Source: Limnobacter sp. 130 (GTDB taxonomy: Bacteria; Pseudomonadota; Gammaproteobacteria; Burkholderiales; Burkholderiaceae_B). From it: 64,000 nt of DNA. Each line of letters starts with the position of its first letter. Positions within the stretch are counted from its first letter, which is position 1. Position numbers and translations under genes: made by a program. The notes beneath the pieces are model-generated. The model was not told where the DNA came from and made no database searches. It was given only the letters and a program-made list of their open reading frames with translations. The DNA lies in contig NZ_LR732333.1 of NCBI RefSeq assembly GCF_902506325.1, positions 124,001 through 188,000 on the forward strand, in the 5' to 3' direction. Positions 1 to 64,000 of the stretch are shown piece after piece.

Positions 1-152
1 ATACAAACAGATTCGTCGGCCAGTTTTACATACTTGGCATCCACGTCGGCGGTGGAATACACCGCCACGGTTTTAATGCCCATTTCCTTGCAGGCGCGCA
101 GAATGCGCAGGGCTATTTCGCCGCGATTGGCGATCAGTATTTTTCCAAACAT
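1..152 (-). CDS. accC: Biotin carboxylase subunit of acetyl-CoA carboxylase, N-terminal fragment
   Basis: Only the first 50 residues are in the window; the gene continues past base 1. It begins [16 protein letters not shown], the typical start of the biotin carboxylase pre-ATP-grasp domain. AccC uses ATP and bicarbonate to carboxylate the biotin on AccB, the first half-reaction of malonyl-CoA synthesis in the cytoplasm. The ATG is at 152 on the minus strand and is preceded by a purine-rich GGAGCTG Shine-Dalgarno-like stretch. It lies 16 bases after accB on the same strand, the usual accB-accC operon order, so the two subunits are probably co-translated from one mRNA. Confidence 0.95.
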
Positions 153-168
153 GGTGGCAGCTCCTGTT

Positions 169-624
169 CTATTCAATCACGAATAGAGCTTGACCAAACT
201 CCACAGGTTGTCCGTTCTCGACCAGAATGGCCTTCACAACACCAGACTTGTCGCACTCAATTTCATTGAGCAGCTTCATGGCTTCAATAATACAAATGGT
301 TTGGCCTTCTTTCACCGTGCTGCCAATTTCAACAAAATTGGACGCGCCCGGGCTGGGCGCACGGTAGAAGGTGCCGACCATGGGCGAGGTCACTTTGTGA
401 CCAGCGTCAACGGGGGCGGCGGCGGGCGTTTCCGCGGCAGGTGCTGCTGCGGGGGGCGCCATGGCTGCTGGCGCCTGCTGCATCATTTGCTGCGGCATGG
501 CCATGGTGTATTGAGGCTGGCTTTTGACGATACGTACCTTGCCTTCGCCTTCAGTCACTTCCAGTTCGGAAATATCTGATTCAGCAACCAGGTCGATCAA
601 TGTTTTTAACTTTCTGAGGTCCAT
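169..624 (-). CDS. accB: Biotin carboxyl carrier protein of acetyl-CoA carboxylase
   Basis: 151 aa, normal length for AccB. An N-terminal helical segment (residues 1-35) is followed by a flexible Ala/Pro/Gln/Met-rich linker (about 40-75) and the C-terminal biotinyl/lipoyl domain (about 77-151). The biotinylation motif EAMK is present and puts the biotinyl lysine at K117. The domain swings biotin between AccC and the carboxyltransferase AccAD. The ATG at 624 has a GGAG about ten bases upstream. The 179-base gap before it (625-803) must hold the accBC promoter; I see an AT-rich TATAAA-like box there but no convincing -35. Confidence 0.97.
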
Positions 625-803
625 TTACTTGCTCCATCTAGGGAGGTTGGTTTTATATGGCAGTACCCAACCAAGCGCGAGGTGAATTGAGCCTAACTTC
701 GCTTAGTGTGCACTGAAAATCAATTATTTTCCACCGTGGCGGGCATTGGTGAACCTTGCTTCATGGTTCGCCCAGATTTGGCGTTGCGTGAGCATACCCG
801 ATT

Positions 804-1301
804 TTAGCGTTGCAGTGCGTTAGTGATAGTACTCATCTGTATCCTGCCGGCTTCTGTGAGTATTTTATTACCATTTTCGTCCAAAATGACGGTAAATGGT
901 AATCCTCCTTGTTGATTGCCAAGTGCTTTCCCCAATTCTGTGCCTGCCATCCCTGCAAGCACGATCGGGTAATTTACTGGGGTTTTTTGGAGAAATTGAT
1001 CGACGTTAGAGGGGGAATCGATTGCAATACCAATCAACTCGATATTCTGCGCCTGCAGTTGTGGGTACAACTCGTCAAGTTCGGGCATTTCTTCCACGCA
1101 GGGTGGGCACCAGGTCGCCCAGAAGTTAAGCACCACAACCTTGCCTTTCAAGGCGCCCAGGTCGAGTGAGCCGCCCTGTGGGGTGTCAAATGTGTAGCCA
1201 GTCAGTGGGTAGTCGGGACCGTTTTGTGGCTTCAGACCAAAATACAGGCCAATGGCCAGGGCGAGAACTGCGGTCACAATCGGGATTAGTTTGTTTTTCA
1301 T
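804..1301 (-). CDS. TlpA-family membrane-anchored thiol-disulfide oxidoreductase
   Basis: 165 aa. Residues about 5-22 form one hydrophobic segment (uncleaved anchor or signal peptide), followed by a thioredoxin-like domain facing the periplasm. The active site is WCPPC with cysteines C65 and C68, and a later GLPFT supplies the cis-proline. Such proteins reduce periplasmic disulfides, often for cytochrome c maturation or metallocentre assembly; no cytochrome genes are nearby, so the substrate is unknown. Its ATG overlaps the stop of the upstream gene (ATGA), so the two are translationally coupled. Confidence 0.9.
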   Translation of the reverse strand: MKNKLIPIVTAVLALAIGLYFGLKPQNGPDYPLTGYTFDTPQGGSLDLGALKGKVVVLNFWATWCPPCVEEMPELDELYPQLQAQNIELIGIAIDSPSNVDQFLQKTPVNYPIVLAGMAGTELGKALGNQQGGLPFTVILDENGNKILTEAGRIQMSTITNALQR

Positions 1302-1900
1302 GGTGCTTCTATCAGGCGGGTCAAGCCCGCAATGTCGGTTTGAAAAGGGGTGTCGTCGGGTGCTTGTCTGTTCAGCAAGCCGCGGCGCTGTATTGGGCTG
1401 GCCACGCCCAGCTGGAACCAGCGCTGTTTCCAGCGAAAAGCCACAGCGGGGAAGGACTTGCCAGCCAGCAAGGCATCTTCACAGGCGTCGAAGTTGATGT
1501 TCTGGTTTAACAACCAATAGTCCACTTCTTTTTCATCGTCGGCAAACGCAATAATGTGCACATCCGAATGGGCGCTGCCTGTGCCGTTCACCGCTGCGCC
1601 ATACACAATGGGCTCGAATTGCTGAATACCTTGCATGAATTGGAGGGCAACTTCGCGCAATTCGTTCAGTTCGCCAGGCTGGCTGTCGGCTTGAAACAGG
1701 GCCTGGTAGGCGCGTAGTTCGTCTTGAATGTCTTGATCTGAGGGAAGGCGTTCGCGGGGAACCCTTTGTTTTCCAAGCAGGGCTTTGATCGCCTGATTGC
1801 GTGCGGTGGGGTAGTCGAGGCCCTCCTCGGCGATCAGTCGGGCTGCAGTCATCGCAATTTCAATGCGAAGTTCGTCTTGCGGGGCGAAGAATTCTTCCAT
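1298..1900 (-). CDS. Uncharacterised protein, possibly nucleotidyltransferase-like
   Basis: 200 aa, no signal peptide or membrane segment. The N-terminal half is helical and acidic (begins MEEFFAPQDELRIEIAMTAA). The C-terminal half contains YGAAVNGTGSAHSDVHI, which loosely resembles the GS-x-GTA-x-SDID pattern of nucleotidyltransferase-fold proteins, but the acidic residues are not convincingly placed. A similar hypothetical often sits beside mpl in Burkholderiales (recollection, not searched). It overlaps the TlpA gene by four bases and is divergent from mpl, with a 62-base shared promoter region. Function not known. Confidence 0.72.
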   Translation of the reverse strand: MEEFFAPQDELRIEIAMTAARLIAEEGLDYPTARNQAIKALLGKQRVPRERLPSDQDIQDELRAYQALFQADSQPGELNELREVALQFMQGIQQFEPIVYGAAVNGTGSAHSDVHIIAFADDEKEVDYWLLNQNINFDACEDALLAGKSFPAVAFRWKQRWFQLGVASPIQRRGLLNRQAPDDTPFQTDIAGLTRLIEAP

Positions 1901-1962
1901 ACCGGCAGTGTATCCAAATTCACAGGCACTACAATATGGGCTTGTTCTGAAAGGAAGAAAGA

Positions 1963-3354
1963 ATGCACATCCACATCCTCGGGATTTGTGGCACCTTCAT
2001 GGGCGGTGTTGCCCAGTTGGCCAAGGCCTTGGGCCACACCGTAACGGGCTGCGATGCCAATGTATATCCACCCATGAGCACTCAGCTTACCCAGGCGGGG
2101 ATCGAGTTGACCGAAGGTTTTGGTGTGGAGCAACTGGCCATCAAGCCCGATTTGTGGGTGGTGGGCAATGTGGTGTCGCGCGGTAATCCGTTGATGGAAG
2201 CCATTTTGAACACAGGCTTGCCCTACACCAGTGGTCCCCAGTGGATTGGCGAGCATATTTTGCGCGGCCGAAAGGTGTTGGCCGTGGCGGGTACACATGG
2301 CAAAACCAGCACCAGTTCCATGTTGGCCTGGGTGTTGCAACAGGCTGGTTTGAACCCGGGTTTTTTGATTGGCGGCGTACCCGGCGGTTTTGGTGTGTCC
2401 GCGACCTTGGGGCAGGGCGACTGCTTTGTGATTGAAGCCGACGAATACGACACCGCGTTTTTCGACAAGCGTTCGAAATTTGTTCACTACCGGCCCGTGG
2501 TGGCCGTGCTGAACAACCTGGAGTTCGATCATGCTGATATCTTCCCCGATCTGGCTGCGATCGAAACTCAATTTCACCATTTGGTGCGCACTGTGCCTTC
2601 TGAGGGGCGGGTGGTGTGCCCGGCCAACACAGAATCGCTCGAGCGCGTGTTGAAACGCGGTTGCTGGACTCCCGTGGAGCGTTTTTCCGCAGAGGGGGCT
2701 GACGCGCCGTGGCAAGCCAGGGTTTTAGGTGCCTCTAAATTTGAGGTGCTAAAAAATGGCGAACTGAAGGGCCTTGTGGAATGGGGCTGGTCAGGTTTGC
2801 ACAATGTGAACAATGCACTGGCGGTGATCGCTGCTGCCCATGCCATGGGTGTGAAGGTCGCTGATGCCTGCAAGGCCTTGAGTGAATTTCCCGGCGTGAA
2901 GCGCCGCATGGAATTGCGCGGTGAAGCAGCGGGCGTGAAGGTGTACGACGATTTTGCACACCACCCCACGGCCATCGCTACCACGCTGGAAGGCGCGAAA
3001 GCTCGAATGGCAGAAATTGCTGCAGCGGAAGGCAAACCTGTGGGCCGCCTGATTGCCTTGTTTGAACCGCGGTCCAACACCATGAAAATGGGAACCCTTG
3101 CACAGGCCTTGCCAGCTTCTTTCGACGAAGCGAAATTTGTGGTGTGCTACACCGCGGGCATTCAGTGGAATGTGCGCGACACCCTGGGCAGTTTGGGCTC
3201 GCGCCTTTTCACCAGCGATGAGTTGAGCGAGGTCATTGATCATGTCGTGGCGCAAGCACAGCCCGGTGATTGGGTGGTTGCCATGAGCAATGGTTCTTTT
3301 GGTGGTATTCACCAAAAGTTGATCGACGCCTTGGCCTTGGGAGTACGGGCTTGA
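1963..3354 (+). CDS. mpl: UDP-N-acetylmuramate:L-alanyl-gamma-D-glutamyl-meso-diaminopimelate ligase
   Basis: 463 aa, the usual length. It begins MHIHILGICGTFMGG, the Rossmann start typical of Mpl rather than MurC, and has the Mur-ligase ATP-binding loop GTHGKTS at residues 110-116, a central ATPase domain, and a C-terminal domain with DDFAHHP. The enzyme attaches tripeptide recovered from murein turnover to UDP-MurNAc, so it serves cell-wall recycling in the cytoplasm. It opens a plus-strand run of seven closely spaced genes; its TGA overlaps the TTG start of the next. Confidence 0.95.
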   Translation: MHIHILGICGTFMGGVAQLAKALGHTVTGCDANVYPPMSTQLTQAGIELTEGFGVEQLAIKPDLWVVGNVVSRGNPLMEAILNTGLPYTSGPQWIGEHILRGRKVLAVAGTHGKTSTSSMLAWVLQQAGLNPGFLIGGVPGGFGVSATLGQGDCFVIEADEYDTAFFDKRSKFVHYRPVVAVLNNLEFDHADIFPDLAAIETQFHHLVRTVPSEGRVVCPANTESLERVLKRGCWTPVERFSAEGADAPWQARVLGASKFEVLKNGELKGLVEWGWSGLHNVNNALAVIAAAHAMGVKVADACKALSEFPGVKRRMELRGEAAGVKVYDDFAHHPTAIATTLEGAKARMAEIAAAEGKPVGRLIALFEPRSNTMKMGTLAQALPASFDEAKFVVCYTAGIQWNVRDTLGSLGSRLFTSDELSEVIDHVVAQAQPGDWVVAMSNGSFGGIHQKLIDALALGVRA

Positions 3355-3995
3355 CGCCTTTCGTTTTCAGCAGCCCCGGTGACTTTGCGCGCACGGGTGG
3401 GGTGGCCGATCTGGTGGTGTATCTGCACGGGTTTCGCTCGTCGTCCAAGTCAGTGAAGGCACAAAAAATGATCGATGCCTTCGACCAAGCGGGTTTGAGT
3501 AGTCATTTGTGGGTGCCAGATCTGCCCGCGTCGCCTGCGCAGGCGTTGGCCTTGATTGAGCAGCACCTGGATGCCCGCCTGCAAAGCCAGCCCCATATGT
3601 CGCTGACCTTCATTGGTAGCTCACTGGGGGGCTATTACGCCACGGTGCTGGCCGAATTGCACACCCAGGCCTCTGTTGTTTTGCTGAACCCGGCCATCAA
3701 ACCCTATGACGATTTGCAAGATCAAATTGGTAAAAAGAAAGTTTATTTTTCAGACGAAGAAATTGAGTTTGTACCCGCTTACCTGGGCGATTTAAAAGCC
3801 ATGGAGCAAACCAGGCTGACCGATCCGCAGCGTTACTTTTTGGTCGCAGCCCGCGACGACGAGGTGCTGAACTGTGACACCATGCTGGCGCGTTACCGTG
3901 GAGCGCACCAATTGCACTTGTTGGGTTCTGACCATGCCTTGAGCGATTTCGATGAAATTTTGCCCTTTGTGAAATTGGCCGTGGGTTTGCCATGA
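3351..3995 (+). CDS. YqiA/UPF0227-type alpha/beta hydrolase
   Basis: About 214 aa from a TTG at 3351 that overlaps the mpl stop (TTGA), with GGGAG seven bases upstream. An earlier ATG at 3270 would add 27 residues translated from inside mpl and is unlikely. The protein has VYLHGFRSSSKS (HG oxyanion strand) and the nucleophile elbow G-S-S-L-G with the likely catalytic Ser at residue 91; a C-terminal GSDHALSDF supplies a plausible His. This pattern fits the YqiA esterase family, small cytoplasmic hydrolases of unknown physiological substrate. It overlaps ubiC by four bases. Confidence 0.85.
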   Translation: MTPFVFSSPGDFARTGGVADLVVYLHGFRSSSKSVKAQKMIDAFDQAGLSSHLWVPDLPASPAQALALIEQHLDARLQSQPHMSLTFIGSSLGGYYATVLAELHTQASVVLLNPAIKPYDDLQDQIGKKKVYFSDEEIEFVPAYLGDLKAMEQTRLTDPQRYFLVAARDDEVLNCDTMLARYRGAHQLHLLGSDHALSDFDEILPFVKLAVGLP

Positions 3996-4555
3996 GCGGT
4001 GTTGGTGCTTGGACAAGGCATTGCCCGCCAAGTTGGCCGGTGTGGGCCCGAAACTGGGCGAGCACCCCAGGTTCGCTCACCCAGCGTTTGGTGCGCCTGA
4101 ACAAGGGGTTTAAAGTAGAGCCTGTTGTGCAGGGCAAGGTGTTGATTAAACACGGGCCGGGCTCAAGGGGACGCAGTGTAACGGGCCAAATGATGCGGCA
4201 ACGGCTGGTTCGCCTGCATGTGGACAATGCGCCTGTGGTGTTGGCGCAAACATTGGTTGAAACCGATGGCCCTGTGAACGACTGGCATTTTTGGCGGGGT
4301 TTGGGCACCCGTTCATTGGGCACGGTGCTGTTTTCCGACCCACAGGTTAAACGTGGTGAACTTTTTTTTGCGCGGTTGCCTTTGCGGCAGCCGTGGGTGC
4401 AGCGGCTGCTGACCCCAGCCATGAAAGTCGAAATGAACCGGCATGGTTCCGGCCGTGTGTGGTATGCCCGTTGTGCGCGCTTTTCGCGCAAACCGAATCG
4501 AACACCGTTGTGGGTCATGGAGGTTTTCCTGCCCCAACTTGAATACTATCTTTAG
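3992..4555 (+). CDS. ubiC: Chorismate--pyruvate lyase
   Basis: 187 aa. The order of motifs matches UbiC: W-x5-TPGSLTQRL near residue 27, an RQRLVRL block, RGLGTRSLGTVLF in the middle, WYARCARF and the terminal VMEVFLP with the family's conserved glutamate. UbiC removes pyruvate from chorismate to give 4-hydroxybenzoate, the ring precursor of ubiquinone. It starts at an ATG overlapping the previous stop codon and is followed within 8 bases by the RNB gene. The ubiA partner is not in the window. Confidence 0.85.
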   Translation: MSGVGAWTRHCPPSWPVWARNWASTPGSLTQRLVRLNKGFKVEPVVQGKVLIKHGPGSRGRSVTGQMMRQRLVRLHVDNAPVVLAQTLVETDGPVNDWHFWRGLGTRSLGTVLFSDPQVKRGELFFARLPLRQPWVQRLLTPAMKVEMNRHGSGRVWYARCARFSRKPNRTPLWVMEVFLPQLEYYL

Positions 4556-4563
4556 GACTGTTG

Positions 4564-6579
4564 ATGAATTTGTATTACGAAGAGGCCGGAGCCTTTAAAG
4601 TGGGCCGAGTGCTTCAAGAGCAGGGCAATGCCTATCAGGTGGAAACCTTGCATGGCAAACGCACCAAGGTGAAATCCAACAGTGTGATGCTGAAATTTGA
4701 TGCGCTGGAATGTGCAGAATTCCACGCGCAGGTAGAGGCTTTGGCCAAAGAGGTGGACACCGAGTTTTTGTGGGAATGTTCGCCTGAAGGTGAGTTTGAT
4801 TTCATGGCAATGGCCCTGGAGTATTTCGGTGAAAAACCGACCGTGGTGCAACAAGCGGCCACTTTGGCGGCCTTGCACGCGGCACCTATTCACTTTCACC
4901 GCAAAGGCAAGGGCATGTACCGTGCCGCTCCGCCCGAAATTTTGCAGGCCGCATTGGCAGGCCTCGAGAAAAAACGCCTGGCCGCCGAGCAACAGCAGGC
5001 GTGGGCAGATGCCTTGGTGCGTCGCGAACTGCCCGATGGCTTTGCCAAACAAGCTGCAACCTTGCTGGTTCGTCCTGATAAAAACAGCGCTGAATACAAA
5101 GCGTTGATGTTGGCGTGTACCGAGGCGGGTCGATCGCCCGATGTGTTGCTGATTGAGTGCGGCGCATTCAAATCAGTGCACGACATGATGCGAGCCCGCT
5201 TTGCCGCCATTTACTTTCCCAAAGGGCCAGAAATTGATTTGCCACCGCCGGAAATGCCCGCCGATTTGGCAGATCTGCCTGTCGCCAATGTGCGTGCTTT
5301 TTCCGTGGATGACATTTCAACCACGGAAATTGACGATGCCTTTAGCGTGGTTTGGCTGGATGAAAAACGTGCGCGCATTGGCGTGCACATTGCCGCACCT
5401 GCGCTGCTGATTTCTCGCGGAAGCCCTTACGACCGCGTGGCCCGTGAGCGCCTTTCGACCGTGTATGCCCCGGGCGATAAAATCACCATGCTGCCTGATC
5501 AGGTTGTGGAATTGGCCACGCTGGCCGAAGGTCGCACTGTACCGTCGGTCAGTATTTACGTTGAAGTGAGCACTGAAACTGGCGAGCTGATCAGTGAGCC
5601 CTACAGCGCCATCGAACAAGTGCCCATGGCTGCAAACCTGCGCCACAATCACCTGGACGCAGCCTTGTCCAAAGAAGTTCTGGAAGACCCTGAGTTGAAT
5701 GAACTTGACGCGGTGGGAGAGTTTTTTCCAGCGTTGAAAATGTTGTGGAAAAGTTCGTGTGTGTTGCGAATGGAACGTGAAATTGTTCGCGGCCAGCCTG
5801 AGAAACACACGCGCATTGATTTCAATTTTTATGTGAGTGACGACGGCACGGTTGAAATTCAGCCTCGCCGCCGGGATGCGCCACTTGATTTGTTGGTCGC
5901 GGAGTGGATGATCTATGTAAACCGTGAGTGGGGCGGCATGCTTGATGAATGCAAGGTCACCGGCATTTACAGGGTGCAACCACCCATGGGCCGTGTACGC
6001 ATGTCTACCCATGCAGCGCCGCATGTGGGTTTGGGTGTGCCCCAGTACGCATGGAGTACTTCGCCCTTGCGCAGGTATGTGGATTTGGTGAACCAGCAGC
6101 AATTGATTTCACTGCTGCGCCAAGACCCGCCCGTTTACACCGCAACCGACGCTGAATTGCTTTCTGCGGTGAACAGCTTTGATGTCACCTACAAAGCCTA
6201 TGCCGAATTTCAGCAAAACATGGAACGCTACTGGTGCTTGCGCTGGATTCAGCAAAAAGGGCGAAAGCAGTTTGATGGTGTGGTGGTAAAAGACGAACTG
6301 GTCCGTCTGGACGACATTCCCCTGTTTGTTCGTTTGGTGGGTGTCACTTCGCCGGGTCGTGGTGTGCAGGTGGAGGTTGAACTGGATCAGGTGGACGAAC
6401 TGACCCTGACAGTTTCATGCAAGCTTTTGGCATTGAAGAAAGGCACGCCCACTCGTTTGCTGGACGATGAGGAAGAAGAGGAGGGTGTAGAAACACCCGA
6501 AATGCCAGAAGCGCCAGTCGATGTCATCGAAGCCGGGGAATCCGAGGGTGCCAGTGCAGCGGGAGGCCCCCAGGCGTGA
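4564..6579 (+). CDS. RNB-domain (RNase II/VacB-like) exoribonuclease
   Basis: About 671 aa. The ATG at 4564 is preceded by AGGA at good spacing; the TTG three bases earlier is less likely. After a divergent N-terminal part (about 1-230), the RNB catalytic domain (about 235-560) contains the TTEIDDAFSVVW aspartate motif and ends with the STSPLRRYVDLVNQQQL block typical of the family. A C-terminal acidic tail (DDEEEEEGVETPE) follows. The enzyme should degrade RNA processively 3' to 5' in the cytoplasm. It is shorter than RNase R and lacks an obvious C-terminal S1 plus basic tail, so RNase II-like is a safer label. It overlaps the next gene by GTGA. Confidence 0.88.
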   Translation: MNLYYEEAGAFKVGRVLQEQGNAYQVETLHGKRTKVKSNSVMLKFDALECAEFHAQVEALAKEVDTEFLWECSPEGEFDFMAMALEYFGEKPTVVQQAATLAALHAAPIHFHRKGKGMYRAAPPEILQAALAGLEKKRLAAEQQQAWADALVRRELPDGFAKQAATLLVRPDKNSAEYKALMLACTEAGRSPDVLLIECGAFKSVHDMMRARFAAIYFPKGPEIDLPPPEMPADLADLPVANVRAFSVDDISTTEIDDAFSVVWLDEKRARIGVHIAAPALLISRGSPYDRVARERLSTVYAPGDKITMLPDQVVELATLAEGRTVPSVSIYVEVSTETGELISEPYSAIEQVPMAANLRHNHLDAALSKEVLEDPELNELDAVGEFFPALKMLWKSSCVLRMEREIVRGQPEKHTRIDFNFYVSDDGTVEIQPRRRDAPLDLLVAEWMIYVNREWGGMLDECKVTGIYRVQPPMGRVRMSTHAAPHVGLGVPQYAWSTSPLRRYVDLVNQQQLISLLRQDPPVYTATDAELLSAVNSFDVTYKAYAEFQQNMERYWCLRWIQQKGRKQFDGVVVKDELVRLDDIPLFVRLVGVTSPGRGVQVEVELDQVDELTLTVSCKLLALKKGTPTRLLDDEEEEEGVETPEMPEAPVDVIEAGESEGASAAGGPQA

Positions 6580-7409
6580 ATACCCTGCGTGCACCTCTCG
6601 GCGACATTAACTTGAAGAAGGCACTGGTGTTGTCGGTGCTCCTTCATGCTTTGTTGTTGCTGGTGCATTTTTCAAAACCGCAGGCAGACACCGCATTCAG
6701 TCGTCCGCTGGAAGTGATTCTGGTGAATGCGCAATCGCAGAAAACGCCCAACGACGCAAAGGTGCTGGCGCAGGTGGCGCTTGATGGTGGTGGGCAGGCT
6801 GACAAGGGCAGGGCGACCACTTTGCCCGGTCAAGCCGAAGACAAAGTCAACCAGCGCGAGTTGATTGCCAGCCAGGATCGCTTGAAAGAGCTGGAGGCTT
6901 TGCAGCGCAATTTGGCGGGTGCAGAATTGCGCACCACACCGCAAAACGAAGTGCTGGACACACGCCCAGGCAACGACCCAAAAAGCCAACGTGCGCTGGA
7001 AATCAAAAGGTTGCAGGCGCAAATTGCCGACAACATCAAAAGCTACAACGAGCGGCCCAGAAAACATTTTTTCTCGCCGCGCACCTCGCCCTATGCCTTT
7101 GCCATTTACGAAGAAGCGTGGCGTGCCAAGGTGGAGCAAGTGGGCAATCAAAATTATCCCGATGAGCTCAAAGGGCGCATTTACGGCAAGCTGAGGCTAA
7201 CCGCCTATGTGCGTGCGGATGGTACGCTTGAAGATGTGGAAGTGGATCGTTCTTCGGGGTCTGCTGTGCTTGATCGTGCCGCCTTGCGAATTCTGAGAAT
7301 GTCCACGCCATTTCCACCTTTCCCTTCGGAAATGAGAAAGAAAGCAGATATTTTGGCGATTACCCGCACCTGGGTGTTCAGCCGTGACACCATCAGCACT
7401 GAGTATTAA
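6576..7409 (+). CDS. TonB C-terminal domain protein (energy transducer-like)
   Basis: 277 aa from a GTG overlapping the previous stop. A single hydrophobic segment (about residues 16-32) anchors it in the inner membrane. A long charged/helical spacer (about 40-190) leads to a TonB-type C-terminal domain (about 195-277) with YGKLRLTAYVRADGTLEDV and SGSAVLDRAALRIL. TonB proteins couple proton-motive force to outer-membrane receptors, but no exbB/exbD or receptor gene is near. The spacer is charged rather than Pro-rich, so it may instead be a periplasmic envelope protein of the broader TonB-family fold. Confidence 0.82.
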   Translation: MNTLRAPLGDINLKKALVLSVLLHALLLLVHFSKPQADTAFSRPLEVILVNAQSQKTPNDAKVLAQVALDGGGQADKGRATTLPGQAEDKVNQRELIASQDRLKELEALQRNLAGAELRTTPQNEVLDTRPGNDPKSQRALEIKRLQAQIADNIKSYNERPRKHFFSPRTSPYAFAIYEEAWRAKVEQVGNQNYPDELKGRIYGKLRLTAYVRADGTLEDVEVDRSSGSAVLDRAALRILRMSTPFPPFPSEMRKKADILAITRTWVFSRDTISTEY

Positions 7410-7423
7410 GCCATGGAGATTCC

Positions 7424-8323
7424 TTGTTGAATGCGTTGAGTCGTCAAGCAGACCGCTACGTGGTGATCGGAAATCCGATTGCACACAGCATGTCGCCTTT
7501 CATTCATGCCGATTTTGCCGCACAGCTTGGTTTGCCCTTGCAATATGAGCGCGTGCTTGCACCGCTGAATGGATTCAGACAAACCGTGGCTGCACTTCAA
7601 GCAGCCGGTGTGAAGGGCGCAAATGTCACCGTGCCTTTCAAGCTTGATGCTTTTTCAATCGCCAGCGAGTTGCCCAATACACTGAGCACGGCGGCGATGT
7701 TTGCACAGGCTGCCAACACGCTGAAATTTAATGCTGACGGTACTGTGCTGGCTGACAACACCGATGGTGGCGGCTTGTGCCGGGACTTGGTACGACAACT
7801 CAAAACACTCGGATTGCGTCTGGATCAGTGTCAGGTGTTGATGGTTGGTGCTGGCGGTGCAGCCAGCGGTTGCGTGGCTGCCTTTCAAGCGGCTGGCATT
7901 CAACACCTGACTGTGCTTAACCGCACAGTGTCCAAAGCGCGTGAGTTGGCAGAACGTGCCGAAGCAATTGATTTGCCTGCAGCAGGCGGGGCGCTGGACA
8001 CGCCGCCCTCGCATTTTGAAATACCGGGCGCTCCGGTGCTTATCGTGAATGCCTCGTCAAGTAGCCTGAAAGGCGATATGCCCGTTCTTCATGCGGATTG
8101 GTATGCGCGGGCGGTGTTGGTGTACGACATGATGTACGCTGCAAAACCCACACCGTTTATCCGCTCCCTGCACCACCAGGATTTGGCCTGTAGCGACGGT
8201 TTGGGCATGCTGGTTTTTCAGGCACAGTTGGCCTTTGAGGTGTGGACCGGGCAGTCGCCCGATGCACTGGAAACTTTGACCAAAGTTCGGCAAGCCTTGC
8301 TTGCCAAAGCAAAACAACAATGA
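7424..8323 (+). CDS. aroE: Shikimate dehydrogenase (NADP+)
   Basis: 299 aa. Conserved parts: VIGNPIAHSMSPFIH (shikimate-binding serines), VTVPFK with the catalytic lysine, DNTDGGG with the catalytic aspartate, and the NADP-binding GAGGAASG loop, then a C-terminal FQAQLAFEVWTG. It reduces 3-dehydroshikimate to shikimate. There is no ATG: two tandem TTG codons at 7424 and 7427 follow a GGAG at 7415-7418, so a TTG start is the simplest reading. It overlaps mtgA by ATGA. It and aroG both belong to the shikimate pathway but are 11 kb apart and separately controlled. Confidence 0.95.
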   Translation: MLNALSRQADRYVVIGNPIAHSMSPFIHADFAAQLGLPLQYERVLAPLNGFRQTVAALQAAGVKGANVTVPFKLDAFSIASELPNTLSTAAMFAQAANTLKFNADGTVLADNTDGGGLCRDLVRQLKTLGLRLDQCQVLMVGAGGAASGCVAAFQAAGIQHLTVLNRTVSKARELAERAEAIDLPAAGGALDTPPSHFEIPGAPVLIVNASSSSLKGDMPVLHADWYARAVLVYDMMYAAKPTPFIRSLHHQDLACSDGLGMLVFQAQLAFEVWTGQSPDALETLTKVRQALLAKAKQQ

Positions 8324-9069
8324 CCATGGCTCGCAGAAAATCTTCCAAAGGCGGTAGCAAGCGCAAGTTCAGCCTGAATCCTTTGGTGTGGATGTGGCGG
8401 ATATTTTTCTGGGGCTTTTGTGCGCTGGTATTGCTTCAACTTTGGTACCTTGCACAAATTGCCGTGTGGACGCATGTGAACCCCAGCAGCACCAGTTTCA
8501 TGCAAACCCGTTTGGCTGAAATACGCAAGACCGAACCCGGTTTTCAGTTGAAGCACGAGTGGGTACCCTACGACAAAATTTCCCTGAACCTGAAACGTGC
8601 AGTGATTGCAGCCGAGGACAGTGGCTTCATGACACACAAGGGCGTTGAAATGGAAGCCATTCAATTGGCAATCAAGCGCAACGAGCGGCGGGGCAGGGTA
8701 ACGCATGGCGGCTCAACCATTACCCAGCAGTTGGCGAAAAACCTGTTTTTAACCAGCAAGCGCAGCTACATTCGCAAGGGGCAGGAGTTGGTCATTGCAT
8801 TGATGATTGAGGCTTTGTGGGACAAACGCCGAATCCTCGAGGTGTATTTGAACGTGGTGGAATGGGGCAACGGTGTTTACGGTGCAGAAGCCGGTGCGAA
8901 ACACCATTATGGTGTCAGTGCCGCTCAATTAAGCAGTTATCAAGCAGCCCGCATGGCGGGCATGTTGCCAGCGCCACGCTATTTTGACAAACGCAGAAAC
9001 TCACCGTTTCTGGCACGCAAAACCGGTACGCTGCAAAAGCGCATGTACCAGGTTACTGTGCCCAAGTAA
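8320..9069 (+). CDS. mtgA: Monofunctional biosynthetic peptidoglycan transglycosylase
   Basis: About 249 aa from the ATG that overlaps the aroE stop; a second ATG two codons later is also possible. A basic N-terminus precedes one transmembrane helix (about residues 25-47), then a GT51 domain with the catalytic EDSGFMTHKG motif, GGSTITQQ, KNLFL and RRILEVYLN. It polymerises lipid II into glycan strands in the periplasm and has no transpeptidase domain. It is the last gene of the mpl run and converges with glnE, with only 12 bases between them and no clear terminator. Confidence 0.95.
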   Translation: MTMARRKSSKGGSKRKFSLNPLVWMWRIFFWGFCALVLLQLWYLAQIAVWTHVNPSSTSFMQTRLAEIRKTEPGFQLKHEWVPYDKISLNLKRAVIAAEDSGFMTHKGVEMEAIQLAIKRNERRGRVTHGGSTITQQLAKNLFLTSKRSYIRKGQELVIALMIEALWDKRRILEVYLNVVEWGNGVYGAEAGAKHHYGVSAAQLSSYQAARMAGMLPAPRYFDKRRNSPFLARKTGTLQKRMYQVTVPK

Positions 9070-9081
9070 AAGCCTGGCGTT

Positions 9082-11796
9082 TCAGTTCAGCAAGGTTTCC
9101 CAAAGCGTTCGAATGGGTTTGCGCATCATCATCAGTGCAGGGTCGCTGGTTCTCGATTTGTCGTGTCCGGCCAGGCGCAAGGCGTGTTGCTTTGCGCGCA
9201 ACTGCCGGTAAGCATCGGCCACATAGTTGGCCAAATCTGCAGGCAACAAACCAAGTTCTCCTGCCTTCTTCAGCAGCGCAATATTGCCCTTGTTTTTTGT
9301 CAGTTCCGGGTGCTTGTTCGCATAGCCCAGCACCAAAGCCTGCACCATAAACTCCACGTCCACCATGCCACCCAAATCGTGTTTCACATCAAACAGTTCA
9401 CTGTTGTTGGGGTGTCCCTCCAGCATTTTTTTGCGCATGGTGATCACTTCTTTTTTCACGTCATTCCAGTCGCGGGGCAGTTGTAAAATTTCTTCCCGCA
9501 GCGTTTCAAACTTTTTACCTATTTCAGCATCGCCCACGCAGAAACGCGCTCGGGTCAAGGCCTGGTGTTCCCAAAACCAAGCACCCACGCCACCTTCACG
9601 GCGCTGGTAGTCTTCAAACGATTCCACACTGCTCACGAGCAAACCCGCCTCGCCATTGGGGCGCAAGCGAAAGTCAGTTTCAAACAAAGTGCCTGCGGCG
9701 GTTTGGGTGGTCAGCCAGCGGTTCATGCGCTTGGCCAATTGGGCATACAAATCGGGCGCACGGTCGTCATCGTCTTCGAACAGAAAAATAAGGTCAAGGT
9801 CAGAGGAATACCCCAACTCCTTGCCGCCGTGTTTGCCATAAGCCACCACTGCAAAACGCGGTTGTGCCCGGTGCCTTTTGGGAAGCTGATCCCAGGCTCG
9901 TTCCAGAATGATTTCAAGTGTGCAATCGGCCAGTTCAGACAACAGGTCCGAAACATGCTCGACTGTCAGCAGGTTTTCAAGGTCTTGTGTCAGTACCCTG
10001 AATAGTTGGGCATGGTGTTGTTCACGAATCAGGTCCATTTGCCGTTCAAGATCGGGCTGCCCGTCGGGCAACTTGGCTTGGTCCAGCAGTTCACGCAATT
10101 GCTGTTTCCATTGAGCAAAATCGGGGGGCGTCAACAAGGTTCGGCTGTCCAGCAATTCATCGAGCAGCAAGGGGTGCTTGATTAAAAAATTGGCAGCCCA
10201 TGGGCTTGCGGCAAGCATGCGGCTTACCCGCATGCGGGCAATCGGGTATTCATCCAGAAGGCTTAAGTAAGCTCCCCGGCGCGACACGGTTTCGATCAAG
10301 TCGCAGCAGTAACGCCAGCAGGAGTCTGGCGCGGAAGAGGCTCCCGCGGCGGCCAGTAAAGTAGGCATCAGGCGGTCAACTCGCTCCCGGTGTGCGCTGG
10401 GCAAAGCCTGGTATCGGCTTGATTCAATCAGGTGTTGGTAGCGGTCTTGCGCCGCTTGCGGGTTGGTGAATCCCTGGGTGAGTGTGTCAGCCCATGGCAG
10501 TTCAAGACTGGGTGTTTCTTCGTCTTCCTGCTTGTCGCCAAACACCACGTCAAAATGGCTGGCCACGTAATTCATGTGGCGGTTCAAAGCCTTCATGAAA
10601 TTGCCCGGATCTTGAAACCCCATGGATCTTGCAATGCGCAGCACCTCGGTGGGGCTGGCGGGCAGGCGGTGGGTTTGGGCGTCGTCTACATATTGCAGGC
10701 GATGCTCCAGGTTGCGCAAAAAGCGGTAAGCGGCCACCATTTTGTCGTGGTCTTCTTTGGTAATCAGCCCCAACTCCACGCACACTTCCAGCACATCGAC
10801 TGTGCGCCGCAGCTGCAGCTTGGGTTCTCGGCCACCGCGAATCAGCTGGAAAGCCTGCGCAGTGAACTCGATTTCACGAATGCCGCCACGCCCGAGTTTC
10901 ACGTGTACCGAGCCTGGGTGCTGGCTTTCGCGCTTGTTCACCTCGTTGCGGATTTGAACATGCAAGGCGCGCAAAGCACGTATTGAACCGAAGTCCAGGT
11001 ATTTCCGAAACACAAAAGGCCGAACAATATTGTTCAGGTTGTCCAGGTTTTGCTGAAAGGCTGCGTCTTGCTCTGGGTCGACAGCCCAGTTCACCACGCG
11101 GGCCTTGATCCAGGCATAGCGTTCCCATTCACGCCCCTGCACCACAAAATATTCTTCCAGCATGTCCTGGCTTACCACCAGTGGGCCCGAATCGCCGTTG
11201 GGGCGAAGGCGCATGTCCACGCGGAACACGAACCCTTCGTCGGTCACCTCTGAAATAATCTTGATAACCCGTTTGCCCACTTGTGTAAAAAATTCGGCAT
11301 GCGACTGTGTTTTCCCGGTGGGTCCGCCCAGTGTTTCCCCGTCCTGGTTGTACAGAAAAATCAGGTCAATGTCGCTGGACGCATTCAGCTCAAGCCCGCC
11401 CAGCTTGCCCATGCCCACCACCATCATGCAGTCGCCATCGGCGGGTTCGCCAAAACGATCCGCCTGCAATTTGTGGCTGAATTTCAGTGCAATTTGCACT
11501 GCGGCATCGGCCAGAAACGACAGGGCCTCGGTTACTTCGAACAGGTCGACCTTGCCTTGCAGGTCACGGCGCATGATTTCAATCATGCTGCGCTGTCGAA
11601 CCAATCGAAGTTCGGCCATCAAGGCCTTTTCATCGCTTAACTCGCGTGCTTTTTCCAGCCAGGTTTCAACGCAGTTTAAAAGATGGTTTTCATCCTGCTC
11701 AGTGCTGTCCCATTCCGGGAAGCGATTCAACCAGCGTTTGGCGTATTCAGAGTGAGTGGGCCAAACCCGATGATAGAAATCCAGTGGGTCGTTCAT
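9082..11796 (-). CDS. glnE: Bifunctional glutamine synthetase adenylyltransferase/deadenylase
   Basis: 904 aa, slightly shorter than the E. coli protein because the N-terminus is trimmed. It has the two characteristic nucleotidyltransferase domains: an N-terminal one with GMGKLGGLELNASSDIDL and a C-terminal one with AYGKHGGKELGYSSDLDL. These remove and add AMP on glutamine synthetase in response to PII and glutamine. It links to the nitrate assimilation genes and the sigma-54/NtrC-type control seen later in the window. It is divergent from yhdP across a 75-base gap. Confidence 0.96.
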   Translation of the reverse strand: MNDPLDFYHRVWPTHSEYAKRWLNRFPEWDSTEQDENHLLNCVETWLEKARELSDEKALMAELRLVRQRSMIEIMRRDLQGKVDLFEVTEALSFLADAAVQIALKFSHKLQADRFGEPADGDCMMVVGMGKLGGLELNASSDIDLIFLYNQDGETLGGPTGKTQSHAEFFTQVGKRVIKIISEVTDEGFVFRVDMRLRPNGDSGPLVVSQDMLEEYFVVQGREWERYAWIKARVVNWAVDPEQDAAFQQNLDNLNNIVRPFVFRKYLDFGSIRALRALHVQIRNEVNKRESQHPGSVHVKLGRGGIREIEFTAQAFQLIRGGREPKLQLRRTVDVLEVCVELGLITKEDHDKMVAAYRFLRNLEHRLQYVDDAQTHRLPASPTEVLRIARSMGFQDPGNFMKALNRHMNYVASHFDVVFGDKQEDEETPSLELPWADTLTQGFTNPQAAQDRYQHLIESSRYQALPSAHRERVDRLMPTLLAAAGASSAPDSCWRYCCDLIETVSRRGAYLSLLDEYPIARMRVSRMLAASPWAANFLIKHPLLLDELLDSRTLLTPPDFAQWKQQLRELLDQAKLPDGQPDLERQMDLIREQHHAQLFRVLTQDLENLLTVEHVSDLLSELADCTLEIILERAWDQLPKRHRAQPRFAVVAYGKHGGKELGYSSDLDLIFLFEDDDDRAPDLYAQLAKRMNRWLTTQTAAGTLFETDFRLRPNGEAGLLVSSVESFEDYQRREGGVGAWFWEHQALTRARFCVGDAEIGKKFETLREEILQLPRDWNDVKKEVITMRKKMLEGHPNNSELFDVKHDLGGMVDVEFMVQALVLGYANKHPELTKNKGNIALLKKAGELGLLPADLANYVADAYRQLRAKQHALRLAGHDKSRTSDPALMMMRKPIRTLWETLLN

Positions 11797-11871
11797 GCGT
11801 GTCGTTATAAAGGGAAGCTTGGTTCTACAATAGCGTACTACAGGTGTTGACGATTATCGGGGCGGTATTTC

Positions 11872-14800
11872 TTGCAGGAAGGAACAAATCAGGCACTGGT
11901 GCAACAAGTCACGGGCAACCCCACGCTTCGGCGTGCAGGGGCGGTGTTGTTTTGGGTGTTGATTGCGGTGTATACCCCCCTGTGCATGGCTTTGCTGGCA
12001 GTTAAGTGGTTGGTGTTGCCTGAGGTGGATCGTTACCGCCCCGAGATTCAGCAGTTTTTACAAAACCAAACCGGCACCCCAATTGAAATTGGCGAGATAC
12101 AAGCCAGTTGGCGAGGCTTTGGCCCCTTGCTGGTGGTTCAAAACGTTCGTTTGCCCCAAGCCAATGGTGTCCCCGGGTTTACTGCCGAACAAGTGCAGTT
12201 AACCTGGTCTTTGCCCAGTATTCTTGCATTCAACCCCCGCTTGAAAAACCTGGAAGTACAGTCGCCAGAACTCAGTGTGGTGCGCAATTCCCAAGGCATT
12301 TTTGAAGTGGCCGGCATTCCCATGCTGGACGACGGAACTGAAGGTAACCCTGGCCTGGACTGGTTGCTGGCACAACAACGCGTGTTGCTGACAAATGGCG
12401 TTTTGAACTGGACAGACGCCATGGGACAGTTTCCCCAGGCGCAAGCCATCGAGACTGAGCTGCTCATCGAGAATGGTATAAGTCGCCACCAGGCTGGCCT
12501 TACTTTCAAGCTGCCTGTGTTGGCCCAAACACCGGTCAATGCCCGTTTGAACTTTAAAACGCCCTTGCTTGAACGCCAGCTGGGCGATGTGAGCAAATGG
12601 AAAGGCAGCTTTTATCTCAATACGCTGGTGGACCAAACTGAACCGCTGGAGTCGGTATTCAAAACTTTTGGCCTGGATGTGGACTTAACCCAGCCACAGG
12701 GAAGATTGTGGATTGATTTTGAGGATGGTTTGGTGCAACGCTCACTGCTGGATGCGCGGGTGGGTAAATTGCGTTTTTCCAATCCCGAGGTGGATGCTGC
12801 GCCTTTTGACATGACCAACACCAGCGCGCTGATTGAAGTTCAGGGTCAACATGCATTGTTTGAACCGAATGCCATTTCGATTCGACAATTGAAGGGGCAG
12901 ATCGCCGGTCAAAAGCAGTTCGGCCCCACCGACCTGTCGCTCAGGAAGCAAGCCAGCGCCGACGGGGTTGACTGGGGCATACAAATTCAACAGCTGGACG
13001 CGGCGCAGGCGCAGGCTGTGGTGCTGGAATTGGGCCCGCACTTGGGTCAACTTCAGCGGCTTGAAACCCTGAAGTCTTTTGAAGTGGCCGGAATGATCAA
13101 CCGGGTGGCTTTGGATTGGAGAACCTCAGGGGACAAGCCTCATGAGGAATCCGTGTCGTTCAAGTCCGATGTTGATTTCAGCAAACTCACTGTGCTGTAT
13201 CGCGACACTTCGCCAAAATCAAATGGCAGAATCACCGGTTTTAAAAACCTCAGCGGCACATTCAAAGGCAGTGACTCCAAGGGAGAATGGACCTTGGGGG
13301 GCAGTAATTCTGAGATTTCATTGCCTGAAATATTTGCAGCAGAAACACTCGCTTTCGACGCCATTGAAGGCCGGGGCGCTTGGCGAGATGTGTTCACCGC
13401 CAATCAGCCGGCAGAGTTTTCAGTGGAGCAACTGACGGTCAGCAACTCTGATTTGCAGGCGCAAGTTGAAGGCAGTTACCAGTTTCGCCGGAATGAATCG
13501 GACGTCATTGACATCAAGGGCACCCTGCCCATGGCCAATATTGAGCGGGTGGCCAATTATCTCCCCTTGGTGATTGGGGCCAGTGCACGGGAATGGCTGG
13601 CCGAGAATTTGAAAGCTGGCATGGCAAAGAATGGTCAGTTTGAACTGTCTGGCCGATTAAGCGACTTTCCCTTTGCAGATCCCAAGCACCCCGGTGTGTT
13701 CAAGATCGAAGTGCCTTTCGAAAATGGTGAGCTGACCTATGCCCCGGGTTGGCCGGGCATTCAAAAGGTGGACGGCAAGGCCACCTTCATTGGCAAGCGC
13801 ATGTTGATTCAGGCTGATATTGCTGAAACTTCAGGGGTAAGTCTGAAAGCTGTTCAAGCCAGTATTGACAACCTGGATGCCTGGGAACCACTGCTGGAAA
13901 TCAAGGGGCAAGGTCAGGGCGAATTGAGCAAAATGGTGGCTTTTGTGAATCAAAGCCCGGTTCGGGAAATTCTGAACGAAGCGCTGATTAATGCCCAGGT
14001 TGAGGGCAATGCCAATCTTGATTTGCGCCTGTCCATTCCAATTGCAGCTCCCGAGAAAACCCAGGTGAAAGGAGATTTGCAACTGAAGGGCAACTCCATA
14101 CGTGTGGTGCGGGGTATGCCGGTGGTCAGCAATGTGGATGGGCTCATCCAGTTTTCCAACAAGGGTTTGTTCATCGACCAACTTCAAGGCCAGGCCTTGG
14201 GTGGCCCGGTTGTGGTCAAAGGCACCACCGACGCCAACGGACGAATGGAAATCAGGGCCAATGGCACAGCGCGTGCCAAGGGACTTGCCCAATATTTGAA
14301 CCCGTTGAGCGAACCTTATTTGGCCGGTAGTGCACCGTATACGGTGGTGGTGGCAACACGCGACAATGGTGTGGCAGTTGATGTCAACAGTCAGTTGCAG
14401 GGGTTGGAAGTGAAGTTGCCAGCGCCTTTTGCCAAAAAGGCAGATGCCCGCTTGCCATTCAAGCTGAACCAAACCGCCACTGCGCAGGGCGAACGTTGGC
14501 AAGTTGATTTGGGTCTGGATACCAAGCCACTGGCACAGCTGCGTGCCGCAGTTCTTGATGACGGTGGTCAAGCTGGTATTGATTCCTTGCAGTTTGCGAT
14601 CGGCGCGCCTTTGGCTGCTCCCACTGCTGGCATACAGGGCGATATTCGGGTGCCGACTATTGATTTGGACACGTGGCGCACCATTTTCAACGACATCACC
14701 TCGGCATCTGGCAACACGGGCTTGATGGGCGAACTGATGGGTGACCCCACCACCGAAACCAATGTGAAACTGAAAGTTGGAATTCGCACAGAGCGTTTGA

Positions 14801-15918
14801 ATGTGGGCAGCAAATCATTCGAAGGCGTGTCAGTGGCCGCGCGCACCGTTGAAAAGCGATGGCAGTTTGATGTGAAGGCCAAAGGTGTCGATGGTTATCT
14901 TTCCTGGATTTCAGACAAACAACGCCCGGATGGCGCTGTGTTGGCGAGATTTAAAACCCTGGTTATTCCGAAAACGCTGGACAGCGGTATCCGTGATTTG
15001 GTCGAAGAACCGGCTTCCAGTATTCCAGCCCTAGATGTGCAGGTGGACAATTTCAGTTTGAATGACCTGGTTTTGGGTAGCCTTAAATTGATCGCGGTGA
15101 ATCAAAGCCGTGAGGAACAGGCGCGTGCGGTGCTGGGGCAACGCCCAAAAGAATGGAAGCTGGAAGAACTCCGCATAGAAAACCCCGAATCGATTATTCG
15201 GGCAAAAGGGGTTTGGCAGTATGGCGAAAACCTGAAGAATCAGCGCACCGACATTGACGTTGACCAAACCGTGAAAAATGCGGGTGGGTTGTTAACCCGA
15301 CTTGGCATGGCTGGGGTTTTTCAAGGTGGTGAGGGTACGCTGGTTGGGCGATTGCGCTGGGATGATGCCCCCACGAACATTGATTACGGCAGTTTGAGCG
15401 GTCAATTCAAGCTGAAAAGCAGCAAAGGGCAGTTTTTGAAGGCGGATCCCGGTGTTGCCAAATTGCTGGGCGTGCTTTCACTGCAAAGTATCCCGCGCCG
15501 TTTTGCACTTGATTTCAAAGACGTGTTTTCAGAAGGTTTTGCGTACGACACCATGGAAGCTGATGTGACCCTGAAAGAGGGCATTGCCAGCACCCAGAAC
15601 TTCAAAATGACCGGGCCCAGCGCCACCGTGTTGATGGATGGCAAGCTGGACCTTGAAAGTGAAACCCAAAACCTGAATGTGGTTGTGTTGCCTGATCTGA
15701 ATCCAACGGGTGGTTCGCTGATTTATTCCGTGATCGCGGCCAACCCCGCGGTGGGTATTGCGTCATTGATTGCCGATTTTGTACTGAAAGACCCGCTGTC
15801 AAAGATTTTCTCGTTTCAGTACAAAGTAAGTGGTCCATGGGTGGCCCCGGTCATTGAACGGGTTCGAAAGGGCGACCCTGTAACGCCGCCCACCAATGAC
15901 TCCAACACAAGGAATTAG
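11872..15918 (+). CDS. yhdP: YhdP-family AsmA-like envelope protein
   Basis: 1348 aa, the expected size for the YhdP family. One N-terminal transmembrane helix (about residues 24-46) is followed by a very long, beta-rich periplasmic repeat region; the C-terminal block with RFALDFKDVFSEGFAYD and KMTGPSATVLMDG is typical of the AsmA-like C-terminus. Family members form bridges that move phospholipids between inner and outer membrane. The start is uncertain: a TTG at 11872 has GGGGCGG about eight bases upstream, while a GTG at 11899 follows AGGAAGGA at longer spacing. The next gene starts immediately after its stop. Confidence 0.88.
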   Translation: MQEGTNQALVQQVTGNPTLRRAGAVLFWVLIAVYTPLCMALLAVKWLVLPEVDRYRPEIQQFLQNQTGTPIEIGEIQASWRGFGPLLVVQNVRLPQANGVPGFTAEQVQLTWSLPSILAFNPRLKNLEVQSPELSVVRNSQGIFEVAGIPMLDDGTEGNPGLDWLLAQQRVLLTNGVLNWTDAMGQFPQAQAIETELLIENGISRHQAGLTFKLPVLAQTPVNARLNFKTPLLERQLGDVSKWKGSFYLNTLVDQTEPLESVFKTFGLDVDLTQPQGRLWIDFEDGLVQRSLLDARVGKLRFSNPEVDAAPFDMTNTSALIEVQGQHALFEPNAISIRQLKGQIAGQKQFGPTDLSLRKQASADGVDWGIQIQQLDAAQAQAVVLELGPHLGQLQRLETLKSFEVAGMINRVALDWRTSGDKPHEESVSFKSDVDFSKLTVLYRDTSPKSNGRITGFKNLSGTFKGSDSKGEWTLGGSNSEISLPEIFAAETLAFDAIEGRGAWRDVFTANQPAEFSVEQLTVSNSDLQAQVEGSYQFRRNESDVIDIKGTLPMANIERVANYLPLVIGASAREWLAENLKAGMAKNGQFELSGRLSDFPFADPKHPGVFKIEVPFENGELTYAPGWPGIQKVDGKATFIGKRMLIQADIAETSGVSLKAVQASIDNLDAWEPLLEIKGQGQGELSKMVAFVNQSPVREILNEALINAQVEGNANLDLRLSIPIAAPEKTQVKGDLQLKGNSIRVVRGMPVVSNVDGLIQFSNKGLFIDQLQGQALGGPVVVKGTTDANGRMEIRANGTARAKGLAQYLNPLSEPYLAGSAPYTVVVATRDNGVAVDVNSQLQGLEVKLPAPFAKKADARLPFKLNQTATAQGERWQVDLGLDTKPLAQLRAAVLDDGGQAGIDSLQFAIGAPLAAPTAGIQGDIRVPTIDLDTWRTIFNDITSASGNTGLMGELMGDPTTETNVKLKVGIRTERLNVGSKSFEGVSVAARTVEKRWQFDVKAKGVDGYLSWISDKQRPDGAVLARFKTLVIPKTLDSGIRDLVEEPASSIPALDVQVDNFSLNDLVLGSLKLIAVNQSREEQARAVLGQRPKEWKLEELRIENPESIIRAKGVWQYGENLKNQRTDIDVDQTVKNAGGLLTRLGMAGVFQGGEGTLVGRLRWDDAPTNIDYGSLSGQFKLKSSKGQFLKADPGVAKLLGVLSLQSIPRRFALDFKDVFSEGFAYDTMEADVTLKEGIASTQNFKMTGPSATVLMDGKLDLESETQNLNVVVLPDLNPTGGSLIYSVIAANPAVGIASLIADFVLKDPLSKIFSFQYKVSGPWVAPVIERVRKGDPVTPPTNDSNTRN

Positions 15919-15919
15919 C

Positions 15920-16726
15920 ATGAGCAAGCCCATGATGGTTGCCAGCCTGCAAATGATTGCCACCCCCGACCTTGAGCGCAATCTGGATATTGCGCAACGC
16001 CTGATCGGGCAGGCGGCAAAGCAGGGCGCACGCATGGTGTTGTTGCCTGAATATTTTTGCCTGATGGGTCACAAAGACACGGACAAGCTCGCGATCGCTG
16101 AGCCCTTCGGCAGTGGCCCCATTCAGCAGTTCCTGGCTGATCAGGCCGCAGTCCGAAATTTGCACATTGTGGCGGGCACCTTGCCAATTTCCAGCCCGGT
16201 GGATGGCCGCGTGTACAACACCAGCCTGGTGTTCAACCCGCAGGGCGAATGCACAGCACGCTACGACAAAATTCACCTGTTTTGTTTCACCAAAGGGCAG
16301 GAAAGTTACGATGAGGCCCGTGTGTTGCTGCCGGGGAACACGCCAGTGGTGGCGGATGTGGATGGCTTCAAAATCGGTCTTTCAGTGTGTTACGACCTGC
16401 GATTTCCCGAGCTTTACCGCGCCATGGGCAAAGTTGATCTAATCGTGATGCCCGCTGCATTCACCTACACCACCGGCCGGGCGCACTGGGAGGTGCTCAT
16501 GCGTGCCCGCGCCATTGAAAACCAGTGTTATGTGCTGGCCTGTGGCCAAGGCGGCCTGCACGAGAACGGACGCCGCACCTGGGGCCATTCCATGTTGGTG
16601 AACCCGTGGGGCGAGGTTGAGAATGTGCTGGAAGAAGGCGAGGGGGTTGTGCTGGGTCAGCTCGACCCTGCTAAGATAGTTGATGTGCGAAACAGCTTGC
16701 CCGCGCTTACGCACCGCGTGCTTTAA
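15920..16726 (+). CDS. Carbon-nitrogen hydrolase (nitrilase-family amidase, Nit-like)
   Basis: 268 aa from the ATG at 15920, which has AAGGA six bases upstream; the ATG at 15896 lies inside yhdP and is rejected. The Glu-Lys-Cys triad of the nitrilase superfamily is visible in LLPEYFCLMG, YDKIHLF and SVCYDLRFPELYR. The sequence resembles the Nit branch that hydrolyses deaminated glutathione, a metabolite-repair reaction; exact substrate is inferred. It sits between yhdP and tldD in a tight run (1 and 10 bases), a common arrangement in Burkholderiales from memory. Confidence 0.88.
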   Translation: MSKPMMVASLQMIATPDLERNLDIAQRLIGQAAKQGARMVLLPEYFCLMGHKDTDKLAIAEPFGSGPIQQFLADQAAVRNLHIVAGTLPISSPVDGRVYNTSLVFNPQGECTARYDKIHLFCFTKGQESYDEARVLLPGNTPVVADVDGFKIGLSVCYDLRFPELYRAMGKVDLIVMPAAFTYTTGRAHWEVLMRARAIENQCYVLACGQGGLHENGRRTWGHSMLVNPWGEVENVLEEGEGVVLGQLDPAKIVDVRNSLPALTHRVL

Positions 16727-16736
16727 AGGATTCAAA

Positions 16737-18206
16737 ATGAAAGTAGTAGACCCCGCCATTTCCAACCTGGCCACCGCTCAAAGCCTGTTGTGGACCCCCT
16801 ACGGTATCGATGAGGGCCACATTCAAAAGGCCTTTGGTGAAATTTTCTCACACAAGGTAGATTTCGCCGATTTGTACTTCCAGTACGGCTGCATCGAAGG
16901 CTGGTCGCTCGACGAAGGCATTGTGAAATCGGGCAGCTACAACATTGAACAAGGTGTGGGCGTGCGTGCCGTGAGCGGCGACAAAACTGCTTTTGCCTAT
17001 TCCGACGACATTGCATTCAAACCCATTTTGGCAGCTGCCAAATCGGTGCGTGAAATTGCAAGCCTGGGAAAAACCGCCAACCGCAACCTGAAAACAGGCA
17101 AAGGTTTTGCGGGTGCTGAAAGCAGGGCGCTGTACAGCCCCTTGAACCCCATTCCAACGCTAACCTCCACTGAAAAAGTGGACCTGCTCAAGCGCCTTGA
17201 ACAATTCGCCCGCAAACGCGACAAACGCGTAAAGCAGGTCATGGCCAATGTTGTGGGTGCGTACGATGTGGTGCTGGTCGCCCGAAGCGACGGTGTTCTG
17301 GCCGCGGATGTACGCCCCTTGGTGCGTGTGAATGTGAGCGTGGTGGTTGAGCAAAAAGGTCGTCGCGAGACCGGATCATCGGGCGCAGGTGGTCGTTATG
17401 ACTTTGGCCATTTCAACGACGCATTTTTAATGCACCATGCGCACACCGCGGTTGATCAGGCTTTGATCAATCTGGAGGCTCGCCCTGCCCCGGCGGGTAC
17501 CCAAACCGTGGTGCTGGGTTCTGGCTGGCCCGGCATTTTGCTGCATGAAGCGATTGGCCACGGCCTGGAAGGCGATTTCAACCGCAAGGGCAGCAGTGCA
17601 TTCTCCGGCATGATTGGTCAGCGTGTGGCGGCCAAAGGCGTCACCATTGTGGACGATGGCACCCTGGCCAGCCGCCGTGGTTCGCTGAATATCGACGATG
17701 AAGGCAACAAAACCCAGTGCACAACCTTGATTGAAGACGGTATTTTGAAGGGCTACATTCAAGACATTACCAATGCGCGCCTGATGAAAATGCCGGTGAC
17801 TGGCAATGGTCGCCGCGAAAGTTTTGCTCATTTGCCCATGCCCCGCATGACCAACACCTACATGCTGAACGGCGATAAAACCCCTGAGGAAATTATTGCC
17901 AGTGTCAAAGATGGTGTGTATGCCGTGAACTTTGGCGGTGGCCAGGTAGACATTACCAGCGGCAAATTTGTGTTCTCGGCTTCGCTGGCCTACAAAATTG
18001 AAAACGGCAAAATTACCTATCCGCTTAAGGGTGCGACCCTGATCGGCAATGGCCCCGACTCGCTCACCAAAATTTCAATGGTAGGCAACGACATGGCATT
18101 GGATGACGGCGTGGGTACCTGTGGCAAAGAAGGTCAAAGTGTACCCGTGGGCGTTGGTCAGCCCACCTTGCGCATCGATGGACTGGTGATGGGCGGTACG
18201 CAGTAA
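16737..18206 (+). CDS. tldD: TldD metalloprotease subunit
   Basis: 489 aa from the ATG at 16737 with AAAGGA upstream; the longer reading from 16680 lies in the preceding gene. The zinc site HEAIGHGLEGD and the glycine-rich C-terminal part are diagnostic of TldD. TldD acts with TldE/PmbA as a cytoplasmic protease on unfolded peptides, matures some ribosomally made peptides and degrades CcdA. The partner tldE is not in the window, as is usual. Its stop is one base from the stop of the convergent unknown gene at 18208; no terminator is seen. Confidence 0.96.
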   Translation: MKVVDPAISNLATAQSLLWTPYGIDEGHIQKAFGEIFSHKVDFADLYFQYGCIEGWSLDEGIVKSGSYNIEQGVGVRAVSGDKTAFAYSDDIAFKPILAAAKSVREIASLGKTANRNLKTGKGFAGAESRALYSPLNPIPTLTSTEKVDLLKRLEQFARKRDKRVKQVMANVVGAYDVVLVARSDGVLAADVRPLVRVNVSVVVEQKGRRETGSSGAGGRYDFGHFNDAFLMHHAHTAVDQALINLEARPAPAGTQTVVLGSGWPGILLHEAIGHGLEGDFNRKGSSAFSGMIGQRVAAKGVTIVDDGTLASRRGSLNIDDEGNKTQCTTLIEDGILKGYIQDITNARLMKMPVTGNGRRESFAHLPMPRMTNTYMLNGDKTPEEIIASVKDGVYAVNFGGGQVDITSGKFVFSASLAYKIENGKITYPLKGATLIGNGPDSLTKISMVGNDMALDDGVGTCGKEGQSVPVGVGQPTLRIDGLVMGGTQ

Positions 18207-18207
18207 A

Positions 18208-18804
18208 CTAGCGTTGGGGTGCGTAGGGGGCGATTGCATCATCCTCTTGCGCCCATTCCGCATGCAAGGCCAAAAGGTTGCCTTGATCTGCGGGTTGTGG
18301 GCCTAGAAGCACGCCAATGTCACCCGTTAGTCGGTATAACAGATTGACGTCAATGGCCTGCTTCGACAGAGACCAGGGGCCCAATGGCGTCGCTACCAGC
18401 AGGTTGCTCGGACCACGCTCAAGCAAATGGCTGGCGACTTCGAGCGCCTCGAAGCTGTTGTTGTCCAAGGACATGGCCAAACGAGTAACCTCTCTGGCGT
18501 TGTGCCGCACTTCATCAGTGCAATTCTCTAGTTTGCGAAGAAAGTCCGCATGACCCTCATTGGGTTCCAGGAAGGTGCTTTTGAGTTGTTGTAAAGCGGA
18601 CGCGGCAACAGCCTGCGCCTGTGGCAACATCATCCACGATGTGCAGATATTGTTCACCAAGGGAATTAAAATTGCGGTCTGCGCTCTGATTTGCGTGGCC
18701 AAGGCCCTGACCGCTTCCACGGTGGGGCGTTGTTGGGCCTGCTGGGGTGCAGGGGCAATATTCAATGGGTTCATTTGAATTGGGTTGATTTCGTTCATGC
18801 TCAT
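18208..18804 (-). CDS. Unknown helical protein
   Basis: 198 aa; no family recognised. The N-terminus is Asn/Pro/Gln-rich and uncharged (begins MSMNEINPIQMNPLNI), then a largely alpha-helical body without signal peptide or membrane span. Start is ATG 18804 or the second ATG at 18798; no Shine-Dalgarno is visible for either. A consensus -35 box TTGACA lies on the minus strand at 18854-18859, but no matching -10 at normal spacing. It shares its upstream region with the aroG leader, which runs the other way. In size, helicity and N-terminal composition it resembles the unknown genes at 20398, 21065, 27552 and 36254. Confidence 0.7.
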   Translation of the reverse strand: MSMNEINPIQMNPLNIAPAPQQAQQRPTVEAVRALATQIRAQTAILIPLVNNICTSWMMLPQAQAVAASALQQLKSTFLEPNEGHADFLRKLENCTDEVRHNAREVTRLAMSLDNNSFEALEVASHLLERGPSNLLVATPLGPWSLSKQAIDVNLLYRLTGDIGVLLGPQPADQGNLLALHAEWAQEDDAIAPYAPQR

Positions 18805-18928
18805 GAGTGTTAGGTTGGTGTATTGAAATTGAACGCCTGAGTGAACTCAAAGCTGTCAAAGTTCCTTGTTTTTCAGTGGGATGCCAACCACATCCACCTG
18901 TGACTTGCTAGAATTCCGTTCAGCGCGC

Positions 18929-18957
18929 TTGCACAGCGGCCATGAATTGATTACATT
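18929..18957 (+). promoter_or_regulatory. Predicted sigma-70 promoter of the aroG leader
   Basis: TTGCAC (18929-18934), a 17-base spacer, then TACATT (18952-18957). Transcription would begin at about 18964, which is the A of the leader-peptide ATG, so the leader could be translated from a nearly leaderless mRNA. Position and spacing are seen; activity is inferred. Confidence 0.6.
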
Positions 18958-18963
18958 TAAAAG

Positions 18964-19050
18964 ATGAACACGATTTTCGCGCACTCTTTTTATGCTTTTT
19001 TTGGCTTCTTTGCCTGGTACGGGCAAGCGGCGGAAGAGGGTTGTGCGTAA
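18964..19050 (+). CDS. Aromatic-rich attenuator leader peptide upstream of aroG
   Basis: A 28-codon ORF beginning MNTIFAHSFYAFFGFFAWYG and ending at TAA 19048-19050. Nine of the first 19 residues are aromatic: Phe at 5, 9, 12, 13, 15 and 16, Tyr at 10 and 19, Trp at 18. This is the pattern of PheL-type leaders, where ribosome stalling at Phe codons decides whether a downstream terminator forms. It is followed 24 bases later by a strong intrinsic terminator and then by aroG. No ribosome-binding site is evident, consistent with a leaderless start at the predicted +1. Confidence 0.82.
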   Translation: MNTIFAHSFYAFFGFFAWYGQAAEEGCA

Positions 19051-19074
19051 AAACACATAGTTCAAATGAATCCC

Positions 19075-19112
19075 AAAACCGCCAGGCCCTAAACCCCTGG
19101 CGGTTTTTTTTT
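19075..19112 (+). terminator. Intrinsic terminator (attenuator) before aroG
   Basis: Stem AAAACCGCCAGG (19075-19086) pairs with CCTGGCGGTTTT (19096-19107) around a 9-base loop, and a run of nine T follows from 19104. It lies between the leader peptide and aroG. GGCGG at 19029-19033, inside the leader ORF just past the Phe codons, can pair with CCGCC at 19079-19083 and so compete with the stem, giving a candidate antiterminator. Confidence 0.85.
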
Positions 19113-19160
19113 GAACCGACACTTTGAACAAAAAGCGCGCCAGCATTCAGGAGAATTGGC

Positions 19161-20225
19161 ATGAACACGGTAACAGACGACTTGAGAATCAAAGAAATTA
19201 AAGAACTGATCACCCCGGCGACCTTGATCGCAGACGTGCCCGTTACCCCTGCAATTGCAGACACAGTGGCGGGTTCTCGCAATGCCATGCACAAAATTTT
19301 GCATGGTGGCGACGATCGCTTGATCGTGGTGATGGGCCCATGCTCAATTCACGATGTGAAAGCCGCCATGGAATATGCCAACAAGCTGAAGGTGTATCGC
19401 GAAAAATACGCGGAAGACCTGGAAATTGTGATGCGCGTGTATTTCGAGAAGCCACGCACCACTGTGGGCTGGAAAGGGCTGATCAACGATCCCAATCTGG
19501 ATGGTAGCTTCGAGATCAACAAAGGGTTGCGCATGGCCCGTGAAGTGCTGTTGAACATCAACGGCCTTGGTTTGCCAGCGGGTACCGAGTTTCTCGACAT
19601 GATCACTCCCCAGTACATTGCTGATTTGGTCAGTTGGGGTGCCATTGGCGCCCGCACCACTGAAAGTCAAATTCACCGTGAGTTGTCTTCTGGCCTTAGC
19701 TGCCCGGTCGGTTTCAAGAACGGTACCGACGGCAATGTGAAAATTGCCGTGGATGCGATCAAGGCTGCGCAGCACCCACACCACTTCCTGAGTGTCACCA
19801 AAGAAGGTCGAAGTGCAATTGTCAGTACCTCTGGCAACGAAGACTGCCACATCATTCTGCGTGGGGGCAAAGGCCCCAACTACGACGCAGCTTCTGTTGA
19901 AGCTGCCTCTGCAGACATCGGCAAAGCAGGCCTGGCTGCCCGCATCATGATTGATGCAAGCCACGGTAACAGCAGCAAAGTGCCCAAAAACCAGGTTGGC
20001 GTGTGTGAAAACATCGCCGAGCAATTGGCTGCAGGCGACGCACGCATTATGGGTGTCATGGTTGAAAGCCACTTGGTGGAAGGCCGCCAGGATCTGGAAC
20101 CCGGCAAGCCATTGACCTATGGTCAAAGTATTACCGATGGTTGCATTGGCTGGGACGACAGCCTGCAAGTGCTGGAGACATTGGCCCAAGGTGTGCGCAA
20201 ACGCAGGCTGGCTCAGGTTGCCTGA
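19161..20225 (+). CDS. aroG: 3-deoxy-7-phosphoheptulonate synthase (class I, AroG type)
   Basis: 354 aa, the normal size of type I-alpha DAHP synthase. GPCSIHD, the KPRTTVGWKGL phosphoenolpyruvate site, GARTTESQ and the C-terminal DASHGNSSK are all present. It condenses PEP with erythrose-4-phosphate, the first step to chorismate. The ATG has AGGAG upstream. The leader peptide and attenuator before it suggest control by charged aromatic tRNAs, chiefly tRNA-Phe, in addition to feedback inhibition; a Phe-sensitive isozyme is the natural guess but cannot be proved from sequence here. Confidence 0.96.
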   Translation: MNTVTDDLRIKEIKELITPATLIADVPVTPAIADTVAGSRNAMHKILHGGDDRLIVVMGPCSIHDVKAAMEYANKLKVYREKYAEDLEIVMRVYFEKPRTTVGWKGLINDPNLDGSFEINKGLRMAREVLLNINGLGLPAGTEFLDMITPQYIADLVSWGAIGARTTESQIHRELSSGLSCPVGFKNGTDGNVKIAVDAIKAAQHPHHFLSVTKEGRSAIVSTSGNEDCHIILRGGKGPNYDAASVEAASADIGKAGLAARIMIDASHGNSSKVPKNQVGVCENIAEQLAAGDARIMGVMVESHLVEGRQDLEPGKPLTYGQSITDGCIGWDDSLQVLETLAQGVRKRRLAQVA

Positions 20226-20267
20226 TATCAGGGTTTAGCTGCCGACAACTGTTGGTTAAGAACAAAG

Positions 20268-20303
20268 AATCCCGCCGGGTTTAAAACCCCGAGCGGGATT
20301 TTT
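20268..20303 (+). terminator. Intrinsic terminator after aroG
   Basis: AATCCCGC (20268-20275) pairs with GCGGGATT (20293-20300), with a second inner pairing between CGGGTTT and AAACCCCG, and a short T-run at 20299-20303. It lies 42 bases past the aroG stop and separates it from the unknown gene at 20398. Confidence 0.8.
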
Positions 20304-20397
20304 GTTGTGCAGAACGAGTTTTGCTGAGTAATAAGTTGAACTTCTATTGTGCAGAGTTAACAGACTTATCCTTTTGTGACTTTGTGGACTATTCAAT

Positions 20398-20949
20398 ATG
20401 TATTCAAGTTCTGTTTACACTAGCAACCCTGTGGTCGAACAATTCAACTTTAACAAACAAAATTTGAGCAACTTAAAGCGAGACATTTCTCCCTTGGCCA
20501 GTGCAGCTTTGGCGTTGGCCCAAACTGCAAGGGAAATGAAAGCGCATGTAGCAGCCACGACCGGTAAATCCAAAACCTTGTTGTTTGCCCCTCAGGGTGG
20601 GTCTATTCAGTCTAAAGATTTGATTAAACTCTTGGGTGATGCCAAAGACACACTCAAGGATTTCGCATCAAAGGCACAAAGCCTTGATCAAGAAGTCGAT
20701 TTTTTTTCGAATCATCAAGAGGTTTTGTTTCGAGGTAATCTTGCAGGTATACCTCAGGCTGACAAGGTGAATTGGTGCACTGGTCAAGTTGAAAAGATAC
20801 AGAAACGAGCAAGTAGATTGGGCGCGGATCAGAGCCCCAAGGTGAGTGCGGCAATCAGTAAGCTTAAAGTTGCAGCGCAATACACCCAACGAAATATCCA
20901 GTCCGATCTGGACACAAAAGTGATTGCTTTGAACAGAAATCCTCATTGA
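20398..20949 (+). CDS. Unknown helical protein
   Basis: 183 aa, no recognised family. The N-terminus is Ser/Thr/Tyr/Asn-rich and nearly uncharged (begins MYSSSVYTSNPVVEQF); the rest is Lys/Gln/Ala-rich helix without signal peptide or membrane segment. It follows the aroG terminator, so it needs its own promoter in the AT-rich 20304-20397 stretch, and no good Shine-Dalgarno is visible. GC content is lower than in the flanking aroG and uvrA, hinting at acquired DNA. Function unknown; see the effector hypothesis in the findings. Confidence 0.7.
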   Translation: MYSSSVYTSNPVVEQFNFNKQNLSNLKRDISPLASAALALAQTAREMKAHVAATTGKSKTLLFAPQGGSIQSKDLIKLLGDAKDTLKDFASKAQSLDQEVDFFSNHQEVLFRGNLAGIPQADKVNWCTGQVEKIQKRASRLGADQSPKVSAAISKLKVAAQYTQRNIQSDLDTKVIALNRNPH

Positions 20950-21030
20950 TCTCGAATGATTGACTGTTGTTGGCGCATGTCTTTGCAGAACGGTTGTATC
21001 GAGGAACCATATTTGCGTGATTCTCCACGA

Positions 21031-21058
21031 AGCGCTCCTTAACTGAATCAGGAGCGCT
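21031..21058 (+). promoter_or_regulatory. Hairpin sequestering the ribosome-binding site of the 21065 gene
   Basis: AGCGCTCCT (21031-21039) and AGGAGCGCT (21050-21058) form a perfect 9-bp stem with a 10-base loop. AGGAG at 21050-21054 is the only plausible Shine-Dalgarno for the ATG at 21065 (10-base spacing), so the stem would hide it. There is no T-run, so a terminator is unlikely. Confidence 0.6.
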
Positions 21059-21064
21059 GACCCA

Positions 21065-21712
21065 ATGCAAAATTCGACCTTAAATCTTCATGCCCAGTTG
21101 CAACACAGCACTGCCGTGCTGGACGGTTTTATTTCTGATGTTCAAACCTTGAAGAAAGAATCCAGCGAATTGACCAAATCAGTCAATTCGCTGGCTAAGG
21201 TATATTTGAAGCAATGCAAGCGTTTTGCTACACCGCCCTGCGTGGCCAATCCCGTACTTCAGAAGCTGGAGAATCTGCATGTATGCAGTAGTCTGGTTCA
21301 TGATCAGGCTGACAACCTGAAAGTGTGTCTGGATGCTGTGATGAAAAACAGCTACAAACCCGACTTGAAGCGTGCTGACCAAGGCAAGCCTACCAAAGTG
21401 TTGGTGCAGGCTGAACAAGAGGCAGCCACTTTCGAGACGCATATTCGCTTGGCTGAAAGTTTGGTCGCCTCAGTTTTGCCGCAGCATGCGGCACCTGCTT
21501 GCTACAACGCCTTGTCATCTGAATACCGTAGTTTGGGAAACCTTGTTGATGCTTTTGAAGGAACCCAGGGTTTGATAAACACGAGTATGCGCACGCCGTT
21601 GCTCGGCGAATTGAGGGTGGGAACGCTCAAAGCTGCAGCCCTGCACCTGCGTGATCAAGTCGAGGCCCCCAGCGTGCGCCAACGAGTTCCACCAGCAACC
21701 TGCAGTCTCTAA
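21065..21712 (+). CDS. Unknown helical protein
   Basis: 215 aa, begins MQNSTLNLHAQLQHSTAVLD. The N-terminal 25 residues are rich in Ser, Thr, Asn and Gln; the body is predicted helical with several scattered cysteines and no signal peptide. It lies 115 bases after the preceding unknown gene and just before the tandem uvrA, on the same strand. It looks like a distant cousin of the other small unknowns in this stretch in composition only; I cannot align them convincingly. Its Shine-Dalgarno is inside a hairpin. Confidence 0.7.
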   Translation: MQNSTLNLHAQLQHSTAVLDGFISDVQTLKKESSELTKSVNSLAKVYLKQCKRFATPPCVANPVLQKLENLHVCSSLVHDQADNLKVCLDAVMKNSYKPDLKRADQGKPTKVLVQAEQEAATFETHIRLAESLVASVLPQHAAPACYNALSSEYRSLGNLVDAFEGTQGLINTSMRTPLLGELRVGTLKAAALHLRDQVEAPSVRQRVPPATCSL

Positions 21713-21819
21713 TTCCATTTTCACAATTTCGGCCAAGCAGGCGGGTTTAATCCACGTTAAGCCCATCTCCCCCAGTACAATCAAAGTCATGTAGCAACTG
21801 GTTTACCTGCAGGCACCCC

Positions 21820-24800
21820 ATGACTAGCAAATCAAAAAAAGATCAAAATTCTCAATACCTAGGTAACGTAATTCGCATCAAGGGTGCCCGCCAGCACAAC
21901 CTGAAAAATGTCGACATCGACATTAAAACTGGTGAAATCACAGTGTTCACTGGTGTGTCGGGTAGCGGTAAAAGTTCGCTGGTGTTCGACACCCTGTACG
22001 CCGAGGGTCAACGCCGCTACGTTGAAACCTTCTCGCCTTACGCGCGTCAGTTTCTGGACCGCATGGACAAACCCGATGTAGACAGCATTGAAGGCGTGCT
22101 GCCTGCCATTGCAATTGATCAGGCCAACCCCGTGCGCACCTCCCGCAGCACCGTGGGCACGATGACTGAAATCAACGACCACTTGAAGTTGATTTATGCC
22201 CGCGCCGCTCACCTGCATTGCCGCCAGTGTGGCCAGTGGGTGCGTGAAGACACCGTGGCCACCATCAAGCAATCGATACTGGACAAAGCGGCTGCCCAAA
22301 ACGACCCGCGCCTGGTGGTTACCTTCCCGGTGCGTGTGCCTGCAAAATTCACAAACCAGGAAATTGAAGACTTTTTAAGCGCGCAGGGCTACACCCGAAT
22401 TCACCGTGAAACGCCGATTAAAAAAGGCCGCAGCGTGGTGGAAAAACTGCTGGATGTGGTGCAAGACCGCTTCCGTGTGGCTGGGGTTGAGGAAAGCCGT
22501 TTTAGCGACGCTGTGGCAAGTGCTTTGCACCGGGGCAAGGGCAAGGTGAATGTGTTTACCCTGCATGAAGAAGACGGTGCGGAACAGGAGCCTTGGCGCT
22601 ATTCCGAAGGCCTGCATTGCGCCACTTGCGACCTGGATTATTCAAGCCCACTGCCCAGCCATTTCAGCTTCAACTCCCCCCTGGGAGCCTGCGACACCTG
22701 CCGTGGATTTGGAAGGGTGATTGGTATTGATTACGGCTTGGTGATCCCCGATGAAAACAAATCGCTGGAAGAGGGCGCCGTAAAACCCTGGACCACGGAA
22801 AGCTTCAAAAGCTGCCAGAAAGATTTGGTGAAGTTCGCCAAGAAGCGCGGCATAGCCACTGACATTGCCTACAAGCACCTGCCCGAAGAACACAAGTTGT
22901 GGGTAATAGAAGGTGATGCAAATTTTGACGGCAATTGGGACGGCCACTTGTTCTATGGCGTGGCCCGTTATTTTGAATGGCTTGAAAGCCGCACCTACAA
23001 AATGCACGTGCGGGTCATGCTTTCCAAATACCGCAGTTACACACCCTGTGGCGATTGCAATGGCGCACGTTTAAAACCCGATTCCCTGTTGTGGAAATTG
23101 CCCAGCGAAACAGCAAAGTACAGCATTCATGAAATCATGCAAATGCCGCTGCTGAAAGTGGCGCAGCTGTTTAAAAACCTGCAACTGCCCGGCGCGTTGG
23201 ACGAAGCCAGCGATTTGGTGTTGCAAGAAATTCGCACGCGCTTGGGCTTCTTGATTCAAGTGGGTTTGGGTTATTTAACTTTGGACCGGCAAAGCAGAAC
23301 GCTCAGTGGCGGTGAAGTACAGCGAATCAACTTGACCACTGCGCTGGGCAGTTCATTGGTGAACACCTTGTTTGTGCTGGATGAGCCCTCGGTTGGCCTG
23401 CACCCCCGCGACATTGCACGCGTGGCCCAAGCCATGCAGCGCTTGAAAGACGCGGGCAATACTTTGGTTGTTGTTGAACACGACCCGCAGTTGATGAATC
23501 AGGCGGACCGGCTGGTGGACATTGGCCCCGGCCCCGGCGAGGCGGGGGGCAACATTGTGTTTGATGGTGCGCCTGCAACAATCGATAAATCAAACTCGCT
23601 CACAGCGCGCTACCTGAAAGGCGAGCTGAAAGTGGTGGACAAAATCAAACCGCTCGGTGACTCGAAAGAACACATTGTGCTGACCGGCGTGCGTGCCAAC
23701 AACCTGCAGAACATTGATTTCAAATTGCCATTGAACAGGCTGGTGGTGCTCACGGGTGTGTCTGGTTCAGGCAAAAGCACTTTGGTGCAAGACGTGCTGG
23801 TTCCTGCGATTAAAAAAATCAAGGGCGAGCCCACTGAAGCACCCGGTGAGTTTGATTCTTTGGACGGTGTTGAGCACATTGCGCAACTGGCCTTTGTGGA
23901 TCAAAGCCCGATTGGCAAAACCACGCGAAGCAACCCGGCCAGTTATGTGGGCGCATTTGATGAACTGCGCAAACTGTTTTCCAAAACAAAAATTGCAGTA
24001 GAACGCGATTACAAGCCGGGTTTTTTCAGTTTCAACAGTGGCGATGGCCGCTGCCCCATGTGCGGTGGCAATGGCTTTGAACACGTTGAAATGCAGTTTC
24101 TCAGCGATGTGTATTTGCGTTGCGGTGAATGCAATGGCACACGCTATCGCCCGGAAGCGCTGGAAGTAACACTGGAGCGCAAAGGCCAGGTGTTGAACAT
24201 GGCGCAAGTGCTGGAATTAACAGTAGACCAAGCACTGGATTTGTTCGACAAAGACGCTGCCTTGATGAAGGCACTGCAACCCCTTGCACAAGTGGGTTTG
24301 AATTATTTACGCCTTGGCCAACCTGTGCCCACCCTCAGTGGTGGTGAAGCACAACGCCTGAAACTGGCCGGTTTCCTGGCCAATTTGAAACCCACCGCAA
24401 GTGGCCAGAAAGTGGCCAAGCGCGGCGACTTGTTTGTGTTTGATGAACCCACCACGGGCCTGCATTTTGATGACGTGGCCAAGTTGATGCGTTCACTGCG
24501 TTTGTTACAAGAAGCCGGGCACAGCGTGCTGATTGTGGAGCACAACCTGGACGTAATTTGTGCAGCCGACTGGCTGATTGACCTGGGCCCCGAAGCGGGT
24601 GAATACGGTGGTGAACTGGTGGCCCAAGGCACGCCAGAGCAACTTGCAAAAAACAAGGTTAGCCACACGGGTATTGCAATCAAGCAGTACCTTGCGCAAA
24701 CAAATTTGCTGCATGCAGCTGACTTGAATAAAGGCAGTAACGATCATTTGGTGGCTGAAGCAGCGGCACTGTATGGTTTGAACACAGCAGTCAGCAGGCG

Positions 24801-27450
24801 CGGGCAGACCGACGGCATTGAAATTCTGCATGCGCGTGAGCACAACCTGAAAAATGTCAGCTTGACCATTCCGCGCGAAAAAATGACCGTGATCACCGGG
24901 CCTTCCGGCAGCGGAAAATCCACGCTGGCTTTCGACATTTTGTTTTCTGAAGGGCAGCGCCGCTACCTTGAAAGTTTGAATGCTTACGCGCGCCAGTTTG
25001 TGCAGCCTGCTGCCAAGCCCGATGTAGACGCTATTTTTGGCATTCCACCCACAGTGGCCATTGAGCAGCGCACCAGCCGGGGTGGCCGCAAAAGTACGGT
25101 TGCAACGGTCACCGAGGTGTACCACTTCCTGCGCCTTATGTTTGTGAAGTTGGGCATTCAGCACTGCCCCACTTGCGAAGTGCCCATTGCCCCGCAAAGC
25201 ATGGACAGCATGCTGGCGCAAATCATGCAGCACTACAAAGGGCAGGAAATTACCTTGCTGGCCCCACTGGTGCAGGGTCGCAAAGGCATTTACAACGAAA
25301 TTGCCAAATGGGCTGTAGACCGGGGCTATGAGCGCCTGCGCGTGGACGGCGAATATGTGCCCACCAACCCTTGGCCCAAACTGGCTCGTTATCAGGAACA
25401 CCACATTGAATTGCCTGTAAAAACCTTGAGCATTCAAGCCAAAGGCGAGAAAGAATTGCGCGAGGTGTTGGCGCTTGCACTGGAGTACGGCAAAGGCACG
25501 GTGATGGTGGAGGCACCCGGCAAGAAGGGCGAAACACCTTCCATCCGTTTTTATTCCACCAAACGTGCTTGCCCCAGTTGCGCGCGCAGCTTCCCGGAAC
25601 TGGACCCACGACTGTTCAGCTACAACAGCAAACACGGTTGGTGTGCCAGCTGCTTTGGGGTGGGCGAGGAAGTGGAAGGCTTCGATGCGGAAACCACCGG
25701 CGAAGAAGGCAAGTGGCTTTCCGAACAAGACAAAAGCGCGGAGGAGAATGATGAGGGAACCTACCTGCGCGAGAGTATGGTGTGTGGCGCTTGCAATGGT
25801 CAGCGCCTGAACCCCACCGCATTGGCCGTGAAATTCAAGAAAAGCAACATTGCTGAACTGGCCGACCAAACCGTGAGCGACGCACTGCAGTGGGTGGATC
25901 AGCTTGAGCTGGACGAACGTGAATCGGTCATTGCGAAAGACATTCGCATTGAAATGGCGGGTCGTTTGAAATTTCTGAAACAGGTTGGGCTGGATTACCT
26001 GCACCTGAACCGCAGTGCGCCCACACTCAGTGGCGGCGAAGCGCAGCGCATTCGCCTGGCAAGTCAACTGGGAACCAACTTGCGTGGCGTGTGCTATGTG
26101 CTGGATGAACCCACCATTGGCCTGCACACCCGAGACAATCACCGACTGTTGGATGCGCTTGAAGAATTGCGTGCCAAGGGCAATACCTTGGTCATTGTTG
26201 AACATGACATTGACACCATGAACCGTGCAGACCGCTTGGTGGACATTGGCCCAGGCGCAGGCAAACTGGGCGGTGAAATTATTTCCCAAGGCTCTGTGGC
26301 GGAGGTAACGGCGGACAAGAATTCGCTGACAGGGCGCTATTTGAAAAGCCCGATTCCGCATCTTGCAAGCCCCAAGCGACCCGTTGAAAAAGACACACCG
26401 CGCCTGTGTATTAAAAGTGCAAAACTGCACAACATCACCGGTTTGAATGTGGACATTCCACTGGGCCGTTTGGTGGCGATTACGGGTGTTTCTGGCAGTG
26501 GCAAATCCACTTTGGCCCGCGATATTTTGCTGGCCAATATGCGCCAATATGTGTTGAATCAAAACAAGAAAGGCAAGCCGGTTCACAACTGGTTCGCTTG
26601 CGAATCGATTGAAGGCGCTGAACAAGTGGCGCGCGTGCTGGAAGTGGACCAAACCCCGATTGGTAAAACACCGCGCAGTTGCCCAGCCACGTACATCGGT
26701 TTCTGGAACCGCATACGCAATGTGCTGGCCGACACCATTGAGGCCCGCATGCGTGGCTTTGCAGCCAACCGCTTCAGTTTCAATGCAGGGCCAGGCCGCT
26801 GCCCGGTGTGCGATGGCCAAGGCATGCAAACCATTGAAATGAACTTCCTGCCCGATGTGAAAGTGGTGTGTGAAGCCTGCCGCGGCAAACGCTTCAACCC
26901 TGAAACATTGCAGGTAACCTGGCGCGACAAAACCGCTGCTGAAATTTTGAATATGAGCTGTTCAGAAGCCGCTCCATTCTTTGAGGCTCACCCGGCCATA
27001 GCGCAGGCGCTGAATTTGTTGAACGATGTGGGTTTGGGTTACCTGACCATTGGCCAACCCAGCCCCACGCTGAGTGGAGGCGAGGCACAGCGAATCAAAC
27101 TTGTGACTGAACTGGTGAAGGTGCGCGAAAACAAGGCGGGTGTGCAGATGAGCCCACCCACTTTGTATGTGCTGGATGAACCCACGGTTGGTTTGCACAT
27201 GAACGATGTGGAAAAGCTGATCGCTGTGTTGCACCGTTTGGTAGATGCAGGCCACACCGTGGTGGTGATTGAACACGACCTGGATTTGATTGCACAAGCG
27301 GATTGGGTAATCGACATGGGCCCGGAAGCGGGTATTGGCGGTGGGCAGCTTGTGGCACAGGGCAGCCCACAAGACATGGCCAAAGCCAAGGGAAAGAAGG
27401 CTGGCCACACTACCGTAGCCCTGGCGCAGTTTTATACCAATAGAACCTGA
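21820..27450 (+). CDS. uvrA: Double-length (tandem) excinuclease ABC subunit A
   Basis: 1876 aa, almost exactly two UvrA lengths fused. Each half has two ABC ATPase sites. The four Walker A loops G-x-SGSGKS start at residues 45, 646, 1027 and 1556, and there are four LSGGE signatures. Zinc-module cysteine pairs (CATCDLDY, CPMCGGNG, CPTCEVP, CPVCDGQG) appear in both halves. The halves diverge clearly, so this is an old fusion and not a recent repeat. UvrA finds DNA damage for nucleotide excision repair; double-length UvrA proteins are known as a separate class with unclear role. A normal single uvrA may exist elsewhere in the genome. No frameshift is seen. Confidence 0.95.
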   Translation: MTSKSKKDQNSQYLGNVIRIKGARQHNLKNVDIDIKTGEITVFTGVSGSGKSSLVFDTLYAEGQRRYVETFSPYARQFLDRMDKPDVDSIEGVLPAIAIDQANPVRTSRSTVGTMTEINDHLKLIYARAAHLHCRQCGQWVREDTVATIKQSILDKAAAQNDPRLVVTFPVRVPAKFTNQEIEDFLSAQGYTRIHRETPIKKGRSVVEKLLDVVQDRFRVAGVEESRFSDAVASALHRGKGKVNVFTLHEEDGAEQEPWRYSEGLHCATCDLDYSSPLPSHFSFNSPLGACDTCRGFGRVIGIDYGLVIPDENKSLEEGAVKPWTTESFKSCQKDLVKFAKKRGIATDIAYKHLPEEHKLWVIEGDANFDGNWDGHLFYGVARYFEWLESRTYKMHVRVMLSKYRSYTPCGDCNGARLKPDSLLWKLPSETAKYSIHEIMQMPLLKVAQLFKNLQLPGALDEASDLVLQEIRTRLGFLIQVGLGYLTLDRQSRTLSGGEVQRINLTTALGSSLVNTLFVLDEPSVGLHPRDIARVAQAMQRLKDAGNTLVVVEHDPQLMNQADRLVDIGPGPGEAGGNIVFDGAPATIDKSNSLTARYLKGELKVVDKIKPLGDSKEHIVLTGVRANNLQNIDFKLPLNRLVVLTGVSGSGKSTLVQDVLVPAIKKIKGEPTEAPGEFDSLDGVEHIAQLAFVDQSPIGKTTRSNPASYVGAFDELRKLFSKTKIAVERDYKPGFFSFNSGDGRCPMCGGNGFEHVEMQFLSDVYLRCGECNGTRYRPEALEVTLERKGQVLNMAQVLELTVDQALDLFDKDAALMKALQPLAQVGLNYLRLGQPVPTLSGGEAQRLKLAGFLANLKPTASGQKVAKRGDLFVFDEPTTGLHFDDVAKLMRSLRLLQEAGHSVLIVEHNLDVICAADWLIDLGPEAGEYGGELVAQGTPEQLAKNKVSHTGIAIKQYLAQTNLLHAADLNKGSNDHLVAEAAALYGLNTAVSRRGQTDGIEILHAREHNLKNVSLTIPREKMTVITGPSGSGKSTLAFDILFSEGQRRYLESLNAYARQFVQPAAKPDVDAIFGIPPTVAIEQRTSRGGRKSTVATVTEVYHFLRLMFVKLGIQHCPTCEVPIAPQSMDSMLAQIMQHYKGQEITLLAPLVQGRKGIYNEIAKWAVDRGYERLRVDGEYVPTNPWPKLARYQEHHIELPVKTLSIQAKGEKELREVLALALEYGKGTVMVEAPGKKGETPSIRFYSTKRACPSCARSFPELDPRLFSYNSKHGWCASCFGVGEEVEGFDAETTGEEGKWLSEQDKSAEENDEGTYLRESMVCGACNGQRLNPTALAVKFKKSNIAELADQTVSDALQWVDQLELDERESVIAKDIRIEMAGRLKFLKQVGLDYLHLNRSAPTLSGGEAQRIRLASQLGTNLRGVCYVLDEPTIGLHTRDNHRLLDALEELRAKGNTLVIVEHDIDTMNRADRLVDIGPGAGKLGGEIISQGSVAEVTADKNSLTGRYLKSPIPHLASPKRPVEKDTPRLCIKSAKLHNITGLNVDIPLGRLVAITGVSGSGKSTLARDILLANMRQYVLNQNKKGKPVHNWFACESIEGAEQVARVLEVDQTPIGKTPRSCPATYIGFWNRIRNVLADTIEARMRGFAANRFSFNAGPGRCPVCDGQGMQTIEMNFLPDVKVVCEACRGKRFNPETLQVTWRDKTAAEILNMSCSEAAPFFEAHPAIAQALNLLNDVGLGYLTIGQPSPTLSGGEAQRIKLVTELVKVRENKAGVQMSPPTLYVLDEPTVGLHMNDVEKLIAVLHRLVDAGHTVVVIEHDLDLIAQADWVIDMGPEAGIGGGQLVAQGSPQDMAKAKGKKAGHTTVALAQFYTNRT

Positions 27451-27551
27451 ATTTCACCAATTGCCGGAGGAACTTTCTGGCCGCATTTGTTCCTTAAATG
27501 AAAGGGGATTTTTCCCCTGTCGTTTTGCTAAGAGTTGAGCAAGGGGAATAT

Positions 27552-28001
27552 ATGCCGGACAGTCTCTCCGGAGTTGGGAGTTCAGAATCCTTAACTCCTC
27601 AAGATATTGTTGCGCAAAGCGCTGCTGGTCTGCCTGTAAGCGGCAGGTCTGAGAGCGATGCTGGCATCTCGAAAGCTGCACTGGCCATTTGGAACAAGCT
27701 CAGTGCAGATCTTGTAAAAAATCCTGAGGCAAACTGGAATCAAGCACTGAGTACGGCCGAAGAACTTGCACGCTCTGTTTGCGGCCAAGACCTTGCTGCA
27801 GATTTGCAAGCAGATTTGCTCGGCAATTTCAAATTACTTGAGCAAACCTTGAGTGGACTGAAAATTATGCCCACTGATGATCACCCAGACCCTGCCTCTT
27901 ACATCAAGAACAGGCTTTTGGTATTGAAGCTCAATATCGTCACTGATTCTGAGGATCTCCGAAAACTCCAAAGCCTCAAAACTCCAACCGAATTAACTTG
28001 A
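27552..28001 (+). CDS. Unknown small protein, partner of the OTU-like gene
   Basis: 149 aa from the ATG at 27552, which follows AAGGGGA at ideal spacing; the ATG at 27498 is rejected. N-terminus Ser/Gly-rich (begins MPDSLSGVGSSESLTPQD), then an amphipathic helical, mildly acidic body. It precedes the 1233-aa gene by 24 bases in the same direction and is probably in its operon. Secretion chaperones are often encoded this way next to effectors, but nothing in the fold proves that; it could equally be a second secreted protein. A small hairpin (27503-27518) sits in the upstream region. Confidence 0.68.
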   Translation: MPDSLSGVGSSESLTPQDIVAQSAAGLPVSGRSESDAGISKAALAIWNKLSADLVKNPEANWNQALSTAEELARSVCGQDLAADLQADLLGNFKLLEQTLSGLKIMPTDDHPDPASYIKNRLLVLKLNIVTDSEDLRKLQSLKTPTELT

Positions 28002-28025
28002 ACTGAACCATCGGAGTACTTCGTC

Positions 28026-31000
28026 ATGACCAATTCAACGACTATATCCACACCTGTGACCACTCGAGGTGCTGGCTCAGATTCTTCCGCGGCACCCCAC
28101 AAAGACACTTCAATGTCACCCGTTGTCACGTCAGGTTTGGCTGCCACGCAGCTGAATGCCAACTTTGGGAAGGTACCAGGTAAGCAACCCCATGTCATCG
28201 ACCTGATTAAAGAGTGTTACGAATTCAATGGTAGAGGGGAGATCAGCGACGATTTGTGCAAAGTTATCGATGATCTGGTAGAAAAAGCAGCGTCGCACTG
28301 TGAACAAAAACCAGATGAAATCAAACGCACTATTGTTGAAATCATCAAGAACACCAAGCCAGAGCCAGCCAGCGCTTCAACGGCCTCTACCGCGTTGTCT
28401 GTTTTATCGCCTGCACTTGCATCCACACCTGAACCGGTGGCGACCGTCCCTGGTGCGCTGTTGGCAGCCTCCAAGGCAAGTACCGAGCCAGCGACCCAGA
28501 GAAAGCGGCTTAATGTAGACTTCGTGAATAAGTTACTTAAAAAAAACGAAGTTCTGAATGCTTTGCAGGAAGTTGAGGCTAAGCAGGGTGTGCCGGAAAA
28601 ACTCATTCAATACAAAAAAGAACTAGAGTCGACAAAGCGCCAAGCATTGTTGGAACAACAAATTGGTGAAGCAACCGCCAATATTGAATCGCTGCCCGAT
28701 CTGGATACACTTCAGAACGCACTGGTTCATACAGAGTCCAGCGTCAAATTGCTGGTGAAAATCGCATCGTCGGAAAAGAAAAGTCTTGTTGATAACCTGC
28801 GAAAAACTGACCTGACCAATCGGGAGCAGGATAAATCAGTCGCAGACCGACGCATTCAGCACTCAACCATTGAGGCTTTTGCCGCTGGCAGAAAGCCTGA
28901 GTCTTCCACTGAAGCATCTGTGCACCCCGAAAAGTCATCGGTGCGAAAAATTGAAACCCACTGGTCGAACAGGGTGAGGGATCAGAAAGCCAAGCATGAG
29001 GCTGCTGTTCCCGGTTTCAAAAAACTACAGTCTCAATTGGCTGCATCAGTGAACAACATCGTGATACCTGTACTGGAGCCCCAGGCCGAGCTGAACGCCG
29101 CCAAGCTGAATGCCCTTGCTGAAAGGGTGAATGCGTTTGAGAAGCTGGAGAAGGAAAAACTGCCAGATCTGGAGTCAAAGCGAAACGATGCAAAAAAAAC
29201 AGGTGATGTTAAAGAACTCGAATCACTGCTAGGCCAAACCACAGCATGCGAAAAGAATATCAAGACGATTGAAAATCAGAAACGGGAAATTGCGCGACTT
29301 CAGCGCATGGTATCGGCGGCGGGTGTTGACTTGATCGCCATCAGGGAATTGAATCTTCAGTTTGGAATTGCGCGTAATAAAGCCAACGTACTGCCTTTTA
29401 ATCTAGACATGCTTGGAAACGGAGTTGAGTCGCCATCGGTCAACGATGGATTCAGCTTGAATCAGGCTTTGGAATATGGGCGTTCCGGAAGGAGCAATGA
29501 CGTGATTTCCAGGTCGGTTGCTGTGCGAACTCACCTGGCAGAGTTTGGTTCCAACTTTAATGCGTATGAACACTCAAAAGATCCGACAGTCGACACGGTG
29601 CGTGGCGACCGACGTTCATTCCTCAGTGAACTGGGGGGTACTTTGCGTGCGGCGGGTAGTGAGCGTACAAACAAGGTACTCGATTTTCTCAGCACCAAAG
29701 AAGGCAGAAAATACATTCATCGACTGTCGGCTTGTAATGTAACAGCCGCAGGTTTTAATGCAGAAACCTTGCAGCTTGATGCGCCGTCTTTGGCCTACAA
29801 GGTTGAATCTGGATTCAGCCCACTCAAGAAGTTCATGGTTGGCCGTGCCGGAGTGTATGCGCGAGACCCCGGGGAATATGTGGGTAAGCGCTTGTCATTT
29901 TTAAGTCATTTGTCGACCATCCTGCAGAAAGAGATATTCAGGGAAGCACAGCCAGTAACTCTCGAGCATGTCGTCATTACGCCTCAACATGCGGTTGAGG
30001 CCTCTTCATTGATTCTTGCCGCATTACCCAATGATTTGTTGGTCGGCAACCATGTTGAGGTGACTCGTTTCATGAAATCGCTGAAACAATATGAAGGCGA
30101 GATTCAGCTCTCAGAAAAAAACAAACAGCCAGTCAGTGCCGAGAAGCAACTTTTATTCAAACAGGTGTTGATTGAGTTTCACAACAACGCGGCTTCGTGG
30201 GTTGCGAAAAGAGAAGCTGGAGGTGCTGACAAATCGATTTCGGTGGCAAGGAATAACTCAGCGGAAATTGCAGCGAATGGACGCAAAGGTATCTTCCGCA
30301 GGGCTTCAACCTCTGTGGGGCATTTTATTAATCTCGCTGGTGGTACTGCAATTCGAGAGGGTTGGTCGTCACTGCAAAATTATTTGTCGAATATTAGCCA
30401 GAAGGAGCGCCTGCGTCAGCAGTTTGATCGACCAGAAAACCTTGTACTTATTGCGGATTTGAAGCGTCAGCTGCAGCCACTGACCCAGTCGAAAAACATG
30501 ACCGATGTGAGTAATGCGCAGGCCCTGATCAAATACCTGGGTGGCAAAAGTTTGACTGTTGAAATGAAGGGCGAATTGAGCCCTCAGCTCAAGAGAATTC
30601 TTGTTTCTACAGGTAACTTCTTGAACACGGCGTGGGAACCCCTTTCCAAGGAAAGACCAATGCCGAATGTGATTGGGCTGTCTTCAGTCCAGACCAACAG
30701 TATTCCGAATTACGCAACAACACACTTGAGTAAATTTGCGGTGAACACGTCTTCTGAAGCACCGCTTAAACCTGTGGTGCCTTCTTCGGTACCTTTGGTT
30801 CGCACTGCTTCAGTACCCCCAGCGGGTGCGCCGCCAGTAGCGTCGAGCAATCAATGGATTTCTAATCTGTGGGGCGGTGTTCTTAATGAGGGCTCAAAAA
30901 ACCCGACCCAACAACTGACCAAGTTGAAGACTGAGTATCTAGAAGCTTTTCTAGTCAATTATCCAGAGGGAAGTTCTGCCTTCTCGGATCAACAGGTAAA

Positions 31001-31727
31001 GGCTTATTTTAAAGATCTTGAGTCATTGAATGAAATCGCTGTATTTGCAAATCGGAATGTCAACGACATTCCAGCGCGGATCTTGGAGAAGATGAAGGAG
31101 CTAGCGCCGACTTTACTGAATATTAGAAGAGGCGCTGCATTACAAAACCAACTTACACCGCTTGGCGCACGCACACTTCAAAATGTTTCTGGTGACAAAG
31201 CAAGGTGCTGGCTTCGGTCGTCGTGGGGGGCTGCTGTAAATGCGCTCCCCAAAGACGAATTCATGGCAAGGGTTGGGTTGGTGGCTCAGTCCATGAACGA
31301 TGAGTTGGGTTCGCGCAATTTAACTTTCACTGAAATTGGTCAAATCTACGATCAAATCAAGGCGGATCCACTAAACGGTTTACAGACCAAACCAGATCTC
31401 GAGTACAAGCAGCGAGCCCTGATGATTTCATTAATGGATCGGGCAGATGATGGCAGCTGGAAGAAGGGCAATACGCTGGCAACGCTGAATCAACTGAAGA
31501 AGGGTGAAAATCCGCAAACAGAGGGTGATTTCGGGGTTCTGTTTTTCAAGGCCTTGGAACTTCCATTGATCATTCACAATGGAAGTGACACGGTGCCAGA
31601 TTTGTATTTGCCGGACAATTACAAAGTGGAGCAACACGGTCACCCGGATACTTGGCCTACCTTGCGATACGATGGGACAGGCGATAAAGGCCACTGGCAG
31701 TTTTACGAGAAAGCAGCCGTGGCTTAA
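28026..31727 (+). CDS. Large protein with C-terminal OTU-like cysteine protease signature
   Basis: 1233 aa with no signal peptide or membrane span. Layout: Ser/Thr-rich start (MTNSTTISTPVTT), Ala/Ser/Pro-rich region, long charged helical or coiled-coil region (about 180-460), a helical middle, a Pro/Val/Ser linker (about 905-948), and a C-terminal domain (about 1050-1233). The last contains D-K-A-R-C-W-L-R-S-S-W with Cys1061, an EGDFGVLFFKALELPLIIHN block, and GDKGHWQFY with His1223. Cys with downstream strand-His in this order and spacing resembles OTU-family deubiquitinases (C-x-x-R-S and HY/HW motifs). This is an inference by eye. In bacteria such proteins are typically injected effectors. 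GC is lower than in uvrA. Confidence 0.75.
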   Translation: MTNSTTISTPVTTRGAGSDSSAAPHKDTSMSPVVTSGLAATQLNANFGKVPGKQPHVIDLIKECYEFNGRGEISDDLCKVIDDLVEKAASHCEQKPDEIKRTIVEIIKNTKPEPASASTASTALSVLSPALASTPEPVATVPGALLAASKASTEPATQRKRLNVDFVNKLLKKNEVLNALQEVEAKQGVPEKLIQYKKELESTKRQALLEQQIGEATANIESLPDLDTLQNALVHTESSVKLLVKIASSEKKSLVDNLRKTDLTNREQDKSVADRRIQHSTIEAFAAGRKPESSTEASVHPEKSSVRKIETHWSNRVRDQKAKHEAAVPGFKKLQSQLAASVNNIVIPVLEPQAELNAAKLNALAERVNAFEKLEKEKLPDLESKRNDAKKTGDVKELESLLGQTTACEKNIKTIENQKREIARLQRMVSAAGVDLIAIRELNLQFGIARNKANVLPFNLDMLGNGVESPSVNDGFSLNQALEYGRSGRSNDVISRSVAVRTHLAEFGSNFNAYEHSKDPTVDTVRGDRRSFLSELGGTLRAAGSERTNKVLDFLSTKEGRKYIHRLSACNVTAAGFNAETLQLDAPSLAYKVESGFSPLKKFMVGRAGVYARDPGEYVGKRLSFLSHLSTILQKEIFREAQPVTLEHVVITPQHAVEASSLILAALPNDLLVGNHVEVTRFMKSLKQYEGEIQLSEKNKQPVSAEKQLLFKQVLIEFHNNAASWVAKREAGGADKSISVARNNSAEIAANGRKGIFRRASTSVGHFINLAGGTAIREGWSSLQNYLSNISQKERLRQQFDRPENLVLIADLKRQLQPLTQSKNMTDVSNAQALIKYLGGKSLTVEMKGELSPQLKRILVSTGNFLNTAWEPLSKERPMPNVIGLSSVQTNSIPNYATTHLSKFAVNTSSEAPLKPVVPSSVPLVRTASVPPAGAPPVASSNQWISNLWGGVLNEGSKNPTQQLTKLKTEYLEAFLVNYPEGSSAFSDQQVKAYFKDLESLNEIAVFANRNVNDIPARILEKMKELAPTLLNIRRGAALQNQLTPLGARTLQNVSGDKARCWLRSSWGAAVNALPKDEFMARVGLVAQSMNDELGSRNLTFTEIGQIYDQIKADPLNGLQTKPDLEYKQRALMISLMDRADDGSWKKGNTLATLNQLKKGENPQTEGDFGVLFFKALELPLIIHNGSDTVPDLYLPDNYKVEQHGHPDTWPTLRYDGTGDKGHWQFYEKAAVA

Positions 31728-31757
31728 GCATTCTGATCAAGAAAACAACATTGGCGC

Positions 31758-32366
31758 TTAACTTTTCTTTTGACCAATCTTGCTTTCTTTGCCTGCAATC
31801 AGGTTGGCAATGTTTTGTTTGTGCCGGTAAATCAGCAGTGCCGACATAATGGTAATTGCTGCCGCTTGTCCGTTAATACCGAACAGCAGCACGTTGTAAA
31901 ACACGGCAAACAGCGCGGCAATGAGCGCAGCCAGCGATGAATAACGGAAAAAGTAAGCAATCACGACCCAGGTCACTGCGGTGGCAAGGCCTAGTATCCA
32001 GTTCAGGCCAAGCAGTACACCCAGTGCGGTGGCAACGCCTTTGCCGCCTTCAAACTTGAAGAAAATCGGGTACAAATGGCCGATGAAAGCGGCCAAGCCT
32101 ATCCAGGCAATGTCGGTGCGGCTGTAGCCCAACTGGTCTTGAAAGTGAAAGGCCAATGCAACGGCCGCAGTGCCTTTTAGTGCATCCCCAAGCAAAGTAA
32201 GAACAGCAGCTTTTTTGTTGCCACTGCGCAGCACGTTGGTGGCGCCGGGGTTTTTTGAGCCATAAGTGCGGGGGTCGGCCAAGCCAACGAATTTGGAAAC
32301 AACCACTGCGAACGAAATAGAACCAATCAGGTAGGCGATTAGCAGGCCTGCGGCGAAATTAAGCAA
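31758..32366 (-). CDS. plsY: Glycerol-3-phosphate acyltransferase (acyl-phosphate dependent)
   Basis: 202 aa with five to six hydrophobic segments and the PlsY motifs SKNPGATNVLRSGNK, GHLYPIFFKFEGGKGVAT and a C-terminal YRHKQNI. It transfers an acyl group from acyl-phosphate to glycerol-3-phosphate to make lysophosphatidate in the inner membrane. It follows xerD by 35 bases on the same strand and converges with the OTU-like gene. The C-terminus is Lys/Ser-rich (ends KIGQKKS). Confidence 0.96.
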   Translation of the reverse strand: MLNFAAGLLIAYLIGSISFAVVVSKFVGLADPRTYGSKNPGATNVLRSGNKKAAVLTLLGDALKGTAAVALAFHFQDQLGYSRTDIAWIGLAAFIGHLYPIFFKFEGGKGVATALGVLLGLNWILGLATAVTWVVIAYFFRYSSLAALIAALFAVFYNVLLFGINGQAAAITIMSALLIYRHKQNIANLIAGKESKIGQKKS

Positions 32367-32401
32367 AGGTGTCTCCTTGTTATTGGGCTTTGGCGTCGAT
32401 T

Positions 32402-33301
32402 TTAGCGACTTTTTGAGCGTGGGTGGCTTTGATTCAGCAAGGTGTGCAGGTGTTCCTTGGCCACATGGGTATAAATTTGCGTCGTTCCAATGTCGGCATG
32501 CCCCAAGAGCAGTTGCACCACTCGCAAGTCCGCGCCATGGTTAATCAAATGCGTGGCAAAGGCATGGCGCAACACATGCGGGCTTACTGGGGTTTCAATG
32601 CCTGCCTGCAAGGCGAGCCGCTTGATATTTTTCCAGAAACCTTGGCGGGTCATGGGGGTGCCAAAATGGGTTACAAACAAAAAATCACTGGTTTTGCCCT
32701 TCAACAATTCACCGCGAGCCTGCTGCAGGTAAAGCTGAATCGCCAACCTTGCGGGTTCGCCCATGGGTACCAAGCGTTCCTTGTTGCCTTTGCCCAGCAC
32801 CTTCACCGCGCCAACATTCAGGTCAACGGCTCGCAGGGGCATGTTCACCAGTTCACTCACGCGCAGGCCGCTGGCGTACATGAATTCAAGCATGGCTTTG
32901 TCGCGCTGCCCTGCGGCATGGCTTAAATCGGGTGCAGCCAGCAGGTTCAGTACTTGTTGTTCGCTCAACGTTTTTGGTATGCGCAGGCCACGTTTCGCGC
33001 TTTGTAACTGCGCGCACGGGTTGTCCTCGCGTTGTTTGCTGGTGATTAGCCACAGGTAAAAACGTTTGTAGCTGCTTAGTTTTCGGTTCAGGCTGCTGGG
33101 CTTCAATTCCAGCAAATCGTGTACGTGGTTTCGGATGTGTTCGCTGCTGACCTGCAGCAGGTTTTCAGCAAATTGTTCTTCAAGCCAGTTGCCCAGTTGC
33201 TGCAAGTCGCTGCGGTAGGCCTGTAGCGTGGCTTTGGCCAATCCTTCTTCAAGCCACAAAGTGGTGCAGAATTCGTCAATCAGATCGGCATTGCTCTTCA
33301 T
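32402..33301 (-). CDS. xerD: Tyrosine recombinase XerD
   Basis: 299 aa. An N-terminal SAM-like core-binding domain (1-100) precedes the catalytic domain with the tyrosine-recombinase residues R147 (SGLRVSEL), K171, H242/R245 ([10 protein letters not shown]), H268 (LLGHADI) and nucleophile Y277 (QIYTHV). XerD with XerC resolves chromosome dimers at dif at the septum. Length, the intact catalytic set and the housekeeping neighbours argue for the chromosomal enzyme and not an integron or phage integrase. It is divergent from pdxH over a 67-base gap. Confidence 0.93.
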
Positions 33302-33368
33302 TGTGGTGCTGGCAGCATGTGAAAATAAAGGTCATCATACCTTTAGCAGCACCAAGGAGTTCCGTTTT

Positions 33369-34004
33369 ATGTCAATCGCAGATCTTCGAAAAGATTACAC
33401 CCAAGCCACGTTGAATGAGGCCGATGCATTGGCCAATCCATTCGACTTCTTCAAGCTTTGGTTTGATCAAGCATTGAACGCAGATTTGCCCGAGCCCAAC
33501 GCCATGACACTGGCCACAGTGAACGCCAAGGGAAGGCCATCGGCGCGTATCGTGTTGATCAAGGGGCTCGATGCGCGTGGCATTACTTTTTTCACCAATT
33601 ACGAAAGCCGAAAAGGCCAGGAGCTGGCGCAGAATCCGCATGCCGCAATTCTGTTTCACTGGACTGAACTGGAGCGGCAAGTGCGAATCGAGGGCCGGAT
33701 TGAGAAGTGCAGCCCTGAAGAGTCTGATGCGTATTATCTCTCGCGACCAGCGGGTAGTCGCCTGGGTGCGTGGGCTTCGCCTCAAAGCCAGGTAATCAAC
33801 TCTCGAGAAGTGCTTGAAGCGCGAGTCAAGCAGGCCCAGGAAGAACAACAGGGCGACCCGCAAACCCGGCCTCCATTTTGGGGCGGTTACCGTCTCGTAC
33901 CCGATTTTTTTGAGTTCTGGCAAGGGCGGCCGTCGCGACTTCACGATCGCCTGGCTTATACCTTGCAAGGTGATTCTTGGGCAATGTCCCGATTGGCCCC
34001 TTGA
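33369..34004 (+). CDS. pdxH: Pyridoxamine 5'-phosphate oxidase
   Basis: 211 aa from the ATG at 33369, which has AAGGAG nine bases upstream; the earlier in-frame ATG at 33228 lies antisense to xerD and is rejected. Conserved parts: [19 protein letters not shown] (FMN binding), [25 protein letters not shown] and the C-terminal [14 protein letters not shown]. It oxidises pyridoxine and pyridoxamine phosphates to pyridoxal phosphate using FMN and oxygen. nasT begins 18 bases downstream, so the nitrate regulators may be read through from here. Confidence 0.97.
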
Positions 34005-34022
34005 GGATGAGTACACCCATTC

Positions 34023-34646
34023 ATGGAAAAGAGTAAACCCGGCAAAGCCGCCACACCGCCACTGAAAGTACTGCTGGTTGACGAGGAACCAGGCCGTGCT
34101 GCCATACTGGAACGCGCCTTGCTAGATGCTGGTTATGTGTTGGTGTCCCGCCTTAGTTCAGCCGATCGGTTGGCTGAACACGTGGCGGTGTCTCAACCCG
34201 ACATCGTGATTGTGGACATCGACTCACCCGATCGCGATTGCCTGGAAAACATGGCGGTTTTGTCGCGAAGCAATCCCAAGCCTGTGATCATGTTTTCTGA
34301 TGAAGACAATGAGGACACGATCGCCAGCGCGATCAAGGCTGGTGTAAGTGCCTACGTGGCCGACGGCATGAACCCGGATCGGGTTCGCCCCATTGTGCAG
34401 GTGGCCGTGGCGCGTTTTCGTGAATTTCAGGCGTTGAGAAACGAGTTGCAGAAAACCCGTGATCAGCTGGCGGACCGCAAGTTGATTGACAAAGCCAAAG
34501 GCCTGTTGATGAAGCACCGCAAATTCAATGAAGACGAGGCCTACCACGCCATGCGAAAGCTTGCCATGGAGCGCAACCAGCGCCTGGTAGACACAGCCCG
34601 CAATGTGATTGAGGTGTTTGAAATGTTGGGCGGAGGTGGTTTGTAA
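34023..34646 (+). CDS. nasT: ANTAR-domain antitermination response regulator NasT
   Basis: 207 aa. Residues about 15-135 form a receiver-like domain (KVLLVDEEPGR, VIVDID) and about 145-205 an ANTAR RNA-binding domain, whose KAKGLLMKHRKFNEDEAYHAMRK helices are diagnostic. NasT binds paired hexaloop hairpins in mRNA leaders and stops terminators forming; NasS holds it inactive without nitrate. The gene overlaps nasS by one base, so the two are made together. Its predicted target, the nirB leader with two AACGGC hexaloops, is at 44558-44703. Confidence 0.93.
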   Translation: MEKSKPGKAATPPLKVLLVDEEPGRAAILERALLDAGYVLVSRLSSADRLAEHVAVSQPDIVIVDIDSPDRDCLENMAVLSRSNPKPVIMFSDEDNEDTIASAIKAGVSAYVADGMNPDRVRPIVQVAVARFREFQALRNELQKTRDQLADRKLIDKAKGLLMKHRKFNEDEAYHAMRKLAMERNQRLVDTARNVIEVFEMLGGGGL

Positions 34647-35632
34647 TGCAACAGGAAATTCGCATTGGCGTCATCGCACTCACCGACTCCGCTCCATTCG
34701 TGGTGGCCCAGAAAATGGGTTTTTTCGAGGCCGAACATTTGTCTGTAGATCTGGTCAGGCAGGCATCCTGGGCCACGCTGCGCGACAAGCTGGCTTATGG
34801 CGAAATTGAAGCCGCTCACATGCTCTCGCCCATGGCGATCGCCTTGCAACTGGGTTTGGGGGGCTCTCCCAAAAAAGACGTATTGGCACCGCTGGTGTTG
34901 AATCGAAGCGGCAATGCCATCACGGTTAGCAAGCCTTTGGCCGCGATGATTGCCGGGCTTGTTGAAGGTGAAACGCTGGGTTCAAAATTGCGTGCAGCAA
35001 AATCCCGGGAAGAACGTTCCATGGTGTTTGGCACGGTGTTTCCGTTTTCCATGCACACTTTGCAGCTTCGCCGCTGGTTGCGTTCGAATGATGTAGACCC
35101 GGATCAGGATGTACGTTTTGAAGTGGTCCCGCCGGTTCGCATGGTGGCCTCGCTTCAAGCTGGTTTGATCGATGCATTTTGTGTGGGCGAGCCCTATAAC
35201 TCCCTGGCGGTGAATGAGGGGCTTGGCACCATTGTGGCTACCTCCAACAGTTTGTGGCCCAAAGCCCCTGAAAAAGTATTGGGCTGCACGCGCGCCTGGG
35301 CGTCTGAGAACCCTGTTGCCCTGAGTGGTTTGATCAAGGCGCTTCGGCACGCCTGCAATTGGCTTGAAGGCGGGGTCGAGAATCGAAGCAAAGCAGCGGG
35401 TTGGCTGTCTACTTCGGATTACGTGAATTTACCCGGCTCTGTGCTTGAAATGGCTTTGTTGGCCACCATCAAAGGCGGAGCCGATCCGTTTATTCAGTTT
35501 GACGGTGCCGAGTTGACCGAAGACCAGCGCCCGATGTTCGAGTCGCTCGTGGTTGAAACCCTTGCATTAACAAACGCTCGTCCTTCGGACGCTATTCAGT
35601 TCGACAGTGGCTTGAGACCCTTCGGTTTTTAG
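34646..35632 (+). CDS. nasS: Nitrate/nitrite sensor NasS (NrtA/CmpA-like, cytoplasmic)
   Basis: 328 aa, a periplasmic-binding-protein fold of the NrtA/CmpA family (IGVIALTDSAPFVVAQKMGFF, HMLSPMAIALQLGL, FCVGEPYNSLAV) but with no signal peptide or lipobox at the N-terminus. Lack of export plus adjacency to nasT identifies it as NasS, which binds nitrate or nitrite in the cytoplasm and then releases NasT. No NrtBC permease genes are beside it, which also argues against a transporter subunit. It ends 13 bases before the metallopeptidase gene. Confidence 0.9.
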   Translation: MQQEIRIGVIALTDSAPFVVAQKMGFFEAEHLSVDLVRQASWATLRDKLAYGEIEAAHMLSPMAIALQLGLGGSPKKDVLAPLVLNRSGNAITVSKPLAAMIAGLVEGETLGSKLRAAKSREERSMVFGTVFPFSMHTLQLRRWLRSNDVDPDQDVRFEVVPPVRMVASLQAGLIDAFCVGEPYNSLAVNEGLGTIVATSNSLWPKAPEKVLGCTRAWASENPVALSGLIKALRHACNWLEGGVENRSKAAGWLSTSDYVNLPGSVLEMALLATIKGGADPFIQFDGAELTEDQRPMFESLVVETLALTNARPSDAIQFDSGLRPFGF

Positions 35633-35645
35633 TTCGGAGAGAAGT

Positions 35646-36239
35646 ATGTGGGGCGCACATGTGAGAGTTTTGCGATTCGCCTGGATTGCACATTTGGGTT
35701 TTCTGTTTTTTCATTCTGGCGTGCAGGCGGCCACACGCACTGACATCGATCATGCAATTGTGCAGTTGGGCAAAGCAGTGCCCAATATGAAACTTGAAGT
35801 TGAGCTGACGAAAACATGGAGCCGGGCCTATGTGTCGGATCGCATCGAGGGTGCTTTGCTTACCATGGACCCCGATTTTTTGAATCGCTTAACGCCCGAT
35901 GGTGTGTTGTTCGTGATTGCCCATGAGTACGCGCATGTGCACTTGGAGCATCAGAAAAAGCTGGGCATGAAAGCCATGGAATTGGCTGGTATGCCAACTC
36001 CCGACATGGCCTTTGATGCGATTGAGCGCAACCCGGCCACCATGGAAAAGCTGCACGCCATGAATCGCCAGTTTGAATTGGATGCTGACGAGGCAGCCAC
36101 CAAATGGCTGGCCAGCTTGAACATTGTTGCCTGCACCGAGGATGTGCTGCGCAGTATCGACGGTGCTGACATGATGATGCCGGTGGTGCCTTCACACCCC
36201 GGTTATTACAGTCGCAGACAGGTCATTTGTCGAAAGTAA
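35646..36239 (+). CDS. Small exported M48-like zinc metallopeptidase
   Basis: 197 aa. A hydrophobic N-terminal stretch (about residues 10-28, ending near VQAA) looks like a signal peptide. The zinc motif H-E-Y-A-H is at residues 93-97 within LFVIAHEYAHVHLEH, and a downstream FELDADEAATKW supplies the third ligand glutamate typical of M48 peptidases. Unlike HtpX or BepA it has no transmembrane bundle or TPR domain. GGAG lies just upstream of the ATG. Position 13 bases after nasS suggests co-transcription, though a role in nitrate sensing is not evident. Confidence 0.82.
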   Translation: MWGAHVRVLRFAWIAHLGFLFFHSGVQAATRTDIDHAIVQLGKAVPNMKLEVELTKTWSRAYVSDRIEGALLTMDPDFLNRLTPDGVLFVIAHEYAHVHLEHQKKLGMKAMELAGMPTPDMAFDAIERNPATMEKLHAMNRQFELDADEAATKWLASLNIVACTEDVLRSIDGADMMMPVVPSHPGYYSRRQVICRK

Positions 36240-36253
36240 TGCAGAGCGCTTGT

Positions 36254-36706
36254 TTAAGAGATGAACTTGCCGGGATCCAGATTCAATGATTTCGCAATGG
36301 CTTCAAACTGTGATTTGTCTTCTGGGCGAATGTAGCTGCCAACCATGTTTGAATCGACGTTCTGAAAGCCGCGGTCCCCACGCGCTACATGTTCCAGCAA
36401 GGTCCATGCACACAAACCTTGCTGCCTGTTATTCAAAAGCCCTGGGTTTTGAATTTGCTTATTGACCAGGTAAGTTGACAGCGCTTTCCGTGTCTCGACC
36501 CGAATCATCGGGATGTCCCGGTCGATTGCATTGCAGCGGAAAATAATTTCCCGGGCCTGTTCGTTTCTTAGTGTATCGCTCGCGATTGCCAGCGTGGCTT
36601 TTTTTGCAGGCCGGGCTTGTTCTTCAAGGCTGACCTGGCTTAATACCCTGGTTAATGAACTGGTTGGGCGGGTTGCGCCAGCGGGGGTGGTGTTGTCGAT
36701 AGTCAT
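36254..36706 (-). CDS. Unknown small protein
   Basis: 150 aa from the ATG at 36706 (begins MTIDNTTPAGATRPTSS); a longer reading would start inside the glc terminator region and is rejected. N-terminal 30 residues are Thr/Ser/Pro/Ala-rich, followed by a helical, Arg-rich body and the end DPGKFIS. No family recognised, no signal peptide, no Shine-Dalgarno. It lies downstream of glcDEF on the same strand but beyond that operon's terminator, with only 22 bases between terminator and start. Composition recalls the other small unknowns of the window. Confidence 0.62.
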   Translation of the reverse strand: MTIDNTTPAGATRPTSSLTRVLSQVSLEEQARPAKKATLAIASDTLRNEQAREIIFRCNAIDRDIPMIRVETRKALSTYLVNKQIQNPGLLNNRQQGLCAWTLLEHVARGDRGFQNVDSNMVGSYIRPEDKSQFEAIAKSLNLDPGKFIS

Positions 36707-36728
36707 GGCGTTGGATGCGTTGAAATGA

Positions 36729-36759
36729 AAAGGACCACTTAGTGAACGTGTGGTCCTTT
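36729..36759 (-). terminator. Intrinsic terminator of the glcDEF operon
   Basis: A 10-bp stem AAAGGACCAC/GTGGTCCTTT with an 11-base loop; on the minus strand it ends in TTTT, 25 bases beyond the glcF stop. Because the stem is A/T flanked on both sides it could also work weakly on the plus strand. Confidence 0.78.
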
Positions 36760-36783
36760 CAGTTCCATGCCGTGACAAATTAC

Positions 36784-38034
36784 TTAAACTGCTTGTGCAA
36801 CCCACTCCACCCAGTGGCGAACATCCACTGTTGCATCGCTTTCCAAATGCCCCAAACAACCAATGTTGGCTGATGCTATGGCTTGCGGTTTGCCCGCCAT
36901 CAGGTTGGCCAGCTTGCGTTTTTTCAATTCTTTCGACAACTCAGGTTGCAGCACCGAATAAGTACCGGCTGAGCCACAACACAGGTGCGAATCGGCCACG
37001 GGTGTTAATTTAAAGCCCAGGGTGGTCAGCACGTTTTCAATTACGCCCTTGATTTGTTGGCCATGCTGCAAGGTACAAGGTGGATGAAAGGCAATGCTGC
37101 CAGGGATGCGCTGCTGCTCGATGGCGGCTTTCACCTTGGTGCCCAAGCGCGCTAGCCCGTCTGCATTTTGTTGGGTGATGAACTCGCCAATGTCCAGGGT
37201 TTTCTCGCTGACCAGTTTGGCCTTTTCCGCGTACTCTGGATCGTTTTCAAAATGGTGGGCGTATTCACGAACTGTGACGCCGCAGCCTGATGCATTCATC
37301 ACCAACGCCTCGGCCTCGCCGCTTTGCAGCAAGTTGTACCAAGCGTCGATGTTGGTTTTCATTTGAACCAGACCGCCAAGGTGGTCGTTCAAGTGAAACT
37401 TTACGGCGCCACAACAACCCGATTCCTGAATCACCATGCTTTGAATGCCCAATGCATCGAGAATCACGGATGTTGCAGAATCAATCGACGGCATCATGGC
37501 GGGCTGCACACAGCCTTTCAGCAAGATCACTTTGCGTGTATGCGCTGTGCTGGCAAAGGGCAGGGTGGGGCGTTTGGCCGGCACTTTTTTCTTGATACTT
37601 TCTGGCAGCATGCCACGCACCGCTTTGCCCATGGCCATGCCCGCTGTAAACATGGGGCGGTTGGTCATCAGCATTTTCAGGCTTTCACGGGTCAGCTTTT
37701 CAGCCATGGGGCGCTCAACACGCTCATCCACAATTTTGCGGCCAATGTCGATCAACTGGCCGTACTTCACACCGGAAGGACAGGTGGTTTCGCAATTGCG
37801 GCAGGTTAAGCAGCGGTCCAGGTGTTGCTGGGTTTTGCGCGTAACTTGCTTGCCTTCCAAGACCTGTTTGATCAGGTAAATGCGACCACGCGGGCTGTCC
37901 AGCTCATCGCCCAGAATTTGGTAGGTGGGGCAGGTGGCCGTGCAAAAACCGCAATGTACGCATTTGCGCAGAATTGCATCGGCGGCTTTGCCATCGGGGG
38001 TGTCTTTGATCCAGTCGGCGAGTTGGGTATCCAT
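36784..38034 (-). CDS. glcF: Glycolate oxidase iron-sulfur subunit
   Basis: 416 aa. Two [4Fe-4S] ferredoxin-type motifs near the N-terminus (CVHCGFCTATCPTY and CLTCRNCETTCPSG) are followed by two CCG domains (SGCCGAVKF and CCGSAGTYSV). With GlcD and GlcE it forms the membrane-associated glycolate dehydrogenase that oxidises glycolate to glyoxylate and passes electrons to quinone. It is last in glcD-glcE-glcF with gaps of 12 and 9 bases. No glcC regulator or glcB is in the window. Confidence 0.95.
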   Translation of the reverse strand: MDTQLADWIKDTPDGKAADAILRKCVHCGFCTATCPTYQILGDELDSPRGRIYLIKQVLEGKQVTRKTQQHLDRCLTCRNCETTCPSGVKYGQLIDIGRKIVDERVERPMAEKLTRESLKMLMTNRPMFTAGMAMGKAVRGMLPESIKKKVPAKRPTLPFASTAHTRKVILLKGCVQPAMMPSIDSATSVILDALGIQSMVIQESGCCGAVKFHLNDHLGGLVQMKTNIDAWYNLLQSGEAEALVMNASGCGVTVREYAHHFENDPEYAEKAKLVSEKTLDIGEFITQQNADGLARLGTKVKAAIEQQRIPGSIAFHPPCTLQHGQQIKGVIENVLTTLGFKLTPVADSHLCCGSAGTYSVLQPELSKELKKRKLANLMAGKPQAIASANIGCLGHLESDATVDVRHWVEWVAQAV

Positions 38035-38043
38035 GCGTTCTAC

Positions 38044-39120
38044 TTACAAAATGGGTGACAGGCGGTTGATGCTGAACACACCAGCCGGGTCGAATTGTTC
38101 TTTCAGGCGGCGTTGCAGTTTCAGCATGACCGCATCAGGTTGCTGGAATGCGTGCACGCGCGCGGCGTCGTTGCCTGTGCGGTACAGGGTGGCGTGGCCA
38201 CCCACGCGTTTGGCGGTGGCGCGAATTTGCTCGGCCGTTACGCCAGCATCGGCACGAAGCCAGCGCAGCCCGCTGCCCCATTCGTGCACACTTTGACCAT
38301 GCATGGCCAAATCAACGGTGGTGGGCGGCACGGCCATGCGCCACAAATCGCCTTCGGCTTTGAAGAATGCATGTTGCTGGTCGCGCACGCTGGTCCAGAA
38401 GGCTTGCGCCTGCCGGCTTTCCATTTCCTGCCCGCCCATGTTTTTGGTGGCAGCCTGTACCGCTGCGCTGGCACCGCGCAGGCGAACTGTCAGCTTACCG
38501 TTGTCGAAAAACGTGGCAGAAATTGGAAGGGGTTTCGATAGCCATTCATTGCTTTGAGCAATCGCTTTGTTCACATCCATGTCGAACTGCAGTGTGGCTT
38601 CGGCGGGCGCAACCGGCATGACCTTGATCGACAATTCGGTTGCAATACCAAGCGTGCCCATGCTGCCGGGAATTACGCGGGCCACGTCATAGCCCGCCAC
38701 GTTTTTCATGACCACACCGCCAAAGTGCAGCAGTTGACCTTTGCCATCGAGCAGGGTGCAACCCAGCACATAATCTTTCACGCCACCTTTACTCAGGCGT
38801 GCGGGTCCGGCAAGGCCGCTGACAATCGCGCCGCCAATGGTGCCGTTGTCACCGAGCCTGGGTGGTTCAAATGCCAGTTCCTGCTTTTCAGCAGCAAGGG
38901 CAGCTTCCACTTCAGCCAAGGCAGTGCCCGGCTTCACCGTGATCACCAGTTCCGTGGGTTCATATTCCACAATGCCGGCCCATTGGCGCATGTCCACTTC
39001 CTCGCCTTGCAGGGGGCCACCGTAAAAATTCTTGGTGCCGCCGCCCAACGGGCGAAGTTGTGTCTTGTTGCGGGCAGCCAGTTCAACCTGTTTGCACAGG
39101 TCATCGATAAAGTCGCTCAT
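38044..39120 (-). CDS. glcE: Glycolate oxidase FAD-binding subunit
   Basis: 358 aa, shorter than GlcD and with one FAD_binding_4 (PCMH-type) domain: RPLGGGTKNFYGG, GDNGTIGGAIVSGLAGPARL and GGVVMKNVAGYDVARV. It is the accessory flavin subunit of glycolate dehydrogenase. Encoded between glcD and glcF on the same strand, which fixes its identity despite low conservation of the family. Confidence 0.93.
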   Translation of the reverse strand: MSDFIDDLCKQVELAARNKTQLRPLGGGTKNFYGGPLQGEEVDMRQWAGIVEYEPTELVITVKPGTALAEVEAALAAEKQELAFEPPRLGDNGTIGGAIVSGLAGPARLSKGGVKDYVLGCTLLDGKGQLLHFGGVVMKNVAGYDVARVIPGSMGTLGIATELSIKVMPVAPAEATLQFDMDVNKAIAQSNEWLSKPLPISATFFDNGKLTVRLRGASAAVQAATKNMGGQEMESRQAQAFWTSVRDQQHAFFKAEGDLWRMAVPPTTVDLAMHGQSVHEWGSGLRWLRADAGVTAEQIRATAKRVGGHATLYRTGNDAARVHAFQQPDAVMLKLQRRLKEQFDPAGVFSINRLSPIL

Positions 39121-39132
39121 GATCTCGTTCTT

Positions 39133-40623
39133 TTAAAAGCGGGGAAGGTCTGCGAAAGGCACCTGGCCGCCATGCACATGCATGCGACCATATTCCGCGC
39201 AACGGTGCAGCGTTGGAATGGCTTTGCCGGGGTTGAGCAAACCGGGTTCGTCGAAGGCTTTCTTCACCGCGAAAAATGCATCCAGTTCAGCACGCGAAAA
39301 CTGCACGCACATCTGGTTGATTTTCTCGATGCCCACGCCATGTTCACCGGTCACTGTGCCGCCCACTTCCACGCACAGTTCCAGAATTTCTGCGCCGAAA
39401 TCTTCAGCACGTTTAATTTCTTCAGGCTTGTTCGCATCGAACAAAATCAGTGGGTGCAAATTGCCGTCGCCTGCATGAAATACGTTGGCGCAGCGCATAT
39501 CGTATTTCTTTTCCATCTCGGTGATGGCGTTCAAGACTTTGGCCAAACTGCGGCGGGGAATGGTGCCGTCCATGCAGTAGTAGTCGGGCGACACGCGGCC
39601 AGCAGCCGGAAATGCATTCTTGCGGCCGGCCCAGAATTTCAGGCGTTCGGCTTCGCTTTGCGACACCTTGATGGCGGTGGCACCGCAGCCGTTCAGCACG
39701 CGGGTCATTTCCGCAATTTCTTCGGCCACTTCTTCGGGTGTGCCATCGCTTTCCAGCAGCAAAATGGCCTCGGCTTCGGTGTCGTAACCTGCTTTTACAA
39801 AGGGCTCCACCATTTGGCTGGCGCGCTTGTCCATCATTTCAAGCCCGGCTGGGATAATGCCTGCGGCGATCACGGCTGCCACTGCATTGCCTGCATTGGC
39901 CACGTCGTCGAAGCTGGCCATAATCACCTGCGCCAAAGCGGGCTTGGGTACCAGCTTCACGGTCACTTCTGTAACCACAGCCAGCATGCCTTCTGAACCA
40001 ATCACCAGGTTCATCAACTCAAGGCCGGGAGCATCGGGTGCTTCGGAGCCGAATTCAACGATTTCGCCTTCGATCGTGATGGCGCGTACCTTCAACACGT
40101 TGTGCACCGTGAGGCCGTACTTCAGGCAGTGCACGCCACCGCTGTTTTCGGCCACATTGCCGCCAATGGTGCAGGCAATTTGGCTAGAAGGGTCGGGCGC
40201 ATAGTACAACTGGTGCTGGGCCACGGCCTCGGAAATGGCCAGGTTGCGCACGCCGGGTTGCACCACCGCACTACGAGATTGCACATCTACTTTTAGAATT
40301 TTGTTGAACTTGGCCATACCCAGCAAAATGCCGTGCTTGTGGGGCTGCGCACCGCCGGACAAACCGGTGCCCGCACCGCGTGCCACAACCGGTACGTTTA
40401 GTCTGTTGGCCAGCTTCAGTATTTCGATAACCTGTTCTTCGGTGTCGGGCAAGGCCACCACCATGGGCAACTGGCGAAACAGGCTTAAGCCGTCGCATTC
40501 ATAGGGTTTGGTGTCTTCTACCTCGTGCAACACAGCGTGGGCGGGCAGAATCTGGTTCAAGCCCGCGATCACTTCCGCGCGTTGGGCGGCATTCAGTACA
40601 AAGTCTTCAGTGGGCGCATTCAT
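39133..40623 (-). CDS. glcD: Glycolate oxidase catalytic FAD subunit
   Basis: 496 aa from the ATG at 40623, preceded by AAGAGG; a longer in-frame reading from 40659 is less likely. The FAD_binding_4 domain has VARGAGTGLSGGA and NVAENSGGVHCLKYG, and the C-terminal FAD-oxidase domain ends with TGEHGVGIEK and LDAFFAVKKAFDEPGLLNPGK. It carries out hydride transfer from glycolate. First gene of glcDEF. Glycolate use fits an aquatic bacterium feeding on algal exudate. Confidence 0.96.
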   Translation of the reverse strand: MNAPTEDFVLNAAQRAEVIAGLNQILPAHAVLHEVEDTKPYECDGLSLFRQLPMVVALPDTEEQVIEILKLANRLNVPVVARGAGTGLSGGAQPHKHGILLGMAKFNKILKVDVQSRSAVVQPGVRNLAISEAVAQHQLYYAPDPSSQIACTIGGNVAENSGGVHCLKYGLTVHNVLKVRAITIEGEIVEFGSEAPDAPGLELMNLVIGSEGMLAVVTEVTVKLVPKPALAQVIMASFDDVANAGNAVAAVIAAGIIPAGLEMMDKRASQMVEPFVKAGYDTEAEAILLLESDGTPEEVAEEIAEMTRVLNGCGATAIKVSQSEAERLKFWAGRKNAFPAAGRVSPDYYCMDGTIPRRSLAKVLNAITEMEKKYDMRCANVFHAGDGNLHPLILFDANKPEEIKRAEDFGAEILELCVEVGGTVTGEHGVGIEKINQMCVQFSRAELDAFFAVKKAFDEPGLLNPGKAIPTLHRCAEYGRMHVHGGQVPFADLPRF

Positions 40624-40739
40624 AGGGGTACCTCTTTGACAGCTTTCAAGCATACTCAATTATTGTATGAATGGTAATTGGTGCTTGCCCGAAGCAGTTT
40701 TGCTTGTTAGTCAAAAGTGAATTGCCGGTTTGTTTTGCC

Positions 40740-40848
40740 AACTCGGCATGGGTTACTTGTGTCGCATGTCATTGGTGACTTTTGATCTGAACTTGAAGGG
40801 TCACCGCTAGGGTTTTTTACTAACTCGACGCGTGTTACTTGTGCCGCA
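40740..40848. repeat. Imperfect direct repeat in the glcD-tsaD intergenic region
   Basis: Two 27-base copies, 40740-40766 and 40822-40848, match at 22 of 27 positions and share GTTACTTGTG with flanking AACTCG and CGCA. They are 82 bases apart. The second copy runs into the left edge of the large palindrome. No coding sequence is evident; meaning unknown. Confidence 0.6.
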
Positions 40849-41240
40849 CTGAAAACCGCTTGATCCCTTTCTGAATTTATTCTAGCTCACCGAGCTCGGC
40901 AAAAAAGCGGGCCGAGTCTCGGTGTCGGCTTGAAGCCGAACGCTGCGAATAAACTCAAACGGGGCGGTTTCCTTGAAGTGCGTCCCAAGCAATCCCACTG
41001 CCGAGTTGGCCTAAACCTCCCGTGCGCGACCACTTGCAGGTTCAGCTCCGAGTCACCGCTGGGTTCAACGCCCAATCGGCGGCGGTTTTTCGATCGCCTC
41101 GCCTTCAAGAAAACCTGCCCGTTTGAATTCAACCGCCACGGTCGGCCATGGGCCGGCACCGAGACTCGGCCCGCTCTTTTGCCGAGCGAGGTGAGTCAGG
41201 GTGAATCTCAAAAAGGGAAATACAGGTTTTCAGGCGAGAG
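40846..41240. repeat. ~400-bp imperfect palindrome with near-perfect 37-bp arms
   Basis: The 37-base segments 40888-40924 and 41157-41193 are inverted copies matching at 34 of 37 positions. Weaker inverted similarity extends outward (GAAAACC and CCCTTT blocks on both sides) and inward to a centre near 41041, so the whole 395 bases can fold back. Each 37-base arm is itself a hairpin (CACCGAG with CTCGGTG, CTCGGC with GCCGAG). ORFs of about 90-110 codons on both strands here are by-products of the palindrome. It may be a MITE-like element or a structured RNA; no target-site duplication is clear. The rest of the 700-base gap (40624-41320) holds the direct repeats and presumably the glcD promoter. 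Confidence 0.75.
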
Positions 41241-41320
41241 ATTGAAACCCAAGCCGATCGGGCTGTGAACAAGCTGACTGAGTTATCTACACCAGCAAGT
41301 GAGCAAAAGCCTGCCTCGTG

Positions 41321-42415
41321 CTAGCTGGCGGACGTTGCCAATTCGCATCGCGGCCGCGTCACCATGCCGTACTCCCGCTTCTCCAGCAGCGCCGGGTTCT
41401 CAGCCAATTGCATGGCGCCTGCAAAGGCAATCATTGCCCCGTTGTCGGTGCAAAGGCTCAGCTCGGGGAAGTAAACTTCCACTCCACGCTTGCGCGCTGC
41501 TTTCACCAACTGTTCTCGCAACAATTTGTTTGCGCCCACACCACCGGCAACAACCAATCGTTTGTGATCTTGCTGCAAGCAGGCCGCCAATGCTTTCTTG
41601 ACCAGCGTTTCAACAATTGCAGCTTGAAAACTGGCAGCCAGGTCGGCTTTGTCGGTGTCGCTGATCACCATGGTTTCAGAAGGTTGCTTAACACCTGCCA
41701 ATTTCATGGCGGTGGTGAGCACGGCGGTTTTCAAACCAGAAAAGCTGAACATGTAATCGCCGCTGTGCAACATGGGACGGGGCAACTTGAATCGCTCGGG
41801 ATTGCCGTTTTCTGCCAGTTTCGACAAGGCTGGGCCGCCAGGGTAGGGCAGGCCGATCATTTTTGCGGTTTTGTCAAAGGCCTCGCCAGCGGCATCATCC
41901 AATGTTTCGCCAAGCAGGGAATAACGGCCCAACCCTTCAACACCCATTAATTGAGTGTGCCCGCCACTAACAAGCAAAGCAGTAAAGGGGAAGGCTGGTG
42001 GGTTGGCAGAAAGCAAAGGCGATAGCAAATGCCCTTCCAGGTGGTGCACGGGAATCACAGGCAAATTGAGACCCATCGCAAGGCTGTATGCAAATGCGCA
42101 ACCCGCCATCAGGGCGCCCGGCAACCCGGGGCCAGTGGTTACTGCAATTGCGTCCACTTCTTGCAGGGTAATGCCAGCCTGGGCAAAGGTTTCGTCCATC
42201 AAGGGAATCAAACGACGAATGTGATCTCGAGAGGCCAGTTCTGGCACCACGCCGCCGTAATCGGTGTGCATTGCAATTTGAGAATACAAGGCTTGCCCTA
42301 GAATGCGCCCCTCGGTGGTGCACAGTGCCACACCTGTTTCGTCACAGGAACTTTCAAAACCAAGCACAATTTTGGGAGGGTTTGCAACGGAAGTCACTTC
42401 AGGCAGCCAGAACAA
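41321..42415 (-). CDS. tsaD: tRNA N6-adenosine threonylcarbamoyltransferase
   Basis: About 364 aa. It has the Kae1/TsaD start [15 protein letters not shown], the metal-binding histidines in [10 protein letters not shown], a GGHTQL loop, and the C-terminal [12 protein letters not shown] and [12 protein letters not shown] motifs. With TsaB, TsaC and TsaE it makes the universal t6A37 modification of ANN-decoding tRNAs. No ATG fits: TTG at 42415 has GAGG about ten bases upstream, while GTG at 42397 would give a start closer to most homologues. It is divergent from the hydrolase gene. Confidence 0.95.
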
Positions 42416-42513
42416 AATTAACGCCTCATTTTAGCGTGGCTTCGTTAAGTAATTGAATCTGAAAGGCTTCAAGTGCGAGTAATAGTCAAAACATTTCAAA
42501 TCGGAGACATTTC

Positions 42514-44406
42514 ATGTTGATCGGAGTCACCAGAGTACTGGGACCCCTGCTGTTGGCGGTTGGGCTTGCGGGTTGTCTGTCGGAAACCGACCCGACAATG
42601 GTCGGCAATTCGGGCTCCAGCGGCGGCGGTGGCGTTAGTCCATCTGAAACCGAAATGCCACTGCGGGTGAAAAACCAGCAAATGGCCACTGGCCACGCGG
42701 CGCGTGTTGAGCAGGTGGTCATTCCCGCTTTTGATGGCACTGACTTGGCATTGACTGTCTATTTCCCTGAATTGGATGCCGGTGAGGCGACCCCTTTGTT
42801 GCTGCACTCCCATGGCTTTGGAGGCACCCGTGCCGCCACGCTTGATTTTGACGAAGCCGCGCAAACATCTGAAATTGGTGTTGACACCCTGCAGGTGGCT
42901 TACAACGAAAAACAGCCTGTGGCTGGCCGGGCCGGTTGGTATGTAATTTCCTATGATCAGCGCGGCCATGGCGAAACCGGCGGCAATGTCACGATTCTTG
43001 ATCCTGATTTCGAAGGCAAAGACTTCAAAACCATCCTTGACTGGGCAGAAGCCAATTTGCCCAACCTGGGCTACCGCAGCAAAGCCGGTGCATTGAACCC
43101 AGTGGTGGGCACCATTGGCCGCAGCTATGGTGGAGCGTTTCAATTAATTGGCACCGGGCTTGATTCCCGCATTGATGCCATGGTGCCCAATGGCACCTGG
43201 TACGACCTGCGTTACAGCCTGAACCCCGGCGGCGTGCCCAAAACCACCTACCTGAACGGATTGGTGGCGGGGGGCTTGGAAAGCAACCGCGGGCGTTACG
43301 ACCCCTTCCTGTTTCAGGGGCTTGTCGAGGCCAATACCACGGGCGTGGTTTCCGACGAAATTGTGAAACGATTGGGCTCGCAAGGTTCTATCTCCTATTG
43401 CGATTTGTCGGCCAACCTGCCCAGGGGCATGACGCTGAAAACCGATGTGCCCGCGTTTTTTATTCAAGGTGCTACCGATGTGTTGTTCAACCTGAATGAA
43501 GCGATTCAAAACTTTGAGTGCTATCGCAAGGTGAATGCAGACGCAAAATTGTTGTTCGTCAAATACGGGCACCTGCTCAATGCCTTGGGCGTTCAGCAAG
43601 ACCCCAACGCGGCGCTGGAAGGCACCGGTGCCAAATACGCCTTCAATGAAAGCCTGATCTGGCTGAAGACCGCACAAAACTCATGCCCCGCAGCCAATTG
43701 GGATGCGTCAACAGGCCGCTGTGTTCTTCCGCTAAAAAACATGATGTTCCAGTTTCTGGCCCAGCATTTGGTGGGCAGCAGGCAAGCCCGCTCGCAGAAT
43801 TATCTGGGTTTCGACCCAATACCATTGCCTGAAATCGCATCGGTGCTTGAAGACAGCAGAAACGATCCCACTGCGATTGAAGTGAAGTCCAATTCATCGA
43901 ACCGACCCAAACTAGAAGGTGTGCGTGCAGCTTCAGCGTTCAGTACGCCCACGCAAGTGATCGCGGGTGTGGCGGGCCTGTTTACAGGTTTAACCTCCAC
44001 ACAGGCGGCTCAACTTGCGCAGCCTGTTTATGTGGAACTGAACAATGCCAACGAGAAAGGCTGTTTTGTAGGCACGCCCAAAGCCACCGTGAAAGTGGAG
44101 CCTGTTGGCCCAGCTTCGCCCGAGTCGCCCATTGTTTACGTGGGGATTGGACTGAAACGCGCCGATGGCACGCAAACCGTGTTGCACGATCAGGTCACGC
44201 CCTTGAAGGGGTATGGCGAGAAAGCCATTGATCTGCCCGGTATTTCTGTTCAGCTCAAGGAAGGGGATTCACTCACCCTGACTATTCAGGGCTACAACCC
44301 AGTGTTTGTCAGCAGCTTTAACCGCTTGCCAGTACCCGTTACCGTCAGCGCCAGCGTGGCCTTGCCCAATCGGGTTCAAGATCCTACAGGCTTCTGCGCC
44401 CTGTAA
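42514..44406 (+). CDS. Lipoprotein alpha/beta hydrolase (X-Pro peptidase S15/CocE-like)
   Basis: 630 aa. A signal peptide ends with the lipobox G-L-A-G-C, putting the lipidated cysteine at residue 21. After a Gly/Ser linker comes an S15/CocE-type alpha/beta-hydrolase core: LLHSHGFGGTRA, YDQRGHGETGG and the nucleophile elbow GRSYGG with Ser204. FIQGATDVLFN probably holds the acid residue, and KYGHLLNALG a likely histidine. The C-terminal ~200 residues are beta-rich, like the jelly-roll of CocE enzymes. Likely an outer-membrane esterase or peptidase of unknown substrate. It stands alone before the nitrate operon. Confidence 0.85.
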   Translation: MLIGVTRVLGPLLLAVGLAGCLSETDPTMVGNSGSSGGGGVSPSETEMPLRVKNQQMATGHAARVEQVVIPAFDGTDLALTVYFPELDAGEATPLLLHSHGFGGTRAATLDFDEAAQTSEIGVDTLQVAYNEKQPVAGRAGWYVISYDQRGHGETGGNVTILDPDFEGKDFKTILDWAEANLPNLGYRSKAGALNPVVGTIGRSYGGAFQLIGTGLDSRIDAMVPNGTWYDLRYSLNPGGVPKTTYLNGLVAGGLESNRGRYDPFLFQGLVEANTTGVVSDEIVKRLGSQGSISYCDLSANLPRGMTLKTDVPAFFIQGATDVLFNLNEAIQNFECYRKVNADAKLLFVKYGHLLNALGVQQDPNAALEGTGAKYAFNESLIWLKTAQNSCPAANWDASTGRCVLPLKNMMFQFLAQHLVGSRQARSQNYLGFDPIPLPEIASVLEDSRNDPTAIEVKSNSSNRPKLEGVRAASAFSTPTQVIAGVAGLFTGLTSTQAAQLAQPVYVELNNANEKGCFVGTPKATVKVEPVGPASPESPIVYVGIGLKRADGTQTVLHDQVTPLKGYGEKAIDLPGISVQLKEGDSLTLTIQGYNPVFVSSFNRLPVPVTVSASVALPNRVQDPTGFCAL

Positions 44407-44411
44407 TCAAA

Positions 44412-44443
44412 CAGCGCACCGTTCTACGCAGAATGGTGCGCTG
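44412..44443. terminator. Inverted repeat after the lipoprotein hydrolase, terminator-like without T-run
   Basis: CAGCGCACC (44412-44420) and GGTGCGCTG (44435-44443) form a perfect 9-bp stem with a 14-base loop, six bases after the stop codon. No T-run follows, so termination is doubtful. The right arm touches the putative NtrC site, and GCACC/GGTGC are NtrC-like half sites, so it may be part of the nirB enhancer. Confidence 0.45.
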
Positions 44444-44458
44444 CACTAGTTGGGTGCC
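44442..44458 (+). promoter_or_regulatory. Putative NtrC binding site upstream of nirB
   Basis: TGCACTAGTTGGGTGCC matches the NtrC consensus TGCACTA-N3-TGGTGCA fully in the left half and at 5 of 7 bases in the right. It lies about 75 bases upstream of the sigma-54 -24 element, within the usual enhancer range. A weaker site, perfect in one half only (TGGTGCA at 44507-44513), is closer to the promoter. Confidence 0.55.
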
Positions 44459-44531
44459 AGCCGCCCAGCCCAATTTCATCCCATTTCAATAAAAACAGCC
44501 TCTTTGTGGTGCAAAACCATGTCGAAATGGC

Positions 44532-44547
44532 TGGCACGACCCTTGCA
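44532..44547 (+). promoter_or_regulatory. Sigma-54 promoter of the nirB-nirD-nasA operon
   Basis: TGGCACGACCCTTGCA matches the -24/-12 consensus YTGGCACG-N4-TTGCW at every defined position, with GG and GC exactly 10 bases apart. Transcription should start near 44558, at the base of the first ANTAR hairpin. This makes the operon dependent on RpoN and an enhancer-binding activator, most likely NtrC under nitrogen limitation. Confidence 0.88.
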
Positions 44548-44557
44548 TTGATACGGG

Positions 44558-44703
44558 TGTAGGTCGTCAACGGCGGCGATCTGCAGGTGGATTGACAGGT
44601 CTCCCACGGTTGCGCAAGTGGCCAAGGGAGTTGGACAACGGCGTCCGTGCTGCTTCGTGCAGCCGGGGGCCGTTTTTTTTTTGGGTAAATTGGGATAAAT
44701 AGT
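44558..44703 (+). ncRNA. NasT-responsive two-hairpin ANTAR leader RNA of nirB
   Basis: P1: GTAGGTCGTC (44559-44568) pairs with GGCGATCTGC (44575-44584) as ten continuous pairs, three of them G-U, capped by hexaloop AACGGC (44569-44574). P2: GGAC (44633-44636) pairs with GTCC (44643-44646) around the identical hexaloop AACGGC (44637-44642). A at loop position 1 and G at position 4 are the bases known to be read by ANTAR proteins. A further stem CTCCC/GGGAG (44601-44605/44626-44630) fills the space between. P2 shares bases 44637-44646 with the 5' half of the terminator, so the two structures exclude each other. NasT binding should favour P2 and let RNA polymerase continue into nirB. Confidence 0.87.
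44637..44682 (+). terminator. Attenuating terminator in the nirB leader
   Basis: Outer stem AACGGC (44637-44642) with GCCGTT (44669-44674), inner stem CCG-t-GCTGC (44645-44653) with GCAGCCGG (44659-44666), loop TTCGT, then ten T at 44673-44682. It ends 21 bases before the nirB ATG. Its 5' arm is the P2 hexaloop and 3' arm of the ANTAR hairpin. Confidence 0.88.
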
Positions 44704-47160
44704 ATGCTGATGTCCGTCAAAAAACAGAAGCTGGTGGTAATTGGTAACGGCATGGCCGGTATCCGGGTGGTTGAAGAGCTGATCAAGCTTGCCCCTGAAT
44801 TGTATGAAATCACCGTGTTTGGCGCAGAGCCGCATCCCAATTACAACCGGATCATGCTTTCGCCAGTATTGGCTGGAGAGCAGAAGTTCGAAGAAACCAT
44901 ACTCAACGACTGGGACTGGTACACCAGCAACAACATTACCTTGCATGTGGGTCGTGAAGTCACTGAAATTGACCGCATAAAACGTGTGGTCAAATGTGCC
45001 GATGGCACGGTTGCGCCTTACGATCGTTTGCTGCTGGCCACTGGCTCCAATTCATTCATCCTTCCTGTGCCAGGTTCTACCTTGCCGGGCGTGATCGGGT
45101 ATCGCGACATTGCAGACACCGAGACCATGCTGGAAGCCGCCAAGCATTACAAAAAGGCTGTGGTCATTGGTGGTGGTTTGCTGGGGCTTGAAGCCGCCAA
45201 CGGCTTGGCCATTCAAGGCATGGATGTCAGCGTGGTGCATTTACCCACCTGGCTCATGGAGCGCCAGCTAGACCCCACCGCGGCCGGCCTGTTGCAGAAA
45301 AGCCTTGAAACCAAAGGCCTGAAATTCTTGCTGGCCAAAAACACCAAGGCCTTGCATGCGGGCCCCGATGGCCGTGTTGCCAAAATTGAGTTTGCCGACG
45401 GCGATATTCATGATGCCGATTTGGTGGTCATGGCGGTGGGTATTCGGCCGAACGACAAACTGGCCGCCACAAGTGGCTTGCTGTGTAACCGGGGTGTTGT
45501 GGTCAACGACACCATGCAAACCATCACTGATCCCAAAATTTACTCGGTGGGCGAATGTGCCAGCCACCGTGGTGTGGCCTATGGCCTGGTGGCGCCACTG
45601 TTCGATCAGGCCAAGGTGTGTGCCAACCACCTGGCCCAGTTCGGCATTGGTCGTTACGAAGGTTCGGTAACCTCCACCAAGTTGAAAGTAACCGGTGTTG
45701 ATTTGTTCTCTGCGGGTAATTTCATGGGGGGCGAAGGCTGCGAAGAATTGTTGCTCTCCGACCCCATTGGTGGCGTTTACAAAAAACTGGTGATCAAGGA
45801 AGACAAGCTGGTGGGTGCTTGCCTGTATGGCGACACGGTCGATGGCTCCTGGTATTTCAAGCTGATGCGTGAAGGCAAGGCCATCAAGGAAATTCGCGAA
45901 AAGCTGATGTTTGGCCAGAACAACATTGGCGACACTGGCCATGAAGGTCAAAGCCAGGCCAGCAAAATGGCAGACACCGATGAAGTGTGTGGTTGCAATG
46001 GTGTGTGCAAAGGCACCATTGTGCAGGCCATTAAAACCAAGGGTTTGTTCACGATTGAAGAAGTGCGCAAGCACACCAAGGCCAGTGCAAGTTGTGGTTC
46101 TTGCACCGGTTTGTGTGAACAGATTTTGATGAGCACCGCAGGTGCCGATTATTCCGCCACGCCTAAAACCAAACCCATGTGCGGCTGTACCGATCATGGT
46201 CACCAGGTTGTTCGTGATGCAATTTTCAAGCACCACCTGACCACCAAAGAAGAGGTGTTCGCCACCATGAACTGGCGCACTCCGAATGGTTGTGCAACTT
46301 GCCGCCCGGCTGTGAATTATTACCTCATCAGTTCCTGGCCTGGTGAAGCGGTGGATGATCCACAAAGCCGTTTTATCAACGAACGTGCACACGCCAATAT
46401 TCAGAAAGACAAAACCTATTCAGTGGTGCCGCGCATGTGGGGTGGCGAAACCACTGCCGCTGAATTGCGTCGCATTGCCGATGTGGTCGACAAATACAAC
46501 ATTCCCACCGTGAAAGTAACTGGTGGTCAACGTATCGATTTGCTGGGTGTGAAAAAAGAAGATTTGCAAGACGTTTGGAAAGACCTCGACATGCCCAGTG
46601 GCCATGCTTATGCCAAAGGTTTGCGCACGGTAAAAACCTGTGTGGGCAGCGAATGGTGCCGTTTTGGTACACAAGACAGCACCCAGATGGGCAAAGACCT
46701 GGAGCGTGGTTTATTCAAAATGTACGCACCCCACAAAGTAAAGCTGGCTGTGTCGGGTTGCCCGCGAAACTGTGCAGAAAGTGGCATTAAAGATGTGGGC
46801 GTGATCGGTGTCGATTCCGGTTGGGAAATCTATGTGGGTGGCAACGGTGGCATTAAAACCGAAGTGGCCCAGTTCCTGTGCCGCGTGAAAACTTCCGATG
46901 AGGTGATGTCAGTCAGTGGCGCTTTCTTGCAGTTGTACAGAAAAGAAGGCTGGTACCTGGAGCGCACGGTGCACTACCTGGAACGCGTTGGTCTGGAACA
47001 TGTGAAAGCAAAAGTAATTGATGACCTCGCCAACCGCGATGCCCTGTGGGCCGAGCTACAAGCTGCACTGGCCATTGAAGAAGACCCATGGCACAAGCCC
47101 AGGGAAGCACAGGTTGATTTGCGTCAGTTCATTCCAATCCAACTGGCGGAGGTGGTCTAA
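44704..47160 (+). CDS. nirB: Assimilatory nitrite reductase [NAD(P)H], large subunit
   Basis: 818 aa. FAD/NAD-binding domains (about 8-300; VVIGNGMAGIRVVEEL, VIGGGLLGLEAANGL), two BFD-like [2Fe-2S] modules (CGCNGVCKGT with CGSCTGLC, then CGCTDHGH with CATCRPAV), and a C-terminal sulfite/nitrite reductase domain with the [4Fe-4S]-siroheme cysteines in TCVGSEWC and SGCPRNC. It reduces nitrite to ammonium in the cytoplasm with NADH. GGGA lies eight bases before the ATG. Transcription requires the sigma-54 promoter and leader antitermination described here. Confidence 0.97.
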   Translation: MLMSVKKQKLVVIGNGMAGIRVVEELIKLAPELYEITVFGAEPHPNYNRIMLSPVLAGEQKFEETILNDWDWYTSNNITLHVGREVTEIDRIKRVVKCADGTVAPYDRLLLATGSNSFILPVPGSTLPGVIGYRDIADTETMLEAAKHYKKAVVIGGGLLGLEAANGLAIQGMDVSVVHLPTWLMERQLDPTAAGLLQKSLETKGLKFLLAKNTKALHAGPDGRVAKIEFADGDIHDADLVVMAVGIRPNDKLAATSGLLCNRGVVVNDTMQTITDPKIYSVGECASHRGVAYGLVAPLFDQAKVCANHLAQFGIGRYEGSVTSTKLKVTGVDLFSAGNFMGGEGCEELLLSDPIGGVYKKLVIKEDKLVGACLYGDTVDGSWYFKLMREGKAIKEIREKLMFGQNNIGDTGHEGQSQASKMADTDEVCGCNGVCKGTIVQAIKTKGLFTIEEVRKHTKASASCGSCTGLCEQILMSTAGADYSATPKTKPMCGCTDHGHQVVRDAIFKHHLTTKEEVFATMNWRTPNGCATCRPAVNYYLISSWPGEAVDDPQSRFINERAHANIQKDKTYSVVPRMWGGETTAAELRRIADVVDKYNIPTVKVTGGQRIDLLGVKKEDLQDVWKDLDMPSGHAYAKGLRTVKTCVGSEWCRFGTQDSTQMGKDLERGLFKMYAPHKVKLAVSGCPRNCAESGIKDVGVIGVDSGWEIYVGGNGGIKTEVAQFLCRVKTSDEVMSVSGAFLQLYRKEGWYLERTVHYLERVGLEHVKAKVIDDLANRDALWAELQAALAIEEDPWHKPREAQVDLRQFIPIQLAEVV

Positions 47161-47531
47161 TGTCGGCTTCAGAACTGATCGAACGAAAGGAAACTCAAAT
47201 GGAATGGATCGACATTTGCGCGGTGGAAGACATCCCCGTGTTGGGATCACGCATTGTGCGCCGCCCCACCGGGCAAGACATTGCAGTATTCCGCAACAGC
47301 GAAGAACAGGTGTTTGCACTGCTGGATGAATGCCCGCACAAAAAAGGCCCGCTTAGCCAGGGCATCGTGCATGGCACTACTGTTACTTGCCCCTTGCACA
47401 ACTGGCAAATTGGTTTGGCCGATGGCTGCGCGCGTGAACCCGATGAAGGTTGCACTGCCAAGTTCACAGTACAGGTGGTGGATGGCCGCGTGCACTTGAA
47501 AGCCAGTGAAGTGAAGAACCACGGTATTTAA
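47160..47531 (+). CDS. nirD: Nitrite reductase small subunit (Rieske-type)
   Basis: 123 aa if started at 47160, where the ATG overlaps the nirB stop and has GGAGG seven bases upstream; a second ATG at 47199 with AAAGGA would give 110 aa and a start closer to most NirD proteins. The Rieske [2Fe-2S] ligands are intact (ECPHKKGPLSQG and TCPLHNWQIGL), unlike the cluster-free E. coli NirD. It partners NirB and probably passes electrons or stabilises the complex. Confidence 0.93.
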   Translation: MSASELIERKETQMEWIDICAVEDIPVLGSRIVRRPTGQDIAVFRNSEEQVFALLDECPHKKGPLSQGIVHGTTVTCPLHNWQIGLADGCAREPDEGCTAKFTVQVVDGRVHLKASEVKNHGI

Positions 47532-47545
47532 AAGCGATCTCACAC

Positions 47546-50383
47546 ATGACCGAACTGCTTGCACCCATCCAGAACACCAAGACAACATGCCCGTACTGCG
47601 GCGTGGGTTGTGGTGTCGTGGTGCGCACACAGGCCGGAAAAATCATCGATGTGAAAGGCGATGAAACGCACCCGGCCAATTTGGGCAAGTTGTGCAGCAA
47701 AGGCAGCAAGCTGGCTGAAACCGCCACCGTGAACGTGTATGGCCAAGTGCGCGCAAGCCAACCCCTGTTGCGCATTCAGCGTGATCAGCAAGTGGCCCCG
47801 GCAAGCTGGGACACTGCACTTGATTTCACCGCGCGTGAATTTGCACGGTTGATTTCAACATACGGGCCGAACAGTGTCGGCTTTTACATCAGCGGGCAAT
47901 TGCTGACTGAAGACTATTACGTGTTCAACAAACTCGCGAAAGGTTTGATTGGCACCAACAACGTCGACACCAATTCTCGCCTGTGCATGAGCAGCGCGGT
48001 GAGCGGTTACAAACGCACCTTGGGTGCAGACGCACCACCTTGCAATTACGATGATTTGGCTTTGGCCGATTGCGTGTTCATTGCCGGCTCCAACATGGCC
48101 TATGCACACCCGGTGGCCTATCGCAGGCTTGAAGCCGCGCGCGCTGCCAAGCCTGGCCACAAACTGATTGTTGTGGACCCCCGCGCAACCGACACCGCGC
48201 TGATGGCTGATTTGCATTTGAAAATTCAGCCCGGCACCGACGTGATGCTGTTCAACGCCATGCTGCACGTCATGATGCAAAACGGTTGGCTGGACATGGC
48301 CTACATCAACAAATACACAGAAGGCTTCGACGCAGTGGCCAAGGGCTTGGTCGATTACACGCCCAAGCTTGCAGCCAGTGTGTGTGGAGTTCCGGAAGGC
48401 GACATTGTTACAGCCGCCACCTGGTTCGCCCAAAGCAACAGGACACTCTCCCTGTATTGCCAAGGGTTGAACCAGGCCACCACCGGAACCGACAAAAATA
48501 CAGCGTTGATTGCCCTGCATTTGGCGACAGGCCAAATTGGCAAAGAAGGTTCAGGCCCGTTTTCGCTCACGGGCCAACCCAATGCCATGGGTGGTCGCGA
48601 GGTGGGTGGCTTGTCTACATTGCTGCCAGCGCACCGCGAATTGGATAACCCCGCGCATGTGGCAGAAGTGGCCGCCTTTTGGGGGGTAAAGCAAATTAGT
48701 GCAACGCCGGGTGCCAGCGCGGTTGAAATGTTCGATCAGCTGGAGCAGGGCAAAATCAAAGCAGTGTGGGTGGCCTGCACCAACCCGGCGCATTCACTGC
48801 CCAATTCGCAAAAAGTGGCCCGCGCCTTGCAAAACGCCGAACTGGTGGTGGTGCAAGATGCCTACTTAACACCCGCCACCGTGCAATACGCCGATGTGTT
48901 GTTGCCAGCCACCACCTGGGGTGAAAAGGAAGGCACGGTCACCAACAGCGAACGGCGAATCAGCCGCGTGCGGCCCGCCATGCCTGCTTATGCAGATTCG
49001 AAAAACGACTGGCAAATTGTGGTGGAATTTGCAAAGCGCCTTGAAGTTGAATTGCAAAAACTGGGTGTTGAAAGCCCGCGCCTTGCTAACACTTCCAATG
49101 CGTTCATGCCTTACAGCAGCACTGAAGAAATTTTCAACGAGCATCGCGAAACCACGCGGGGTCGCGACCTGGACATTACCGGTTTAAGTTATGCGGTGTT
49201 GGAAGCCAACGGCCCGCAGCAATGGCCCATGCCGGAAGGGCAGCCCCAAGGCAAAGCCCGCCTGTACGAAGATGGGCTTTACCCCACAGCCACAGGCAAG
49301 GCGAAGTTTGTGTTTGCAAATTACGAGCCCGTGGCCGAGGAAGCTGATGCGCGTTTCCCATGGCGCTTGAACACAGGGCGTTTGCGCGACCAGTGGCACG
49401 GTGCCAGCCGCACCGGTACCCTGGCCGAATTTTTCTCGCATGAAGCCGAGCCCGTGATTGCCATGCACCCAGCCGATTTCAAGCGACTGAACTTGAAGCC
49501 CGATAGTTGGGTGTCGGTTAAATCGCGCCGCGCCACCATCACCTTGCGTGCGAAAGCGGATGAATCGGTTGCCCGCAACCAGGCCGCCTTGCCCATGCAC
49601 TGGGGCCCTGAATTTTTTGGCGGTAAAGCGGGTGTGGGTGGAGTCAACGCACTCACCATTGAAGCATTCGACCCGTATTCCAAGCAACCTGAACTGAAGC
49701 ATTCTGCTGTGAACATTCAACAGGTGCACTTGCCCTGGCAGGTGGTTGTGTTTGTTCACAGCGAGCACTGGCTGAGCATTTGGCAACAAGCCCGTGCCTT
49801 GTACGCTGAATTTGATGCAGCCTTGTGCGTGCCCGTGGGCCGTGAGCAAACTGGTGTGTTGTTCCGCGCAGCCAGTGCGCAAGCACCTGCGAAAGAAATT
49901 ATCGATCGCCTTCAAGCCTTGTTTGAATGTGAGGGTGGCGATGTCATGGTGTACTCCGACCCGAAAACCGATGCGCGCCGCCGCATTGGTGTGAACGTAC
50001 ACGCCACGGGCGAAGGGCAAACCGCCACACTCAGCAAAGTATTTTTGGCTGGCAATATTGAATCCGAAGGCTGGTTGCGCAACTACTTCGACCAACAACT
50101 CGATGTCATGCCTTTGCGCAGTTTTCTTCTGGCCCCGGCCAGCCAACCGCCAGGTGTGCAAACCGAGGCCGTGCGCATGGTGTGCAACTGCGTGGGGGTG
50201 TCCCAGCAAGCGATTGAGGCGGGTATTGCCATTGCCTGCGCCAAGAACCCGAATGCAGGCGAGAATGAATTGCTGTCGGGTTTACAAGGCAGCCTTAAAT
50301 GCGGCACGCAATGTGGTTCGTGTGTGCCTGAAATTCGTAAACTCATTCGCACACAAGCCAGCCTTGCTACAATGGCGCCTTAG
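47546..50383 (+). CDS. nasA: Assimilatory nitrate reductase catalytic subunit
   Basis: 945 aa. The N-terminal [4Fe-4S] motif CPYCGVGCGVVV with a later LCSKG is followed by the molybdopterin oxidoreductase domains and the MGD-binding domain (about 1-700). A C-terminal BFD-like [2Fe-2S] module holds CNCVGVSQ and CGTQCGSCVPE (about 880-940), typical of NADH- or ferredoxin-linked NasA. It reduces nitrate to nitrite in the cytoplasm and feeds NirBD. It is third in nirB-nirD-nasA with a 14-base gap. No nitrate transporter, cysG or nasB is beside it, so uptake and siroheme genes must lie elsewhere. Confidence 0.95.
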   Translation: MTELLAPIQNTKTTCPYCGVGCGVVVRTQAGKIIDVKGDETHPANLGKLCSKGSKLAETATVNVYGQVRASQPLLRIQRDQQVAPASWDTALDFTAREFARLISTYGPNSVGFYISGQLLTEDYYVFNKLAKGLIGTNNVDTNSRLCMSSAVSGYKRTLGADAPPCNYDDLALADCVFIAGSNMAYAHPVAYRRLEAARAAKPGHKLIVVDPRATDTALMADLHLKIQPGTDVMLFNAMLHVMMQNGWLDMAYINKYTEGFDAVAKGLVDYTPKLAASVCGVPEGDIVTAATWFAQSNRTLSLYCQGLNQATTGTDKNTALIALHLATGQIGKEGSGPFSLTGQPNAMGGREVGGLSTLLPAHRELDNPAHVAEVAAFWGVKQISATPGASAVEMFDQLEQGKIKAVWVACTNPAHSLPNSQKVARALQNAELVVVQDAYLTPATVQYADVLLPATTWGEKEGTVTNSERRISRVRPAMPAYADSKNDWQIVVEFAKRLEVELQKLGVESPRLANTSNAFMPYSSTEEIFNEHRETTRGRDLDITGLSYAVLEANGPQQWPMPEGQPQGKARLYEDGLYPTATGKAKFVFANYEPVAEEADARFPWRLNTGRLRDQWHGASRTGTLAEFFSHEAEPVIAMHPADFKRLNLKPDSWVSVKSRRATITLRAKADESVARNQAALPMHWGPEFFGGKAGVGGVNALTIEAFDPYSKQPELKHSAVNIQQVHLPWQVVVFVHSEHWLSIWQQARALYAEFDAALCVPVGREQTGVLFRAASAQAPAKEIIDRLQALFECEGGDVMVYSDPKTDARRRIGVNVHATGEGQTATLSKVFLAGNIESEGWLRNYFDQQLDVMPLRSFLLAPASQPPGVQTEAVRMVCNCVGVSQQAIEAGIAIACAKNPNAGENELLSGLQGSLKCGTQCGSCVPEIRKLIRTQASLATMAP

Positions 50384-50410
50384 TCTTTACTTAGGCACAG
50401 CTTCAGCGTC

Positions 50411-51397
50411 ATGCCCAATCCAGTTCACACTGCCCAATTTTCTTGCGCGCCATTCATCAAAGAAATTGGTCGCGGCAAAGACGGTGCTCGCGGCCTGTCT
50501 CGCGAACAGGCCATGGCGCTGTATTCAGCCATTCTGCGTGGCGAGGTGTCAGATTTCGAATTGGGTGCCGTGCTCATTGCCCTGCGCGTGAAGGGCGAAA
50601 GCCACGACGAACTCATTGGGTTTCTCGACGCCATTGCAAGCCACTGGCCCGCCGATGAAGACCTGCCACATGTGCAAACACTGAATGCCTTGAACGAGCA
50701 GTCTTCTTGCAGCGGCAAACCCGTGGTGGTGATCCCCAGTTACAACGGTGCGCGGCGCAAACCCAACTTCACGCCCTTGCTGGCCGGTTTGCTCGCGCAG
50801 CGTGGTTACCCGGTGCTGGTGCATGGTCTAGAGAAAGACTTCACCGGCCGCGTAAGCAGTGCAGAAGTATTTTCGCACCTGAATTGGCAGGCCGTGGACA
50901 TGCCCAACCCTGCGCCTGTGTACATGCCCATGGCGCAAATTTATCCAAGAATTGAAGCCCTGTTGCAAACCCGCAAATTACTCGGTGTTCGCAGTTGTAC
51001 CCACACCCTGGTCAAATTAATGGTGCCCAGTGCGTTTGGCAACGCCATGCTGGTAACCAGCTACACCCACCCCGAGTTCTGGAACCTGCAACGCGAAGTG
51101 CTGTGCGCCACCGGCCACACGGCATTGGTGTTGCGTGGCCACGAAGGCGAGCCAGTGGCTGCGCCGTATCGCAGCCCGCGTATGGATGGCGTGACCGCCG
51201 GAAAAACCTGGCGCATTGCCGAACCCGAGAACCTGTTCACCGAGCAACCTGATCCCCACCCGGATATTGATGCAGAATCCACTGCACGGCTTATCGAGAT
51301 GTGGTTGAACAATCCTCAGGAAATGCCGCATGGCTTTGCTCGCCAGCTTGATGCAATCGACGCGGTACACCAAGCAGCAAATCATGCAGCAGTTTGA
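50411..51397 (+). CDS. ybiB: YbiB-like nucleic-acid-binding protein (TrpD2 family)
   Basis: 328 aa with the two-domain fold of anthranilate phosphoribosyltransferases: an N-terminal helical domain (GARGLSREQAMALYSAILRGEVSDFELGA) and a C-terminal alpha/beta domain. The PRPP-binding glycine loop of TrpD is replaced (VVVIPSYNGARRKPNFTPLLA), as in YbiB/TrpD2 proteins, which bind DNA or RNA and do not make tryptophan. It starts 27 bases after nasA, and its end overlaps the flavoprotein gene. Confidence 0.82.
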   Translation: MPNPVHTAQFSCAPFIKEIGRGKDGARGLSREQAMALYSAILRGEVSDFELGAVLIALRVKGESHDELIGFLDAIASHWPADEDLPHVQTLNALNEQSSCSGKPVVVIPSYNGARRKPNFTPLLAGLLAQRGYPVLVHGLEKDFTGRVSSAEVFSHLNWQAVDMPNPAPVYMPMAQIYPRIEALLQTRKLLGVRSCTHTLVKLMVPSAFGNAMLVTSYTHPEFWNLQREVLCATGHTALVLRGHEGEPVAAPYRSPRMDGVTAGKTWRIAEPENLFTEQPDPHPDIDAESTARLIEMWLNNPQEMPHGFARQLDAIDAVHQAANHAAV

Positions 51398-52613
51398 TGT
51401 CATTGTGATTGGTGCCGGCGCGGCTGGCCTGATGTGTGCCGCACAAGCCGGGCAGGGTGGCCTGAATGTGGCTTTGCTGGATCACAGTGAAAAACTGGCC
51501 GAAAAAATTCGAATCAGTGGCGGTGGGCGTTGTAACTTCACCAATGTGAATGTGTCAGAGGACAACTTCATTTCTGAAAACCCCCGTTTTGCGCGCTCAG
51601 CCCTTGGCCGCTATACCCCGACCGACTTCATTGCCTTGGTAAAGCGTTACAACATTGCATTTCACGAAAAGCACAAAGGCCAGTTGTTTTGCGATCGCAA
51701 AAGCGACGACATCATCGACATGCTGGCTGCCGAATGCAATGCAGGCAAAGTGAAGTGGTTTCGCCCCCACAGCGTGAACGGGGTTGAGCACGATGGCAGT
51801 CTCTTCAAACTAAGTACCAGTGTAGGCCAGTTGCAAGCGCGCAATGTGGTGGTCGCCACAGGTGGTTTGCCCGTGCCAAAAATTGGCGCAACCGACTTTG
51901 GTTTGAAACTGGCCAAACAGTTTGGCCATGCACTGGTCGATCAGCGGCCCGCACTGGTGCCGCTTACTTTTGACTCTGGCATGTGGGAGCCGTTCGTTGA
52001 ACTGGCTGGCGTGGCGCTGCCCGTGTTGAGTCGCGGCAGCGACGCCAACGCCCCCTGGTTTGATGAAGACCTGCTGTTTACCCACCGGGGTTTAAGCGGA
52101 CCGGCTGTGTTGCAGGCCTCCACGTACTGGAACCCGGGCAAACCAATTACCCTGAATTTGTCGGGCAAGGAAACGGATGCAGCCGCACTGCAAACCGGTT
52201 TGCTACAGGCCACGCTTGGCGCAAAAGCCAATGCCGACAATTGGTTTGCTGCTCAGGTTGCTCACTGGCCCAAGCGTTTGGTGCAGGCCTGGTTGAACAA
52301 ACCGGAATTGCAGGCCATTGCCGGGCGCAAGGTGGCTGAGTTGGGCAAAAAACAATTGGGCCCTTTGGCGCAGTTAATTGCCGCCTGGCAATTGGTGCCC
52401 AATGGCACTGAAGGTTACAAAAAAGCTGAAGTGATGCGTGGCGGGGTCAGCACTGCCGATTTACAGCCCAAAACACTGGAATCGCGCAAAATTTCGGGCC
52501 TGTACTTCATTGGCGAGGTGGTTGATGTAACAGGCTGGTTGGGTGGTTATAACTTTCAGTGGGCCTGGGCCAGCGGCTACACTGCAGCCCATGCAATATT
52601 GAGCCAAAAATAG
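51384..52613 (+). CDS. HI0933/YhiN-family FAD-dependent oxidoreductase
   Basis: 409 aa from the ATG at 51384, which overlaps the ybiB end by 14 bases; an upstream in-frame ATG at 51330 lies inside ybiB. The FAD dinucleotide-binding VIVIGAGAAGLMCA, the ISGGGRCNFTN family signature, VVATGGLPVPKIGATDFG and the C-terminal MRGGVSTADL and GWLGGYNFQWAWASG blocks define the HI0933/BaiN-like family. Reaction unknown; flavin-dependent reduction is assumed. It is followed by the rpsU promoter. Confidence 0.88.
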   Translation: MQQFDVIVIGAGAAGLMCAAQAGQGGLNVALLDHSEKLAEKIRISGGGRCNFTNVNVSEDNFISENPRFARSALGRYTPTDFIALVKRYNIAFHEKHKGQLFCDRKSDDIIDMLAAECNAGKVKWFRPHSVNGVEHDGSLFKLSTSVGQLQARNVVVATGGLPVPKIGATDFGLKLAKQFGHALVDQRPALVPLTFDSGMWEPFVELAGVALPVLSRGSDANAPWFDEDLLFTHRGLSGPAVLQASTYWNPGKPITLNLSGKETDAAALQTGLLQATLGAKANADNWFAAQVAHWPKRLVQAWLNKPELQAIAGRKVAELGKKQLGPLAQLIAAWQLVPNGTEGYKKAEVMRGGVSTADLQPKTLESRKISGLYFIGEVVDVTGWLGGYNFQWAWASGYTAAHAILSQK

Positions 52614-52623
52614 TTGAAAATCC

Positions 52624-52653
52624 TTGAGAAAATCTTCTTTCACATGGTACTAT
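52624..52653 (+). promoter_or_regulatory. Predicted sigma-70 promoter of rpsU
   Basis: TTGAGA (52624-52629), 18-base spacer, TACTAT (52648-52653). It would give a 5' untranslated region of about 120 bases before rpsU, enough for S21-type leader control, although no structure stands out. Confidence 0.5.
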
Positions 52654-52778
52654 CTCGGTCTTTGCCAGATTCTTGGCGGTAACTCTTTGCTTCAGCACAT
52701 TGGGTTTTGCAAAAAATATACGCAAAATCAATGGGTTGGAAACTAAAAAACAACTTACGAATACCCGATTGGAGCCTT

Positions 52779-52991
52779 ATGCCAAACGTTCGCGTTAAAG
52801 AAAACGAGCCATTTGAAGTTGCCCTGCGTCGCTTCAAGCGCACCATTGAAAAAACAGGTCTGTTGACTGAACTGCGCTCACGCGAGTTCTATGAAAAGCC
52901 AACTGCAGAACGCAAGCGCCTGAAGGCTGCTGCCGTAAAGCGCCATTACAAGCGCCTGCGCAGCCAAATGTTGCCCAAGAAAATGTATTGA
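52779..52991 (+). CDS. rpsU: Ribosomal protein bS21
   Basis: 70 aa, very basic, starting [18 protein letters not shown] and ending [10 protein letters not shown], a clear bS21 match. It helps the 30S subunit in initiation. The ATG at 52779 has GGAG four bases upstream; the longer reading from 52707 has no support. It heads the classical macromolecular-synthesis cluster rpsU-yqeY-dnaG-rpoD. Confidence 0.98.
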
Positions 52992-53001
52992 TTCGTTTGG
53001 T

Positions 53002-53448
53002 ATGTCACTGAAAGCGCAAATTCTTGAAGACATCAAGCTGGCCATGAAGGCCCGTGAGCAAGCAAAGCTCACCACGCTTCGAATGCTCTCAGCGGCAATC
53101 AAACAAAAAGAGGTCGACGAACGCGTCGAACTCGACGATGCGGCGGTTCTCGCCATCATCGAAAAGCAAATCAAGCAGCGAAACGAAGCCGCCATCCAGT
53201 TTGAACAGGGTGGTCGGCCAGAGTCGGCTGAGGCTGAAAAGGCCGAGGCTGCTGTTTTGGCGTTTTACCTTCCCGCACAACTCTCAGAATCCGAAGTTGT
53301 GGCAGAAATACAAGCCATTGTTCAAGCGCTAGGCGCTACTGGCCCACAAGACATGGGCAAGGTCATGGGCGCTGTAAAAGGCAAGCTGGCTGGCAAAGCC
53401 GACATGAGCAAGGTGTCGGGTTTGGTGAAGGCAGCGCTGTCCAAATAA
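53002..53448 (+). CDS. yqeY: GatB/YqeY domain protein
   Basis: 148 aa with the YqeY features LKAQILEDIKLAMKAREQ, TLRMLSAAIKQKEVD and the C-terminal QDMGKVMGAVKGKLAGKADMS. The fold matches the tRNA-binding tail of GatB, but the free protein has no settled role; proposed tRNA-related functions are unproven. It is 10 bases after rpsU and 133 bases before dnaG, its usual place. Confidence 0.95.
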   Translation: MSLKAQILEDIKLAMKAREQAKLTTLRMLSAAIKQKEVDERVELDDAAVLAIIEKQIKQRNEAAIQFEQGGRPESAEAEKAEAAVLAFYLPAQLSESEVVAEIQAIVQALGATGPQDMGKVMGAVKGKLAGKADMSKVSGLVKAALSK

Positions 53449-53581
53449 AATAAGCATTAAAACAATCAAGCGTGCATGCGCGCTTTGGCTGTTCGCTTTT
53501 GTTTCCTCCCCTTTGGGTTTGTTATTCTAGAAGTCGAACCTTCGGTTCTGATTATTCTGCGCGTGAATTCACCCAAACTGC

Positions 53582-64000: not shown

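Follow-up and report, generated by a model that had tools for sequence, protein, structure and literature searches.

The locus raises the question of which signals open nirB and the genes behind it to transcription, and what the hairpins between promoter and start codon contribute to this control. A sequence-only reading had proposed a sigma-54 promoter coupled to an ANTAR antitermination switch. The window, i.e., the whole 64,000-nucleotide stretch analysed, belongs to a Limnobacter-like genome, the closest NirB relatives (best 80 of 577 kept) being those of Limnobacter, order Burkholderiales. It is highly probable that the region before nirB is a NalA-type nitrate-responsive transcription antitermination leader. 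We infer its start site, the binding, the nitrate sensing and the switch itself; for the start of transcription, the binding of NasT and the response to nitrate, the basis is the precedent of Pseudomonas. The features are collected in the table.

Features of the nirB leader and of the associated genes (positions are those of the window)
Feature	Position	Strand	Basis or remark
NasT: receiver (Response_reg) + ANTAR domain	34023..34646	+	PF03861, 68 bits
NasS-like NMT1_2 protein, 328 aa	34646..35632	+	domain; overlaps nasT end
14-bp inverted repeat CAGCGCACC...GGTGCGCTG	44412-44443		just past the upstream CocE/NonD hydrolase gene
NtrC-like enhancer site TGCACTAGTTGGGTGCC, centre about -108	44442..44458	+	motif match only
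Sigma-54 -24/-12 promoter	44532..44547	+	perfect consensus; TGGCA-N6-TTGC in 16/16 alignment rows
P1 hairpin, 10 bp, hexaloop AACGGC at 44569-44574	44559..44584	+	fold, covariation
Single-stranded linker AGGTGGATTGACAGGT, 16 nt, after P1	44585..44600	+	same in 16/16 aligned leaders
Linker hairpin CUCCC...GGGAG	44601..44630	+	free-fold minimum
P2 hairpin GGAC-AACGGC-GTCC, 4 bp	44633..44646	+	sequence, fold, alignment
Intrinsic terminator, stem 44637-44674, U10 44673-44682	44637..44682	+	fold
nirB	44704..47160	+	TIGR02374, 920 bits
nirD-like Rieske protein	47160..47531	+	domain
Molybdopterin oxidoreductase, assimilatory nitrate reductase (nasA)	47546..50383	+	domain order and place

The promoter box TGGCACGACCCTTGCA (44532-44547), claimed earlier as a full consensus, was the sole match without mismatch to TGGCACGN4TTGCW in a pattern search of the window; with up to two mismatches, the pattern occurs at chance level (23 matches against 23.4 expected). 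The predicted transcription start, judged from the -12 box, is near 44558 and thus lies at the base of P1, not downstream of it. In the window, in L002-L007 and in three loci outside the Limnobacter clade (L020, L025 and L052), P1 begins 26-28 bases past the first base of the promoter, which puts the predicted start of the transcript at or beside P1.

Two hairpins of at least 3 bp with A1/G4 hexaloops, as expected of an ANTAR leader, are present, and their loops are identical, in agreement with the earlier description. P1 (GTAGGTCGTC-AACGGC-GGCGATCTGC) has a folding energy of -13.4 kcal/mol. The second hairpin overlaps an intrinsic terminator, as had been noted: the terminator stem starts with the first P2 loop base, and the P2 loop and 3' arm are common to both structures. 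The stem with its tail amounts to -27.3 kcal/mol, and the U-run ends 21 bases ahead of the nirB ATG. Folding of the region 44557-44690 gave a z-score of -3.6, and a fold as good was obtained in one of 200 shuffles. P2 lies outside the free-fold minimum, and forcing it costs the leader 5.7 kcal/mol; such a weaker fold is expected if a protein must hold P2, though it is no proof of this. The linker hairpin belongs to the free-fold minimum in the window and, in one form or another, in L003-L007; it is absent from that of L002.

The window, searched on both strands, has a single instance of a sigma-54 box (at most two mismatches) combined with two hairpins of 4 bp or more that carry A1/G4 hexaloops. 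Scored in the same way on promoter and hexaloop hairpins, with the terminator left out, 100 first-order Markov copies of one 64-kb strand gave three instances, none of them with a perfect promoter. The inverted repeat further upstream, retained in L002, L003 and L007 and not in L004-L006, is perhaps a terminator hairpin.

The proteins proposed for the switch are encoded about 10 kb upstream of the leader. The choice of NasT as the factor is supported by its domains and by its being the sole ANTAR match of the genome. The role of nitrate sensor assigned to NasS fits the adjoining gene: its NMT1_2 product is related to NrtA, and no signal peptide was seen in it, the sequence starting directly with the domain, as expected for a cytoplasmic NasS. 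As in the NalA type, the leader lies directly upstream of nirB in a genome having nasS and nasT, and its sigma-54 promoter is accompanied by an NtrC site, the latter being a motif match only.

Control by RpoN and NtrC, also part of the earlier proposal, is likewise supported, since the genome has one RpoN and one NtrC gene above curated cut-offs and the NtrC-like site recurs in most relatives. The motif TGCACY-N5-RSTGC was found upstream of 14 out of 17 leaders (missing in L006, L103 and G213), and in 8 of those 14 upstream regions it is placed at -108. Taken alone, it is at chance level in the window (50 matches against 55 expected at three mismatches or fewer). A half-site, GTGGTGCAAAA, occurs at 44506-44516, shortly before the -24 box; all seven aligned sequences retain its GTGCA.

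Under nitrogen limitation, NtrC at the -108 site together with sigma-54 RNA polymerase would start the transcript near 44558. If nitrate is absent, NasS would hold NasT, the terminator would form, and a leader of about 125 nt would be released. Nitrate or nitrite would make NasS free NasT; free NasT would then bind both AACGGC hexaloops and stabilise P2, which would take bases needed by the terminator, and the polymerase would read into nirBD-nasA. On this analysis, reading of nirB probably requires both a scarcity of nitrogen and the presence of nitrate.

The leader design is already known as the NalA/P11 type of Pseudomonas. There, according to a review (PMC12830290) and PMC3973561, the NalA leader has a sigma-54 start with NtrC and a terminator relieved by NasT, while NasS is the nitrate sensor; a nasT deletion strain of P. 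putida fails to grow on nitrate (PMC7261876). The rule of two hairpins with A1 and G4 in ANTAR targets is given in PMC3369931. The window shares with NalA/P11, as described, the sigma-54 promoter, NtrC, the place before nirB and, as predicted, a terminator relieved by NasT. It differs in its conserved linker and in reaching only 22 bits with P11. P11 and NalA are presumably one RNA. In the nirB locus of P. marincola (L069), P11 scores 129.7 bits right before nirB. A sigma-54 box and two A1/G4 hexaloops lie at that very position, the second loop within the terminator arm; the loops are AACGAA and AAAGGC there, unlike the AACGGC pair of the window. Nitrate-controlled ANTAR antitermination also governs the Azotobacter nas operon with NasS/NasT. 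By description, the Klebsiella nasF leader with NasR and the Paracoccus nas operon with NasS/NasT are likewise so controlled; NasR senses nitrate itself (PMC3369931).

The Rfam search of 44450-44720, suggested earlier as a check with an ANTAR family in mind, yielded three matches, all under their family cut-offs, with no family named ANTAR among them: P11 (RF00625, 22.2 bits against a gathering threshold of 70), narK RNA (RF03032, 19.1 against 43.2) and ctRNA_p42d (16.6 against 50). Being below the cut-offs of P11 and narK RNA, the leader is filed with the ANTAR nitrate leaders and not under those Rfam models. It resembles narK RNA in having a start like the -24/-12 consensus, then an AACGGC hairpin and a second A1/G4 hexaloop in the 3' part, and differs from it in spacing and linker.

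At E of at most 0.01, the narK RNA model matched 47 of 250 Burkholderiales genomes, with 48 matches in all; three genomes were above the family cut-off. In 23 of 30 loci examined out of these 48 matches (L164-L193), an automatic test found a sigma-54 box with two A1/G4 hexaloops, both loops being partly inherent in the Rfam consensus and the chosen box preceding the Rfam match in L179, L180, L182, L189 and L190. Among 21 ORFs downstream, 14 resemble the NrtA of G214 (at least 64% identity) and one more does so at 39%; one is NirB-like, one NasA-like, and four are unlike all five reference proteins. By its sequence, narK RNA looks like a sigma-54 and ANTAR leader of nitrate-uptake or assimilation genes. 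This suggests that sRNA P11 and the cis-regulatory narK RNA, kept separate in Rfam, are one kind of ANTAR leader. The matches listed included no publication linking narK RNA to ANTAR, the subscription literature being mostly outside reach.

In locus L178, from 1500 onward, a leader resembling narK RNA, with a sigma-54 box and two hexaloops, precedes a protein whose EAL match is weak (25.1 bits against a Pfam cut-off of 31.3; first 150 residues only). In P. putida, c-di-GMP inhibits NasT according to the review PMC12830290, and feedback through the EAL-like gene is conceivable.

Within Limnobacter, the leader is present in 14 of the 16 genomes searched, the own genome included; the two genomes without it are 85% and 65% complete. 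Each of the same 14 has exactly one ANTAR match, and the two incomplete leaderless ones have none. When the leader was used as a DNA query against 268 genomes of the family, it matched the 14 Limnobacter genomes, two genomes of g37 and 30 bases in G064; the last match was taken for chance. Of 399 Burkholderiales genomes, two, both of them Limnobacter, contained the linker pattern followed by GGACAA.

The alignment (A3) comprised 16 of 17 distinct leaders, 14 from Limnobacter and two from g37, with L097, one base off L007, omitted. The leaders were excised via the linker string; every supplied locus contained it, and L109 (the G064 match) was not supplied. The covariation expected of both stems was found for P1, which is conserved by pairing and not by sequence: 69 of 70 cells are paired over seven distinct blocks from Limnobacter and g37, and none of 2000 column shuffles was as good. 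The 5' arm of P1 in G214 agrees with the window in 4 of 10 bases, yet all 10 positions pair round the same loop. The P2 stem hardly varies among the aligned leaders, and hence says little on conservation by pairing. As to the loops, expected to be kept in related leaders, G214 retains both hexaloops, and G213 has lost A1 in both. Over the 16 leaders, conserved bases make up 16/16 of the linker, 10/16 of the sigma-54 box (free spacer counted) and 3/10 and 2/10 of the P1 arms.

A model (R1) was built from 12 sequences, including L108 and excluding L107. Applied to 23 loci, it found L005, L006, L107 and L108 well and L069 with E 0.024; the other nirB leaders were noise. Neither the pattern nor the narK or R1 model gave a convincing second leader in the own genome. 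There, R1 found the nirB leader with E 2.9e-24 and one further match with E 0.54, and the narK model found the nirB leader with E 0.42, its next matches having E of at least 1.4 and 13 of 14 control genomes matching too. A pattern match at C4:251072 was rejected: it shares bases with the end of cysN, a gene named by eye, and lacks a hexaloop stem.

The leader is not universal. Among the best 80 of 577 nirB loci, 13 passed the test for the promoter and two hexaloops, namely L002-L007 from the Limnobacter clade and, among the 74 loci fetched outside it, seven (L015, L020, L025, L049, L052, L069 and, doubtfully, L061). In L015, L049 and L069, P2 is GGAC-AAAGGC-GTCC within the terminator arm. The Polaromonas locus L020 has two AACGAC hairpins past its sigma-54 box, a second sigma-54 box at -47 and no T-run of five or more before nirB; L052 resembles it except for T5 runs at -127 and -77.

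The g37 genomes bear on the linker. No ANTAR match was found in either of two metagenome-assembled genomes (MAGs), G214 (97% complete) and G213 (66% complete), though G214 keeps both hexaloops. In G213, the loops are GGCGAC and GTCGGC, and P2 no longer pairs; the promoter, the P1 stem (9 of 10 pairs), the unchanged linker and a U8 run are retained. Of the 16 hexaloop and P2 3'-arm bases of G213, 7 have changed, as against none of the 22 bases in its linker and TTGGAC (Fisher p 0.0009), a comparison picked after seeing the data and made on a locus found through its linker. The G213 leader directly precedes a Glycos_trans_3N gene, with no nirB or nasA between. In G214, the leader is followed by an NrtA-like NMT1_2 protein with a leader sequence and then by a Glycos_trans_3N gene; a similar gene stands after nasA in the window. 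The G213 locus is contained in L107 and L111 (leader at about 373-529 of L111), and its P1 can, by eye, close a GCGA tetraloop.

Three other explanations of the locus were weighed. The region could be a plain sigma-54 promoter with an ordinary attenuator or some other control, the hexaloops having arisen by chance. Sigma-54 alone can serve nirB, given that in 18 of the 74 loci from outside the clade (e.g. L013, L017, L029 and L041) a sigma-54 box stands 38-63 bases ahead of nirB with no two-hexaloop leader; the antitermination layer seems absent from these loci. However, two identical A1/G4 loops, the terminator overlap, the P1 covariation and the co-occurring single ANTAR gene make this explanation extremely improbable for the window. 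Just as improbable is switching by an alternative antiterminator helix that would join the linker hairpin to the 3' arm of the terminator: with P2 forced, a long helix enclosing P2 can form in the window and L002, but it did not form in L003, L004, L005 and L007, the other leaders folded under this constraint, and it was rejected.

The terminated leader might instead be mainly a stand-alone sigma-54-dependent sRNA, with the control of nirB as a by-product. This would account for the unvarying single-stranded linker and for G213, where promoter, P1, linker and U-run outlast the A1 bases with no nirBD-nasA behind them, and it agrees with Rfam, which files the Pseudomonas homologue as sRNA P11. 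Nevertheless, the conservation of loops, P1 and terminator in the 14 Limnobacter rows and the co-occurrence of NasT fit a switch, and G213 is a single MAG found by a linker-centred match. A search for the 16-nt complement, G-U pairs allowed, gave 32 matches in seven genomes (1-7 each), seven of them the leaders themselves; the 25 others compare with 18 control matches (0-4 a genome), and no start-codon site common to several genomes was seen among the 30 of 32 matches with loci examined. An sRNA in place of the switch is therefore very unlikely, and the NalA-type antitermination leader is the reading retained.

Alongside this switch, the linker may be kept for a role other than ANTAR binding, since it persists in G213, where the hexaloops are lost, and in g37 genomes with no ANTAR match. 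Both g37 loci came from DNA matches centred on the linker, which favours linker-keeping loci and weakens the case for its conservation outside Limnobacter, represented by two genomes, one of them (G213) incomplete. The negative outcome of the search for pairing sites also speaks against an sRNA seed. The possible roles are an sRNA seed, which is the boldest, a pause site or a protein site. It is a rather doubtful yet conceivable proposal that the leader has two jobs, acting as a switch and, once released, as a nitrogen-regulated sRNA whose linker AGGUGGAUUGACAGGU pairs with RNA or binds a protein; G213 would then have kept the sRNA half, the switch half having decayed where the nitrate operon is missing.

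The present ANTAR model, as set out in PMC3369931, has a variable linker between the hairpins. The invariant linker of this leader is unaccounted for by that model and is directly testable. On comparative evidence, the analysis adds Limnobacter to the range of the NalA/NasT switch, in a simple system of one ANTAR protein and one detected leader.
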